Source: Caldilineaceae bacterium (lineage in GTDB: Bacteria; Chloroflexota; Anaerolineae; Caldilineales; Caldilineaceae). From it: a stretch of DNA of 51,916 nucleotides. Below the pieces are notes generated by a model. The model was given only the letters and a program-made list of their open reading frames with translations, had not been told where the DNA came from and ran no database searches. Where the stretch lies: assembly GCA_026645575.1 (NCBI GenBank), contig JAPKMW010000084.1:1-51916 (forward strand). Reading direction: 5' to 3'. Numbering within the stretch: the first letter of the stretch is position 1; the number at the start of each line of letters is the position of its first letter. Positions 1 through 51,916 of this stretch are shown piece after piece. Made by a program: the position numbers and the translations under genes.

Positions 1-43
1 CGCAGATCCTCTTCTTTCAACCCGATTAGTTCGATCACGGCTT

Positions 44-73
44 GTCAAATTTGACCTCTGGCTCATTTGACCT
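44..73. promoter_or_regulatory. Palindrome plus direct repeat upstream of first surface-protein gene
   Basis: A perfect 12-bp palindrome, GTCAAATTTGAC, lies at 44-55. A 9-bp direct repeat, ATTTGACCT, occurs at 49-57 and again at 65-73, a 16-bp period. This could be an operator for the gene starting at 118. No matching element is seen in front of the paralogue at 2521. The first 40 bases hold nothing else I can name. Confidence 0.3.
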
Positions 74-117
74 TATTTGGGTATTGGGTTATTAGTCAAT
101 CATGAAAGGGAAAAACG

Positions 118-2337
118 ATGAGACGCGTATGTAACTTTAGCTGGATCTTGGGGGAGTTTTTGCTTTCGCAGGAGTGTCGCCTCTGGCTGCGGCTGGCGTT
201 GAAGCCGCTGGCGGTACTGGCAACGCTGGCGCTTTTCTTATGGCTAGGCGCCTGGTTTGATACGCAGATCGCCAACCATATTGCCCACGCCGAGTCTACC
301 GAGATTCAAACGCTGGCCTGTTGGCCGGGAACAGAGCAGAATGGGGAGCTTTGCTACCCCCTCTGCCAGGAAGGGTTTACCGGCGCCGGCCCCGTCTGCT
401 ACAAAAAGTGTCCCGCCGGCTACACCGACGATGGCGCCCTCTGCCGCAAAGACGCCCATATCTTTGCCAAAGCCAGCTACGGACGGGGTGCGGGTTCATC
501 CCTGATCTGCGCCGCCAACCAGGAAGCGCAAAGCGGGTTGTGTTACCCGAAATGTGCCGCGACGCACTATGGCGTGGGGCCGGTCTGCTGGCAACGCTGC
601 CCGGCCGGCTATGCCGATCATGGGGCAACTTGTTTCAAGCACATCTTTGACTTTTTTGGTAAGAACACCTATGGCCGTGGCGCCGGCGTCCCCGTTAGCG
701 CCTGTCCGGCGGGGCTAGAGCACAACGGCGCCCTCTGTTATCCCCGCTGTGTGGCTGGCTTTGTGGGCAACGGGCCTGTCTGTTTTCAACGCTGCCCGGC
801 CGGTTATAGAGATGACGGCGGGGTCTGTCGCAAGGATGCCATCATCTTTGCCAAAGAAAGCTATGGTCGCGGCGCTGGCGAAGCAATGAACTTTATCCCG
901 GTCGCCGACTCATTTCAGATTAGCACCCCCAAGGACACGCCAGTGACCTTTCAGATGTTGATCACCGATCTCAATGATGATGTGGAGAACGGTGCTGATG
1001 TGACCGTGGTGCAGCCATTTCAACATGGCACGGCGAGCGCGGATAAGCGCTACACGCCTGATCCTGGCTTCGAGGGCACCGATTTCCGGGTGTGGAAATG
1101 GTCCGACGGCAAACACGAATCCAACCTGGCGATTGTCACCATCACTGTCGGCAATGCGTTACCGAACAGTGCGCCGGTAGCGCTAGATCGCACCGTTACC
1201 GTCACCGAAGAGACCCCCATCACGCTTACGGTCACTTGTGACGATGCCGACGGCGATCAACTGATCTATGAGTTGGTGGACAAGCCCCAAGCGGGCAGTT
1301 ATCGCTGGCTGCCGCCCAATACGGTGGTTTACACGCCAACGGTTGATTTTGTCGGCACGGATAGTTTCACCTTTCGCTCGCACGATGGGCAGGCGTTCTC
1401 GAATGTCTCGACCATTACGCTGGTGGTAAATGCGGTCAACGATGCACCAGTCATCGTGACGCAGCCGATCAGCACGACGCGCAATCACAATGCAGGTATT
1501 GTTCTCGCCGCCATCGACGCGGAGAATGACCCAATTACCTACACACTGGTCAGCAGCCCGACGCATGGCGCATTGAGCGGAGAAATCCCCAACCTGCTCT
1601 ACACACCGGAAGAGAACTTTGTCGGCGAGGATAGCTTCCAGTTCCGCGCCAGCGACGACCAGGGGGCCGCCAGCGTGGCAACGATCCACCTGACGGTGCT
1701 GCCCACCAACACCGCTCCCATCGCCGCCAGCCTGCTCTTGACCACCGAGCAGGATACGACGCTGGCTGTCACACTCAATGCCAGCGATGCCGATGCGGAT
1801 GAGTTGACCTACACCCTCGTCACCAGCCCCACCCACGGGACGCTCAGTGGCGCCGGGCCGGACTGGCTCTACCAACCAGTGGCCGGCTTTACCGGCAGCG
1901 ATAGCTTTACCTACCGCAGCAACGACGGTCAGGCCGATTCGCCAGCGGCCACGGTGACGATCGGGGTCACGCCGACGCCGGCAGAGGCGATTGTAGCGGG
2001 TCTCGTCTACGAAGATCACAACGGCAATGGCAAACCCGATGGCAATGATGCCGGCGTAAGCGGATTGCTCATTACCCTGACACCGGTCAACGCAACGCTG
2101 GGCAGCGCCGGCACAGCAGCAGAAATGACCGCCTTCACCGATGCCTTTGGCATCTGGCAGATCAACGGCGTCCCCCTTGGCAACTACACCGTCAGAATCG
2201 CCGCCAGCGGTGGCCTGAGTCTGGAACAGCCAGTCGAAACCGCGCTGACCGTAGCGCAACGCGGGGCGCAGACGCTGCCACCGGCGGTGGTCAAAGTTAC
2301 GGGGCGTCCGCTCTTCTTGCCGCTGGTGGTGCGGTGA
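118..2337 (+). CDS. Secreted Cys-rich / cadherin-like repeat protein with SdrD B-like domain (paralogue 1)
   Basis: A 739-residue exported protein, probably on the cell surface. A hydrophobic segment at about residues 27-45 is followed by AHAES and looks like a signal or anchor segment. Next come three Cys-rich modules (about 68-126, 131-190, 196-254), each with the pattern GxLCYPxC, GPVC, CPAGYxDxG and a closing SYGRGAG or TYGRGAG. Residues about 255-620 hold Ig/cadherin-like repeats with the recurring YTP, F-G-x-D-S-F and F-R-S-x-D-G signatures. Residues about 621-720 resemble an SdrD B-like domain (DHNGNGKPD, then a Gly-rich beta fold). The protein ends in RPLFLPLVVR. The start is preceded by AAAGGG. 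It is a tandem duplicate of the gene at 2521. Adhesion or a surface-layer role is inferred; the Cys-rich module has no function I can name. Confidence 0.8.
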   Translation: MRRVCNFSWILGEFLLSQECRLWLRLALKPLAVLATLALFLWLGAWFDTQIANHIAHAESTEIQTLACWPGTEQNGELCYPLCQEGFTGAGPVCYKKCPAGYTDDGALCRKDAHIFAKASYGRGAGSSLICAANQEAQSGLCYPKCAATHYGVGPVCWQRCPAGYADHGATCFKHIFDFFGKNTYGRGAGVPVSACPAGLEHNGALCYPRCVAGFVGNGPVCFQRCPAGYRDDGGVCRKDAIIFAKESYGRGAGEAMNFIPVADSFQISTPKDTPVTFQMLITDLNDDVENGADVTVVQPFQHGTASADKRYTPDPGFEGTDFRVWKWSDGKHESNLAIVTITVGNALPNSAPVALDRTVTVTEETPITLTVTCDDADGDQLIYELVDKPQAGSYRWLPPNTVVYTPTVDFVGTDSFTFRSHDGQAFSNVSTITLVVNAVNDAPVIVTQPISTTRNHNAGIVLAAIDAENDPITYTLVSSPTHGALSGEIPNLLYTPEENFVGEDSFQFRASDDQGAASVATIHLTVLPTNTAPIAASLLLTTEQDTTLAVTLNASDADADELTYTLVTSPTHGTLSGAGPDWLYQPVAGFTGSDSFTYRSNDGQADSPAATVTIGVTPTPAEAIVAGLVYEDHNGNGKPDGNDAGVSGLLITLTPVNATLGSAGTAAEMTAFTDAFGIWQINGVPLGNYTVRIAASGGLSLEQPVETALTVAQRGAQTLPPAVVKVTGRPLFLPLVVR

Positions 2338-2344
2338 GTAGCTG

Positions 2345-2407
2345 ATTCGTGATTGGGTGCTTTCGACAAGCTCAAGCACCCAATCACCCAAGCACCCAAT
2401 CACGAAT
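2345..2407. repeat. Intergenic inverted repeat, 18-bp perfect arms
   Basis: Left arm ATTCGTGATTGGGTGCTT (2345-2362) is exactly complementary to 2390-2407. A second partial copy of the right arm lies at 2374-2386. The loop holds TTCGACAAGCTCA, which recurs at 48274-48286 between another pair of arms. There is no T-run, so a simple intrinsic terminator is unlikely. Confidence 0.8.
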
Positions 2408-2520
2408 GGCGAAAAACGGTTGCAAAGCGCTGCGGAAACGCTCTGTGCATTACCCTATCGGTAGTCAAGTTAATTCGTTACCCATTGTAAGTTACCCATT
2501 GTCAAGTAAAGAGGAGAGCT

Positions 2521-4716
2521 ATGAAACAGTTATTAGCAACTTTTCGGACGGTAAGCGAGTTTCTCGCTTCGCAGGAGTGTCGTATCTGGCTACGGCTGAC
2601 GGTGAAGCCGCTGGCCGTGCTGGCGACGCTGGCGCTCTTTTTATGGCTGGGCGCCTGGTTTGATACCCAGATCGCCAACCACATTGCCCACGCCGCGCCA
2701 GTCGCGCTGCCCGACCCGATCTGTCCGGTGGGGATGGAACAGAATGGCCTGCTTTGTTACCCCCCTTGTGAGCAAGGGTTTGCCGGCGCCGGCCCCGTCT
2801 GCTTCCAAAAGTGCCCCACCGGCTACACCGACGATGGCGCCCTCTGCCGCAAAGATGCCCATATCTTTGCCAAAGCAAGCTACGGGCGGGGCGGGGGATC
2901 ATCCATGATCTGCGCCCCGAATCAGGAAGGGCAAGGTGGGTTGTGCTACCCCAAATGTATCTCCACCCACTATGGCGTGGGGCCGGTCTGCTGGCAACGC
3001 TGCCCAGCGGGTTACGCCGATCATGGGGCGACTTGTTTCAAGCACATCTTTGACTTCTTTGGCAAGAACACCTATGGCCGTGGCGCCGGCGTCCCCGTGA
3101 GTGCTTGCCCAGCAGGGATGGAGCGCAACGGCGCTCTCTGCTATCCCAAGTGCCGGGTCGGTTTCTCTGGTGCGGGTCCCGTCTGCTTCCAAATCTGCCC
3201 CGCCGGCTACAAGGATGACGGCGCCCTCTGCCGCAAGGATGCCATCATCTTTGCCAAAGCGAGCTATGGGCGCGGCGCCGGGACTGTCCTCAATTCCCCG
3301 CCGGTAGCCGAGGATGGCACCTTCCGCACGGAGAAGAACACAGAGGTGGCGATTACCTTCACACATACTGACTTTGATGACGACACAGAGAAGGATGTCA
3401 TTTTTGTCCAGGAACCAACGCATGGTCAGCGCGAACCTGGACGCTATATCCCCGACGCTGATTTTGAGGGGGAGGATCGCATCCTCTGGAAGACCAATGA
3501 CGGCAAAAATGACTCGAACATCGGCGTGATCACCATTCTGGTGGGCAATGTCGGTTCCAATGTGGCGCCGGTGGCGCTGGATCGCACCGTCGCCGTGACC
3601 GAGGCGACGCCAATCAGCATTGATGTTCTCTGCACCGATGGCGATAACGATGAGTTGTTCTATCAACTGCTGGAAAAGCCGCGCCATGGCGAATATGAGT
3701 GGCTGCCGCCCAACACAGTGGTCTACACCCCCACGGTCGGTTTTGTCGGCACGGATAGCTTCACCTTCCGCTCGCATGATGGACAGGACTTTTCCAACGT
3801 CTCGACCATCACGCTGGTGGTCAATGCGGTCAACGATGCACCAGTCATCGTGACGCAGCCGATCAGCACGACACGCAATCACAATGTCGCGATTGTTCTC
3901 GCCGCCATCGACGCCGAAAGTGACCCCATCACCTACACGCTGGTCAGCAGTCCGACGCATGGTGCTTTGAGTGGCGCGATTCCCAACTTGCTCTACACAC
4001 CGGATGCCAACTTTATTGGTGAAGACAGCTTTGGGTTCCGCGCCAGTGACGCCAAAGGCGCCGCTACCGTGGCAACCGTCAGCATCACCGTGCTGCCGAC
4101 CAATACCGCCCCTGTGGCCGAGAACTTGACGCTCAGCACTACCCAGGAGAGCGCCGTCACCGTCAACTTGACCGCCAGCGACGCCGATGGCGATGGGTTG
4201 ACCTATCGCATCGTCAGCACCCCCACCCACGGCACATTGACCGGCGCGGGCACCGATTGGGTCTACACCCCCAACGCCAACTTCACCGGCGTGGAAAGCT
4301 TCACCTTCACGGCCAACGACGGCCAGGTTGATGCCGCGGTTGCCACTGTCACCATCACCGTGAATGCCGGGCCAAACGAAGCCACCGTCGCCGGCTTGGT
4401 CTTTGATGACCACAACGGCAACGGCCAACCCGACGCCGAGGAAACAGGCGTGGCTGGGTTATTGATTACGCTAACACCGGTCAACGGTCGAGCGGGCCAT
4501 ACCTTCAGCACCACGACTGAGGCTGGCGGCGGCTGGCACATCAATAGCGCACCATTTGGTCAATATACCCTACGGATTGTCGGCGCCAACGGCATCCAGC
4601 TAGCAACACCTGTCGAACAGTCGATCACCTTGGGTCAGCGTGGGGTGCAACAACAGCAACCTGTCGCGGTTCAAGTCACTGGTCGGGCGCTCTTCTTGCC
4701 GCTGGTCGTGCGCTAA
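2521..4716 (+). CDS. Secreted Cys-rich / cadherin-like repeat protein with SdrD B-like domain (paralogue 2)
   Basis: A 731-residue protein with the same architecture as the gene at 118. It has an N-terminal hydrophobic segment, three Cys-rich modules each ending in YGRGAG or YGRGGG, four or so cadherin/Ig-like repeats, an SdrD B-like domain with DHNGNGQPD, and the C-terminus RALFLPLVVR. The start is preceded by AGAGGAGAGCT, a good ribosome binding site. Identity to paralogue 1 is uneven. The Cys-rich part and the middle cadherin repeats are nearly identical at DNA level (1400-1490 against 3815-3890), while the first Ig-like repeat is quite diverged. This suggests tandem duplication with later local gene conversion. 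Role inferred as surface adhesion or structure. Confidence 0.8.
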   Translation: MKQLLATFRTVSEFLASQECRIWLRLTVKPLAVLATLALFLWLGAWFDTQIANHIAHAAPVALPDPICPVGMEQNGLLCYPPCEQGFAGAGPVCFQKCPTGYTDDGALCRKDAHIFAKASYGRGGGSSMICAPNQEGQGGLCYPKCISTHYGVGPVCWQRCPAGYADHGATCFKHIFDFFGKNTYGRGAGVPVSACPAGMERNGALCYPKCRVGFSGAGPVCFQICPAGYKDDGALCRKDAIIFAKASYGRGAGTVLNSPPVAEDGTFRTEKNTEVAITFTHTDFDDDTEKDVIFVQEPTHGQREPGRYIPDADFEGEDRILWKTNDGKNDSNIGVITILVGNVGSNVAPVALDRTVAVTEATPISIDVLCTDGDNDELFYQLLEKPRHGEYEWLPPNTVVYTPTVGFVGTDSFTFRSHDGQDFSNVSTITLVVNAVNDAPVIVTQPISTTRNHNVAIVLAAIDAESDPITYTLVSSPTHGALSGAIPNLLYTPDANFIGEDSFGFRASDAKGAATVATVSITVLPTNTAPVAENLTLSTTQESAVTVNLTASDADGDGLTYRIVSTPTHGTLTGAGTDWVYTPNANFTGVESFTFTANDGQVDAAVATVTITVNAGPNEATVAGLVFDDHNGNGQPDAEETGVAGLLITLTPVNGRAGHTFSTTTEAGGGWHINSAPFGQYTLRIVGANGIQLATPVEQSITLGQRGVQQQQPVAVQVTGRALFLPLVVR

Positions 4717-4718
4717 GG

Positions 4719-4765
4719 TTAGGCCAGAGACCAGGGGACTACCAACCCCCTGGTCTCTGGCCTAA
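4719..4765. terminator. Bidirectional terminator-like hairpin between convergent genes
   Basis: TTAGGCCAGAGACCAGGGG (4719-4737) pairs perfectly with 4747-4765 around a 9-base loop. It lies between the ends of the + gene (4716) and the - gene (4823), so it may stop transcription from both sides. No U-tract follows, so the terminator role is inferred from position and stem strength. Confidence 0.55.
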
Positions 4766-4822
4766 TCTTAGCCGGTAACTATGGGCTAAAATGGTGAGGC
4801 TGCTTTAGCCTGGTTAGGTTGT

Positions 4823-5707
4823 TCACAGTTCTTTTCGAAACACCTGCCAATTTTGGCGGACAATTTGCTCCAGCGCCGCCGGATAGGCAAATTGATATTT
4901 AGCCGCCAGCGCTCGTCCCACTCGCGCCGCTTCTTGATGGAGTTGTTCTTGCACCTGCCACAATTCTAGCCGATTCGTGGCCGATGCACCCATTAACTGC
5001 CCCAATTCATCACCCAATGCTGCGCTCAACACAGTAGCTGCTGTTTTAAGACCGTGAATGGTAGTGCGGGTTAAGTCACCACAATCGGTGCCGGTCAATT
5101 CGATAAAGAGCAGCCGCGCCACCCAGTGGCGGAAGAGGTGTAGCCCCGTGTATGTAGTAAAATCCTGGTTACGATAGAGTACTTTGCGCCCCTTATCGAT
5201 ATTGATCCAAAAAGTTGTCAACAAGGTCAGCAGAAGCGTTGGGTCAACGGGCTGGGGGGCGGCAAGCAGCGCTGGGTCAGCGGCAAGATCAGGCGTGGCG
5301 GCCAACAAAGCGGCGCGATAATCATCATCACGACAGGCGAGAAGGAAGCGATTGGCTTTGCCCAGTTCCCGGTTCCGCGGCTGAATATGCAGATCATAAA
5401 TACCGCCAGCGGTCAGATAGACATGATAGACAAAGAAGTCCGCAGCAAAGTTGGAGACGAAATGGGCGGCGTATTGGTCGCCAAAGAGCGGTTCAACCGC
5501 CAAGCTACGCCAATCGTCCAGCGTTTCCGGCGTCACGCCGACATAGAGATCCACATCGCTATAGAGATCCGCATTCCCCCGCCCCAAGCTGCCCTCCAGC
5601 CACAAGCCCAATACATCTGGCCGTTGCCAAAGTATAGGCGCCAGCGTGGTTAAAAATGCGACTTGGGGCAAGGCTGGTAAGCCGGTAAAGGTAATGGCAT
5701 CACTCAT
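4823..5707 (-). CDS. Nucleotidyltransferase-fold protein
   Basis: A 294-residue protein with the polymerase-beta nucleotidyltransferase signature at about residues 38-58: GSLGRGNADLYSDVDLYVG, i.e. a GS motif followed by DxD metal ligands. A third acidic position is likely in IYDLHIQ near residue 129. The rest is helical, as in aminoglycoside or lincosamide adenylyltransferase-like proteins. The substrate cannot be read from sequence; antibiotic modification or a housekeeping NTP-transfer role are both possible. The start has an excellent ribosome binding site (AAGGAGGAG) and a plausible promoter upstream. It stands alone, divergent from the MFS gene at 5949. Confidence 0.75.
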   Translation of the reverse strand: MSDAITFTGLPALPQVAFLTTLAPILWQRPDVLGLWLEGSLGRGNADLYSDVDLYVGVTPETLDDWRSLAVEPLFGDQYAAHFVSNFAADFFVYHVYLTAGGIYDLHIQPRNRELGKANRFLLACRDDDYRAALLAATPDLAADPALLAAPQPVDPTLLLTLLTTFWINIDKGRKVLYRNQDFTTYTGLHLFRHWVARLLFIELTGTDCGDLTRTTIHGLKTAATVLSAALGDELGQLMGASATNRLELWQVQEQLHQEAARVGRALAAKYQFAYPAALEQIVRQNWQVFRKEL

Positions 5708-5739
5708 CGTCTCCTCCTTGAGTATACGGTGTGACTACG

Positions 5740-5769
5740 GTTATACGAATGACAGTTGTACCAATGCAA
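5740..5769 (-). promoter_or_regulatory. Candidate sigma-70 promoter for the nucleotidyltransferase
   Basis: On the minus strand TTGCAT (5764-5769) and TATAAC (5740-5745) are separated by 18 bp and lie about 35 bases before the start codon at 5707. Inferred from consensus only. Confidence 0.4.
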
Positions 5770-5885
5770 GAACGTGTGGTGACAATATTGTACTATATTT
5801 CACAAGACACAACAAAACAGCCAAGAATGATGGTTGCGCAACCAACACCACGACGCTAATGAGCGCCCGGCCGACTTTTCTCGCT

Positions 5886-5928
5886 TTGTCGAGGCTACGG
5901 GAATGTGATATAGTTTCCAAAGTTGGAA
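5886..5928 (+). promoter_or_regulatory. Promoter with extended -10 and overlapping palindromic operator
   Basis: TTGTCG (5886-5891), a 17-bp spacer and TATAGT (5909-5914), with TG one base upstream of the -10 box (extended -10). Immediately downstream and across the expected start of transcription lies the palindrome TTCCAA-AG-TTGGAA (5915-5928). A repressor bound there would block initiation. It drives the MFS gene at 5949. Confidence 0.55.
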
Positions 5929-5948
5929 TTGTTCTGTAACGAAGGTAG

Positions 5949-7181
5949 ATGAGGAAACAGATGCGATCATTGCTAAGAAATGTCACGTTGTGGAGTTTGA
6001 CGCTAGGCCATTTTAGCGTGGACATGCTGGCCGGAGCGATGCCGATTGCGGTGGGGTTGTATTTGAAAGATGCGCTGGGGTTGAATCTGATCCAGATCGG
6101 GCTGCTGCTGGGCGCCTACCAGATGACTTCATCATTGACCCAGCCGATCTTTGGCTATTTGAGTGACCGTTACGGCGGGCGTTGGTTTGCCGTGGGTGGG
6201 TTGATCTGGCTGGCAGTCTTGCAAGGGTTGGTGGGCTTTATGCCGACCTTTGAGAGTGCGGTGGTGATTTCAACACTGGCCGGTTTGGGGTCGGCGGCCT
6301 TTCATCCCCAAGGCGCTTCAGGGGCCAACATTGCGGCGGGCGAACAGAAATCAGCCGGCATTGCCATGTTTATGCTGGGCGGCAATGGCGGCTTTGCCGT
6401 TGGCCCGATCCTGGCGGCGGTAGTCTTAGGCTGGATGGGCGTGCGCGGCACAGCCGTACTGGGCTTGATCGGTCTCTTAATTGCGCCTTTCCTCTACTTC
6501 CTGACCGGTCGCGCCCAGAAACAAGGGGACGTGAAAAAACAGGCCAGTTGGAAGATCGAGCTGAACCCCATGTTTACGACAACGGCGGTAGTGGCGCTGA
6601 TCCTGGTGATGTCGCTACGGGCGATGTCGCAACAGTCGTTCTCTTCGTTTACACCCCAGTTTTTTGTCGATATTGCCGGCTTTAGCAAAGCACAGGCCAG
6701 CGGCCTCTCCTCGCTGATGCTCTTTGTGCTGGCCTTTGGCACGCTGGTCGGCGGGGTGATGGCCGATCGCATTGGCGGCGCCAAGGTGATGGCCGTCTCC
6801 ATGCTGGTCTCGGCGCCGTTGATGGCCGCTATGTTCCTGCTGGGTGATTGGCGCGCCTTCTGGATCGCGCCCTTCTTGGGCTTTGCCTCCGGTGCAGCTT
6901 GGCCTCCCATGTTGGTGATGGCGCAGAGCCTCTTTCCGAAAAATGCCGGTGTCGGCTCCGGCGTGGCGTTGGGTTTTGTCTTTGCCATGGGCGGCATTGG
7001 CTTGCAGATCACCGGCTGGCTGGCGGAACCGCAACACCTGGGATTGCTCACATCGATGCTGCTCCTAAGTGTGGTGCCGTTGATCACAGCCGTGCTGGTG
7101 ATGTGGTTGCCGAATATTCAGGCGAAGCGCGCGGCGGTGGCTGCACCACCAGCGCCGATTGGGGCCGCGGTGAAGGGGTAG
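5949..7181 (+). CDS. MFS transporter, fosmidomycin-resistance (Fsr)-like
   Basis: A 410-residue, 12-helix major facilitator. The first helix carries HFSVDMLAGAMP, typical of the Fsr/YfnA-like drug exporter branch. The loop 2-3 signature is GYLSDRYGGRW (about residues 70-80), and a cognate ADRIGG motif in the second half shows the usual internal duplication. It acts in the inner membrane, probably as a proton-coupled exporter of a small drug-like compound. The start follows GAAGGTAG. The extended -10 promoter with a palindrome over the start site suggests control by a repressor, as is common for exporters. Substrate unknown. Confidence 0.8.
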   Translation: MRKQMRSLLRNVTLWSLTLGHFSVDMLAGAMPIAVGLYLKDALGLNLIQIGLLLGAYQMTSSLTQPIFGYLSDRYGGRWFAVGGLIWLAVLQGLVGFMPTFESAVVISTLAGLGSAAFHPQGASGANIAAGEQKSAGIAMFMLGGNGGFAVGPILAAVVLGWMGVRGTAVLGLIGLLIAPFLYFLTGRAQKQGDVKKQASWKIELNPMFTTTAVVALILVMSLRAMSQQSFSSFTPQFFVDIAGFSKAQASGLSSLMLFVLAFGTLVGGVMADRIGGAKVMAVSMLVSAPLMAAMFLLGDWRAFWIAPFLGFASGAAWPPMLVMAQSLFPKNAGVGSGVALGFVFAMGGIGLQITGWLAEPQHLGLLTSMLLLSVVPLITAVLVMWLPNIQAKRAAVAAPPAPIGAAVKG

Positions 7182-7186
7182 ACAGT

Positions 7187-7262
7187 ACCTTCCGGGAAGA
7201 GGTCGGCGGCTGTAGGGTTGAGCGAACAGTAGGGCTTCCCCGCCGACCTCTTCCCGGAAGGT
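7187..7262. repeat. Intergenic inverted repeat, 23-bp perfect arms (CTTCCGGGAAG family)
   Basis: The arm at 7187-7209 is exactly complementary to 7240-7262 around a 30-base loop. It contains the near-palindromic core CTTCCGGGAAG that recurs in the repeat at 10259-10315. It may end transcription of the MFS gene, whose stop is 6 bases before it. Confidence 0.8.
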
Positions 7263-7308
7263 GGTTGAGTAAACGCTGATCCAACAATCAACAAAGGGCA
7301 ACACGACC

Positions 7309-8850
7309 ATGATCGAATACAATACACTGAAACTAGCGGTCGAAGGGTATCCTAGCCAACTGAGTTATCAACCGGGTGACGAGGTGGCGTTTCACTGCTC
7401 GTCACGCACAGCAACCTTTTCGGTCGAAATTGCCCGCATTGGCGCGGAACGGGTTGTCGTTTGGCAGCGCAACGCCATTCCAGGGACGGAACAACCGACG
7501 CCGCCGAATGCTTACGCGACCGGTTGCAACTGGGCAGTTACTTTTACCTTTGTGATTCCCGAAGAATGGCGCTCTGGTTTTTATGAGGTGGCGTTGCGGG
7601 GCGATGGCGTTCAGGGGCCGGAAGCAGTGAGCCACGCCTTTTTTGTGGTGCGGGCGCTGCACCCCGGTCGCGACACGAAGACGCTGCTTGTCCTTAGCAC
7701 CAACACCTATAACGCCTATAACAAGTGGGGCGGCGAGTGTCTTTATACAGGCGTCCCTAAGGTCTCTTTTGCCCGCCCCATTGAACGTGGCTATGTGGTC
7801 AAGCCGATTGACCCCGATGGCTTTGACGGTCGCAACGCCAATGTGACGCCGGAACCGGACCCTGATCACAATCGGCTGCAAAAATACCTGAGCGACCATA
7901 AGATCGCTCTCTGGAGCGCCTCCGGCGGCTGGCACAACTGGGAGCGCCGTTTTGTGCATTGGGCCGAGAGCAACGATTTCCACTTTGACTACGCCATCAA
8001 CAGCGACCTGGAATTTCGCCCCCAATTGCTTGACCACTACCGGCTCATGGTCAGCGTCGGCCATGACGAATATTGGTCGTGGGGTATGCGCGACGCCCTA
8101 GACGCCTTTGTCAACAGGGGCGGCAATGTCGCCTTTTTCTCCGGCAATGCCGTCTACTGGCAGGTGCGCTATGAAGACGACGGACGGACCATGGTCTGTT
8201 ACAAATATGTGGCGCGCGACAAAGACCCAGTGATGGGAACAGAGCAACAGCCATTGCTTTCCGGCATTTGGTCGGACCCGCTGGTGGGGCGCCCGGAAAA
8301 TCTGACAACCGGGTTGAGCTTCTGTCGCGGCGGCTATATTCGCTTTGGCGGCGCTCTGCCACGTGCATCGGGCGCTTACACGGTGCAACGGCCCAATCAC
8401 TGGGTCTTTGCCGGCACGGGTTTGCGCTATGGCGATGTGTTGGGGCTGGGTTCCTACATCGCGGCCTATGAGGTGGACGGCTGTGATCTGGTGTTGGAAA
8501 ATGGACTACCGGTTCCCACCGGTCGCGACGGCACGCCCAAGGATTTCACCATTCTCGCCACGGCGCCGGCGCATCTGGTTTCGATCACGCCCGGCAATAA
8601 TGAGAGTATTGTGCCCCTGAGCTATGACCCCGACGGCCTAGGCGATCTGGAATATACGGCAACGATTCTCTTTGGGGATGACTCGCCGGCCAACAAGGCG
8701 CAAGTGGCACACGGCAACGCGGTGATGGGCATCTTCCAACGGGGCGGTACGGTCTTCAACGCCGGGACAGCCGATTGGGCCTACGGGTTGGACCGCGACC
8801 CGCTGGTGCAGCAGATTACCAGCAATGTATTGAAGAGGTTAGCGCAATAA
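7309..8850 (+). CDS. N,N-dimethylformamidase large-subunit-like protein
   Basis: A 513-residue protein matching the C-terminal domain of N,N-dimethylformamidase beta/large subunits, iron-dependent amidohydrolases. Recognisable segments are an N-terminal beta-sandwich (to about residue 115), then LSTNTYNAYNKWGG, then a glutamine-amidotransferase-like fold with VSVGHDEYWSW, GNVAFFSGN and VYWQVR. Tyr and Glu residues in these motifs are the likely iron ligands by family analogy. The protein is shorter than characterised large subunits and no small-subunit gene lies beside it, so the true substrate may be another amide. The C-terminus (GTADWAYGL) is also family-like. It has a spaced ribosome binding site, AAAGGGC. 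Confidence 0.7.
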   Translation: MIEYNTLKLAVEGYPSQLSYQPGDEVAFHCSSRTATFSVEIARIGAERVVVWQRNAIPGTEQPTPPNAYATGCNWAVTFTFVIPEEWRSGFYEVALRGDGVQGPEAVSHAFFVVRALHPGRDTKTLLVLSTNTYNAYNKWGGECLYTGVPKVSFARPIERGYVVKPIDPDGFDGRNANVTPEPDPDHNRLQKYLSDHKIALWSASGGWHNWERRFVHWAESNDFHFDYAINSDLEFRPQLLDHYRLMVSVGHDEYWSWGMRDALDAFVNRGGNVAFFSGNAVYWQVRYEDDGRTMVCYKYVARDKDPVMGTEQQPLLSGIWSDPLVGRPENLTTGLSFCRGGYIRFGGALPRASGAYTVQRPNHWVFAGTGLRYGDVLGLGSYIAAYEVDGCDLVLENGLPVPTGRDGTPKDFTILATAPAHLVSITPGNNESIVPLSYDPDGLGDLEYTATILFGDDSPANKAQVAHGNAVMGIFQRGGTVFNAGTADWAYGLDRDPLVQQITSNVLKRLAQ

Positions 8851-8869
8851 TCATTCACCAATAACTTTA

Positions 8870-8930
8870 TGCTCTATGTGCGTCCGTGACTCGCCTTAGA
8901 CCGCAGCAGGTTAGGGACGTACACAGAGCA
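8870..8930. repeat. Imperfect intergenic inverted repeat
   Basis: 8870-8885 pairs with 8915-8930 (14 of 16 positions). It lies between the convergent ends of the genes at 8850 and 8945. The loop includes TAGACCGCAG, shared with the repeats at 9667 and 23601. Confidence 0.6.
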
Positions 8931-8944
8931 AATCCACGAATTAT

Positions 8945-9625
8945 CTAAAAACCCGGCTCCCAAATCTCGCCAAGTTCCAGCACAAAGCCGGGCAATTCAG
9001 GATCGCCGCTGACGGTAGCGGGGTTATCAAGAACAAGCGGGGCGGTGTCAGGCCGGTAACAATGCACTTTCCGTTCCACCGGGTCGATCAACCAGCCCAG
9101 CATGGCGCCGTTGTCAATATATTCTTGCACTTTAGCCTGGATGGTACGCAATCGATCCGAAGGGGAGCGCAATTCCACAACAAAGTCGGGACAGAGCGGA
9201 AGAAATTTTTGCTTTTCGGCTATTGTCAACCCTGCTAACCGTTCACGGCGCACCCAAGCCACATCCGGCGAACGGGTTGCGCCGTTGGGTAAAATGAAAC
9301 CAGTGGAAGAATCAAAGCCGACGCCTTGTTTATTTTTGCGCGCCCAGATATTTAAATCAGTGGCAAGATTCAAATTTCGATTTCCCGTTTCGCCCCCTGC
9401 GGGCAACATAATAACAAGCATCTCTCCTCCGGCGGTTTGTTCGAGGCGCAGGTTTTGATTCAGTTGACAGAGGTCAAAAAATTGATCGTGGCTCAGCTTA
9501 ACCGCCGGGAGCAATTGCAATATGACAGTATTAGAACCGACACACCCTTCAGCAAGCCAGGGAAGGGGCGCCGGTTCCTGGCGCGTCTGTTTTGTTGTAG
9601 CGAGGTTTGAGTACGTATCGATCAT
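8945..9625 (-). CDS. Uma2 family (DUF820) PD-(D/E)XK nuclease-like protein
   Basis: A 226-residue protein of the Uma2/DUF820 family, a restriction-endonuclease-like fold abundant in Cyanobacteria and Chloroflexota. Family marks are the central RSPDVAWVRRERL, FVVELRSPSDR (D, then ExR in place of ExK) and GAMLGWLIDPVERKVHCYRP. Compared with the other Uma2 gene in this window (36783) it has a long N-terminal extension, LSHDQFFDLCQLNQNLRLEQ, typical of a second subtype. Biological role is unknown; nuclease activity is inferred from the fold. The start has a strong GGAGG site. Confidence 0.75.
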   Translation of the reverse strand: MIDTYSNLATTKQTRQEPAPLPWLAEGCVGSNTVILQLLPAVKLSHDQFFDLCQLNQNLRLEQTAGGEMLVIMLPAGGETGNRNLNLATDLNIWARKNKQGVGFDSSTGFILPNGATRSPDVAWVRRERLAGLTIAEKQKFLPLCPDFVVELRSPSDRLRTIQAKVQEYIDNGAMLGWLIDPVERKVHCYRPDTAPLVLDNPATVSGDPELPGFVLELGEIWEPGF

Positions 9626-9666
9626 TTGTGAACCTCCGGTCGAAAAACAACAGTTGTACTCTAATG

Positions 9667-9760
9667 ATTATCAGTAGACCGCAGCGTCTTGCTCTGCGCC
9701 AGTCCGTGACTGGCGGCGGGTCACGGACCCGCCTAGAGCATATTGCGGTCTACTGATTAT
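9667..9760. repeat. Branched intergenic inverted repeat (cruciform with two inner hairpins)
   Basis: The outer arm CAGTAGACCGCA (9672-9683) pairs with 9744-9755, extended with few mismatches to 9667-9760. Inside are two further hairpins: one with CGCCAGT/ACTGGCG arms, one with GCGGGTC/GACCCGC arms. The folded shape would be a three-way junction. The stop codon of the deaminase (9757-9759) lies inside the right arm. Confidence 0.75.
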
Positions 9761-10194
9761 ACGCCAATATCCTCATTCCACAACTCTGGCCGGGAAGTGA
9801 TAAAATCGCGCATCATCTGAATACAGGTTGCATCGTTGAGGATCACCAACTCCACCCCACGCGAGCGCACATACGCCTCCGGCCCCTGAAAGGTCACATT
9901 TTCGCCAATCACCACCTTGGGAATTTTGTAGAGCAACGCCGTTCCACTACACATATCACAAGGGGACAGGGTCGAATAGAGAACGGCGCGCTGATAATCC
10001 TTGGCGGTCAAGCGCCCCGCATTCTCCAATGCATCCATCTCGGCATGGAGAATGGCGCTTCCCTTCTGCACCCGCCGGTTGTGACCGCGCCCGACGATCT
10101 TGCCATCAATTACTAACACCGAACCGATGGGAATCCCCCCTTCGGCCAACCCCTTTTGCGCCTCTTCAATAGCCGCTTGCATAAAGATGTCCAT
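9757..10194 (-). CDS. Cytosine deaminase, yeast Fcy1-like
   Basis: A 145-residue zinc deaminase converting cytosine to uracil (inferred). The zinc-binding motifs are HAEMDALENAGRL (residues about 50-62) and SPCDMCSG (about 77-84). The resemblance to Saccharomyces Fcy1 as I remember it runs over the full length: GIPIGSVL, GRGHN, QKGSA, LENAGRL, TLSPCDMC, VVIGENV and a C-terminal RPELWNEDIG. This is not the CodA amidohydrolase used by E. coli. It is the last gene of a minus-strand group with a nucleoside-type ABC transporter, so it probably feeds imported bases into pyrimidine salvage. Start at 10194 has GGAGGAAC upstream. Confidence 0.85.
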   Translation of the reverse strand: MDIFMQAAIEEAQKGLAEGGIPIGSVLVIDGKIVGRGHNRRVQKGSAILHAEMDALENAGRLTAKDYQRAVLYSTLSPCDMCSGTALLYKIPKVVIGENVTFQGPEAYVRSRGVELVILNDATCIQMMRDFITSRPELWNEDIGV

Positions 10195-10258
10195 ACCTTT
10201 GTTCCTCCCTCAATTCGTTGTTGTCGGTCAACAGGAAACGGAGGGGTTGCTAGGCCAG

Positions 10259-10315
10259 TCTTCCGGGAAGGTTCGACTGGACGATCCTGTCAACAAGACA
10301 GACCTTCCCGGAAGA
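10259..10315. repeat. Intergenic inverted repeat, 14-bp perfect arms (CTTCCGGGAAG family)
   Basis: TCTTCCGGGAAGGT (10259-10272) pairs with 10302-10315. The loop contains a small CTGTC/GACAG hairpin. It lies between the permease and the deaminase of the same putative operon, so it could attenuate the deaminase or protect the upstream mRNA. Confidence 0.75.
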
Positions 10316-10357
10316 TGGTAGATAAGCCCCTGCGTTCCGACTGATCTGTAGTTGTTT

Positions 10358-11305
10358 TCACTCGCGTCGATACGGTTTCAAATAGGCGCCTGGATACGCC
10401 GCATTGCGCCCCGCCAACGCCAACGCAACAATTGTTACCAGATAGGGCAGCGCCAAAAAGAATTCAAACGGTAGATCAAAGCCCTGCGTTTGCAAGCGCA
10501 ATTGAAGTGCAAAGACGCCGCCAAAGAGCAACGCCCCCCAGACGGCACGCACGGGGTCCCAGCGGGCAAAGATGACCAGCGCAATACAGACCCAGCCCCG
10601 CCCGGCAATAATCCCTGGTGTAAAGGCGCCCAACTGCGCCAGCGACAGAAAGGCGCCGCCCATCGCCATCAACGCCCCGCCAATCAAGAGCGCCAGATAG
10701 CGAATGCGAAAGACATTGACTCCTGCGGCATCTGCTGCTTCCGGGTTTTCACCCACCGTGCGCACAGCGAGGCCAAAACCCGTGCGGTAGAGCAGCCACC
10801 AGGCCACCGGCGCCAGCAGCAGAAAGGCGACATAGGTCAACCCATATTGTTGGAACAACGGCCCGATGATCGGATTGTCGCCAAAGATCGTCAGTTGCCC
10901 AAAGGGGTCAATCGATGGCAGCACCTCCTGTTGGCCAAAGACTAGACGAAAGCCAAAGAGCGACAATCCGGTGCAGAGTAGCGTAATCCCCAGCCCGGCC
11001 ACATGTTGGTTCACCCCCAGCGTGACGCTCAAAAAAACCATGAGCAAACTCATCAGCAGGCCGCTCACAATCGCCGCCAACAAACCCAGCCAGAGATAAC
11101 CGGCGATCCCGGCGCCCGCCGCCGTCGCCGCCACCGCAAAGCCGACAAAGGCGCCCAGAAACATGATCCCTTCAATACCCAGATTCAAAATCCCGGCGCG
11201 CTCGGTAAAGACTTCGCCGATGGTGGCAAAGATCAACGGCGTGGCTACGCGCAAGGTGGCAGCCACCAGGCCAATCAAAAAAGTGGTGGAAAGCAATTCT
11301 CCCAT
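10358..11305 (-). CDS. ABC transporter permease (nucleoside/simple-sugar type, NupQ-like)
   Basis: A 315-residue BPD_transp_2 permease. Near the N-terminus is FATIGEVFTERAGILNLGIEGIM, the hallmark of the second permease of BMP-type nucleoside importers (NupQ/YufQ). Family motifs also include GVNQHVAGLGI and TVGENPEAADAAGVNVFRIRY, the loop thought to contact the ATPase. Eight or more hydrophobic helices can be drawn. It starts 4 bases after the stop of the other permease gene, so the two are translationally coupled. It acts in the inner membrane with the lipoprotein and ATPase encoded upstream. Confidence 0.85.
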   Translation of the reverse strand: MGELLSTTFLIGLVAATLRVATPLIFATIGEVFTERAGILNLGIEGIMFLGAFVGFAVAATAAGAGIAGYLWLGLLAAIVSGLLMSLLMVFLSVTLGVNQHVAGLGITLLCTGLSLFGFRLVFGQQEVLPSIDPFGQLTIFGDNPIIGPLFQQYGLTYVAFLLLAPVAWWLLYRTGFGLAVRTVGENPEAADAAGVNVFRIRYLALLIGGALMAMGGAFLSLAQLGAFTPGIIAGRGWVCIALVIFARWDPVRAVWGALLFGGVFALQLRLQTQGFDLPFEFFLALPYLVTIVALALAGRNAAYPGAYLKPYRRE

Positions 11306-11309
11306 TGGC

Positions 11310-12368
11310 TCACTTCCCCCAACGCAGACGATACCGCTGCAATAACAACACCCCCAGCGTCACCAGCAGGAGTGTTGCCTGAATCACATCGCCCAAATAG
11401 ACCGGCACACCCAGTGCGCGACTGACAGTCTGCGCGCCGGTATCGATCAAACCGATAAAGAGCGCCGCCAGTGTTACGCCCCAGGCGCTCAACGATCCCA
11501 AGGTGGCAATCAGAATGCCAGTGTAGCCAAAGCCGGGCGAGATGGCGTCGATCAGGTGGTAGTGAATGCCGGCGATCTCATTCACGCCAGCCAGCCCGGC
11601 AATCCCGCCGCTGACTAAGGCCGAGGTCAACAGCGTCCGCTCAACGTTGATACCGGCAAAGCGCGCCGCTTCCGCGCCTAGCCCAACCGCCCGCATCCGC
11701 AAGCCTAGTGAAGTTTGGGTGAGGACATACCAGAGCAGCAAAATGAGGATTACCGCCAGCAGAAAGCCCAGGTGGAGCCGCGAACGCGCCACTAATTTCG
11801 GAAAGATCGCCGCCGGTGCAATATCAGGCGACTGCGGCCACTGCGACACGGGATTGCGCCACGGGCCATTGAGCAGGGCACTGACGCCAAAGAGCGCCAC
11901 CGAGTTGAGCAGCAGCGTTGTCACCACCTCATCAATCGCCAGCTTCACCTTCATCAACGCCGGTGTCAACGCCCAAAGCGCCCCGGCCAGAAAGCCGCCG
12001 ATCAACATGAGCGGCAAGGCCAACCACGCCGGCAGATTGCCTACCTGCAAGCCAATCGCCGTCGCCGCCACCGCACCGGCGTACAGTTGCCCCTCGGCGC
12101 CAATATTCCAGTAACCGCCGACAAAGGCAAAGGTCACTGCCGCGCCGGTCAGTAACAACGGCGTCGCCTTGACCAGCACCTCCAGCGTCTTTGTGCGACT
12201 GGTCAGTGGATCAATGAGAAAATAGTAATACGCCTCCAGCGGGTTGGCATTCACCAACACCACCAACAGCGCCGTAATCACAAAGGTCAACAGCACCGCC
12301 GCCACCGGCAACAAAGCCCGCAGCCAGACCGGCGCCGTCCCCCGTTCAATTCGTATCCCCGCCATCAT
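11310..12368 (-). CDS. ABC transporter permease (nucleoside/simple-sugar type, NupP-like)
   Basis: A 352-residue BPD_transp_2 permease, the first of the pair. It has an early periplasmic segment NPLEAYYYFLIDPLTSR, then FAFVGGYWNIGAEGQLY, the family signature of NupP/YufP proteins, and RAVGLGAEAARFAGINVER as the ATPase-contact loop. The start is one of two adjacent ATG codons (12368 or 12365) after GGGGAA. The short gap to the next permease and the shared direction show one transport operon. Imported compound most likely a nucleoside or base. Confidence 0.85.
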   Translation of the reverse strand: MMAGIRIERGTAPVWLRALLPVAAVLLTFVITALLVVLVNANPLEAYYYFLIDPLTSRTKTLEVLVKATPLLLTGAAVTFAFVGGYWNIGAEGQLYAGAVAATAIGLQVGNLPAWLALPLMLIGGFLAGALWALTPALMKVKLAIDEVVTTLLLNSVALFGVSALLNGPWRNPVSQWPQSPDIAPAAIFPKLVARSRLHLGFLLAVILILLLWYVLTQTSLGLRMRAVGLGAEAARFAGINVERTLLTSALVSGGIAGLAGVNEIAGIHYHLIDAISPGFGYTGILIATLGSLSAWGVTLAALFIGLIDTGAQTVSRALGVPVYLGDVIQATLLLVTLGVLLLQRYRLRWGK

Positions 12369-12404
12369 TCCCCATTAACCATTTTCAATTTTCCATTAAT
12401 TATT

Positions 12405-12460
12405 GTAGTAAAGACTTTAGTCTTTTGCCCACCCAAGAGAAAGACTAAAGTCTTTACTAC
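12405..12460. repeat. 21-bp perfect inverted repeat overlapping the ATPase stop codon
   Basis: GTAGTAAAGACTTTAGTCTT plus one more T (12405-12425) pairs exactly with 12440-12460. Each arm is itself partly self-complementary (AAGACTTTAGTCTT). The TAG stop of the ATPase gene (12457-12459) is inside the right arm, and the repeat separates the ATPase from the permeases. Confidence 0.85.
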
Positions 12461-13974
12461 GGGTTGATCCCCGCCATCCACAACCCAATCCGATCCCGGA
12501 GTTCTTCAGAGGCTGTTTCGCCAACCGGCAGGACGCCCATGATCTGCCCTTCATAGATCACGGCAATGCGATCGACCAGCGCCAGTAGTTCATCCAAATC
12601 TTCCGAAATGAGCAGAATGGCAGCGCCTTTGGTGCGCTGTTCCGCCAACTTGTTGCGTACATACTCGGTCGCGCCGATGTCCAGACCGCGCGTCGGCTGG
12701 GCGACCACAATCGCTTTGGGGTTGCGTTCCAGCACACGGGCCAGGATCACCTTCTGAATATTACCGCCGGAGAGGGTGCGAATGCGATCGTCCGGTTTGG
12801 CCTTGATCTGGTAATCGGCGATCAACGTTTCGGCATGACGGCGCATCTGGCGATGATTCAGGCGGCCACCGCTGGCAAATTCGTCTAGATGCTCCAACGC
12901 CATATTCTGCGCCACACTCAGCTCGCCGACCACCGCCGCGTGACGATCTTCGGGGATACGCCCCAACCCGGCGGCCATCACCTGGCGTGGCGACGCGTTG
13001 GTAATCTCTATCGCATCCAGATGAATCTGGCCTGCCGTACAGCGCCGCGTACCATCCAACACTTCGGCCAACTCGGTCTGCCCATTGCCCGATACACCGG
13101 CCAGGCCGAGAATTTCCCCGGCCTGAATGGTGAACGTGACGTCCTTGAGGGCCGGCAACCCTTGGCGATCCAACGCCGACACCCCCTGCAAGCGGAGGAC
13201 AGGCTGACTTTGCTGGGTACGGGTGGTGCGGGTGACGCCCACCATTGCGCGCCCGACCATCATCTGGGCCAGGATGTGCGGCGTCGCCTCTTTGGTGGCG
13301 ATGCTGTCCATGACACGGCCACTGCGCAACACCGTCACGCGATCCGTAATCGCCATAATCTCGTGCAACTTGTGGCTGATAAAGACCACCGCCAGCCCAT
13401 TCTGTTGCAGTTGGCGCAGATTGACAAAGAGCTGATCGGCCTCCTGCGGCGTCAACACGGCAGTTGGCTCATCCAGAATCAACACCTTGGCGTGACGGTA
13501 GAGCGCCTTCAAAATCTCGACCCGTTGGCGCTGCCCCACCGAGAGATGACGTACCTGCGCCGCCGGATCCAGGTCAATGCCAAAGCGTTGCGCGGTTTGG
13601 GCAACCGCCGCTTCTGCCGCCCGTCGGTTCAGATGCCAACTTGGCGTGGCGCCGACAATAATGTTCTCCGTCACCGTCATCGGCTGGGCGAGGGCAAAAT
13701 GTTGCGTCACCATGCCAATGCCGTGGGCAATCGCCGCTTTAGGTGAACGAATCGTAACGGGTTGCCCTTGGATTGCGATTTCACCCTCGTCGGCATGATA
13801 AAGGCCATAGAGAATGCGCATCAAGGTGCTTTTGCCCGCGCCATTTTCCCCCAGCAGGGCATGAATCTCCCCCGGATGCAGGGTAAAATTGACGCGGTCA
13901 TTCGCCACCAACGCGCCAAAGCGTTTGGTGATGTTGCGCATTTCAACGGCGGAATAGGAAGTGGGAATGGACAT
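12457..13974 (-). CDS. ABC transporter ATP-binding protein, two ATPase domains (NupO-like)
   Basis: A 505-residue double ATPase of the sugar/nucleoside importer class. The first domain has Walker A GENGAGKST (about residues 41-49), signature LSVGQRQRVEILKAL and Walker B VLILDEPTAVLTPQE. The second domain has a degenerate Walker A, GVSGNGQTEL, signature LSGGNIQKVILARVL and IVVAQPTRGLDIGA in place of a full Walker B. An asymmetric second half is normal in this class. It energises the two permeases encoded downstream. The start at 13974 has no clear ribosome binding site; ATG at codon 12 (MRNITKRFG) is an alternative but would shorten the fold's first strand only slightly. Confidence 0.85.
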   Translation of the reverse strand: MSIPTSYSAVEMRNITKRFGALVANDRVNFTLHPGEIHALLGENGAGKSTLMRILYGLYHADEGEIAIQGQPVTIRSPKAAIAHGIGMVTQHFALAQPMTVTENIIVGATPSWHLNRRAAEAAVAQTAQRFGIDLDPAAQVRHLSVGQRQRVEILKALYRHAKVLILDEPTAVLTPQEADQLFVNLRQLQQNGLAVVFISHKLHEIMAITDRVTVLRSGRVMDSIATKEATPHILAQMMVGRAMVGVTRTTRTQQSQPVLRLQGVSALDRQGLPALKDVTFTIQAGEILGLAGVSGNGQTELAEVLDGTRRCTAGQIHLDAIEITNASPRQVMAAGLGRIPEDRHAAVVGELSVAQNMALEHLDEFASGGRLNHRQMRRHAETLIADYQIKAKPDDRIRTLSGGNIQKVILARVLERNPKAIVVAQPTRGLDIGATEYVRNKLAEQRTKGAAILLISEDLDELLALVDRIAVIYEGQIMGVLPVGETASEELRDRIGLWMAGINP

Positions 13975-13980
13975 AGGAAT

Positions 13981-14106
13981 CGTGTTGCGTGTTGCGTGTT
14001 GCGTGAACTGTTACCAGGATTAAAACCATGACCTGACCCGTTACACCGGTCAAAGTGTATGAAGTAGTGTAACGTCCTTGGAACGGTTCACGCAACACGC
14101 AACACG
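13981..14106. repeat. Nested inverted repeat with 7-bp tandem units between lipoprotein and ATPase genes
   Basis: CGTGTTG is repeated three times (13981-14001) followed by CGTGAAC. The mirror at 14086-14106 has two units. An inner stem, CGTTACAC/GTGTAACG, lies at 14039-14046 and 14067-14074. Placed just after the highly used substrate-binding protein gene, it may stabilise that mRNA or partly stop transcription, as expected when the binding protein must exceed the membrane parts. Confidence 0.7.
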
Positions 14107-14108
14107 GA

Positions 14109-15155
14109 TTAGTTCCCCGCCTTCGACGACGCCGGCGGTTGTGATTCGGTGATGTCCACGCGGAAGAGGCCACCTTTGATCGCTTCTTCTTTGGCTTTGA
14201 CCTGTTCCAGCAGCTCCGCCGGGATGCCGCCGGTCACGCCTTCGTTGATCGGGGCGAGACTGGCGCCGCCTTTGGCGACCATGCTGAAATCTTTCAGGTC
14301 TTGCGCCGTGTAAGCGCCGGCAGCGACCTGCTTGATGATGTACTGCACCGTCGGCTCCATGTGCCAGACCGGGCCGCTGACCACATGTTCCGGGGCCAGG
14401 GCAGTCTGGTCGCTCATGTTGCCAAACGCATAGAGACCGTTTTCGGCGGCGGCTTCGATCACGCCAAAGCGCTCGGCAAAGAGGACATCAGCGCCGGCAT
14501 CGACCTGGGCGAGGGCGGCTTCCTTGGCGGCGGCAGGGTCAAACCAACTGTTGATAAAGCTCGTCTTGACCTCCACATCAGGATTGATTTCTCTGGCGCC
14601 GGCAATAAAGGCGTTGACAATGCGATTCACTTCCGGCACCGGCAACCCGCCGACGACACCAATGATGTTGCTCTTCGTTAAGCCGCCAGCCAACATGCCA
14701 CAGAGGTAGGCCGGTTCGTGAATCCAGTTGTCAAAGACCGAGAAGTTCGGCTCGACCGGCCCGCCGCCGGAGCCAAAGACAAAGGCGATCTCCGGGTAGT
14801 CGGCGGCGACACGGCGGACTGCTTCTTCGTTGCCAAAGGCATCACCAAAGATGATGGCCGGCTGATTCTCCTCGGCCACCTCGCGCAACACACGCTCCAT
14901 GTCGCCAGCATAGCCGATGTCATCGGTGTAGCTGTAGGTGATTGTGCCTTCCTCCTGTGCTTTTTGGAGGGCGGTATGGATCACGCCGTCCCACGGCTCT
15001 TCAATAGCCGTGGCAAAGGCGCCAAAGACCACTAATTTGCCATCCGTGGCCGCCGGTTGGGCGGCGGGGGACTGACCGGCTTGTGGCACGACACAAGCAG
15101 TCAACAGGGTGAAAAGGGCAAGCAGGGTCAACAGTCGCAAGGGTTGGCGGAACAT
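14109..15155 (-). CDS. BMP/PnrA-family ABC transporter substrate-binding lipoprotein
   Basis: A roughly 348-residue lipoprotein. I place the start at 15155 (MFRQPLRLL) because AAAGGAAA lies six bases upstream and the protein then begins with a type II signal, LLTLLALFTLLTACVVP, with the lipid-bearing Cys in LTAC. The mature part is a Bmp-family periplasmic fold with FGAFATAIEEPWDGVIH near the beginning, FGDAFGNEEAVRRVA, FGSGGGPVEPNFSVF and an IGVVGGLPVPEVNRIVNAF segment. Family members bind purine nucleosides or related ligands and deliver them to NupP/NupQ-type permeases. First gene of the uptake operon that ends in a cytosine deaminase. Confidence 0.85.
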   Translation of the reverse strand: MFRQPLRLLTLLALFTLLTACVVPQAGQSPAAQPAATDGKLVVFGAFATAIEEPWDGVIHTALQKAQEEGTITYSYTDDIGYAGDMERVLREVAEENQPAIIFGDAFGNEEAVRRVAADYPEIAFVFGSGGGPVEPNFSVFDNWIHEPAYLCGMLAGGLTKSNIIGVVGGLPVPEVNRIVNAFIAGAREINPDVEVKTSFINSWFDPAAAKEAALAQVDAGADVLFAERFGVIEAAAENGLYAFGNMSDQTALAPEHVVSGPVWHMEPTVQYIIKQVAAGAYTAQDLKDFSMVAKGGASLAPINEGVTGGIPAELLEQVKAKEEAIKGGLFRVDITESQPPASSKAGN

Positions 15156-15303
15156 AGGGTTTCCTTTCATGCGGGTGGAATGGTTTGAATGATCTGAGGT
15201 TACATCAGGTAAGTTGGGGGAGCTAATTAGAGAGCAAGCATACCATAGCCGTGCGTACCTTCCAACTTTGCAAGAAATCAATCGCCAAATCAATCAGTAA
15301 GCC

Positions 15304-15370
15304 TTTGGACGCGGAGCCACGCGGATTTTTCTGATTGATCCGCGTAGTTCCACGTGCATCCGCGTCCAAA
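15304..15370. repeat. Intergenic inverted repeat with inner stem
   Basis: TTTGGACGCGG (15304-15314) pairs with 15360-15370, and ACGCGGAT (15319-15326) pairs with 15338-15345. It lies between the exporter gene and the promoter region of the uptake operon. Confidence 0.65.
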
Positions 15371-15412
15371 AAAATTTGCGCTCTTTGCACAGAATTTCGG
15401 TTAGCCAATGGG

Positions 15413-16768
15413 TTAGCTCACGGCCGTCGCTACGAGATCAGGCGTCGCCGTTTCACTATCATAATCGGGCAACTCCCGCTCCACGTTGCGCACCGCTGGG
15501 ATCAGATAGCCACAAAAACTCAACGTTGCCCCCAACACCGCCGTACAAACAAACATCAGCGCCATTCCCGCTCCCGGCCCCGTCCCCACCAGCCAACCAA
15601 AGGTGGACGCCCAGACGCCAGCGGATTGCATGGCCGGTTCAAAGAGTCGATCCGCCAGTGGGCCGGCCAGCAGGTAGCCGATAGGAAAGAAGGAATTGCG
15701 CAACATGGCCTGCACGGCAAAGATGCGCCCCTGCATTGCCGGTTCCACTTTGGTCTGCCAGATGGTGCGATCGCCGGCAACGATAAAGGGGATGAAGAAA
15801 GCGCCCAATGCAGCCGCTGCGCCCCATGCCGGCACACTCCGCCCAACGGCCAACAAAAAATCGCCCAGTAAAAAGGAGACGCCGGCAAAGCCAAAAATCG
15901 CATGAATCTTTCGTCGCGGCAACCCACGCACACTGACCACAATCCCGCCCAGCACCCCGCCGACGCCGAGCATGGCCTGGACAATGCTCAACGCCACTTC
16001 ATTGCCCCCCGTGCGCGCCAGGATCATGGCCGGCAAGATCGAGTAGTAGGTGAGGGCAGCGCAGAGGTTGATCCCCATAAAGACCACCAGCAGGCCGATC
16101 AACCCCGGTCGTGCGAAGATGTAACGAAAGCCAAAGGTGAGTTGCTGCCAAAAGGGCGCTTCAGTGTGGTGTGTTGGGGGTAGCTTGCTGGCCGGCAGAC
16201 GGACAATTGCCATTGTCACCATCGCAATGACAAAGGTGGCGATGTCGATGAACAAAATGCCCTCCAAGCCAATCAAGCCCAGGAGCAACCCAGCGCCGAC
16301 CGGTGCGATAATCTGTGAAGATTCGCCGGCCAGCGACCGCATCCCACTGGCGCGGGCATACGATGCTTTGTCCAATAGCGTGCTACTGAGCGCCGTATAG
16401 GCTGGTGTTTGGAACGCTTCGCAAAAGCTGGCCGCCGCTTCTAAGACGAAGAGATGCCAAATCTCCAATTGGCCGCTCAACAGCAAGAGCAAAACGCCAA
16501 TCGTGCTGACGCCCGCCCCTAGATCGGCCAGGATCATCATCTTACGTCGGTCATAGCGATCGACCAGCACACCGGCCAGCGGACTAACAACAATAAAGGG
16601 CAACCAGGCGAAAAAGCCGAGCAGTGCGAGCGTGGTGGCCGCACCCGTCTGTTGATAGGCCCAGATCAAGAGGGCAAAGCGGGTCATCGCTGTGCCGAAA
16701 AGCGAGACCAATTGCCCAAACCAGATAACCGAAAAAGTCCGAAAGCCATTCTCTTTTGTGTGTACCAT
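15413..16768 (-). CDS. MFS transporter, MFS_3 / EntS-MefA-like exporter
   Basis: A 451-residue 12-helix transporter. I prefer the start at 16768 (MVHTKENGFRTF) because AAGGATGG precedes it; an earlier in-frame start would add 17 unconvincing residues. The N-terminus FSVIWFGQLVSLFGTAMTRFAL is characteristic of the MFS_3 group, which includes enterobactin exporter EntS and macrolide efflux proteins. The loop 2-3 motif is GVLVDRYDRRKMM. A non-homologous hydrophilic C-tail follows the last helix. Substrate unknown; a macrolide-like drug or siderophore is plausible by family. A hairpin with T-run and a long inverted repeat lie in the 465-bp region upstream. Confidence 0.8.
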   Translation of the reverse strand: MVHTKENGFRTFSVIWFGQLVSLFGTAMTRFALLIWAYQQTGAATTLALLGFFAWLPFIVVSPLAGVLVDRYDRRKMMILADLGAGVSTIGVLLLLLSGQLEIWHLFVLEAAASFCEAFQTPAYTALSSTLLDKASYARASGMRSLAGESSQIIAPVGAGLLLGLIGLEGILFIDIATFVIAMVTMAIVRLPASKLPPTHHTEAPFWQQLTFGFRYIFARPGLIGLLVVFMGINLCAALTYYSILPAMILARTGGNEVALSIVQAMLGVGGVLGGIVVSVRGLPRRKIHAIFGFAGVSFLLGDFLLAVGRSVPAWGAAAALGAFFIPFIVAGDRTIWQTKVEPAMQGRIFAVQAMLRNSFFPIGYLLAGPLADRLFEPAMQSAGVWASTFGWLVGTGPGAGMALMFVCTAVLGATLSFCGYLIPAVRNVERELPDYDSETATPDLVATAVS

Positions 16769-16897
16769 AAAGCCATCCTTACTCAACAACAAAAAACGCG
16801 AGCCGTAGGCGTACCCCACGCTGCCCGCGTTTTTGTCATTGATCGGCGTTTTACATCATCGCCTTGTTGTGTCAACAGCGTGATGATCGGTTTCTCC

Positions 16898-16971
16898 GTC
16901 CCATAGGGACGATTGAATTTAGGAAGGAATCAAATAATAATCGTTCCTAAATTCAGTTGTCCCTATGGGAC
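16898..16971. repeat. Inverted repeat of about 28 bp per arm upstream of the MFS gene
   Basis: GTCCCATAGGGAC (16898-16910) pairs exactly with 16959-16971. The next 15 bases of each arm (16911-16925, 16944-16958) pair with few mismatches. Loop of 18 bases. It sits in the putative 5' leader of the exporter gene. Confidence 0.8.
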
Positions 16972-16981
16972 ATGCGCCAAT

Positions 16982-17015
16982 AAAAAAACCGCGGGCATCA
17001 GGGATGCGCCGCGGT
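16982..17015 (-). terminator. Intrinsic terminator on the minus strand
   Basis: On the minus strand ACCGCGGCGCATC, a three-base loop and GATGCCCGCGGT form a GC-rich hairpin directly followed by seven U. It lies 218 bases after the double-Nudix stop and about 213 bases before the MFS start. It is either the end of the Nudix transcript or an attenuator in the MFS leader. The stretch 17016-17232 holds no ORF I can support. Confidence 0.7.
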
Positions 17016-17232
17016 GATGAAACAACCGAAATTGTTATACCGACGTACCATTTCTGCCGGCAACAAGGCGCACTCCTCCCTGGGTCAAAGAAAGGGCGTT
17101 GCTTCTTGCCATGAGCAGAAATTCTAGGTTTCGCATAAAAGAAATAACCGGCACGCTTTGGGAAATCGTTGACTATGCACTGACAAATTCAAAGCAAATT
17201 GAGTCTACCATACGCCAATCGTTGATGTCAAT

Positions 17233-18243
17233 TTAGGGATGCCAGGTGGCCAGTTCAAAATGGGTGTGGGCGTGTTGGCTCATCGCTAACGCCATCCGCT
17301 GCTGCCACCGTTGCGGCAACATCGCCAGCGCTTCGGCGACGGGGAAAAATCGGGCGTCCACCGACTCGATCCCATCCGGCGTTGGCGGGCCAGTCAAGGC
17401 GCGGCATTCAAAGACGGTGAAGACGGAAGCCGTTTGGTCGCCATTGGGGTGAGTATTACGGAAATTGGGGCCGCCATAGACGCCCAAGACGCGCACCGGT
17501 TCGGCAAGAATACCGGTCTCCTCCCATACCTCACGCACAGCCGCCTCCGCTGGCGATTCGTCGGGGTCCATCCCACCGGCGGGCGCTGACCAACGGCCAT
17601 TGTCGGCGCGTTGTTGTAGCAGCACCTGACCGTGTTGATCAAAGACTACCGCCCCTACGGCCGGCATCAGTAGCAGATCAGTCCCGATGTGTCGGCGCAG
17701 ATCGCGCACATAAGCGGAGATGCCCCCCTTGCGCACCCCATCCGGTGGCGGTTGCCAAGCTGGGCGTTGAAAGTAAGTTTGGTCGTTGCTCTTCTCCAGA
17801 TCGGCCAGGACAACCCGCATCCACGGCGCCAGCGGCAGTTCGGTCAGTTCCGCCAGGGTAAAATAGCGGAGTTCCTTGATCTCTTCCTGGTCGGCGGCCA
17901 GCACGCCACCGCGAATTCGACAGACAAAGACCGTATCTACCGAGGCAATCTGATCGCCATTGGGATAGGTAAAACGAAAAGTCGGTCCGCCGTAGACCCC
18001 TTGCACCCGTACCGGCTCCACCAACAAACCCGTCTCTTCCCACATCTCGCGCACGGCGGCATCCGCCGGCTTTTCGCCCGGATCAATACCGCCGCCGGGC
18101 AGCCCCCACTGATCATAGTCCTGGTGGCGCGCCAGCAAGACCCGGCCGGCTTCATCCTGACAGATCATGGTGACGGCCGGTAGCAACAGGAGGGCGTTGC
18201 CAAGCTTTTGGCGCAAGCCGTAGAGGTAATTGGAGATGGGCAT
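17233..18243 (-). CDS. Tandem double-Nudix hydrolase
   Basis: A 336-residue protein made of two complete Nudix domains. Domain 1 (about 20-150) has the Nudix box GGGIDPGEKPADAAVREMWEETGL; its catalytic residues are the REMWEE glutamates. Domain 2 (about 185-320) has GGMDPDESPAEAAVREVWEETGI. Both boxes are intact, so both sites may work. Each domain is preceded by a similar segment, YLYGLRQKLGNALLLLPAV and YVRDLRRHIGTDLLLMPAV, showing internal duplication of a whole about 165-residue unit. Function is hydrolysis of a nucleoside-diphosphate-linked substrate, not identifiable here. Start at 18243 has AAAGGGA. Confidence 0.85.
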   Translation of the reverse strand: MPISNYLYGLRQKLGNALLLLPAVTMICQDEAGRVLLARHQDYDQWGLPGGGIDPGEKPADAAVREMWEETGLLVEPVRVQGVYGGPTFRFTYPNGDQIASVDTVFVCRIRGGVLAADQEEIKELRYFTLAELTELPLAPWMRVVLADLEKSNDQTYFQRPAWQPPPDGVRKGGISAYVRDLRRHIGTDLLLMPAVGAVVFDQHGQVLLQQRADNGRWSAPAGGMDPDESPAEAAVREVWEETGILAEPVRVLGVYGGPNFRNTHPNGDQTASVFTVFECRALTGPPTPDGIESVDARFFPVAEALAMLPQRWQQRMALAMSQHAHTHFELATWHP

Positions 18244-18292
18244 GAGTATTTCCCTTTGCCGGTGGATAGTGGATCGTTAGCACTTGAAGCAA

Positions 18293-18350
18293 CAAGCGCG
18301 TAAGAGATTGAGAGATTGCCGCTGTAATCTCTCAATCTCTTACGCGCTTG
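18293..18350. repeat. 25-bp perfect inverted repeat, 8-base loop
   Basis: 18293-18317 (begins CAAGCGCGTAAGAGATTGAG) pairs at every position with 18326-18350. It lies between SDR and Nudix genes of the same strand. Confidence 0.85.
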
Positions 18351-18381
18351 CTCAACGTATTTCCTGACAAATCCTCAACAT

Positions 18382-19149
18382 CTACACGGCTGTAAAGCCG
18401 CCATCCACACAGATGACCTGCCCTGTCACCATGCGCGCCGCCGGTGAGGCGAGGTAGATAACGGCGCCGGCGATTTCGGCGGGTTCGGCCAGACGGCCCA
18501 TTGGCACCTTTTCCAGATTTTTGGCAAAGCTGGGATTTTTAACCGCCGCTTCCAACATGGGCGTACGGGTGAAGGTGGGGGCGACGGCGTTGATGGTGAT
18601 CTTGTATTGCGCCCATTCACCGGCCAGCGACCGAGTGAATTGACCAACAGCGCCCTTCGAGGCGGCATAGGGGGTGCGCAACGGACCGCCGACCACGCCC
18701 ACCTGCGAACTGATGGTGATGATGCTGCCTTCGGTCTGGGCCGCGATCATCTTGCGGGCGACAGCGGTGGACATAAAAAAGGCACCCTTGAAGTTGACAT
18801 CGGAGATATAGTCAAATTCTTCTTCCGTGTAGTCCAGCGCGGACTTGGGCGTATTGTAGCCGGCGTTGTTGACCAGCACATCGACCCGGCCAAAGGTTTC
18901 GACCGTCTTGTCAACAAACGCGTTGATGCTGGCAACTTTGGCGACATCCAGTTCCCAAACCTCGACGCGCCGCCCCATTGCCCGGCAGGCTGCGGCCACT
19001 TCTTCGGCGTCGGCCACGTTGCGGTTGCCCAGGGCCAGATCCGCCCCCCACTCCGCCGCCGCCAGGGCAATCGCCTTGCCAATGCCTTTGCTGGCGCCGG
19101 TGACAATCATCACCTTGCCGGTGAGATCAAAATTGACTGATTTGCTCAT
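18382..19149 (-). CDS. Short-chain dehydrogenase/reductase (gluconate 5-dehydrogenase-like)
   Basis: A 255-residue classical SDR. The cofactor-binding motif is TGASKGIGKAIA (about residues 18-29), with DVLVNNAGYN at about 88 and the catalytic YAASK near 160 plus the Ser in ITISSQVG. The region after the dinucleotide fold (LGNRN) suggests NADP or NAD without a clear Asp determinant. The closest functional group I recognise is polyol or sugar-acid dehydrogenases. It lies in a run of minus-strand sugar-metabolism genes (Gfo/Idh/MocA at 19262, dehydratase at 21016), supporting a carbohydrate substrate. Good AGGGAGAA site before the start. Confidence 0.8.
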   Translation of the reverse strand: MSKSVNFDLTGKVMIVTGASKGIGKAIALAAAEWGADLALGNRNVADAEEVAAACRAMGRRVEVWELDVAKVASINAFVDKTVETFGRVDVLVNNAGYNTPKSALDYTEEEFDYISDVNFKGAFFMSTAVARKMIAAQTEGSIITISSQVGVVGGPLRTPYAASKGAVGQFTRSLAGEWAQYKITINAVAPTFTRTPMLEAAVKNPSFAKNLEKVPMGRLAEPAEIAGAVIYLASPAARMVTGQVICVDGGFTAV

Positions 19150-19178
19150 GAGTGTTCTCCCTATATGGTGAAGAGTTT

Positions 19179-19262
19179 GGGTATTGGATATTGGGTATTA
19201 GGTATTGGATGATTGAGCTTATCGAAAATCACCCAATGCCCAATATCTAATATCTAATACCC
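19179..19262. repeat. Imperfect AT-rich inverted repeat
   Basis: The left arm beginning GGGTATTGGATATTGGGTAT pairs with several mismatches to 19232-19262. The loop carries TTGAGCTTATCGAA, a variant of the TTCGACAAGCTCA element seen in other repeats. The right arm reaches the stop codon of the Gfo/Idh gene. Confidence 0.6.
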
Positions 19263-20305
19263 TATTGCGTTTTTTCAACCTGCACTACCGTTTTTGTCTC
19301 GGCAGCCTGATAGATGGCGTCGATTACGGCCATCGTGCCAAGGTTATCGCGACCGGAGGTGATTGGCTCCTGGCCGCTTTGAATACAATCCAGGAAGTGG
19401 CGCACTTCGGCCACCACCGAATCGACATAGGGGTAGGTATGGATCTCCAGTTTGGTCAAGCCGCCGCTGTATTCGGGGATTTCGGTGCTGTAGATGTGCC
19501 AGCCCAACACATTGTGGATGACGCCCTTTTCGCCGTAGAAGATGGTCAATTCGCTGGTCGTCGTGGGAATCGGCGTTTTGTGGGCAGCGAAGAGATAGAA
19601 GGCTTCGCCAATGATGCCGCTCTCAAAGGTCATGAGCAGGGCGGCAATGTCTTCGTTACCGCCAGGTTTGTAACCCGCGTTCAACCCAGTGTGACCATTG
19701 AAGGCCGCCACTTCGCTGATTTCGCCAAAGAAATGGCGCATGAGGTCGATCTTATGCACTGCTGTCTGCGCCACCATGCCACCGCCGGACTTGGCTTTGT
19801 CAAAGATCCAGCTATCGGGCGGGTACATATATTTGACAAACTGGTTGCAGTCAAAGCGCAAGGCGACAATGCGGCCAATGGAATTGCGATCCAACAACTC
19901 TTTGATCTTGACATGTTCCGGTTGAAAGCGCTGATTTTGGCCCACCATCAAAACTGTACCAGCGGCTTTGGCGGCGGCGACCATCGTCTTGCATTCGGCC
20001 AGATTCATTGCCATCGGTTTTTCGACCAGTACATGCTTGCCCGCAGCCGCCGCAGCCAGGGCAATCTCGGCATGTTGATAGGGGGGCAGACAGATAGAAA
20101 TGGCGTCAACATCGGCGCGTTCAATGACATCCTGCCAGCGATTGGTGGCATCGGCGCCAAACTCTTTGGCCGTTGTACGCGCCAGATCGATATTGTACTC
20201 ATCACAACAGACCACCACCTGGGCCAGATCCCCAGCAGCTTTATACCCTTGGGTATGCAGGCGGGCGATCTTGCCGCAGCCCAGGATACCAACACGAATC
20301 CCCAT
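19262..20305 (-). CDS. Gfo/Idh/MocA family oxidoreductase
   Basis: A 347-residue NAD(P)-dependent sugar oxidoreductase. The N-terminal Rossmann motif is GILGCGKIARLHTQGY (residues 6-21). The family motif EKPMAMNLAECKTMV follows at about 95, and the second domain contains GGGMVAQTAVHKIDLMRHFFGE with the likely catalytic His/Asp. Substrate is some sugar, sugar acid or inositol; it cannot be named. Start at 20305 follows AAGGAG. Part of the minus-strand sugar-acid group. Confidence 0.85.
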   Translation of the reverse strand: MGIRVGILGCGKIARLHTQGYKAAGDLAQVVVCCDEYNIDLARTTAKEFGADATNRWQDVIERADVDAISICLPPYQHAEIALAAAAAGKHVLVEKPMAMNLAECKTMVAAAKAAGTVLMVGQNQRFQPEHVKIKELLDRNSIGRIVALRFDCNQFVKYMYPPDSWIFDKAKSGGGMVAQTAVHKIDLMRHFFGEISEVAAFNGHTGLNAGYKPGGNEDIAALLMTFESGIIGEAFYLFAAHKTPIPTTTSELTIFYGEKGVIHNVLGWHIYSTEIPEYSGGLTKLEIHTYPYVDSVVAEVRHFLDCIQSGQEPITSGRDNLGTMAVIDAIYQAAETKTVVQVEKTQ

Positions 20306-20346
20306 AAAAACTCCTTACATTTCGGCTTGATTTGGGTTTTAATAGC

Positions 20347-20416
20347 GTGAGTGCGTTGCACGGGTCAAATGGTGTTGCTCTTCTGCCAATGCCTGTGACC
20401 CGTGCAACGCACTCAC
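20347..20416. repeat. 21-bp perfect inverted repeat (GTTGCACGGGTCA family)
   Basis: GTGAGTGCGTTGCACGGGTC plus A (20347-20367) pairs exactly with 20396-20416. A degenerate relative with the same GTTGCACGGGTCA core is at 30863-30938. Confidence 0.85.
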
Positions 20417-20449
20417 CGAATCTAGCTGAATAGTAGCCGAAGTGCGCGT

Positions 20450-20833
20450 TTATTGCAAGAGGCTGCCCCACACCTCCATGTCCAGTTGAATTTCATGGCG
20501 GTGTAACACATCGTCCAGGCGCCGATCCACGGTTGGCAGCACGGCCAAATCCTCGGCCACCAAATCCAGGTCAGCGACCGTGGCATCGGTCACATAAACG
20601 TGATCAAAGGGTTCTTCGGTATCCAGCCAGTAGCCGCCGGCAGCCAACGCGCCCTCTTTGGTGACAAAGTAGAGGATCACATAGTCGCGGCCACTGGGAT
20701 GACGACTCACGAGTTCGGAGCCATCAATGCTAATTGGCGATAAATAGTCGATACCGGCAGCGGTGCGCGCTGCTTGGTAGTAGATAAGTTTGTCAGTGCG
20801 GTTAAAGCGGTAGACAGCATTTGGAATTAACAT
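20450..20833 (-). CDS. Conserved-looking protein of unknown function
   Basis: A 127-residue protein I do not recognise. I choose the start at 20833 (MLIPNAVYRFNRT), with GGAA upstream, over an in-frame ATG at 20887. It is rich in beta-strand-like stretches (DKLIYYQAA, DYVILYFVT, GGYWLDTEE) with an acidic C-terminal half and a final DMEVWGSLLQ. No signal peptide, no Cys motif. It lies alone between two inverted repeats among sugar-metabolism genes on the same strand, so a link to that pathway is possible but not shown. Confidence 0.6.
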   Translation of the reverse strand: MLIPNAVYRFNRTDKLIYYQAARTAAGIDYLSPISIDGSELVSRHPSGRDYVILYFVTKEGALAAGGYWLDTEEPFDHVYVTDATVADLDLVAEDLAVLPTVDRRLDDVLHRHEIQLDMEVWGSLLQ

Positions 20834-20931
20834 AGCGTTTCCGGCAATCCAGATTACCTGACTAGCAGCCTGGCCGTAGGGTATCATGGGTTGCGGCGGA
20901 TCGCCAAATGGTGAAGTTGAGGCTATGATTT

Positions 20932-20988
20932 ACCGCCAAGAGGCAAAGAACGCGCAAATTCCCTTTGCACTCTTTGCACCTTGGCGGT
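20932..20988. repeat. Imperfect intergenic inverted repeat
   Basis: ACCGCCAAG (20932-20940) pairs with 20980-20988, with inner CAAAGA/TCTTTG and GCGCAAA/TTTGCAC steps, forming one long interrupted stem. Confidence 0.65.
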
Positions 20989-21015
20989 GAATCTATGTTT
21001 GCCCAGGTTAAACGA

Positions 21016-22194
21016 TTACCAATCCAGAATGGCGTTGTCATGTGCCCGGATGTTGAGGGCGTGGATTACTTCCTGCTGGAAGGGATATTTGGCGGCGGCG
21101 GCTTCATTGACTTCAATGCCCAGACCGGGGGCGCTAGTGGGCAGCCAGTAGCCATTTTCGGTCTTCAGCGAATGTTGCACCACCTCCCAGCGCCAGGGGA
21201 CATCGGTGAGCATATCTTCCTGGATGAGGAAGTTGGGCGTACTCAGGGCGAAGTGAAGGGCGGCGGCGTTGGCAACGGGGCCAAGCGGGTTGTGCGGCGC
21301 CACGCCCATGTAATAGGTTTCGGCCATCGCGGCAATTTTCTTCGCTTCCCACAAGCCGCCACAGTGACAGAGATCGGGCTGGATGATGTTGCACGCCTGC
21401 TTTTCAAAGAGTTCGCGGAATTGATAGCGGGTGATCAAGCGTTCGCCAGTGGCAATCGGCACGGGGCTGGCTTTGCGCACCTCGGCCATGACATCGACAT
21501 TTTCCGGCGGCACCGGCTCCTCGACAAAGTAGGGGCGGTAGGGCGCCAGCACGCGGCAAAACTCAACGGCGTTGGCCAGCGCATGGCGGCCATGACAGTC
21601 GATCATAATGTCGATCTTTTCGCCGACGGCCTCGCGCAGGGCGCGCATGGCCCCATCGGTGTAACGGTAGCCGGCAATGCTGTTGAGCGTTTCCGTTGGC
21701 GGCGTGATCAACACTTTGACGGCAGTGTAACCTTGGGCCACCACCTGTTGCGCCAACTCGGCGAATTTGCTAAAGTCGTCGCCCCACTGGGTTTCATAGA
21801 CGGCTTTCATGTCGCCGCCGCCGAGGTGGGTGTACATGCGCACCCGGTCGCGCACCTGGCCGCCCAGCAGATTGTAGACCGGCTGGCCCAACACCTTGCC
21901 CCGAATGTCCCAGAGCGCCTGCTCAATGCCGGAGATGGCCGACATGCCAATCGCGCCCATGCGCCAGAAGGATTGGCGGTACATCTTCTGGTAGAGAAAC
22001 TCGATACGCGCCGGATCTTCGCCCAGGATCATCGGCGCAAAGTCTTCGACCGCGCCACAGACGGCGCGCGTCTTCCACTCCAGCGACGCTTCCCCCCAGC
22101 CGTACAGCCCCGGCTCGTTGGTCTCCACTTTGACAAAGACCCAGTTGCGCATCTGCGCATTGACAACCACGGTTTTGATGGCAGTAATTTTCAT
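21016..22194 (-). CDS. Enolase-superfamily sugar-acid dehydratase (galactonate dehydratase-like)
   Basis: A 392-residue mandelate racemase/muconate lactonizing enzyme-type protein. The capping domain starts MKITAIKTVVVN and contains GWGEASLEWKTRAV. Then come GIEQALWDIRGKVLGQPVYNLLGG and the barrel with GEKIDIMIDCHGRHAL (first metal Asp), YFVEEPVPPENVD (second metal Glu), PIATGERL (third metal Glu) and CHCGGLWEAKKIAAMAE. The VxPHNPLGP-like segment near the C-terminus holds the catalytic His. This pattern fits D-galactonate dehydratase and close relatives that turn aldonic acids into 2-keto-3-deoxy acids. The start is 11 bases after the upstream stop codon, with AGAGGGG, so it is probably co-transcribed with two small unknown genes. 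Confidence 0.85.
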   Translation of the reverse strand: MKITAIKTVVVNAQMRNWVFVKVETNEPGLYGWGEASLEWKTRAVCGAVEDFAPMILGEDPARIEFLYQKMYRQSFWRMGAIGMSAISGIEQALWDIRGKVLGQPVYNLLGGQVRDRVRMYTHLGGGDMKAVYETQWGDDFSKFAELAQQVVAQGYTAVKVLITPPTETLNSIAGYRYTDGAMRALREAVGEKIDIMIDCHGRHALANAVEFCRVLAPYRPYFVEEPVPPENVDVMAEVRKASPVPIATGERLITRYQFRELFEKQACNIIQPDLCHCGGLWEAKKIAAMAETYYMGVAPHNPLGPVANAAALHFALSTPNFLIQEDMLTDVPWRWEVVQHSLKTENGYWLPTSAPGLGIEVNEAAAAKYPFQQEVIHALNIRAHDNAILDW

Positions 22195-22205
22195 AAAACC
22201 CCTCT

Positions 22206-22616
22206 TTACGCCGGCACTGGCAGTGCCTGAGCAAGTTGATTGAGTGAAGTGGCAGCCGTTTCAATCCGCACCAGTTGCGGGGATTGGGCCAGGGGCGTCC
22301 CCCAGCGAAAAATCGTCAACAAACGCATAAGAGTAAAGGCAAAACAACGTTCCAGCAAAGGTGCCTGTTCGAGGAGCAATTGATCCAGGTAAGCGAGGCG
22401 CGCCTCTTGTGTACGGGCCAGTTGCCCTGTCAGATAGAGTTGCCCTAGCACACGGCGCTTGCCCCAAACTTCCATAAATACCACCTGATGATGGCTCTGT
22501 TCTTCCTTTTTCAGCAAGGACCAATCGGCCGCCACTTCCGGCAAGTCGCTGGCAAACCCTTCGTAATTAGTCAAGAGCGCATCAATCTTGTTAGGTGAGT
22601 AGTTTTGCAATTCCAT
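22206..22616 (-). CDS. Small unknown protein coupled to the dehydratase gene
   Basis: A 136-residue protein of unknown function. ATG at 22616 is preferred since AGAGGGG lies six bases upstream, whereas the ATG at 22622 touches the Shine-Dalgarno sequence. It is Leu- and Gln-rich and looks all-helical (YLTGQLARTQEARLAYLDQL), with no metal or nucleotide motif that I can see. It begins 12 bases after the stop of the 123-residue protein and ends 12 bases before the dehydratase, a tight operon. Confidence 0.6.
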   Translation of the reverse strand: MELQNYSPNKIDALLTNYEGFASDLPEVAADWSLLKKEEQSHHQVVFMEVWGKRRVLGQLYLTGQLARTQEARLAYLDQLLLEQAPLLERCFAFTLMRLLTIFRWGTPLAQSPQLVRIETAATSLNQLAQALPVPA

Positions 22617-22627
22617 AGACATCCCCT

Positions 22628-22999
22628 CTACCGATGTCGAACCGGGTATTCAAAATCTTCGGTAAAGATTGTGTGAACACCACTTGCCTGAAAACCCGTC
22701 TTGATTGTACCATAATCCGCGCTATAAGCCACGAAAATAAAATCTTCTGGCTCTGGCACATTTCGCACATGCGAAGGAGCCATAAAGCCGGCAAAATGCT
22801 CATTTACCCATCTATATGTCCAAAGTTGCACAGCCTGATGTTGAGTAGCAATATGGAGATCTGTCTCGAGTTGTGCAATCGTTGTCCCAACCAGCCACTG
22901 ACCATCGTAGTAGATGCGTTTAAGCAAATGGATTTGTGCTGATGACAATTTTGCAGTAGGAACCGATACACCCCTCAGCGCTAATCTTGACGTAACCAA
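22628..22999 (-). CDS. Small unknown protein, TTG start
   Basis: A 123-residue protein with no family I can assign. The only upstream start in frame is TTG at 22999 with no strong ribosome binding site; the reading frame could begin further inside. Segments such as LKRIYYDGQWLVGTTIAQLE and DFIFVAYSADYGTIKTGF look like a small alpha/beta fold. Its base composition is lower in GC than the neighbours (many AT-rich codons), hinting at acquisition. It lies between a 32-codon ORF and the 136-residue gene. Confidence 0.5.
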   Translation of the reverse strand: MVTSRLALRGVSVPTAKLSSAQIHLLKRIYYDGQWLVGTTIAQLETDLHIATQHQAVQLWTYRWVNEHFAGFMAPSHVRNVPEPEDFIFVAYSADYGTIKTGFQASGVHTIFTEDFEYPVRHR

Positions 23000-23031
23000 A
23001 GGGTCATTTTAATGAGGTGGGTTGCAAGTGG

Positions 23032-23130
23032 TCATTGCGCTACATGTTCAATGATTTGTTGAATTTCTTCATTTGTTGCGCAACGTTCTTCGAAGATAAG
23101 TGTACGAATAAGTTCATCAACTATTTTCAT
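23032..23130 (-). CDS. Candidate 32-residue small protein
   Basis: ATG at 23130 opens MKIVDELIRTL and continues through FEERCATNEEIQQIIEH to a TGA at 23032. It is amphipathic, helical and charged. It precedes the 123-residue gene by about 30 bases and shares its low GC, so it may be the first gene of this cassette, for example a small partner or antitoxin-like peptide. Coding status rests only on composition and position. Confidence 0.35.
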   Translation of the reverse strand: MKIVDELIRTLIFEERCATNEEIQQIIEHVAQ

Positions 23131-23221
23131 GAAGCAATCCAGTCAAACGGTTACAGCAAAGAGTAGAAGGTTTTCGGAATATGATAAAGGCATGAGTAGG
23201 AAAAGCAACCGAAATCAAGTG

Positions 23222-23282
23222 CAGGTGACAGCCACAGGTATGCGTAACGAGAGCAACAATGTTCAGCCGTGGCTGTCACCTG
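23222..23282. repeat. 14-bp perfect inverted repeat
   Basis: CAGGTGACAGCCAC (23222-23235) pairs with 23269-23282, ending six bases before the stop of the next gene. Confidence 0.75.
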
Positions 23283-23287
23283 CCCAC

Positions 23288-23479
23288 TCACAGTAAGCCG
23301 GGGCGTCCCGCATCCGGCGAGGGACTGGGGCGATTGGGTGTTGCCAGGCGGCGTTCCAGGGTGTTGACCCGTTGGGAAAGTTCCTGGATGTGAAGCATCA
23401 GTTGCCCGATGGCTTGATCAGCCGTTAACTCGACATGCTCCCACATGCGGATTAGTTCGTTTATATCGCCAGTATTCAT
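23288..23479 (-). CDS. Small coiled-coil-like protein
   Basis: A 63-residue protein, MNTGDINELIRMWEHVELT at the start, then a heptad-like stretch LMLHIQELSQRVNTLERRL and a Pro/Ser-rich tail. It looks like a short oligomerising or adaptor peptide. Unknown function. The start is preceded by AAGGAAGG. It stands alone between inverted repeats. Confidence 0.5.
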   Translation of the reverse strand: MNTGDINELIRMWEHVELTADQAIGQLMLHIQELSQRVNTLERRLATPNRPSPSPDAGRPGLL

Positions 23480-23810
23480 AGGTTTCCTTCCTTGTTCTGC
23501 TGATCATGGGTGATGGATGAAGGCGGTATCAGGCAGCGGGCTTATCGTGGGAACCGCAGCCATTCTCATACGCTAACGTATGAAGCAACTGATAATAAGC
23601 AGTAGACCGCAACCACAACCCTGGCTTCTGGTAGAAACCAGGGTTGTCCACTCAAGCCGGTTACGGGCTACTGTTCATCGGTCAGGCTATACGCATGTGC
23701 ATCTATTATACACGTATACCGGTATATTGTCAAGCGGCAAAACGAAAAAAGCCAGCCACAAAAAGCCCGGCTGGCATCGGCAGAAGTTACGAAGAGCTTA
23801 CTGGTCGTAC
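23480..23810. repeat. Intergenic region with 15-bp inverted repeat
   Basis: This 331-bp gap has no supported gene. ACAACCCTGGCTTCT (23615-23629) pairs with 23633-23647 at all but one position. Just upstream AGTAGACCGC (23601-23610) repeats the outer arm of the element at 9667. An AT-rich segment around 23700-23740 contains ATACACGTATACCGGTATAT, itself partly palindromic. Confidence 0.6.
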
Positions 23811-24290
23811 TTATTGGTCGTAGGTAAAACCGGCCCGTTCCGCAACTAAGGTCAACAGCTTGGAACTAGAACGGCGCGGACCGTAGGCGCCCGTCTCCCA
23901 TTCGCTGACGGTGGGTTGGCGCACACCAAGTTCACGCGCAAACTCGGACTGGGTCAGCCCCATAAAGTGGCGAAGCGCCTTAACCAAATTGGCATCCCAC
24001 AGCACAATGTCCCCCTCGCGTTGCACATTGTAGACGCGCCCCGGTTTGCGGAAGGTAATGCGTTCCTCGGTCAAGTTGATTTCGGTGGTGTGATAGCCAG
24101 CCAGAACCCAGGCGCTGGCCTGGACAGCGCCTTTGCGTCGATTGCTCCACCAGGCGCGTTGGGTGCGTGCCGTTGGCGGCAGGCGGGTGCCGATGACCTG
24201 TTCAATGTCATTGATGCCCATGGTGACTTCGTCTACACCCTGGTGGCGCAGATGTTCATACAGTTGCTGATATTTGCTACTTGGTGTCAT
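23811..24290 (-). CDS. DUF7662-like plus XRE-family HTH regulator
   Basis: A 159-residue protein. I place the start at 24290 (MTPSSKYQQL), where protein-like sequence begins; the longer frame to 24509 runs through an inverted repeat and is not credible. Residues 1-85 (KYQQLYEHL, INDIEQVIGTRLPPTA, RAWWSNRR, AWVLAGYHT) resemble the DUF7662 fold. Residues about 100-150 are a helix-turn-helix of the XRE type, LRHFMGLTQSEFARELGVRQ then TVSEWETGAYGPRR. Probably a DNA-binding regulator whose N-terminal domain senses an unknown ligand or partner. Confidence 0.7.
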   Translation of the reverse strand: MTPSSKYQQLYEHLRHQGVDEVTMGINDIEQVIGTRLPPTARTQRAWWSNRRKGAVQASAWVLAGYHTTEINLTEERITFRKPGRVYNVQREGDIVLWDANLVKALRHFMGLTQSEFARELGVRQPTVSEWETGAYGPRRSSSKLLTLVAERAGFTYDQ

Positions 24291-24480
24291 GTGAGTGTTT
24301 CGTTGTTCATACGACACAAGCGGCGCCGGCGTCAAGAAGTGATCCGGCGCACGCCTGCTTTGCCGCAAGTTTTCTTTCCATAAAATTATATAGGCAAATT
24401 GTACATCACTTCTGCAAACTTTACAATTTGACTTAGAGGAATGAATACGCAAGCAGTGTTTTTTGGTTAGGGTAGGTGCC

Positions 24481-24569
24481 CAGACCACTACAGCGGATTT
24501 GGGTAGCAACTGATTTTCGCTGGCGGGGGCAAAGCATCAGAGACCGCCCAAATCCGCTGTAGTGGTCTG
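24481..24569. repeat. 23-bp inverted repeat upstream of the fumarase operon
   Basis: CAGACCACTACAGCGGATTT plus three more bases (24481-24503) pairs perfectly with 24547-24569. The right arm is followed by CGGCTTTTTTC, so on + it looks like an intrinsic terminator, although no + gene precedes it. The rest of the gap 24291-24645 shows only a weak -10 (TACAAT, 24599-24604) for the fumarase operon. Confidence 0.75.
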
Positions 24570-24645
24570 CGGCTTTTTTCATCCCTTCCGTTCTACAGTA
24601 CAATAGAGTGAACTTATGCTGGTTTTTTAGCCTTTCTCTTGGATT

Positions 24646-25485
24646 ATGATTCGTCATTTACCTGTCACTACCATTGGCGAAGCGGTACAAACGCTGTTAA
24701 CTACTTCCGCCTATCAATTACCCCACGATTACCTGACGGCAATGCAACGCGCCAAACAAGCAGAAAGCTCACCGTTAGGCAACCAGATTATTTTGATGTT
24801 GCTCGACAACGCCGCCTATGCCCAAGCCGAACAGATCCCCACCTGCCAGGATACGGGTATGGCGCTGCTCTATCTTGATATTGGTCAGGAGATTCATTTT
24901 ACGGGTGGCGATCTCAATGTGGCCTTGCAGGAAGCAGTACGCGCTGCTTACATCAATTTACGCAAGTCGGTGATCGATGACCCGTTGTTACGACAGAATA
25001 CAGGAGACAATACGCCGGCCATCATTCACTACAACCTTGTCCCCGGTGATCGGGTGCGGATCACGGCGCTGATGAAGGGTTTTGGTGCAGAGTTGATGAG
25101 TCGCTTGCAGATGTTTCCGCCTTCGGTTGGTGTGGCTGGCGTTAAACGCTTTGTGTTAGAGACAATTGAACTGGCCGGGCCGAATGCTTGTCCGCCGTTG
25201 ATTGTTGGTGTGGGGTTAGGTGGTTCGTTTGATACAGTAGCCCATCTTGCCAAGCAAGCCCTCTTGCGCCCCATCGGTCAGCCGAATCCGCAGGCGCATC
25301 TGGCCCAGCTCGAAACCGAATTGTTGACGGCCATCAACGCACTGGGGATTGGCCCACAGGGCTTTGGCGGCCAAACCACGGCGTTGGCCGTGCATGTCGA
25401 AGCTTATGCCACCCATATTGCCGCCTTGCCGGTGGCGGTGAATTTGAATTGTTCGGCGCCGCGACGGGCGACGGTGGAGATTTGA
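24646..25485 (+). CDS. Class I fumarate hydratase / L-tartrate dehydratase alpha subunit
   Basis: A 279-residue [4Fe-4S] hydro-lyase subunit. The three cluster ligands expected in the family are visible: Cys67 in PTCQDTG, Cys182 in GPNACPPLIVGVGLGGSFD and Cys269 in NLNCSAPRR. It pairs with the beta subunit encoded 39 bases downstream. The reaction is reversible hydration of fumarate to malate, or dehydration of tartrate. The two-gene arrangement is usual for anaerobes and thermophiles, and with no other tartrate genes nearby, fumarase is the more likely role. Start follows CTCTTGGATT, a weak site. Confidence 0.9.
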   Translation: MIRHLPVTTIGEAVQTLLTTSAYQLPHDYLTAMQRAKQAESSPLGNQIILMLLDNAAYAQAEQIPTCQDTGMALLYLDIGQEIHFTGGDLNVALQEAVRAAYINLRKSVIDDPLLRQNTGDNTPAIIHYNLVPGDRVRITALMKGFGAELMSRLQMFPPSVGVAGVKRFVLETIELAGPNACPPLIVGVGLGGSFDTVAHLAKQALLRPIGQPNPQAHLAQLETELLTAINALGIGPQGFGGQTTALAVHVEAYATHIAALPVAVNLNCSAPRRATVEI

Positions 25486-25505
25486 AGACAAGACGATAAG
25501 ATGAC

Positions 25506-25529
25506 AGGGTGACAAGGTGACAAGGTGAC
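25506..25529 (+). repeat. AGGGTGAC/AAGGTGAC tandem repeat forming the beta-subunit ribosome binding site
   Basis: AGGGTGACAAGGTGACAAGG followed by TGAC gives three GGTGACAA-type units. Only the last GTG (25525) opens the downstream frame, and the preceding AAGG serves as Shine-Dalgarno. The same unit expands as the minisatellite in the STAND regulator genes at 41131, 48261 and 51864. Confidence 0.7.
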
Positions 25530-26082
25530 GGCAAAAGCAATAACGACACCGGTAGACGCTGAAACATTACAGGGATTGCGAGCGGGAGAGCTGGTGCAGA
25601 TCAGTGGGGTGGTCTATGGGGCGCGGGATGCGGCGCACCAGCGGATGGTGGCAGCGTTGGCGCAGGGTGAGACGTTGCCGGTTGACTTGAACGGGCAGCT
25701 AATCTATTATGTCGGGCCGGCGCCGGCTAAGGCGGGGCAGGTGATCGGGCCGGCAGGGCCGACGACCAGTGGGCGGATGGATCCTTATACCATTCCACTG
25801 TTGGCGCAAGGGGTGAAAGGTTTTATCGGCAAGGGGTATCGGTCGGCCACGGTCAAGGCAGCGCTGCTGGACTATGGCGCCATCTATTGTGCGGCGGTGG
25901 GTGGGGCCGCGGCGTTGCTGGCGCGCCAGATTACGGCTAGCCGGGTGGTGGCTTATCCCGACTTGGGGCCGGAGGCAATTTTTGAATTGGTCTTTGACCG
26001 TTTTCCCGTGATTGTCGTCCATGATCTTTATGGCGGCGACGCCTATCAACAACGCGGTGTGCCAACTCCTATGCGCATCTGA
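25525..26082 (+). CDS. Class I fumarate hydratase / L-tartrate dehydratase beta subunit
   Basis: A 185-residue C-terminal domain subunit of the class I fumarase family. Recognisable parts are LRAGELVQISGVVYGARDAAHQRM, YYVGPAPAKAGQVIGPAGPTTSGRMD and the conserved FIGKGYRS with AIYCAAVGGAAALLA. The start must be GTG at 25525, as all upstream ATGs are blocked by stops. It forms the active enzyme with the alpha subunit encoded immediately upstream. Its start lies within a tandem repeat, so repeat-number change would alter translation. Confidence 0.85.
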   Translation: MTAKAITTPVDAETLQGLRAGELVQISGVVYGARDAAHQRMVAALAQGETLPVDLNGQLIYYVGPAPAKAGQVIGPAGPTTSGRMDPYTIPLLAQGVKGFIGKGYRSATVKAALLDYGAIYCAAVGGAAALLARQITASRVVAYPDLGPEAIFELVFDRFPVIVVHDLYGGDAYQQRGVPTPMRI

Positions 26083-26148
26083 TCGAGGAGATGCGCTTGG
26101 TAGCTGTGTAATTGCCACAAGCGCGTTGGGTCAATCAGCAATTACACA
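26073..26148. repeat. Two hairpins after the fumarase beta gene
   Basis: GCGCATCT (26073-26080) pairs with 26089-26096 across the TGA stop codon. TGTGTAATTGC (26105-26115) pairs with 26138-26148. Either may end the fumarase transcript. Confidence 0.6.
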
Positions 26149-26197
26149 ACAGTTGTGCTACATCGCCATCAACAACGAGCAGGGAAGGTGATTTCTC

Positions 26198-27355
26198 ATG
26201 ATTGACCAAGCCGCATTTGATGATCTCCGTTTTCATGTGCGCCGCCTCTGCGCCACCTTCCCCAACAGCTATTGGCAAACCGTCGATGCGGCGCGGGCCT
26301 ACCCGGAGGAATTTGTCCAAGCGATGACCAAGTCTGGCTATCTGGCGGCGCTGATTCCTGAGGAGTACGGCGGCGGCGGCAGCAGTTTGACGGAAGCATC
26401 GGTGATCTTAGAGGAGATCAACCGCAGCGGTGGTAACGCCGGCGCCTGTCATGCCCAGATGTATATTATGGGGACGCTTTTGCGCTATGGCTCGACGGCG
26501 CAAAAAGAAGCGTATCTACCTCAGATTGCGGCAGGCAAGTTGCGGCTACAAGCCTTTGGCGTCACCGAGCCGGACGCCGGCAGCGACACCACGCGCATTC
26601 GCACAGCAGCAGTGCGCCAGGACGACCACTACGTGATCAACGGGCAGAAGATTTGGACCTCACGCGTGGCACACTCGGATCTGATGTTGTTGCTGGCGCG
26701 CACGACACCGTTGGAACAGGTGAGTAAACGCACCGAAGGGTTGTCGATTTTCCTGATCGACCTGCGGACCGCAGTGGGCAACGGGGTGATGATTCAGCCC
26801 ATCCCGACGATGATCAACCATCACACGGCGCAAGTCTTTTTTGATAACTTGGTCGTGCCGGCGGAAAACCGTATCGGCGAAGAAGGAAAGGGCTTTCGTT
26901 ATCTGCTGGATGGGCTAAATGCTGAGCGGATCTTGATTGCGGCTGAATCGATTGGCGACGGCTATTGGTTTGTCGATCGGGCCACGGCCTACGCAAAGGA
27001 ACGGGTGGTCTTCGACCGGCCCATCGGCCAGAATCAGGGCATTCAATTTCCGTTGGCGCGCGCTTACGTTAATTTGCGCGCGGCTGACCTCATGCGTTTT
27101 GAAGCGGCTGCTCTCTTTGATGCCGGCAAGCCATGCGGCGCTGAAGCCAACATGGCAAAATTGCTGGCCGCCGACGCCGCTTGGGAAGCAGCCAATGCGA
27201 CCATGCAAACCTTTGGCGGCTTTGCCTTTGCCACCGAATATGATATTGAACGTAAATTTCGCGAGACGCGGCTCTATCAAGTCGCGCCGATCTCAACCAA
27301 TTTGGTGCTCTCTTATGTGGCACAGCATCTGTTGAAACTGCCGCGTTCATATTAA
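26198..27355 (+). CDS. Acyl-CoA dehydrogenase family protein
   Basis: A 385-residue flavoprotein of the acyl-CoA dehydrogenase superfamily. Family signatures are ALIPEEYGGGGSSLTEA (residues about 47-63), QAFGVTEPDAGSDT (FAD/substrate loop), INGQKIWTS and a C-terminal TMQTFGGFAFATEYDIERKF. The usual catalytic Glu position (near the C-terminal third) is not obvious; the segment before FGGFAFATEY has no Glu in the MCAD position, so the active-site base may lie elsewhere, as in isovaleryl-type enzymes. It oxidises an acyl-CoA at the alpha-beta carbons, passing electrons to ETF. No beta-oxidation partners are in the window. Good GAAGGTGA site. Confidence 0.85.
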   Translation: MIDQAAFDDLRFHVRRLCATFPNSYWQTVDAARAYPEEFVQAMTKSGYLAALIPEEYGGGGSSLTEASVILEEINRSGGNAGACHAQMYIMGTLLRYGSTAQKEAYLPQIAAGKLRLQAFGVTEPDAGSDTTRIRTAAVRQDDHYVINGQKIWTSRVAHSDLMLLLARTTPLEQVSKRTEGLSIFLIDLRTAVGNGVMIQPIPTMINHHTAQVFFDNLVVPAENRIGEEGKGFRYLLDGLNAERILIAAESIGDGYWFVDRATAYAKERVVFDRPIGQNQGIQFPLARAYVNLRAADLMRFEAAALFDAGKPCGAEANMAKLLAADAAWEAANATMQTFGGFAFATEYDIERKFRETRLYQVAPISTNLVLSYVAQHLLKLPRSY

Positions 27356-27367
27356 ACTGACGAGCGA

Positions 27368-28372
27368 CTATAATACCGCTTCTGCTGCCCGTTCAAAGTC
27401 TTCCAGTGTACCGGCGGTAGCTGCCAGTCGTAAAAGTGCTTGTAGCTGTTCCAGGTTGGTTAGCACGTTGATTTGTTCAACCAACTCGTCCGGCACTGAG
27501 TGGAAACGTAAGTTCAAAATATCCAACACGTTTGCACGGGCGGTTATAAGGCGACCTTGTTCAATACCTTGTTCAATACCTTGTTCAATACCTTGTTCAA
27601 TGCCTTGTTCAATGCCATCCTGCATGGCGATTCGTTCAATACTCATCACATAACGCATTTTGTCCGCCTCCTCAATCTTGTGTACCTCTTGCCAAAAGCC
27701 ACGCTCCATGCGCGGCGGCAACGCCATGATCCAGTCAATAAAGCGTAACAATTCCAACACATCTTTACGTTTGTAGCCGCGCTGATATAAGCCTTTCACG
27801 ACGTTGATCTTCCACCGCAGACGTGCTTGCGCTTTACCACGGGTGGCTTGGGTTTTGACATGCGCCATGACAACAACTGCGAAAGGGTTAGGATTCTGTT
27901 CCAGCACCTCCCAATCTGCCGCATAGTCCAACAATTTCACTGTTGGAAATTGGAGACGCATCTCGCTACCCCAGCGGCCATAACTGTAGCTGTCCGGTCG
28001 CCAATCAGGATCTTCATCAGCGAGGACGCCAAGACTGATCACTTCCCGGCCATAGCGATCAAAGAGCCGGTAATTGGCGACAAAGGTGCGGCGGGCAAAG
28101 GTCGGGTCCACCTGGCTTTGCACCTCAATGTGGATGAGCAGCCAAATATCGTTGCCTTCCTTGAGCGTGACCTTCACCAATTTATCAACCGTGTGACGAC
28201 CGGTCTCCGCTTCGCGCACCACCTGTTGCAGTTCTTTATCGAGAAACTGATACCCTTGCTGCCAGTCAATCTCCTCGTAGATAGCAGGGAAAAAGAAAGC
28301 CACAAATTGGGGCAAGAAGCGTTCCAGAACCTCTTTCCACGGGCTATCATAATCGCCGCGCGGGGTTGCCAT
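27368..28372 (-). CDS. Rpn-like PD-(D/E)XK nuclease / putative transposase-related protein
   Basis: A 334-residue member of the Rpn/PDDEXK family (recombination-promoting nuclease group). I prefer the ATG at 28372 because AAGGATGAG is well spaced from it. Early motifs include DSPWKEVLERFLPQFVAFFF and DKLVKVTLKEGNDIW, and the nuclease core is LIHIEVQSQ (ExQ). YRLFDRYGREVISLGVLAD follows. The C-terminal third carries five EQGI repeats, a common feature of these proteins. Proposed activity is DNA cleavage; a role in transposition is unproven. It converges with the acyl-CoA dehydrogenase gene, with only 12 bases between the stops. Confidence 0.75.
   Translation of the reverse strand: MATPRGDYDSPWKEVLERFLPQFVAFFFPAIYEEIDWQQGYQFLDKELQQVVREAETGRHTVDKLVKVTLKEGNDIWLLIHIEVQSQVDPTFARRTFVANYRLFDRYGREVISLGVLADEDPDWRPDSYSYGRWGSEMRLQFPTVKLLDYAADWEVLEQNPNPFAVVVMAHVKTQATRGKAQARLRWKINVVKGLYQRGYKRKDVLELLRFIDWIMALPPRMERGFWQEVHKIEEADKMRYVMSIERIAMQDGIEQGIEQGIEQGIEQGIEQGRLITARANVLDILNLRFHSVPDELVEQINVLTNLEQLQALLRLAATAGTLEDFERAAEAVL
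27557..27616 (-). repeat. 12-bp coding minisatellite (EQGI)5
   Basis: Five exact or one-base-variant copies of TTGTTCAATACC on + encode EQGI repeats on the minus strand within the Rpn-like gene. In-frame copy-number change would alter a likely coiled segment without frameshift. Confidence 0.9.
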
Positions 28373-28507
28373 GCGTCTCATCCTTCAGCATTTTACCCTG
28401 GCTGCGTTGGTCAGCCAAGGGATTGGTTAATAGTTCTATAATATCACACAAAGAAAGTGTGTCAACACTTGTGGGTTGAACTTTTCAGCCATCTTCTGGG
28501 TAATGGT

Positions 28508-30862
28508 ATGATAAACGCACCAAATCAGCAAGCAAACTATACGTCGGAACAACAACTCATGATGCGCCGCTTCTTACTCCTTGTTGTCTTTTTTCTCACG
28601 GGCGCGGCTGCGCTCATCTACCAAGTGGCCTGGGTGCGCCAGGCGACATTGCTCTTTGGCGTCAGCGTCTATGCCTATAGTATTGTGCTGGCCGCCTTTA
28701 TGGGGGGCATGGCGCTGGGCAGCTATTGGTTGGGGCGTCAGGCGGCGAGCATAGGGCGACCACTCCGCCTCTTTAGCTTGTTACAGATTGGCATTGCGCT
28801 TTTCGGTTTCTTTGTACCCTATGGGTTGAAAGCGATCATGCCGCTCTACGCTGTGCTGGTGCAGCAGGAAGTAGCCGGCCCCTGGCTTTTGCTACCGGCG
28901 CGCATCCTCTTTGCCCTGTTGCTCCTGACTCCAGCTACCGTCCTTATGGGCGCCACCTTACCCTTGTTGACTAAAGTCATCGCCCGCAACGGTAGCGTGG
29001 GCGGCGATGTGGGGCGACTCTACGCTGCTGACACATTGGGCGCCGCGCTTGCTTGCGCCCTCACCGGACTCTTCCTCTTACGCACCCTGGGCGTCTACGC
29101 CACCAGTTGGAGCGCCGTTGCCCTCAATCTACTGGCGGCATTGTTGGCCTTGGGGATTGGTTTGTCGTTAGACAAGCGCCAGCCAGCCGAGCCACCCCCA
29201 GTGCGGGAAAAAACACAGCAAAATCCAAAGGTTGTTCTGGAAGGATCTTCAATCCCCAAGGCTCACCTTCTGCTCTGGGGTTACGCGCTCTCCGGCTTTG
29301 TCGCGCTGGGGTATGAGGTGGTTTGGGCGCGGGTGTTGGCGATCTTTACGCTCAACGCCGTCTTTTCCTTTTCGATCATGCTAGCGACCTTTCTCATCGG
29401 GCTGACCGTCGGCGGGTGGATTGGTGTGTGGTGGGTGCGCAAGCGCCGGGTGACGGTGGCCGACTTCGCCTACATCCAGAGCGCCATTGGTTTCGCCGCC
29501 TTGGGTACGCTCTTTGTCTTTGCCCGCCTGCCAGCCTTGACCCTGGAGGATGCTTTTGGCGTGTACTCACTTACCAATGTCATCTACTTTGAATTTCTGC
29601 TTGGTTTTTTGACCCTTTTCCTGCCCACCACCCTGATCGGTCTGCTCTTTCCCGTGGCGATCAGCCTCATTACCCACGAGCAAGCGGAACAGGCGGCAGC
29701 GCAAGTTGGTCGGTTGAGCGCCTATAACACGGCTGGGGGTGTTGCCGGCGCCTTGCTCACCGGCTTTGTCCTGATACCATTGCTCGGCTTGCAAAATAGC
29801 GGTGCGCTCCTAGCCTTGACCAACCTGGGCCTAGGTGGCTACCTGCTCTGGTCGCGGCAAGCCCCCCAGCCAAAACAAAATCCGCTCTTCAACTTTGCCG
29901 GTGTTGGTGTTGGTTTACTATTGTTTGCCCTGTTGCCCGCTGGCTATTACTTGGGCTTTCGATCAGAACCAACAGAGCAGATGGTCTTTTACGAAGAAGG
30001 AATCGAGACGACCGTGGCAGTCTTTGAAGTGCCGGAGCATAACTTCAAAATCTCCTTTGTCAATGGGCGCATTGAGGTGCCAACGGACGAGGTGAGTATG
30101 TTGGCCTTTCGGCTCCTGGGCCATTTACCGGCGATCCTACGGCCTGATGCCGAGCGGGCGCTCATGCTCAGTTTCGGCAACGGTGTGGCGACCGGTTCCC
30201 TTGCCAGCCACGGCATTCCCCATATCGACGCCGTTGATCTCTCCGCCGAACAATTTGCCGCCGCCGAACTCTACTGGATCGAAAACTATAATGTGTTGCG
30301 CAATCCCCGTTTGCAGATTCATGTGGAGGATGGGCGTAACTTTCTCCTACAAACGCCATTGATCTACGACATTATCACCACCGACGCCACCCACCCCGTC
30401 AACAGCAGCAGTTGGGCGCTCTTTACCCAGGAATTCTACCAGAGTGTACGCGCTCGGCTCAGTGCTGATGGTGTTTTTGTCCAGTGGTTACCTTTTCACA
30501 ACCTGTTGGAGCCGGAGTACCAAGAGATTCTGCGCACCTTTCAAGCCGTTTTCCCTCATGCCACGCTCTGGTATACCGGTGGTTCGCACACGACCTTAGT
30601 GGCGACGCCAACACGCTTGACCGAGGAAGGGCTACGCGCCCTTTTACAACAGGCAGCCGATCAACCAACCCTGACCACCGATCTCGGCCCAGCGACGGCC
30701 TTGCGCGCCTATTGGGTTATGGATGAAGACGCCTTGCGCACCTATGCCGGCGATGGTGCGCTGGCGACCGATGACACGGCCTATTTTCTGCCCGAAGATC
30801 ACGATAACGAACGGCTCTTGCAGATGATGGAAGGTCTAGCGGCGCAAGCACAACAACAGTAG
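28508..30862 (+). CDS. Multispanning membrane protein fused to spermidine-synthase-like domain
   Basis: About 784 residues. The N-terminal about 500 residues are hydrophobic helices: FLLLVVFFLTGAAALIYQVAW, GAFMGGMALGSYWLG-like and LLPTTLIGLLFPVAISL. The C-terminal about 270 residues are a Rossmann-fold polyamine aminopropyltransferase-like domain with LMLSFGNGVATGSLASHG, AVDLSAEQF, VEDGRNFLLQ and YDIITTDATHPVNSSSWALF. Such fusions are widespread and their reaction is not established; the GxGxG loop is degenerate (GNGVAT). ATG at 28508 is my choice; ATG at 28559 just before the first helix is also possible. Not part of an evident operon. Confidence 0.75.
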   Translation: MINAPNQQANYTSEQQLMMRRFLLLVVFFLTGAAALIYQVAWVRQATLLFGVSVYAYSIVLAAFMGGMALGSYWLGRQAASIGRPLRLFSLLQIGIALFGFFVPYGLKAIMPLYAVLVQQEVAGPWLLLPARILFALLLLTPATVLMGATLPLLTKVIARNGSVGGDVGRLYAADTLGAALACALTGLFLLRTLGVYATSWSAVALNLLAALLALGIGLSLDKRQPAEPPPVREKTQQNPKVVLEGSSIPKAHLLLWGYALSGFVALGYEVVWARVLAIFTLNAVFSFSIMLATFLIGLTVGGWIGVWWVRKRRVTVADFAYIQSAIGFAALGTLFVFARLPALTLEDAFGVYSLTNVIYFEFLLGFLTLFLPTTLIGLLFPVAISLITHEQAEQAAAQVGRLSAYNTAGGVAGALLTGFVLIPLLGLQNSGALLALTNLGLGGYLLWSRQAPQPKQNPLFNFAGVGVGLLLFALLPAGYYLGFRSEPTEQMVFYEEGIETTVAVFEVPEHNFKISFVNGRIEVPTDEVSMLAFRLLGHLPAILRPDAERALMLSFGNGVATGSLASHGIPHIDAVDLSAEQFAAAELYWIENYNVLRNPRLQIHVEDGRNFLLQTPLIYDIITTDATHPVNSSSWALFTQEFYQSVRARLSADGVFVQWLPFHNLLEPEYQEILRTFQAVFPHATLWYTGGSHTTLVATPTRLTEEGLRALLQQAADQPTLTTDLGPATALRAYWVMDEDALRTYAGDGALATDDTAYFLPEDHDNERLLQMMEGLAAQAQQQ

Positions 30863-30938
30863 CTAGCGCAGGTGTATTGCACGGATCAGGCGAAGGCGCT
30901 TTCTTGGCAACAGTCGTGACCCGTGCAACGCTCGCTAG
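30863..30938. repeat. Imperfect inverted repeat (GTTGCACGGGTCA family)
   Basis: 30863-30888 pairs imperfectly with 30917-30938. The core GTTGCACGG(G/A)TCA matches the repeat at 20347-20416. It fills the gap between convergent genes, and the GMC stop codon (30935-30937) lies in the right arm. Confidence 0.65.
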
Positions 30939-32494
30939 AAACCCTGGCGCATCAAATCGGCGATCCGTTCACCGATCACCATTGTCGTCACATTGGTGTT
31001 GGCGCGAATGCAATCCGGCATGATCGAGGCGTCCGCGACGCGCACCCCTTCCAAACCATGCACCTTGCCAAATTGATCAACGACTGCCATGGAATCAGAC
31101 GCCGGCCCCATTTTGCAGGTGCTGGAGCTATGGTGGCTCGTGGTGACATTGCGCAGCATCCAGGCTTCCAGCGCGGCGTCGTCGGCTAGATCAGTCACCT
31201 TGGGCGCAATTTGTTCGGCGATGATGGCGCGGAAGACTGGTTGATCGAGCAAAGATTGGGTCAGGCGAATTGCTTCGCGCAAGCGGCGGCGATCAAATTC
31301 CTCGGCCAGGTAATTGTAATTCAGCGCTGGCTGGACATGGGGGTCGGTCGAGGTGAGGTGGAGTGAACCAGCGCCCACAGCCAGATAAATACTCGGCACA
31401 ATATAAAAGCCAATTGGCGGCGCATCGCTGGTCACACCCCCTTCGGTGGCGTTGGCGCTGGGGATCAGGATCATATCATTGCGCAGATGGGAGCCGGTGG
31501 CGGTGTAGGTCAAGGCCAGGTTGAGCCGCGGGTTGAGCCAACTAACCGGCACTTCCGGCTTAGTGCGCAGGACAAAAAGCACTTGCGGATGGTCGCGCAG
31601 ATTCTGCCCGACACCTGGCAAATCCTGCACTACTTCTATCCCCAGTTTGTGCAAATCATCGGCTGGACCAATACCGGAATGAAGCAGTAGGTGGGGCGAG
31701 GCGATGGCGCCGGCAGCCACAAGGATCTCATCGGCATGGATGGCGGAAAGTTTACCCTGTTGTTCGACCAATACGCCTATGGCCCGGCGTCCGTCAAACA
31801 AAATGCGATGCACAAGCGAATCACCCTGGATAGTGAGGTTAGGCCGCGATCGCGCGGGGTCGAGATAGCCCAAAGCCGTACTCCAGCGGATGCCATCGAC
31901 ATTGTTGTGAGCCAGCGGGCCAACACCGGACGCGTCGGGCGCGTTGTGGTCGGCGCAATGAGGATAGCCGGCCACACGACACGCTTCATAGAAGGCAATA
32001 CTCTCGTCCGTCCAGACCTCACGCGGGAAGCGCCAGGCAGGAATGGGGCCGTCATTGCCGTGATACTCATTCTGAAAATCAAGATCGCGCTCATTTTTGC
32101 AGAAAAAGGGGAGCAATGTGCGGAAGCTCCAGCGGTCATTGCCCTGCGCCGCCCAGTCATCGTAATCTTCGGGGACACCGCGCAGAAAAATAGTCGCATT
32201 CACCGCCGTCGAGCCGCCCATGATCTTGCCGCGCGGGACAAACATGGGGTCCGCTTGGGGGGTACGCGTCGCCATATAGCCCCAGCCATACTTGGTGGTC
32301 GGCCCAAAGGCGCGCCCCCAAAGGTTACCGGGTTTGCTATACTGGTAACGAATCTCCTCCGGCAGCTCGGCGCTGTTGGGAAAATCCGGCCCCGCTTCCA
32401 ACAATAAAACCGAACGAGTGGAATCTTCTGTCAGGCGCGCGGCTAAAATCGCCCCCGCTGCGCCGGCGCCGATAATGATCGTGTCGTAGCCCAT
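30935..32494 (-). CDS. GMC-family FAD oxidoreductase (choline/alcohol dehydrogenase-like)
   Basis: A 519-residue GMC oxidoreductase. The FAD-binding N-terminus is TIIIGAGAAGAILAARL (residues 5-21) with an EAGPDF second motif. The first GMC signature is PRGKIMGGSTAVNATIFLRG. The C-terminus has TSHHSSSTCKMG, bearing the catalytic His, and ASIMPDCIRANTNVTTMVIGE. It oxidises an alcohol to an aldehyde or ketone; the substrate is not identifiable. Start at 32494 has a textbook AAGGAGGT. It follows the cytochrome P450 gene on the same strand by 81 bases and may act on the P450 product. Confidence 0.9.
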   Translation of the reverse strand: MGYDTIIIGAGAAGAILAARLTEDSTRSVLLLEAGPDFPNSAELPEEIRYQYSKPGNLWGRAFGPTTKYGWGYMATRTPQADPMFVPRGKIMGGSTAVNATIFLRGVPEDYDDWAAQGNDRWSFRTLLPFFCKNERDLDFQNEYHGNDGPIPAWRFPREVWTDESIAFYEACRVAGYPHCADHNAPDASGVGPLAHNNVDGIRWSTALGYLDPARSRPNLTIQGDSLVHRILFDGRRAIGVLVEQQGKLSAIHADEILVAAGAIASPHLLLHSGIGPADDLHKLGIEVVQDLPGVGQNLRDHPQVLFVLRTKPEVPVSWLNPRLNLALTYTATGSHLRNDMILIPSANATEGGVTSDAPPIGFYIVPSIYLAVGAGSLHLTSTDPHVQPALNYNYLAEEFDRRRLREAIRLTQSLLDQPVFRAIIAEQIAPKVTDLADDAALEAWMLRNVTTSHHSSSTCKMGPASDSMAVVDQFGKVHGLEGVRVADASIMPDCIRANTNVTTMVIGERIADLMRQGF

Positions 32495-32575
32495 GGTGAT
32501 GACCTCCTTAAAGTAATTTATCGTAAGTAGGCATGGTAGAGGATCGAGTTCTGTTCCATTGTAGCGCGCGCGCCA

Positions 32576-33805
32576 TCAAAACACAACCGCTAACGACGCC
32601 AAGCCCCGCACCAGATTATGGTGGAGCCAATCGGGTGTTGTAGTTGCTAATTGCAGATTGGGCATCCGTTCCAGCACTAGTTGTACGGCAATCGGCGCTT
32701 CCAACCGGGCCAACGGCGCGCCCAGACAGAAATGCAACCCGAAGCCAAAGGCCATATGGCGGTTGGGTTGACGATAGATGTCAAAACGATTAGCGTCAGC
32801 GAAGACCAGCGGATCACGATTGGCCGAACCGAGCAGTTGCAGCACAAAATCCCCCTTGCGCATAAGCTGGCCGCCATATTCATAATCTTGCGCCAGACGA
32901 CGCGGGTTGCGTTGGAGCGGGCTTTCAAAGCGCAGCACCTCCTCGACAGCATTGGGCAAGCGCGCTGGATCGGCCCGCACCGCTTGTAACGCTTCCCGAT
33001 GACACAGCAAGGTGTAAAGTGTACTGCCAATCAGGTTGGTCGTTGTCTCATGGCCGGCGGTGAGCAGGGTGACACAGGTGGTGAGCAATTCGGCTTCGGT
33101 TAGGCGATCCCCTGCCATTTCGACCGCCACCAGTTGCCCCAACAGATCGTCATGGGCTGTTTGGCGGCGAATGGCGATCAATTCTCGTAAGTAGGCGCGA
33201 AATTGCAACAGATGTTCCTGCGCATGGGCCAGTTGGGCAAAGGTCAAACGCCCCCGCCCCTGGATGGCAAAGATCGCTTCGGACCAAACTTTGAAGCGGT
33301 CGCGATCCGCCGCTGGTGCGCCCAACATCTCGGCTATCACCGTGGCGGGCAGCGGATAGGCGAGATCCTTGATGACATCCATTGCGCCCCGGTGCTGTAC
33401 TGCGTCCAAACATTCGTTGACCAACGTTGTAACCCGGCTGCGCATCTGCTCCACCATGCGCGGCGAGAAGGCTTTGTTGATCAGCGCGCGCATTCGAGTG
33501 TGGTCAGGTGGATCAGAGTTGATCAAGCCACCGGTAAAGTGGTTTTCAAAGGGTTGCAACTGGGCGCGCTCATCCGGTGTCAGGCGATCCAGCGCTGCCA
33601 GTAGGCGACCACGGCTGGAAAAGTGTTCAGCATCGCGCAGGGTGGCGCTCACATCGACGTAACGGGCGATCAACCACGCGCCCATTCTTTCGCTCCAAAC
33701 TACCGGTAGGTCGGCCCGCAGTTGTTCGTAGAGCGGGTAAGGATTTTGATAGAAGGCCGGGGAAACCAGGGTGTCATCAAGCGCGGGCGGCAGGGTGGTA
33801 CGCAT
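32576..33805 (-). CDS. Cytochrome P450
   Basis: A 409-residue soluble bacterial P450. The heme-binding loop is FGFGLHFCLGAPLARLE with Cys360 as the axial ligand. The I-helix has LLTAGHETTTN, the ExxR motif is EEVLRFE and the meander shows NRDPLVFADANRFDI. Length and motifs are complete, so it is probably functional. No ferredoxin or ferredoxin reductase gene is beside it, so electrons must come from elsewhere. The GMC oxidoreductase gene directly downstream suggests a two-step oxidation: hydroxylation, then alcohol oxidation. The start has AGGAGAA upstream. Confidence 0.9.
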   Translation of the reverse strand: MRTTLPPALDDTLVSPAFYQNPYPLYEQLRADLPVVWSERMGAWLIARYVDVSATLRDAEHFSSRGRLLAALDRLTPDERAQLQPFENHFTGGLINSDPPDHTRMRALINKAFSPRMVEQMRSRVTTLVNECLDAVQHRGAMDVIKDLAYPLPATVIAEMLGAPAADRDRFKVWSEAIFAIQGRGRLTFAQLAHAQEHLLQFRAYLRELIAIRRQTAHDDLLGQLVAVEMAGDRLTEAELLTTCVTLLTAGHETTTNLIGSTLYTLLCHREALQAVRADPARLPNAVEEVLRFESPLQRNPRRLAQDYEYGGQLMRKGDFVLQLLGSANRDPLVFADANRFDIYRQPNRHMAFGFGLHFCLGAPLARLEAPIAVQLVLERMPNLQLATTTPDWLHHNLVRGLASLAVVF

Positions 33806-33926
33806 GACAGTTCTCCTCTCTTGGGTGGCTTACAAGGCACTGGAACTTCTTGATACTTTGCAGTATAATCAACAAGCAACATCCAGTCCTAGCCGCAACA
33901 ACAGCAAATGACGATAACTGTCCAAC

Positions 33927-33996
33927 CACTCCGCTCCTAGCCAGTCCGTGACTGGCGGGTTTAGACGCCAGTCACGGACTGGCTAGGAGCGGAGTG
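33927..33996. repeat. 31-bp perfect inverted repeat between divergent genes
   Basis: 33927-33957 (starts CACTCCGCTCCTAGCCAGTC) pairs at every position with 33966-33996 around an 8-base loop. The inner part CGCCAGTC-CGTGACTGGCG type sequence is shared with the element at 9667-9760. It is the longest perfect hairpin in the window. Confidence 0.9.
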
Positions 33997-34029
33997 AATA
34001 GTTACGATTACCACAAGCAAGGGAGAACC

Positions 34030-35184
34030 ATGAGCGATCTTTCTTTGTCCACGGAGACAGTGCATGGCCGGTCAGCCTACACCTTGAGCAACGGGCGCAT
34101 ACGCATCAGCGCATTAACAGGGGGCGGCCATCTGGTCGATCTGCGCTTGCTCAGTCGCGACCCAGCGTTGGCGATCAGCCCGTTCTATGTCCCGACCTAT
34201 CCAACCATCGATCCGCATACGTACGATCCGGCCCACCATGCTGCACGCTACGGCGTGGGAGAAAATGCCCGCTTACTCGCCGGCTACATGGGCCATCTAC
34301 TCTGCTTCCCCACCTTTGGCCCGCCGACCCCGACCGAGATTGCCCACGGCTTTACCTTTCACGGCGAAGCGCTCACGGTCGAATGGTCGCAGCACCAGCC
34401 ACCCCAGATCAGCGACACGGCCATCACCCTCTACTATGGCGCCGAGCTACCTGCCGTACAATACCGGGTGGAACGAACAGTGACCCTGCGCGCCAACGAA
34501 ACCGTGGTACACGTTGAAGAGTGGATTGAAAACCTGGCGCCCTTTGATCGCCCCTTTAACCGCGATCAACATCCCACCTTTGGCCCGCCCTTTGTTGAAC
34601 CCGGCAAGACGATGCTCGATCTCTCCGGGACCAAAGGGTTGGTCATGGCCGGGCGTGATGCCGGCGGCGCCCTTCTGGTTGGTGAGGTCACGTGGCCGCA
34701 GGCGATCAAGGCGGACGGCACAGCGGTCGATTTGCGTCCTTCACAAGCCACACCGGCCTCGACCACCTACTATCCCATCCTGCTGGACCAAAGCCGCGCC
34801 ACGAGTTATTTCACCATGTACCATGTCGATTACCCCCTGCTGGTCGGTTATCTCTTCCCCACGGCGGATAATCCCTGGATCGTCGATTGGCAGGAGAACG
34901 GGAGCAATCCTAACGCGCCGCTCATCGCCCGTGGCATCGAGTTTGGCACCTCCCCCTTTGACGAAGGTTTGCGCAAAAGTGTGGATCGCGGTTCACTCTT
35001 TGGCGTGCCGACCTATCAATGGATCGGCGGACGGCAACGCCTGAAGACCACCTATACGATTTTCCTGACCGAAATTCCGCTCGGCTTTCAGGGTGTGCAA
35101 GACATCCAAACCCAGCCCGGCCAAATCATCATTACGGAACGACAAAGCGGTCGGCAATACACCGTTGCCAGCCAAGGAAATTGA
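34030..35184 (+). CDS. Galactose mutarotase-like fold protein
   Basis: A 384-residue protein starting MSDLSLSTE at 34030, with GGGAGAACC as ribosome binding site. The beta-rich sequence (VHGRSAYTLSNGRIRISAL, GGHLVDLRL, VHVEEWIENLAPFDRPF) resembles aldose 1-epimerase/DUF4432-type carbohydrate mutarotases. The acid/base His and Glu typical of epimerases may be among HGFTFHGEA and NRDQHPTFGPP, but I cannot assign them firmly. Probably acts on a sugar or glycoside. It is followed by a dioxygenase gene with a large inverted repeat between. Secretion signal not seen. Confidence 0.55.
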   Translation: MSDLSLSTETVHGRSAYTLSNGRIRISALTGGGHLVDLRLLSRDPALAISPFYVPTYPTIDPHTYDPAHHAARYGVGENARLLAGYMGHLLCFPTFGPPTPTEIAHGFTFHGEALTVEWSQHQPPQISDTAITLYYGAELPAVQYRVERTVTLRANETVVHVEEWIENLAPFDRPFNRDQHPTFGPPFVEPGKTMLDLSGTKGLVMAGRDAGGALLVGEVTWPQAIKADGTAVDLRPSQATPASTTYYPILLDQSRATSYFTMYHVDYPLLVGYLFPTADNPWIVDWQENGSNPNAPLIARGIEFGTSPFDEGLRKSVDRGSLFGVPTYQWIGGRQRLKTTYTIFLTEIPLGFQGVQDIQTQPGQIIITERQSGRQYTVASQGN

Positions 35185-35187
35185 GAA

Positions 35188-35296
35188 ATATAAGTTCACA
35201 GAGTACACAGAGACTGCACAGAGCCACACAGAGAAAAACGGCATAAATTTCTCCGTGCATCTCTGTGAAACCTCTGCGGACTCTGTGAACTTATAT
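35188..35296. repeat. Large inverted repeat with CACAGAG units
   Basis: ATATAAGTTCACAGAG (35188-35203) pairs exactly with 35281-35296, and the interior, made of several CACAGAG units on the left and CTCTGTG units on the right, continues the stem imperfectly. Located between two + genes that may be co-expressed. Confidence 0.8.
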
Positions 35297-35347
35297 CGCT
35301 GCATTCACTCGTATTTAACTTTGTTGCCCTATAAGGAGACAACCACC

Positions 35348-36139
35348 ATGCCACCGACCACGCTTACCCACTTTGGCGAAGAACAGCATCAACAGTTTAT
35401 GGAACAAGGCTATCTCAGCTTGGGTCACCTGCTCGATCCTGCGGCTTTGACCGCCCTCCAACAGCGCATTGATGACATTATGTTGGGCAAGATTCCCTAT
35501 CCGACCATGCGTTTCCAACTGGACGGGACGACGGGTGAATACAAAAATCTGCCGCCAGATTCGCCGGGTCACAAAGGGGCGACGCTCAACTACCGGCGCA
35601 TCACCGGGCTGGAAGAAGATCCACTCTTTCTAGCGCTGATCCAGCATCCGATCATCCGGCAACTGACCCAACGCTACATTGGCGACGATGTTTCGATCTT
35701 CCGCGCTATGTTTATGAACAAACCGGCCCATCACGGCACCGTGTTACCCTGGCACCAAGACATCGGTGAAGGCTGGGGCTTGGATCGCAACCCGATCATC
35801 ACCGTCTGGACTGCAATCGATGACGCCACCGCCGCCAATGGTTGTATGCAGATCGTGCCCGGGAGTCATAAACTGGGCGTGCTCAACCCGCAACACTTTG
35901 TGACAGAGGCCGATCAGGCGCGCTATACGCAGGAGCAGGATGTGGTCGATCTGGAAGTGGCGGCGGGGGAAGCGATTTTGTTGCACAATTTCTTGTTGCA
36001 TCGCTCTGGGGTGAATCGCACATCGATTCCGCGGCGGGCCTTTAGTGTGGCTTATATGGACGCAGCAGCACGCGACCGCACAACAAACGAAGCATTTCCT
36101 CAGGTATTTGGTAAGGATGCATTACAGGTTTCTGTGTAA
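35348..36139 (+). CDS. Phytanoyl-CoA dioxygenase (PhyH)-family protein
   Basis: A 263-residue Fe(II)/2-oxoglutarate-dependent oxygenase. I use the ATG at 35348 (MPPTTLTHFG) with AAGGAG upstream; the longer frame merely reads through the inverted repeat. Family motifs are FMEQGYLSLGHLLDPAALTA at the N-terminus, LPWHQDIGEGW (HxD iron ligands) and LLHNFLLHRSGVNRT with the distal His and then the Arg that binds 2-oxoglutarate (SIPRRAF). It hydroxylates an unknown small molecule. Confidence 0.85.
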   Translation: MPPTTLTHFGEEQHQQFMEQGYLSLGHLLDPAALTALQQRIDDIMLGKIPYPTMRFQLDGTTGEYKNLPPDSPGHKGATLNYRRITGLEEDPLFLALIQHPIIRQLTQRYIGDDVSIFRAMFMNKPAHHGTVLPWHQDIGEGWGLDRNPIITVWTAIDDATAANGCMQIVPGSHKLGVLNPQHFVTEADQARYTQEQDVVDLEVAAGEAILLHNFLLHRSGVNRTSIPRRAFSVAYMDAAARDRTTNEAFPQVFGKDALQVSV

Positions 36140-36161
36140 GAGATTCATGAGAAAGGGTAGT

Positions 36162-36776
36162 TTATGCCGGTAGCGTGGAGATAGCCAATAGAATCTGCCG
36201 GGCCAATTCGTCAACCGGCAGACAACCATCCACCACCAAATCGCATAGCGGCTTAACTCGACGCTCCTGGTCGAGATAGGCTGCCCGCGCCCAGGTCAAA
36301 TAACCGGCGGTCATGGCGTGAATCTGATCGAGGGCGCTTTGGGCGTCCAGTGAATTGTCACCAAAATAGTCCCGTTGGATGCGGCGCACCATTGCAACAT
36401 CCAGGGGTGTATCGATGTAGACCATAAAGTCGCAGTAGTGACGTAGGGTGGGGCTAGCGCGTCCAAAGGCATTGTCAAGAAACACCACAGGTTGCGGGAC
36501 AAGCAGGGTTTGGGTGGTTGGTGAGCGAATGGACTGCCCATTGCGCAATAAGGCCAAATCCCGGAGCAACCCCGGCATTTGCCAGGCGCTGTAATCACGA
36601 CCATCCTGCTGCCACTGCTCTAAGCTCGCCGGGTGAATGTTGGCGCCCTCGTCAATATCGTCGTATTCATCAAAGTAGAGGGTGATAGAATAAGGGTGCA
36701 GTTGGCCCAGCCGTCGGGTAACGGCTGTCTTGCCACCGCCGGAAGGGGAGCTGAGACAGACAATGAAACAGGTCAT
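36162..36776 (-). CDS. P-loop kinase, uridine-kinase-like
   Basis: A 204-residue nucleotide-binding protein. Walker A is SPSGGGKTAVTRRL (about residues 9-22), with FDEYDDIDEG following at about 35 as the likely substrate-side acidic motif. VVFLDNAFGRAS and FMVYIDTPLDVAMVRRIQRD resemble the core and lid region of uridine or shikimate kinases. Phosphorylation of a nucleoside or related small metabolite is inferred. It starts 7 bases after the stop of the Uma2 gene and converges with the dioxygenase gene. Confidence 0.65.
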   Translation of the reverse strand: MTCFIVCLSSPSGGGKTAVTRRLGQLHPYSITLYFDEYDDIDEGANIHPASLEQWQQDGRDYSAWQMPGLLRDLALLRNGQSIRSPTTQTLLVPQPVVFLDNAFGRASPTLRHYCDFMVYIDTPLDVAMVRRIQRDYFGDNSLDAQSALDQIHAMTAGYLTWARAAYLDQERRVKPLCDLVVDGCLPVDELARQILLAISTLPA

Positions 36777-36782
36777 GATACA

Positions 36783-37364
36783 TTAGGAAAAAAGTGCATC
36801 TGCCACGATTGCTATCCCTTCCAATACCATCGACTGAATCCGCTCATCGCCGGCAAATTCGCCGAGCAGACCATATTCGCCATTTTCTAACACATAGACT
36901 TCCACAGTCCGTGTACGCGGGTTCGCAATCCAGTATTCTCGTACACCGGCGGCTTCGTAGGCTGTAAACTTAATGACCCGGTCGACGCGCACTCGGCTAG
37001 GCGAAATCACCTCAACCACGAGGTCCGGTGCGCCTTCAAAAGCAGCAACATGGCCCTGCGGCCAGCGGGCAGCGCTGACAAACAGAACATCTGGCTGTAC
37101 CGGGCGCGAACGTGGTGTCAAATGTACCTCGAAGGGCGCCACCAGGACACGTCCTAATTGATGTTGCTTTACAAAATTGCGTAATTCAGCCGAAATTTCC
37201 GTCACAGTAAATTGATGATCCGCATCCGGTGCATTCGCCACGTATAACACTCCCTCAATGATTTCATAGCGCTTGCCGTCATTGGGCAACTTGAGATAAT
37301 CTTCGTAAGTCCAATCGCCTTGTGGGGGTTGCACCGGACGCTGGGTAAGGACAGCCACTGTCAT
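36783..37364 (-). CDS. Uma2 family (DUF820) nuclease-like protein
   Basis: A 193-residue Uma2 protein. Family motifs are WTYEDYLKLPNDGKRYEIIEG at the N-terminus, RSRPVQPDVLFVSAARW, PDLVVEVISPSRVRVDR (D-ExI core) and KFTAYEAAGVREYWIANPRT. It is the short, common subtype. Fold is nuclease-like; function unknown. A strong GGAGGT precedes the start. Unrelated in detail to the long Uma2 at 8945. Confidence 0.8.
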   Translation of the reverse strand: MTVAVLTQRPVQPPQGDWTYEDYLKLPNDGKRYEIIEGVLYVANAPDADHQFTVTEISAELRNFVKQHQLGRVLVAPFEVHLTPRSRPVQPDVLFVSAARWPQGHVAAFEGAPDLVVEVISPSRVRVDRVIKFTAYEAAGVREYWIANPRTRTVEVYVLENGEYGLLGEFAGDERIQSMVLEGIAIVADALFS

Positions 37365-37442
37365 TCGATACCTCCAATCAATGCCACATTGCCCACAAGT
37401 TTCGACGATCGAAGAAGGTCTGATTGTGGAACACTTGCGCCA

Positions 37443-37823
37443 TTATACCACCTCTGTCGCCATATACGCCACATTGCGCCACTCTCCACCTTCGCGCACC
37501 CAGGCGGAGAGAAAGCGAGCCTGATAGTCAAAGTGCTGCGCGCCATTACGACCGCGCCCGCGCCAGCGCCCGGTCACAACCGCGGCGTCGCCGTAGAGCC
37601 GCACTGCCATCTCATCACTTTCGGCCAGATCCCAGTGGCGATCCCCAGTTCGGAAAGAAGCCAGCGTCTGCGCCTTGTTCTCGTGGGCGCCACCGGGTTG
37701 AACAATCACATAGGTGGGATGCAGCAGCCGGTCGATGGTGGCAAGGTCGAGTGTGAGGTGCGCGGCGGCCAACGCTTGTTCGGCCTGGATGACGGCGGCG
37801 CAGTCGTTGAATGGTACATTCAT
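37443..37823 (-). CDS. SnoaL/NTF2-like (DUF4440) protein
   Basis: A 126-residue NTF2-fold protein. The pattern LLHPTYVIVQPGG, VRLYGDAAVVTGRWRGRG and YQARFLSAWVREGGEWRNVAYM is typical of DUF4440/SnoaL proteins. Such proteins bind or convert small hydrophobic ligands; no catalytic residue can be assigned. Start follows AAAGGAGC. Divergent from the response regulator at 38009, so the operator at 37913-37945 could also affect it. Confidence 0.75.
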   Translation of the reverse strand: MNVPFNDCAAVIQAEQALAAAHLTLDLATIDRLLHPTYVIVQPGGAHENKAQTLASFRTGDRHWDLAESDEMAVRLYGDAAVVTGRWRGRGRNGAQHFDYQARFLSAWVREGGEWRNVAYMATEVV

Positions 37824-37912
37824 CGTCTTGCTCCTTTGGCAATTTCATAACAGGCAACATGAATCGGGTTCACCGAATTCCCTTGACATCATCGGGATGT
37901 CAGGCGCTTTTG

Positions 37913-37973
37913 TCTTTTCCACGTTTTTCCCACGTTTCTGCCACGTTTACATCGTAATATACTAACACTTACC
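37913..37973 (+). promoter_or_regulatory. Three 11-bp direct repeats plus promoter of response regulator 1 (candidate BTAD operator)
   Basis: Three consecutive 11-mers end in CCACG: TCTTTTCCACG (37913-37923), TTTTTCCCACG (37924-37934) and TTTCTGCCACG (37935-37945). Nine bases later is the -10 box TAATAT (37955-37960). CTTACCA at 37968-37974 marks the expected transcript start. The spacing is identical to the second site at 41969-42030. Period 11 with the last repeat close to the -10 is the known layout of SARP/BTAD activator sites. No good -35 box is present, as expected for activator-dependent promoters. Confidence 0.65.
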
Positions 37974-38008
37974 ACAAGATTATTTTAATATACAGCAAGG
38001 AAGCTTTC

Positions 38009-38449
38009 ATGAAACTTTCAATTCTAGTGATTGATGATGAATCCGGTATCCGCGCATTGCTCAAAGAAATTTTGGTGCGTCAAGGGCATCAGGTTTATGA
38101 AGCCAAAGATGGCATTACTGGCTTAGAACAATTTTATCGTGTGCAACCCGATTTAGTGTTACTTGATGTGAGTATGCCCGGACGCGATGGCTTTGCCGTG
38201 CTGAAAGAAATCAGGCGCCAGAACACAGTCGTCGGGGTCTTGATGGTCAGCGCTTTCAAGCAGGCACACCTGATCACCAAAGCACTTGCCAGCGGCGCCG
38301 ACGGCTATCTGCAAAAGCCCTTTCGGTTGACCGACCTCTTAAAAGAGGTGCAACAGGTTAGTGCAGCAGTGCGCCTCCGTCGTACTATGCCCGTTAGCCA
38401 AATCACCTGGCAGAATTCGTGCTTCAACTATGAACCGCTGTTGGCCTAG
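38009..38449 (+). CDS. Single-domain response regulator (CheY-like) 1
   Basis: A 146-residue receiver with all key residues: acidic pocket VIDDE (9-10), phospho-acceptor Asp53 in LVLLDVSMPG, Ser81 and Lys103 in YLQKPF. Residues about 119-146 form a basic C-terminal tail, not a known DNA-binding domain. It is preceded by AAGGAAG and the candidate BTAD operator. The 3' end overlaps that of the convergent STAND gene by 26 bp. Its sensor kinase is not in the window. Probably signals to a partner protein. Confidence 0.85.
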   Translation: MKLSILVIDDESGIRALLKEILVRQGHQVYEAKDGITGLEQFYRVQPDLVLLDVSMPGRDGFAVLKEIRRQNTVVGVLMVSAFKQAHLITKALASGADGYLQKPFRLTDLLKEVQQVSAAVRLRRTMPVSQITWQNSCFNYEPLLA

Positions 38450-39863
38450 CCGACGTAAGCAACAAGCGATGTTCCGGGACATTGTGCAAGAAGGCTTGCC
38501 GGATCGTTTCATCGCTGATCTTTGCAGCCTGGCTTTGCAACCAGGCATGGCCATACGCCATGAACGCTTGGGCACGTGCCTCATCGCTGATCGCCCAAAG
38601 TTCATGGCTGGCTAGACAGATCCAGGGGACTTCCTGCTGGGTAGCCAAGCGCCCCGCCGTCAACCCAGCATAGACCGCTTCCCCATAGGCAGCGGCGCCA
38701 CGCCAATCTTGGCGTCGCCGGCAGATCAACGCCAATAAGGTTTGGGCGGCCATGCGATAGTCAGCCGCATCCGGCCAATCTGTCATCGCCAAAGCCACTT
38801 CCCCCAGCGCCAGGGCCTCTTGCCAGGCGCCCTGCGCCAACCGAAGCTCCCCAAGCGCAATTTTTGTCCAGGCCTGGTAGGCGCGATGGCCTAGCTGTTC
38901 ACTCCGTTCTACGGCTACTGTCAGGCTTTTATGCGCCTGTGTGCGCTCCCCTCGGTGTACTTGCGCCTTCCCTTGATAAGCATAGACTACCAGTTCGATT
39001 TCATCATGGATATGGTGCATCTCACACACAGTGATTAGCTGTTTTGACCAGCGCAACACCTGTTCGTAATCCCCCACGGCATAGGCGTACATCATAAAAG
39101 CTGCCGAAGTATTAAGCTTGCCGGGGAGATTTTCCAATGTTTGGTAGATCGCTAAGGCTTGTTGCGCAAAGTGATAAACGCTCGCCCAATCGCCCAGGTG
39201 TATGTACATTTGACCAATCCGGTGGTAGATCATCGCCTCGATTAACCGTAGATCGAATTCCTGGGCCAAACGCAACGCCTCTTCATAGGTAGTTGTCGCT
39301 TCGTCCAAAGCACCGGCATTCATCAAGGCACGGCCTAAATCGGCCAACAACAAGGTAGTAAAATAGGGCGGACTTTCAGCACAACGATAGGCAAAACGCA
39401 GCGCCGTTCTGGCTTGGTCAACGGTCAGCGAACCTTGCACCGATGAAATCAGATTGAGAGAGAAGTAGGCCAACATTTGTGCGCGGTCATCATTGATCGC
39501 CGCAGCCAGGATCTGCGCTTCCTGAACCGCCGACAATGCCTTATCCAATTGCCCACAGAAAGCCGAATGATAGGCATAATGCGACAGCAAAATGCTAACC
39601 ACCTGCTGTGCTGCGCTATCTTCTGCTTGCGCCAACGCTGGACGCAATGCGGCAAGCGCAAGGTCACATACGGCTGCCATCTCCTGAAACGAGCCATTAT
39701 ACAGGTGAAAGAGCGTGAGCGGGAGAAGGCTCTTGTCCAGTAGCGCCACGTGCCGTTCCGCCACTATCCACTGCCACGCCCGGCGAATATTGTGCAAATC
39801 CATTTGCAGTAAACGGCGCGCAGCCGTTGTTTGAAAAAGGCCGGGTAATTGCTGTTGGAGCAA
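38424..39863 (-). CDS. TPR half of interrupted STAND regulator 1
   Basis: An open frame of 479 residues made almost entirely of tetratricopeptide repeats (for example ALRLAQEFDLRLIEAMIYHRI, MYIHLGDWASVYHFAQQALA). It is the C-terminal sensor part of a BTAD-STAND-TPR protein. It is in the same reading frame as the upstream 39897-41957 gene, separated by a single TAG (39897-39899) and 11 sense codons. The TTG at 39863 is a possible separate start but has no good ribosome binding site. The sequence after the TAG (AQQRYAEYYAALLQQQ) matches the paralogues at the same place. Likely part of one damaged gene. Confidence 0.7.
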   Translation of the reverse strand: MLQQQLPGLFQTTAARRLLQMDLHNIRRAWQWIVAERHVALLDKSLLPLTLFHLYNGSFQEMAAVCDLALAALRPALAQAEDSAAQQVVSILLSHYAYHSAFCGQLDKALSAVQEAQILAAAINDDRAQMLAYFSLNLISSVQGSLTVDQARTALRFAYRCAESPPYFTTLLLADLGRALMNAGALDEATTTYEEALRLAQEFDLRLIEAMIYHRIGQMYIHLGDWASVYHFAQQALAIYQTLENLPGKLNTSAAFMMYAYAVGDYEQVLRWSKQLITVCEMHHIHDEIELVVYAYQGKAQVHRGERTQAHKSLTVAVERSEQLGHRAYQAWTKIALGELRLAQGAWQEALALGEVALAMTDWPDAADYRMAAQTLLALICRRRQDWRGAAAYGEAVYAGLTAGRLATQQEVPWICLASHELWAISDEARAQAFMAYGHAWLQSQAAKISDETIRQAFLHNVPEHRLLLTSARPTAVHS

Positions 39864-39896
39864 GGCGGCATAATATTCAGCATACCGTTGTTGCGC

Positions 39897-41957
39897 CTAC
39901 GCCAATGCGACGGCGTGCATCTGGATCTGTTCCATTGCATATTGACGCACCAGATCGTGCAAGAGAAAACGTTTGCTACGCGCAGAAGTGGAGACCTCCC
40001 GCAAAAGGGAATGCTCGACTAGCGTGCGCAAAATCGCATCGTCGGCGCCGGCAACAGTCATGGCCGCCTGGTGGCTAAAGGCGCCATGAAAGAGCGCCAA
40101 TTGACTAAGTGCTATCGCTGCTGCCGGGGGCAGTAAGCGCCAGGAGTCGTCCAACACCGAGCGCATGTTTCGATGGCGTTCCGGTAGATCCCGTTTGGAG
40201 GTGGCAAGCAATTGCGAATTTTGCCGTAAACTCTGGTAGATCTGTTCGCAGGTATAATATTTGGTCTGTGCGGCTGCCAACTCAATCCCTAGCGGCAGCC
40301 CATCAAGCAGGTGACAGATCGCAACAATCGCAGCCTGATTGGCGGGGTTGATGGCAAAAGTATGCGAAACTTGTTGTGCGCGCGCCTGAAAGAGCTGCAC
40401 ACTACTATAATCCGTTTCGGCTGGTCGCATAGCCGTCGGCGTGGTAGCCGTTTCTATGCGAGCAGGTACGGCCAATCCCAATACGCGCTTGACCGATTCC
40501 CCTGCCAAATTGAGCAAGGTGCGGGTTGTGACGAGCAGTGTGATCTGTGGATTGTGTTCCAGTAAACGCAGCAGAATTGGTTTGATCACCGGCAATAGCT
40601 GTTCAACATTGTCAAGCAGCAACAACAGCCGTTTGTTACGTAGATAACTTTGTATTTGTTGAAAGGGCGGCTGGTGACCAATCAGATCATGGCGCATGGC
40701 GTTCGCAATCGCGGTTGCGATCTTATCGGCAAGATCGGCGGTTATGGTCAGCGCATTCAGCGGCACAAACCAAATGCCATCACGAAATTGCGGATTTTCA
40801 ATTTTAGATTTTTGATTGCCGCCGCGCACCGGTGATAGTGCCGCTGAATCTAAAGTCAAAAATCGAAAATCGTTTGGCTGAGCGGGCGCCTTCTGGGCGC
40901 TAACGTCTACAATCCTTTGGGCCACGGCCAACGCCAGGCGTGTCTTCCCGATCCCCCCTTCCCCGACCAATGTCACCAATCGACAGGCAGAGTTGTGCAA
41001 ACACGCATAGAGTTCAGCCACTTCCTCCTCCCGCCCGACAAAAGAGGTGAGTTGGCGGGGGATATTGTGCGGCGGCGCTGATGACGGGGTGACAAGATGA
41101 CTGGGCGACTGGGTGACTGGGGCGGTTCTCGTCACCTTGTCACTGGTCACCTTGTCACTGGTCACCTTGTCACTGGTCACCTTGTCACTGGTCACTTTGT
41201 CATCTCCTCCCTGTCGAATCTGTTCATAGAGCGCCGTCGTCGCGGCTTCCGGCTCGACGCCCAGTTCATCAGACAGGGTTTGTTGACAAAGGCGATATTG
41301 TTGGAGAGCGGCGGTGCGTTGCCCTGTGGTCATCAACAACGCCATTTGCAGCCGATGACCAGCTTCATGCCACGGCTCCCATTGCAAGAGCCGACGGGTT
41401 ATTGCCAGCCCCGCCTGGTAATCTCCCTTTTGTTCGTAATCGAGCGCCAGTTGGTAGCTAGCGTTCATTACAAGGGTATGTAATTCTTCCCGCTGGTGCA
41501 TCACCCATGTTTCAAAGACGGGGGCATTGCGCACCGTAAAGCCGGCGAGAAATTCACCGTGGTAGAGATCCAATGCGACTTGCACCTTGGCGGCATTCCC
41601 CAGCCGTTCCCCTGGCGCCAGCGCGGCGCGCAACAGGGCAACATCCAGCCAGTAGGGCTGTTGCCAGTTAAATTCGATGCTCTGTGCAGTGATGAGCAGG
41701 TAATCACCCAGCCCTTGTCGTAGCTCGGGCAAAAGGTAACGCAAGTTTTTGCGGGCTTGTTCGATGCCAAGCTCAGGCCAGAACAACGCGGCCAAGTGAT
41801 CGCGACGCTGTGGTTTGCCCGTCACCATTACGTAGATGAAAAGGGCCAGCGCCTTGGGGGTGAAATTGATCGCAGGCAGGGCAACTGGTAATGTAAGTTC
41901 TACCGTGCCAAGACAAGCGAGTTTTAACAGACGATCACTATGATCAAGATTTGCCAT
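39897..41957 (-). CDS. BTAD-STAND regulator 1, N-terminal part (amber-interrupted)
   Basis: A 686-residue AfsR/MalT-like regulator fragment. The N-terminal winged-helix DNA-binding part is residues about 10-100 (FTPKALALFIYVMVTG, QARKNLRYLLPELRQ). The BTAD helical domain covers about 110-250 (FLAGFTVRNAPVFETWV, SDELGVEPEAATTALYEQI). A linker with five DKVT repeats follows. The STAND ATPase has Walker A GEGGIGKT and Walker B LLLLLDNVEQL. I choose ATG 41957 over GTG 41978, which lies inside the operator repeats. With the downstream frame it would total about 1177 residues, close to the paralogue at 45598. A single TAG cuts it after the winged-helix end of the ATPase module. Confidence 0.75.
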   Translation of the reverse strand: MANLDHSDRLLKLACLGTVELTLPVALPAINFTPKALALFIYVMVTGKPQRRDHLAALFWPELGIEQARKNLRYLLPELRQGLGDYLLITAQSIEFNWQQPYWLDVALLRAALAPGERLGNAAKVQVALDLYHGEFLAGFTVRNAPVFETWVMHQREELHTLVMNASYQLALDYEQKGDYQAGLAITRRLLQWEPWHEAGHRLQMALLMTTGQRTAALQQYRLCQQTLSDELGVEPEAATTALYEQIRQGGDDKVTSDKVTSDKVTSDKVTSDKVTRTAPVTQSPSHLVTPSSAPPHNIPRQLTSFVGREEEVAELYACLHNSACRLVTLVGEGGIGKTRLALAVAQRIVDVSAQKAPAQPNDFRFLTLDSAALSPVRGGNQKSKIENPQFRDGIWFVPLNALTITADLADKIATAIANAMRHDLIGHQPPFQQIQSYLRNKRLLLLLDNVEQLLPVIKPILLRLLEHNPQITLLVTTRTLLNLAGESVKRVLGLAVPARIETATTPTAMRPAETDYSSVQLFQARAQQVSHTFAINPANQAAIVAICHLLDGLPLGIELAAAQTKYYTCEQIYQSLRQNSQLLATSKRDLPERHRNMRSVLDDSWRLLPPAAAIALSQLALFHGAFSHQAAMTVAGADDAILRTLVEHSLLREVSTSARSKRFLLHDLVRQYAMEQIQMHAVALA
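40795..40900 (-). repeat. Variable AT-rich insertion inside ATPase domain of regulator 1
   Basis: Between VAQRIVD and FRDGIWFVPL lie about 39 extra residues (for example NDFRFLTLD and NQKSKIENPQ), encoded by AT-rich DNA with imperfect inverted arms (GATTTTCAATTTTAG and CTAAAGTCAAAAATC). Corresponding insertions occur at the same protein site in the paralogues at 44918, 47955 and 51590. Confidence 0.6.
41131..41203 (-). repeat. 15-bp coding minisatellite (DKVTS) in regulator 1 linker
   Basis: GTCACCTTGTCACTG is repeated exactly four times (41131-41190) with a fifth degenerate copy. On the minus strand it reads DKVTS. It lies in the linker between BTAD and ATPase domains. Confidence 0.9.
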
Positions 41958-41968
41958 ACTTTTACTCA

Positions 41969-42030
41969 CTTTACCCACATTTTACCCACGTTTTACCCAC
42001 GTTTGTAATATATAGTTATGATGCTTACCA
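41969..42030. promoter_or_regulatory. Three 11-bp direct repeats plus divergent promoter (candidate BTAD operator)
   Basis: CTTTACCCACA (41969-41979), TTTTACCCACG (41980-41990) and TTTTACCCACG (41991-42001) are followed at the same distance as in the site at 37913 by the -10 box TATAGT (42011-42016) and CTTACCA (42024-42030). On + they would drive response regulator 2 at 42137. On - they cover the start region of STAND regulator 1, so binding could also repress that gene. Confidence 0.7.
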
Positions 42031-42136
42031 AAATCAATAGCTACTTATAAAAAATATTCGTCTCTTAACGGGACGGATGTTATTTTGACCTCCAAGCGAT
42101 TAGACCATCTCGCGTATCTCCTAGAAAGAGAGTATT

Positions 42137-42586
42137 ATGAAGCGGCAACATCTGTTGAAGCTACACCTTTTGTTGGTTGAAGAAAGCGCCGACCAATGCG
42201 CTTCCTTGGAATTTTTGTTAACACGCGCTGGTTATACGGTTCAGTCGGTGGCAAGTGAGGACGAAGCAGCTTCCGCCGTCATGCGTGAACGCCTGCATCT
42301 TGTCCTCATTGGCGACTCCTTTGCCGCGCAACGGCGCTTTATGCTTTGTGTGCGCTTGCGGCGCCTCTTTCGGTTCCCAATTGTCATTCTGGCCCCCCTG
42401 CACCATCCCGATGATCTAGCCACGGCGTTCCGCTTGGGGGCAGATGATTATATCATTATGCCGGTTCCCCCCAACATCTTGCTGGCGCGCATCAACAGCG
42501 TATTGCGCCGCGCCCATAAAAATACCCCTCGCCATCGCTGGAATGCATTGCTATCGCCAGAAGTTGTCTGTTCTACTCTCCAATAG
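42137..42586 (+). CDS. Degenerate receiver (pseudo-receiver) protein 2
   Basis: A 149-residue protein with the receiver fold (LHLLLVEESADQ, FRFPIVILAPLHHPDDLATA, GADDYIIMPVPP) but with altered switch residues. The usual phospho-acceptor position is Gly59 (LVLIGDS, with Asp60 next to it), the Ser/Thr switch is Ala86 and the conserved Lys is Met108. It is therefore likely not phosphorylated in the normal way. There is no output domain, only a basic C-terminal helix (LLARINSVLRRAH). The start follows AAAGAGAG. Its 3' end overlaps the convergent STAND gene by 36 bp. Parallel to response regulator 1 in position and promoter. Confidence 0.75.
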   Translation: MKRQHLLKLHLLLVEESADQCASLEFLLTRAGYTVQSVASEDEAASAVMRERLHLVLIGDSFAAQRRFMLCVRLRRLFRFPIVILAPLHHPDDLATAFRLGADDYIIMPVPPNILLARINSVLRRAHKNTPRHRWNALLSPEVVCSTLQ

Positions 42587-45500
42587 ACCTTTCTTATGTT
42601 GTATTAATGCGAATAGCTCACGGCGCGGTTGTACATTTTCCAGGAAGGATCGTCGTAAAGCACTGTCCCTAATTTTACCGGCGGCTTCTTGCAACACCTT
42701 GTGCGCTTGCTGCAAAATCGACTCGGCCCGTCCATCGCCTGTGGCATGAAAGACACGATAACCGATTAAGTACAAAGCAAATGGCTCGGCAACCGCTGCT
42801 GGCCCTTGCTGCATCAGGTTGGCTAACGGCTCCTCTAACAAGCTCTGCGCGACGATGGCTTCCTTACGCGACAGGAGTAATTGGGCTAGCCGAATGACTG
42901 GTTCAGTCAGGCGAAAGTGGAGCTTGGCTTCTTGCTGGATGGCCAAAGAGCGCCGGTAGAGGTTTTCACTGTTGTCAACTTCTCCTAATGCGTAGAGGGC
43001 ATCACCTAAATAGGTCAAGGCCCGATGTTCCAGCAGTGGCATCTTGTTTTGCACGAGCGGCAAAACGCGCCGACATGCGTCGGCGGCGGCAACCGGATCA
43101 CCGGAGAGTTGCCAGAGATGCGCCTGGCTGGTACGGCCCCAAGCTTCCCAATAGAGATCATGGAGCTTGTCAAAGTGGTGGAGCGCCTGACTCAAAGCGG
43201 TCTGGGCGCCGGCAAAAGCGCCCAGTTCCAACCAGAGATTGCCCAGCAAAATCTGATTAATCGCGACGCCATAGGTATCATTCATCGCTTGGGCAACGGC
43301 AACAGCCTGGACGAGATGGTCAACGGCGGGCATATAATCACGGTTGCGTTTATAAGCGCCGCCAAGATTGGCGTTGATGGTCGCTTCTAACTCACGATCC
43401 GGCATCTGCTGTAAATGACGCAGCGCGGCGTGGTAATAAGCGATGGCCGCCCCTAGTTCGCCACACAAAACGGCTGAAACCGCGCAAGTATTCAGGCAAA
43501 GCGCTTGCAGGTGAGCGTCACCTGCTTGTTGAGCATAGCCATGAGCCTGTTGGGCCAAGCGCCGCATCTCCATCGGTTGATGGCGGCGTTGGGCATTACG
43601 CGCCAGTTCGTGATAACTGCGGCCCAGCAAGCGCGGATCGCCTAACACCTTGCCCAGGTGCAACGCTTCCTGCACAAAGATTTCCGCTTCTTCAAGCCGA
43701 TCCAAATAGCGACAAAATTCGGTAATGTTATTCAACAAGCGGGCCAGTAATTGCCTCTGCACACTGGTCTCCATCGCTTGGCGCACGATGACAATGGCGC
43801 CGTGGAGTGCATCATAAGCCTCCTGGTGTAGACCACTCATCCGGTACAAATAGGGTAGGGCGTCGACACCTTGTATCAACAAATCCAACCGCTTTTGCGC
43901 TACCACCCATTCCCAGGCGGCACGGATGTTATCCAGGTCGCCTTGTTGAAGCTGTGGACTGATGCCCTGTTGACGCATAGCGCTTTCGGCTGTCTGTAAT
44001 TTTGACATGAAATAGCCGGCATGGTATTCCTGGGCTTGCTGACGCTCGCGTGGCGTCAACTGCTCCAGAGCATAGCGCCGCACGAGTTCGTGCAACGTAA
44101 AATAACGGCGCCCAGACACTTCGCCAGCCCAATGGAGAAGTGATTGATCGTGCAACCGGATGAGGATCGACGGCGTGGCCGCCGCGACAAAAGCAGCAGC
44201 CTCCTGATCAAAACAGCCACGAAAAATCGCACAGCGGGTCAGGACGGTCATTTCTTCACAACGCAAGAAGCGCCAGGAGTGATCCATGACTTTTTTGATA
44301 CTCCGATGGCGGTCGGCCACATCGGTAAGCGTAGTGGTTAGGATTTTGTAATCCTTTGCAAGCGTTTCCGCCAATGCGGCACAGGTGTACTCCCGGCTGA
44401 GCGCAGCGGCTAGCTCGATGCCCAGCGGCAGGCCGGCGACAGCGTAACCGATACGCCCCACATCAATCTGGTTGTCAGCGCTGAGTTGAAACGTACCCTG
44501 GGCGCGTCGTGCATGTTCAACAAATAAGGCCACACCGGCAAATTGTAAAAGTTCGGCTGGTCCAAGCCCGGGGAGATCGGCGGGCGACGGGAGAGGTAAG
44601 CCGGTAATGAAGTAGGGGTACTCGGCCTGGATGTTGAGCCGGCGCCGGGAAGTAAGCAACAGGGTGACCCCACTTGTTTTTTGCAACAACGCCATGACAA
44701 AGCCCGGTTCATCACCCAACGGTTCAAAATTATCAAAAATGAACAGCACCCGTTTTGTCGACAGATAGCGCAGAATTTGCGCTGACGGCGAATCTTGCGG
44801 GCCAAAGGTAAATCCCAATTCCTTACCAATTGCGGCCGCCAGTTGATCGGCTAAATTTACGGTGGCCGTCAAGCCGACCAGGGAGATAAACCAAATCCCA
44901 TCAGGGAATTTTGGCTCCTGCCCGGCTCTAAAATCTAAAATTGACTGGGCAACCGCCAACGCCAAGCGCGTTTTTCCCACACCGCCTTCCCCGACAATGG
45001 TCAATAGACGGTAATCTTCCCGCCTCAGAAACTGGCAAATCTCGCTGATTTCCTGCTCACGCCCAAAAAAGGGGGTGAGTTGGTTGGGTAGATTATGGTT
45101 TAGCCGGGACGGCATGGCCTGCGCTTGTATGCGCAAGGTTGCCAGCGCCTGTCGTTGTTCGGCAACCCATTGCATAAAAGCGGGCGCTTTGCGCACCTGA
45201 AAGCCGGCCAGGAATTCTTCCCGCAGCAACGCCAACGCCGCCTGCACTTCATCGGCGCTAACCGTGTGACGCGGCGCCGTCAAGGTTGTCCGCACCGCCT
45301 CCACATCCAACCAATAGGGCATGGTGCGGTTAAAGGCAATGGTCTGCGGCGTGATCAGCAGGTAGTCTCCCAGCAGTTGGCGCAGATCAGGCAGGAGATA
45401 GCGCAGATTGGCGCGCGCTTGGGGCAGCGATAAGTCGCCCCAGAGCAACTCTGCCAGGGCATCGCGCTGATGCGGACGCCCAGTGACGGCCAGATAGATA

Positions 45501-45601
45501 AAGAGCGCCAACGCTTTCCCGCCAAGGAGGCCAGCCAGCGACTGTTCACCAAGCGTGAGGGTGGGGGCGCCGCAAAGGGTTACTTGGAGCTTGCCTGTCA
45601 T
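42551..45601 (-). CDS. BTAD-STAND-TPR regulator 2 (shortened BTAD)
   Basis: A 1016-residue regulator with a winged-helix N-terminus (KLQVTLCGAPTLTLGEQ), a BTAD start (FLAGFQVRKAPAFMQWV) and then a direct jump to NLPNQLTPFFGREQE. About 100 residues of the BTAD TPR part and the DKVT linker found in the paralogues are absent. ATPase: Walker A GEGGVGKT, Walker B VLFIFDNFEPL, and sensor-type LLLTSRRRLNIQ. A winged-helix and about 400 residues of TPR follow. Its ATG overlaps the stop of regulator 3 as ATGA, showing translational coupling. ATP-dependent signalling switch that probably controls transcription. Confidence 0.85.
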   Translation of the reverse strand: MTGKLQVTLCGAPTLTLGEQSLAGLLGGKALALFIYLAVTGRPHQRDALAELLWGDLSLPQARANLRYLLPDLRQLLGDYLLITPQTIAFNRTMPYWLDVEAVRTTLTAPRHTVSADEVQAALALLREEFLAGFQVRKAPAFMQWVAEQRQALATLRIQAQAMPSRLNHNLPNQLTPFFGREQEISEICQFLRREDYRLLTIVGEGGVGKTRLALAVAQSILDFRAGQEPKFPDGIWFISLVGLTATVNLADQLAAAIGKELGFTFGPQDSPSAQILRYLSTKRVLFIFDNFEPLGDEPGFVMALLQKTSGVTLLLTSRRRLNIQAEYPYFITGLPLPSPADLPGLGPAELLQFAGVALFVEHARRAQGTFQLSADNQIDVGRIGYAVAGLPLGIELAAALSREYTCAALAETLAKDYKILTTTLTDVADRHRSIKKVMDHSWRFLRCEEMTVLTRCAIFRGCFDQEAAAFVAAATPSILIRLHDQSLLHWAGEVSGRRYFTLHELVRRYALEQLTPRERQQAQEYHAGYFMSKLQTAESAMRQQGISPQLQQGDLDNIRAAWEWVVAQKRLDLLIQGVDALPYLYRMSGLHQEAYDALHGAIVIVRQAMETSVQRQLLARLLNNITEFCRYLDRLEEAEIFVQEALHLGKVLGDPRLLGRSYHELARNAQRRHQPMEMRRLAQQAHGYAQQAGDAHLQALCLNTCAVSAVLCGELGAAIAYYHAALRHLQQMPDRELEATINANLGGAYKRNRDYMPAVDHLVQAVAVAQAMNDTYGVAINQILLGNLWLELGAFAGAQTALSQALHHFDKLHDLYWEAWGRTSQAHLWQLSGDPVAAADACRRVLPLVQNKMPLLEHRALTYLGDALYALGEVDNSENLYRRSLAIQQEAKLHFRLTEPVIRLAQLLLSRKEAIVAQSLLEEPLANLMQQGPAAVAEPFALYLIGYRVFHATGDGRAESILQQAHKVLQEAAGKIRDSALRRSFLENVQPRRELFALIQHKKGLLESRTDNFWR
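44918..44948 (-). repeat. Short form of ATPase-domain insertion in regulator 2
   Basis: Only about 8 residues (FRAGQEPK) separate SILD and FPDGIWFISL. This gives the minimal length of the site that holds longer palindromic insertions in the other three paralogues. Confidence 0.5.
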
Positions 45602-48600
45602 AGTGGATTGTACGCACTTTCTGCCGTATCATCACTGGCGGCGCGCCTTAGGGCCTGCAACTGGCAATGATACGGCGCTTTGTCCAAAAAGGAACGACGT
45701 AAGCTTTCATCACTAATCTTGACAGCCTGCTCTGCAACCCAGTCGCAGGCGCGTTGGAGGATCAACGCGGCACGCTGATCGACGGCGGCCGTCAACACTT
45801 GATAACAGGTGATGGCGGCGGCGGCCGCATCATACTGCGTCGCTAGTGACTGGGTGAGCAAAAGATGCAAACTCTGCTCAGCCCAGGGCAAGGCTTGCGC
45901 GACTTGCTGCTGTTGTAACTGGACTTGCGCCAACCCAGCACATGCGGCGGCTTGACAGGACAAATGCCCCGTCGCAGGGACAGCCAGGGCAGCCTGATAA
46001 TGCGCTTCGGCCAGTTGCCACTGTTGCTGCGCCAATACCACATGGCCCAACTCAATCCGGGCTTGCGCACTTTCGGTTTGACGGCCTAACGTTTGCGCCA
46101 GTGTCAGTAACTGTTGGCAGGCAATATCAGCCGCGGCGCTGTCCCCAAGGTAGCGCAACGCCCGCCCACGCACCAGCATTGCGCTCAGGTCGTTGATCGG
46201 GTCCGGGACAAAGGTGCGAAAAGCTAGCGTCTGATCAGCCCAGGTGATGGCGCGGGGATAATCGCCAAGCGCCTCCGCCGCCAGCGCCAGACGGGCATAT
46301 TGGTAGCCACGATTGAGGCTGCTGTTCAGCGCTAGGTTGAGTTGCAACCCCTGTTGGGTTGTGCCGTCAGCCAGCGCCCAATCCCCGCTCATAGCATAGA
46401 TCAGACCAAATTCGCTCAGGATATAGCCTTCCAGGTAAACCAACCGCTCTTTCTGCACCAGTTGCAGCGCCTCTTGCATGGCGTTGTGTGCAGCGGCGAT
46501 CTTGCCCTGCACTGCCAACCCCATGCTCAGAAAAGCCAGGCTCACGGCGACCATGTATGAAATCCCCCCCGCACGGGCATAGCCCAAAGCCAGCGCGCAG
46601 AGCCGTTCATGTTCGGCCAATTCGCCCTGGGCAAAGGCAACCATCGCCAATATCCCGTACCCCATTGCCAGAACACGCCCATCGGCCAACGGTTCCGCTC
46701 TGGTAATCGCCGCGTGGGCTAACTGGGTTACCTCGGCATAACGGCCCTGGTAATAGCCCAAATAGGCTGTCGCGGCGTGCGCAATGGCAAAGAAACGGGC
46801 TTCCTGTTCATCCCGCGGTGGTGTAGGCCAGCGGTGTATGCGTTCGACAACGGCATAACAGAGATCCCACCCTTCTTGCATTGGCCCATTGGCCATAAAG
46901 TGCAGAAAAACCCCTTCACACAATCGGGTGATGGGCGCAAGCTGATCTTGTTCAACAGACCACAACCAGGTCAGGCGTATATGGGGCAGTTCTTGCTGGA
47001 TAAACTGTAGTTTGCTCGGCGTGCGCATCAATTCTTCGGCATCCGTTTCGACCCTGGTGCTATAGTAAGCAATATAGCGTTGCCGACAGTGGGTGGCAGC
47101 CTGCGGGTCACGTGCGAATTGTGTTGCCGCATAGTGGCGCACCAATTCGTGGAGTTCAAAGCGCCCATCGCTGGTCTGTTTGAGCAGTGATTGATCGATC
47201 AATGCCCAAAGGATGGCCGGTGTGGCACCAGCGATGGCCGCAGCCGCTTCGGCGGTAAAACTTTGCGGAAAGATACTGCAAGCCGCCAGGGTGCGCGCCT
47301 GCGACGGCGTTAGGAAGTGCCAGGAAAAATCAAAGAGGGCGGTAATGGTGCGGTGCCGCGGCGGGACATCGCGTTGGGTGGCGGCTAATACCCGGTAGTC
47401 CTGCTGGATGCTTTGCCAAAGTTCAGCGCAGGTATGGTAGCGCAACAGGGCCGCTGCCAGTTCGATGCCCAGCGGCAAGCCTTCGACAAAGCGACAGACC
47501 TGGAGAACCACCGCTTGGTTGTGTTGATCCAACTGAAAGGTCCGGTCGGCACGCTGTGCCCGCTCGACAAAGAGGGCGACACTGTCATAGCGTTGCGCTT
47601 CGGCAGGCGATAGAACCGCACCCGCTGCCACCGCCGGTGTTGCCAACCCATCCAGTTGCCAGACAAACTCGGCCTGGAGATTGAGGATCTGGCGCGAGGT
47701 GACTAACAGTTTCACGCCTGGCGCCCGTTGGAGGAGGGTATACAGCAGATCGACGCCGGCTAACAGATGTTCAAAGCTGTCCAGAATCAACAACAGGCGG
47801 CGTTCACCCACCCTGTCCAGAAGCTGTTCTTGCGGGGCAAGCGGTCCCACGCGGGGCAAGTGCAGGGCATCCATGATCGCCACCGCCAGCCGATCTGCCA
47901 GATTCTCCTCGGCAGCCAGACCGATCAGTGGGACAAACCAAAGGCCGTCGGGGAATTTTGAATTTTGGCGCGCCTGAAAGGCAACTGCCTCTGGGCGCGA
48001 TTTTGGATTGTCCACCAATGGTTCAAAATTTAAAATCCACTGTGCCACCGCCAGTGCCAGCCGAGTCTTGCCAATACCACCCAGCCCTGTCAGCGTAATG
48101 AGGGGGTGGACAGCATCCGTCAGCAAGGTGCAGAGTTCCAAAAGCTCTGTCGCTCGCCCGATAAAGGGGGTGAGTTGGCCGGGCAAGTTGTGTGGCAGGG
48201 AGTGGGTAGGGGTGGGAGGGGGGAGGGGGTGAGAGGGTGAAGGGGTGACAGGGTGAAGGGGTGACAGGGTGACTTCGACAAGCTCAGTCACCCTGTCACT
48301 AGTCACCTTGTCACCTTGCCACCTTGTCACCTTGTCATACGCGCTAGCGCGAATTTCTTCATAGAGCGCGCTGGTGGCCGCTTCCGGCTCCACCCCCAGT
48401 TCATCGGCCAACAGTTGACGGCAAAGGGTATAATGGGCCAACGCCGCCGACCGTTGGCCAGCGGCGACCAATAGGCGCATTTGCAAACGATGACCGGCTT
48501 CATGCCACGGCGCCCACTGTAATAAGTGCTGGTTGGTCGTCAGCCCGGCTTGGGTTTCGCCCGCTTGGTAATAGGCTTCCGCCAGCGTATAGAAGCCTTG

Positions 48601-49110
48601 TACGGTTATATGGTGGATTTCATCCTGTTGTTGGCGAACCCAGGTTTCAAAGACAGGGGCATTGCGCACCGTGAAGCCAGCCAGAAACTTGCCCTGGTAC
48701 AGATCGAGCGCGGCTTGCAAGGCAGGCAGGTCGATGGGCGTAGCAGTTGTTTGGTGCATTGGGCCGATTGTGGGCGATTGGGCCGCAAGCGTTGTTTGCA
48801 GCACTTCGACATCGAACCAATAGGGCGCCTGACGGTTGAAGCTAATGGTTTGTGGGGTGATAGTCAGGTGGGCATCGAGATGGCGCCGCAGATCGGGTAA
48901 CAAATAGCGCAGGTTGTTGCGCGCCTGCTGGTTATTGAATTCACTCCAAAGTAGATCCGCCAGATGGTCGCGCGTATGCGGCTGCCGGTTGACGGTCAGG
49001 TAGGCAAAGAGAGCCAACACCTTCCCCGTCAGCAGACCGGTCAGCGGTTGGTCCCCCAGTGTAATGGTTGGCGATCCGAGAAGGGTTATTTGCAAAAGTT
49101 GACTCATCAT
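45598..49110 (-). CDS. BTAD-STAND-TPR regulator 3
   Basis: About 1170 residues, the most complete copy here. Start MMSQLLQITLLGSPTITLG at 49110. Winged helix (LTVNRQPHTRDHLADLLW), complete BTAD (ending LGVEPEAATSALYEEI), a repeat-rich linker, ATPase with Walker A GLGGIGKT and Walker B LLLILDSFEHL, then FELHELVRHYA and about 450 residues of TPR ending SLRRSFLDKAPYHC. The regulator probably senses a ligand through the TPR part, switches by ATP and binds DNA through the BTAD region. Member of a tightly packed tandem of three with regulators 2 and 4. Confidence 0.85.
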   Translation of the reverse strand: MMSQLLQITLLGSPTITLGDQPLTGLLTGKVLALFAYLTVNRQPHTRDHLADLLWSEFNNQQARNNLRYLLPDLRRHLDAHLTITPQTISFNRQAPYWFDVEVLQTTLAAQSPTIGPMHQTTATPIDLPALQAALDLYQGKFLAGFTVRNAPVFETWVRQQQDEIHHITVQGFYTLAEAYYQAGETQAGLTTNQHLLQWAPWHEAGHRLQMRLLVAAGQRSAALAHYTLCRQLLADELGVEPEAATSALYEEIRASAYDKVTRWQGDKVTSDRVTELVEVTLSPLHPVTPSPSHPLPPPTPTHSLPHNLPGQLTPFIGRATELLELCTLLTDAVHPLITLTGLGGIGKTRLALAVAQWILNFEPLVDNPKSRPEAVAFQARQNSKFPDGLWFVPLIGLAAEENLADRLAVAIMDALHLPRVGPLAPQEQLLDRVGERRLLLILDSFEHLLAGVDLLYTLLQRAPGVKLLVTSRQILNLQAEFVWQLDGLATPAVAAGAVLSPAEAQRYDSVALFVERAQRADRTFQLDQHNQAVVLQVCRFVEGLPLGIELAAALLRYHTCAELWQSIQQDYRVLAATQRDVPPRHRTITALFDFSWHFLTPSQARTLAACSIFPQSFTAEAAAAIAGATPAILWALIDQSLLKQTSDGRFELHELVRHYAATQFARDPQAATHCRQRYIAYYSTRVETDAEELMRTPSKLQFIQQELPHIRLTWLWSVEQDQLAPITRLCEGVFLHFMANGPMQEGWDLCYAVVERIHRWPTPPRDEQEARFFAIAHAATAYLGYYQGRYAEVTQLAHAAITRAEPLADGRVLAMGYGILAMVAFAQGELAEHERLCALALGYARAGGISYMVAVSLAFLSMGLAVQGKIAAAHNAMQEALQLVQKERLVYLEGYILSEFGLIYAMSGDWALADGTTQQGLQLNLALNSSLNRGYQYARLALAAEALGDYPRAITWADQTLAFRTFVPDPINDLSAMLVRGRALRYLGDSAAADIACQQLLTLAQTLGRQTESAQARIELGHVVLAQQQWQLAEAHYQAALAVPATGHLSCQAAACAGLAQVQLQQQQVAQALPWAEQSLHLLLTQSLATQYDAAAAAITCYQVLTAAVDQRAALILQRACDWVAEQAVKISDESLRRSFLDKAPYHCQLQALRRAASDDTAESAYNPL
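47955..48035 (-). repeat. Variable insertion in ATPase domain of regulator 3
   Basis: Between AQWIL and FPDGLWFVPL about 26 residues (NPKSRPEAVAFQARQNSK) are encoded by DNA with AATTTTGAATTTT and TTCAAAATTTAAAA arms, an imperfect inverted repeat. Confidence 0.55.
48236..48340 (-). repeat. GGTGACAGG/CACCTTGTC repeats with inner palindrome in regulator 3 linker
   Basis: Many GGTGACAGG and TCACCTTGTCACC units. GTGACAGGGTGAC (48261-48273) pairs exactly with 48287-48299 around TTCGACAAGCTCA, the same loop as the intergenic repeat at 2345. All of this is translated within the BTAD-ATPase linker. Confidence 0.8.
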
Positions 49111-51916
49111 ACTTTGCTGCTTGGGCGGCGCTACATAGCGTGCGATGGACGGCAACATTCTCTAGAAAGGAACGGCGCAACACCGGATCATCAATTTGTT
49201 CAGCACGTTTTTGCAAAAGTTCATAAGCCTGCGCTAATACAGCATCTGCGCGCGGATCCCGGAGTGCGTGCAACCCTTGATAGCAAGTGAGATAGACCCG
49301 CAACGGCTCTTCTAGTCCCTCCCCCGCGGTTTGGGTAAGAAAAGCGATGATCGTCTCCAGGTGTTGCCCAAGGCATTGACACGCCAGCGGACGCGCTAGC
49401 GCCACACGCACCAAGCCCGCCAGCGGTTCAATCGTCATGAAAGGGAGAGCCACTTCATGGGCCAACATTACGGCTGAGCGATAGGCGGCTTCCGCCTCAG
49501 CAAGATCAGCCAAAGCCAGTGCGGCATGACCGATCACAGTCCACGCATAGCTCTGCCAGTGTTGATTATTGAGCTGTTGGCTAACCGTCAGCGCCTGGCG
49601 GCCATATTGTTGGGCGGCGCGCTGGTCACCTAAATGATGCGTATGCAACCCTAAGTTTACCAGGACAATTGGTAGCCGTCCAGTTAGGCCCAGTTGTTGC
49701 AACAGTTCATAACATTCCTGACTATAGGCAAGCGCCGTCGTGTAATCACCCACATAGTCGGCCGAGATGCCCAGGTTGCCTAACACCTCAGCTTGATGTT
49801 GCTGGTCGCCCAGGTTGCGGTAAGCGCGTAATGCCGCCGTATAGTACCATTGGGCGGCGGCGTAATTGCCCTGATTATCACAAAGGATACCAAGGTTGGT
49901 CAGCAGATCGGGCTGATTGGCCTGAATGCCGCTCTGTTTCATCAGCGCCAACGCGCCCTCCCAACAGGCTTTGGCATTCTGGAAATCGCCTATGCGCTGA
50001 TAGATGCTCCCCAGGATAAGTTGGGTGCGATTTTCGGCAACGATCGCCTTGGCCGTGCGACTCAACGCCAACGCTTCCTGGCAGTACGCCAACGCCGCCG
50101 GATAATCGGCGCGCCGTTCCGCCAATGTCGCCAACTTGTTAAGCGTCAAGATCACGACTTCCCAGACCATTGTTTGTGGCACTGTGGTGCGGGCCACGGC
50201 CAATGCGGCGGCTAACTGTTCGCTGCCGGCTTCATAGCTCCCACTGTTCAACAGGCTGGCGCCCCAGAGATAGTGTCCTCTGGCGACAAGCGCCGGCTGG
50301 CCGCCCGCTTCCGCCAGGGCGACCGCTTGCTGCGCGGCATGGAGACAGGCGGCATAGGCTTCTTGGACGATCAACAAATGGCCCTGCGCGCAAAGCAGTG
50401 TTGCCAAAGCGCTTTGCAACCCGGTGACCGCCGGCGTCGCCTCAACCTGCTCTTGGATCATTGCCACCGCCGCGCCAAGCAGTGCTTTGCCTTGTTCTAA
50501 ACGGTAGGCGCAGTGGTAAAACTCGCACAGCGCCAGCGCGCTTTGCATCAAGAGATCTGCTGCTGCTTGGGTAATGGCCCAGCGCCAGGCTTGTTCAATT
50601 GAGCAGATCTCCTGCTGCAATACAGTCATGGCCGCTTGTGGCGTTGGCCCTTGCAAGACGCGCCCCTGGTCACAAAGCAAGGCTAGATAGTATTGCCCAT
50701 GCCGGGCCGCCGTTGCGGCGCGCGCTGCCCTATCTTCCTGTTTTAGCTTTGCCGCCGCAAATTGGTGCACGGTTTCATGAAGCAGATAGCGTTGCGGCGC
50801 AGTGCAATGTAGGAGTGACTGGTCACATAGCGCCGTCAAGATGGTTGGTGTTGTCTCGACGATGGCGACCGCCGCCGCCGCCGTAAAGCTCTCTTGGAAG
50901 AGAGACAAGTGAGCCAGCGTTTGCTGTTCAACCGCTGTCAATAGACGCCAACTATCTTCGAGCACAGCGGTCAGGCTGCGGTGGCGCAAGGGGACATCCC
51001 GGTAGGCCGTCGTGACCGTCAGTGCATTGACAGTCAACAGTTGCTGAATCTCATCACAACTGTGACAACGAAGTTGGGCTGCTGCCAACTCGATCCCCAA
51101 CGGTAGCCCGTGAAGCTGCCGGCATATTGCGCTGATCGCAGACTGATTGGTATGATCCAGTTGAAAGTTGCGTTGAACCCGTTGCGCCCGTTCAACAAAA
51201 AGGGCAACACTACTGTACCGCAGGAGGTCAGCGGTGACGCTGCTGCGCGCTTGATCACACGACGGGGTCGGCAACCCGGTGACAGGCCACTCATATTCAG
51301 CTTGCAGGTTGAGCAACGCCCGCGAGGTGACCAGCAGCGTGATCCCGGCGGTCTGCCGGAGTAGCTCGACCATGAAATCGACGCCATCGAGGATCTGCTC
51401 CACATTATCCAAGATCAGGAGCGCTCGTTTATTACGCAGATAGGCCAGTAAGGCGCTGGTCAGTACACCGGCGTCGCTAAAGGTAATGTTCATAGCTTGA
51501 GCAATGGCTGCGGCGATCTGTTCCGCGAGATTTAGCCCAGCCGTCAGGCCGGCGAGCGAGACAAACCAGATGCCATCCGGGAATTTTGGATTTTGGCGGG
51601 GGTCGTTTGGGCGCGCTTTTGGCTTTTCACCCTGCACCGGACCGAAATCTAAAAGCCAAAAGCGCAAATCCAAAAGCGCCTGGGCAACGGCCAATGCTAA
51701 ACGGGTCTTGCCAACACCGCCTTCGCCAATCAGGGTAATCAGTCGGCACTCTTCCCCATGCAATTGAGCGTATAACTCGGCAATCTCCTGCTCACGGCCG
51801 AAAAAGGGGGTCAGTTGGCTGGGCAGGTTGTGAGGCGGTGACAAGGTGACAAGGTGATTGGTCGTCACCTTGTCACCTGTCACCTTGTCACCTGTCACCT
51901 TGTCACCTGTCACCTT
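48941..51916 (-). CDS. BTAD-STAND-TPR regulator 4 (N-terminus beyond the window)
   Basis: At least 990 residues. The visible part starts in the DKVTG linker at the right edge, so the BTAD region is outside. ATPase: Walker A GEGGVGKT, Walker B ALLILDNVEQI, then HELVxxYA-type winged helix (LLHETVHQFAAAKL) and TPR repeats (YAAAQWYYTAALRAYRNLGD) ending PVLRRSFLENVAVHRTL. The frame then continues about 65 residues past the conserved end and overlaps the start of regulator 3 by about 170 bp in another frame. A TGATGA in the third frame at the regulator 3 start suggests the original stop was there, so a small indel may have extended the tail. Confidence 0.8.
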   Translation of the reverse strand, partial: KVTGDKVTGDKVTGDKVTTNHLVTLSPPHNLPSQLTPFFGREQEIAELYAQLHGEECRLITLIGEGGVGKTRLALAVAQALLDLRFWLLDFGPVQGEKPKARPNDPRQNPKFPDGIWFVSLAGLTAGLNLAEQIAAAIAQAMNITFSDAGVLTSALLAYLRNKRALLILDNVEQILDGVDFMVELLRQTAGITLLVTSRALLNLQAEYEWPVTGLPTPSCDQARSSVTADLLRYSSVALFVERAQRVQRNFQLDHTNQSAISAICRQLHGLPLGIELAAAQLRCHSCDEIQQLLTVNALTVTTAYRDVPLRHRSLTAVLEDSWRLLTAVEQQTLAHLSLFQESFTAAAAVAIVETTPTILTALCDQSLLHCTAPQRYLLHETVHQFAAAKLKQEDRAARAATAARHGQYYLALLCDQGRVLQGPTPQAAMTVLQQEICSIEQAWRWAITQAAADLLMQSALALCEFYHCAYRLEQGKALLGAAVAMIQEQVEATPAVTGLQSALATLLCAQGHLLIVQEAYAACLHAAQQAVALAEAGGQPALVARGHYLWGASLLNSGSYEAGSEQLAAALAVARTTVPQTMVWEVVILTLNKLATLAERRADYPAALAYCQEALALSRTAKAIVAENRTQLILGSIYQRIGDFQNAKACWEGALALMKQSGIQANQPDLLTNLGILCDNQGNYAAAQWYYTAALRAYRNLGDQQHQAEVLGNLGISADYVGDYTTALAYSQECYELLQQLGLTGRLPIVLVNLGLHTHHLGDQRAAQQYGRQALTVSQQLNNQHWQSYAWTVIGHAALALADLAEAEAAYRSAVMLAHEVALPFMTIEPLAGLVRVALARPLACQCLGQHLETIIAFLTQTAGEGLEEPLRVYLTCYQGLHALRDPRADAVLAQAYELLQKRAEQIDDPVLRRSFLENVAVHRTLCSAAQAAKYDESTFANNPSRIANHYTGGPTADRSADGEGVGSLCLPDRQPAAAYARPSGGSTLE
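51590..51680 (-). repeat. Palindromic insertion in ATPase domain of regulator 4
   Basis: GCGCTTTTGGCTTTT (51613-51627) pairs exactly with 51651-51665. The insertion encodes about 28 residues between AQALLD and FPDGIWFVSL (FWLLDFGPVQGEKPKARPND), at the same site as in the other regulators. Confidence 0.75.
51836..51916 (-). repeat. 15-bp coding minisatellite (DKVTG) in regulator 4 linker, cut by window edge
   Basis: GTCACCTTGTCACCT repeats at least three times from 51864 to the window end, preceded by inverted GGTGACAAGGTGAC copies at 51837-51856, so the array also forms a hairpin. It encodes DKVTG repeats in the same place as the array of regulator 1. Confidence 0.85.

Follow-up and report, generated by a model that had tools for sequence, protein, structure and literature searches.

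Small SARPs, such as ActII-ORF4, act in antibiotic clusters and are without STAND and TPR parts. The direct repeats bound by SARPs are described as lying 11 or 22 bp apart ahead of the -10 element (PMC10936776), an arrangement in which the targets of the small SARPs resemble the sites considered here. The closest described system is AfsR and its afsS promoter in Streptomyces coelicolor, where the regulator combines winged helix, BTA, NOD and TPR parts. In the account given in PMC10936776, the 11-bp repeats of that promoter span -40 to -19 and are contacted over their first 8 bp, which leaves the same 9-bp gap to the -10 element as is found at the present locus. The locus differs from AfsR/afsS in having three repeats rather than two, another repeat sequence, receiver genes as targets and an uncultured host belonging to the Chloroflexota. 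EmbR of Mycobacterium tuberculosis shares the winged helix and BTA fold with the regulator of interest (regulator 3, below) but, according to the same source, carries an FHA domain and not NB-ARC and TPR parts (PMC10936776). A literature search found no paper assigning targets to AfsR-like STAND regulators in Chloroflexota.

Two promoters with a common repeat architecture

The window (the whole stretch of DNA that was analyzed, 51,916 nt) contains two sets of three consecutive 11-bp repeats, both on the forward strand. Operator 1 (37913..37945) reads TCTTTTCCACG TTTTTCCCACG TTTCTGCCACG and agrees with 26 of the 30 specified consensus letters, while operator 2 (41969..42001), which lies 11 bp from the ATG of regulator 3, reads CTTTACCCACA TTTTACCCACG TTTTACCCACG and agrees with 28 of 30. 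By direct count, the -10 hexamers of the receiver 1 promoter (TAATAT, 37955..37960, +) and the receiver 2 promoter (TATAGT, 42011..42016, +) both start at the 10th base past the repeats. The motif CTTACCA, common to both promoters and near the expected transcript start (37968..37974 and 42024..42030, +), starts at the 23rd base past the repeats at both sites. The repeats and these offsets had been reported in a sequence-only reading of the window, and proved exact. Both promoters thus show the features of SARP targets, with 11-bp direct repeats and the last copy about one turn before the -10 element.

Given a -10 element at 37955, the 8-bp blocks of operator 1 fall at 37916-37923, 37927-37934 and 37938-37945, and those of operator 2 at 41972-41979, 41983-41990 and 41994-42001. 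Each site has an alternative hexamer, TATACT at 37958 and TAATAT at 42006. A strict detector (three blocks plus a -10 element) passes at site 1 with TATACT at 37958 (block CCACGTTT) and fails with TAATAT at 37955, whereas at site 2 either hexamer, TATAGT at 42011 or TAATAT at 42006, lets it pass. The two candidates for the -10 element of site 1 thus lie 3 bp apart, and the pair originally proposed, 37955 with 42011, is the one that gives both sites one common phase.

Within the window, the three-block detector passes at the two operator sites only, and these are also the only places where period-11 self-matches reach at least 15 of 22 (21 and 19). The best self-match in 60 first-order Markov windows was 17 and their best consensus score 21; outside both sites, the next-best consensus score of the real window was 19 (overlapping registers of these sites excluded). 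Iterons in the plasmid-replication sense were considered and set aside, the scanned neighboring genes being regulators and receivers.

The cluster regulators and the receivers

Regulator 3 (38424..41957, - strand, ATG at 41957) is encoded between the two sites and has the architecture of a large SARP, with an OmpR-type winged helix followed by a BTA domain and C-terminal NOD/STAND (NB-ARC) and TPR parts. The BTAD domain matches PF03704 (E 7e-22), and there are further matches to AAA_16/NB-ARC and TPR_MalT. An in-frame TAG (39897..39899, -) splits the protein after 686 aa, with the TPR part lying behind it; each of its five closest relatives has the full length. The structure model of regulator 3 matches the AfsR SARP chains 8k60 and 8hvr (TM 0.67-0.69 by target length) as well as EmbR, across the winged helix and BTA fold, and the sequence match to AfsR 8k60 has an E value of 0.0005. 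Because its first 686 residues score only 34.4 bits against a cut-off of 1430 for the NCBIfam AfsR equivalog, regulator 3 is not classed as an AfsR orthologue.

Two further regulators follow on the same strand. Regulator 2 (42551..45601, -) has a winged-helix-like N-terminus with NB-ARC and TPR parts and is without a BTAD match, and regulator 1 (45598..49158, -, likely ATG at 49110) is a BTAD-TPR protein; upstream of the latter, near the window edge, is another NB-ARC/TPR reading frame (48941..51913, -). The recognition helices of the three regulators are nearly alike (EQARKNLRYLLPELRQ in regulator 3, PQARANLRYLLPDLRQ in regulator 2 and QQARNNLRYLLPDLRR in regulator 1), and over the winged helix regulator 3 has an identity of 0.54 to regulator 2 and 0.47 to regulator 1. 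The detector found no operator of their own for regulators 1 and 2 within the window. Given this likeness and the lack of separate operators, regulator 2 may be a second binder of the two sites and regulator 1 a third.

Both receivers match PF00072 only and have no DNA-binding domain. Receiver 1 (38009..38449, +, 146 aa) is a single-domain response regulator in which the acidic pair, the phospho-acceptor Asp and the canonical Lys of a phosphorylatable receiver are all present in the alignment. Receiver 2 (42137..42586, +, 149 aa) is a conserved pseudo-receiver with Gly at the phospho-acceptor position; among 15 aligned members of its family this residue is Gly in 14 and Ser in one, unlike that of a phosphorylatable receiver. 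The idea that regulators and receivers form a closed circuit gained no support, nothing indicating feedback from the receivers to the regulator; on this contig, moreover, regulator 3 is interrupted by its TAG, and receiver 2 is of the pseudo-receiver kind.

Recurrence beside sister regulators in related genomes

AfsR-like STAND regulators are numerous in the related genomes: at least 26 of 46 have a match to the regulator query, with up to at least 21 matches per genome even under a scoring limit of 15 candidates per genome. Among the matches listed, 117 upstream regions of BTAD-STAND genes were compared with 50 regions of TetR genes, drawn from a longer list, as the control family. Of the rows with a match starting no later than query residue 36, nine were dropped before counting, mostly for their short upstream DNA; at least two of the nine (G030:C149 and G005:C184) turned out to bear an operator. 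Period-11 repeats were found in 24 of the 117 regions and 1 of the 50 TetR regions (Fisher p 0.0015), and the other periods tested (8-16) in 2-11 of the 117. In 18 sites aligned on the -10 element, an 8-bp block is repeated at 11 bp and ends 9 bp before the hexamer, with offset identities of 0.78-1.0. With geometry thresholds derived from the same 117 regions that it scores, the strict detector found 15 divergent and no codirectional sites, so that the -10 element points away from the regulator, and none in the 50 TetR regions; its mean over 20 shuffles was 0 divergent and 0.1 codirectional, and its count in the 117 regions is highest when the gap has its real length. Beyond the 24 regions with clear repeats (15 strict), the rest of the 117 BTAD-STAND regions showed no operator. 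The SARP/BTAD operator architecture suggested by the sequence-only reading is therefore encountered, divergently and with the same geometry, beside part of the related BTAD-STAND genes and not beside the 50 TetR genes. These counts indicate that a good part of the sister regulators repeat the layout, each with its own repeat words.

Thirty-six further loci, mostly from other lineages, were taken from an 80-locus list, on condition that the match began early and that DNA upstream was present; L005, L018 and L021 were left out because their genomes were already among the 46. L020 coincides with L153 of the 117, so that 35 of the 36 are independent. The strict detector found two divergent sites in this set, with no peak in the count at the expected gap. 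As for the genes facing the sister regulators, a small, undescribed 'YLLRLW' protein is found in this position in 36 of the 117 regions, more often than a receiver, and the receivers of the window are unusual targets.

The block sequence varies among paralogues but stays alike where the DNA-binding domains of the regulators resemble each other. Pairs with a winged-helix identity of at least 0.55 have a mean of 6.8-7.9 of the 8 block letters in common (23 pairs), compared with 3.3-3.5 for pairs below 0.55 (328 pairs). Operator and helix are correlated (Mantel r 0.61, 0 of 5000 permutations), a correlation that stems from close relatives and shows no trend below 0.55 winged-helix identity. At L142, L146 and L213 the repeats and the -10 element are conserved and the flanks diverged; in some orthologous sets (L168/L181, and parts of L169/L185/L186) the flanks are conserved as well, so conservation there is little informative.

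Scans for repeats across genomes covered the genomes of the 46 relatives. An operator search with GTGAAGCG gave seven matches (control 0), six of which lie divergently beside a BTAD gene, or three of four among the non-seed matches. A CCACR triple followed by a -10 element was found at seven places in 4 of the 46 genomes (control 0): L100 faces a BTAD gene, L101 (the same place as L087) and L106 each lie behind a gene of BTAD type, L104 stands before a small gene of YLLRLW type, and at L102, L103 and L105 no link was apparent by eye. Searching with GATTKGCG returned four matches, three of them seeds, all BTAD-adjacent, and a single new one with no BTAD gene seen within 1.5 kb on either side. 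The literal CCACGTTT triple with 3 mismatches occurred at 19 places in 13 of the 46 genomes, against 7 in the reversed control, a weak result with many places away from BTAD genes. A search of genome contigs, the 46 genomes and viral contigs for the DNA of orthologues of regulator 3 or the receivers yielded distant relatives only.

Proposed mechanism and alternatives

An AfsR/SARP-type operator at both sites is well supported by these comparisons, and the triple repeats probably serve as operators for a large SARP of AfsR type. The likeliest candidate is regulator 3, which would activate receivers 1 and 2. This assignment is favored by the recurrence of the layout, the AfsR geometry, the divergent -10 element and the match between block and DNA-binding domain; counted against it are the many sister regions without a visible operator, the missing peak in the further loci, the shifted -10 element that the strict detector prefers at site 1, the new GATTKGCG match away from BTAD genes, the unexplained CTTACCA and the TAG that interrupts regulator 3 on this contig. 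It had been proposed that the BTAD-STAND proteins of the cluster regulate both receivers, and this is retained in part: site 2 adjoins regulator 3 divergently and site 1 has the same repeat, but adjacency singles out regulator 3 only and does not speak for all of them acting. In the proposed mechanism, regulator 3 would dock on both operators as two or three protomers side by side, whose N-terminal winged helices sit on 8-bp blocks that follow one another at 11 bp, one helical turn. With about 9 bp left between the final block and the -10 element, the bound activator would stand in for the -35 contact and recruit RNA polymerase to transcribe both receiver genes. Activation is probably gated by the NB-ARC and TPR parts through ATP and a signal. 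Operator 2 lies directly ahead of the start codon of regulator 3, and its occupancy probably holds down transcription of regulator 3 as well.

The best surviving alternative, although an unlikely one, is that regulator 1 or 2, or all three regulators jointly, bind both sites, with regulator 3 a broken bystander on this contig. The TAG, the near-identical recognition helices and the lack of a separate operator for regulators 1 and 2 in the window would all fit this, but in the relatives an operator, where seen, adjoins and diverges from its own regulator, and the winged-helix identities between regulator 3 and the other two are at or below the level where operator sharing ends.

Less probable again is that the repeats serve an OmpR/PhoB-type response regulator unrelated to the BTAD proteins. 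PhoB/OmpR boxes are also tandem half-sites about 11 bp apart (PhoB boxes having an 11-bp period) bound by a winged-helix protein, so the fold is in common, and receiver genes do lie downstream of both sites. However, such proteins form a different regulator class, and no DNA-binding response regulator, including any PF00486-bearing receiver protein, is encoded beside the window sites, where both receivers consist of the receiver domain only. The architecture is also enriched at BTAD genes over TetR genes, the operator sequence tracks the BTAD winged helix, and the gap from repeat to -10 element equals that of AfsR. Tandem repeats arising by chance or slippage and without a regulatory role are scarcely credible: slippage can yield simple T/C-rich units, and CTTACCA alone is left unexplained, but the scores exceed those of random windows, two separate sites have repeat, spacing and -10 element in common, and the geometry recurs at related regulators.

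Beyond the assignment of the two sites to regulator 3, it is tentatively suggested, with the balance tipped slightly the other way, that Chloroflexota have a repertoire of AfsR-like STAND regulators, each of which would have a private, divergent 11-bp-repeat operator beside its own gene and switch on a dedicated nearby gene, with a specificity readable from the recognition helix. The window would then show a rewired form of this arrangement, with a receiver and a conserved pseudo-receiver taking the place of the small YLLRLW protein that is the usual target. If the geometry is true (8-bp block, 11-bp period, 9-bp gap and a -10 element facing away), the target gene could be read from the adjoining DNA for a good part of the AfsR-like STAND regulators, and a recognition code could be tested across many paralogues. 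The geometry further suggests that the AfsR promoter mechanism known from Streptomyces extends more widely than the actinomycetes, and it would tie a pseudo-receiver to a STAND switch. The operator unit of such a repertoire would consist of a variable 5 bp, then a common RCG-nTn half. At L164 and L165 a Ser replaces the Arg of the recognition helix and the RCG half is lost, but this pairing fails at L143, and L223 is without the RCG half despite an Arg in the helix, giving only a hint that the swap and the loss are linked.

Two triple-repeat sites and the surrounding locus

Three consecutive 11-bp repeats precede each of two receiver genes, at 37913-37945 (operator 1) and 41969-42001 (operator 2), and these candidate sites are probably operators of an AfsR-like large SARP, most likely regulator 3, which, judging from sequence, would activate both receiver genes. 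The letters and distances reported at both sites in the sequence-only reading all proved correct when checked directly against the window. Period-11 self-matches of at least 15 occur in the window only at these sites (21/22 and 19/22), while the best value in 60 first-order Markov windows was 17; the best consensus score in those windows was 21/30, and the real sites score 26 and 28. A detector requiring three 8-bp blocks at 11-bp period, with the last block 9 bp before the -10, passes at sites 1 and 2 alone in 51.9 kb. The 9-bp gap fits both if the -10 elements are TAATAT (37955) and TATAGT (42011); at site 1, the strict detector instead takes TATACT (37958) with block CCACGTTT, and with that -10, the phase of site 1 would differ from that of site 2 by 3 bp.

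The window is a Chloroflexota contig of Caldilineaceae-like character. Operator 1 is the leftmost element of the locus and is followed to the right by receiver 1 (+) and regulator 3 (-). Operator 2 lies between regulator 3 and receiver 2 (42137-42586, +, 149 aa), beyond which are regulator 2 (42551-45601, -), regulator 1 (-) and, at the window edge, an NB-ARC/TPR frame. There are two convergent overlaps, receiver 1 with the 3' end of regulator 3 and receiver 2 with regulator 2. Regulator 2 has a winged-helix-like start and an NB-ARC/TPR part, with no BTAD match in between. Repeated GTCACCTTGTCACTG units at 41130-41202 encode a DKVTS repeat in the BTAD/NB-ARC linker of regulator 3, and similar units are found in regulator 1.

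Repeats and promoter geometry upstream of related genes

The upstream DNA of 117 BTAD-STAND genes (L137-L253), taken from genomes in the order to which one Caldilineaceae locus belongs, was compared at different repeat periods. A period-11 self-match of at least 15/22 was present in 24 of the 117 regions, and other periods from 8 to 16 gave 2 to 11. Period-11 repeats were found in 1/50 TetR upstream regions, and a score of 15 at this period was reached by 0/117 coding stretches and 1/104 stretches further upstream. Among the 24, a TATNNT adjoining the block faces away from the regulator in 16 cases and in the same direction as the regulator in two. When 18 sites (self-match at least 14, TATNNT within a 26-base range) were aligned on the -10, copy-to-copy identity was 0.78-1.0 across 8 positions ending 9 bases before the -10 and 0.61-0.72 at the three spacer positions that follow the 8-bp block; a third, upstream copy is less alike (0.39-0.67).

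The detector, derived from this alignment, found divergent sites in 15/117 regions and codirectional sites in 0/117, an optimistic effect size since its thresholds were set on these same regions; the orientation bias and the controls are independent of that choice. TetR regions gave 0/50, twenty shuffles gave means of 0 divergent and 0.1 codirectional, and the count across the 117 regions dropped when the gap was shifted in either direction. A held-out set of another 36 loci, drawn mainly from different lineages and fixed before the detector was built (L020 duplicates a locus of the 117), gave two divergent and no codirectional sites, and the count has no maximum at the expected gap (shifts of up to 6 bases gave 0 to 3 divergent). 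By eye, L001, L007 and L047 carry weaker two-copy sites of similar look. The lack of a gap optimum in the held-out loci and the ambiguous phase of site 1 slightly reduce confidence both in the operator reading and in the repertoire of private words considered below.

According to PMC10936776, SARP promoters carry direct repeats at a distance of 11 or 22 bp, the last copy being 8 bp from the -10, and the afs box consists of two 11-bp repeats (-40 to -19), of which AfsR contacts the first 8 bp each, while also making contact with sigma region 4. If the -10 is taken to start at -12, our interpretation of the scaffold coordinates in that source, the AfsR/afs box has a 9-bp gap after the contacted block, equal to that of the Chloroflexota sites. 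The mechanism is of an already known kind; what is new is the phylum, the private word of each regulator, and a receiver and pseudo-receiver as probable targets. No work on SARP-type operators in Chloroflexota was found by title among the matches listed, a weak statement of absence, with most subscription journals outside coverage.

Candidate operator words and probable target genes

Across 16 non-redundant operators, letters 1-5 of the block are variable, the last three are mostly A/G-C-G (11 to 14 of 16 per position, last copy), and a mid-spacer T is present in 14/16; the window blocks (TACCCACG; TTCCCACG, CTGCCACG) agree with this pattern. Regulator pairs with winged-helix identity above 0.7 have on average 7.9/8 block letters in common (12 pairs), those at 0.55-0.7 have 6.8/8 (11 pairs), and those below 0.55 have 3.3-3.5 of 8 (328 pairs). 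In L142/L146/L213 the flanks have diverged and the repeats and -10 stand out; the conserved stretch extends further in L220/L231, and in L168/L181 conservation covers nearly all of the flanks, which makes this last set of little use. A search of 46 genomes for GTGAAGCG-N3-GTGAAGCG plus -10 gave seven matches in seven genomes, and the reversed pattern gave none. Three of the seven are seeds, and three of the four new ones divergently adjoin a BTAD gene. The fourth (L351, G003:C278:12442-12476) precedes the usual kind of target gene, resembling by eye the target faced by the regulator in two further genomes; the 1.5 kb examined on its other side showed no regulator, as if the operator had been left with its target. 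The one new GATTKGCG match (L358, G035:C13:10213-10246), where three GATTGGCG-type repeats accompany a -10, has no BTAD gene seen adjoining; it lies ~3 kb from a BTAD gene having a similar operator. We tentatively propose a repertoire in which each Chloroflexota AfsR-like STAND regulator has one 11-bp-repeat operator of its own and a dedicated target, rewired to receivers in the window.

In 36/117 regions (e.g., L158, L165 and L223) there is a gene for a member of an undescribed small protein family, about 70-100 residues long (YxxYLLRLW...WRASLEDP.TGER.GFADLE). All 38 matches (E 1e-3) are encoded divergently from the regulator, in a search for which 8/9 seed sequences came from the same regions. 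Pfam matches were found for 0/5 of these proteins tested and NCBIfam matches for 0/3. By eye, the gene is often followed by one for a large exported-looking protein, and sulfotransferase-like genes face three sister regulators (L208, L228, L230), whose repeats are of AACGATC type. At L104, a near-identical second operator (G005:C7:12928-12971), 9.4 kb away from its counterpart, precedes a further small gene of YLLRLW type, and a single regulator may thus serve two targets nearby, as in the window. Searches with receivers 1 and 2 (phmmer, E 1e-5) found a receiver in a window-like place in 0/117 regions, which makes receivers an unusual target; the sole receiver match (L215, 1e-7) is on the regulator's own strand.

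The regulators and the two receivers

The structure predicted for residues 1-686 of regulator 3 (mean pLDDT 79, pTM 0.52, 24 sequences) matches AfsR SARP chains with TM 0.67-0.69 by target length and 23-24% identity; it also matches EmbR, as well as Apaf-1/CED-4/resistosome-type NB-ARC proteins. The recognition helices of regulators 1 and 2 are almost identical to that of regulator 3, and these proteins could share the predicted operators. An in-frame TAG (39897-39899) splits regulator 3, while none of its five closest relatives, at 1131-1147 aa, is shortened. Since the SARP domain of AfsR is sufficient for activation in vitro, as described in PMC10936776, a truncated regulator 3 might remain active; equally, the TAG may be an error, or the gene may be in decay. 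The closed circuit initially proposed lacks support, as the sequence shows no receiver-to-regulator step. Operator 2 sits 11 bp upstream of the regulator 3 start codon (ATG), which makes negative autoregulation of regulator 3 through occupancy of this operator plausible.

The usual acidic pair, the phospho-acceptor Asp and the Lys are all present in receiver 1. Receiver 2 is a conserved pseudo-receiver lacking the phospho-acceptor Asp, and its near relatives, about two dozen in number, form a distinct group, with Gly (14/15) or Ser (1/15) at that position in the 15 aligned members. The Caldilinea sp. CFX5 member (P0128) and a regulator 3 relative (P0007) are on contigs both listed at 97,475, which suggests, short of proof, that CFX5 keeps the receiver 2/regulator 3 neighbourhood. 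The named relatives of the window regulators are from CFX5 and Caldilineaceae bacterium records.
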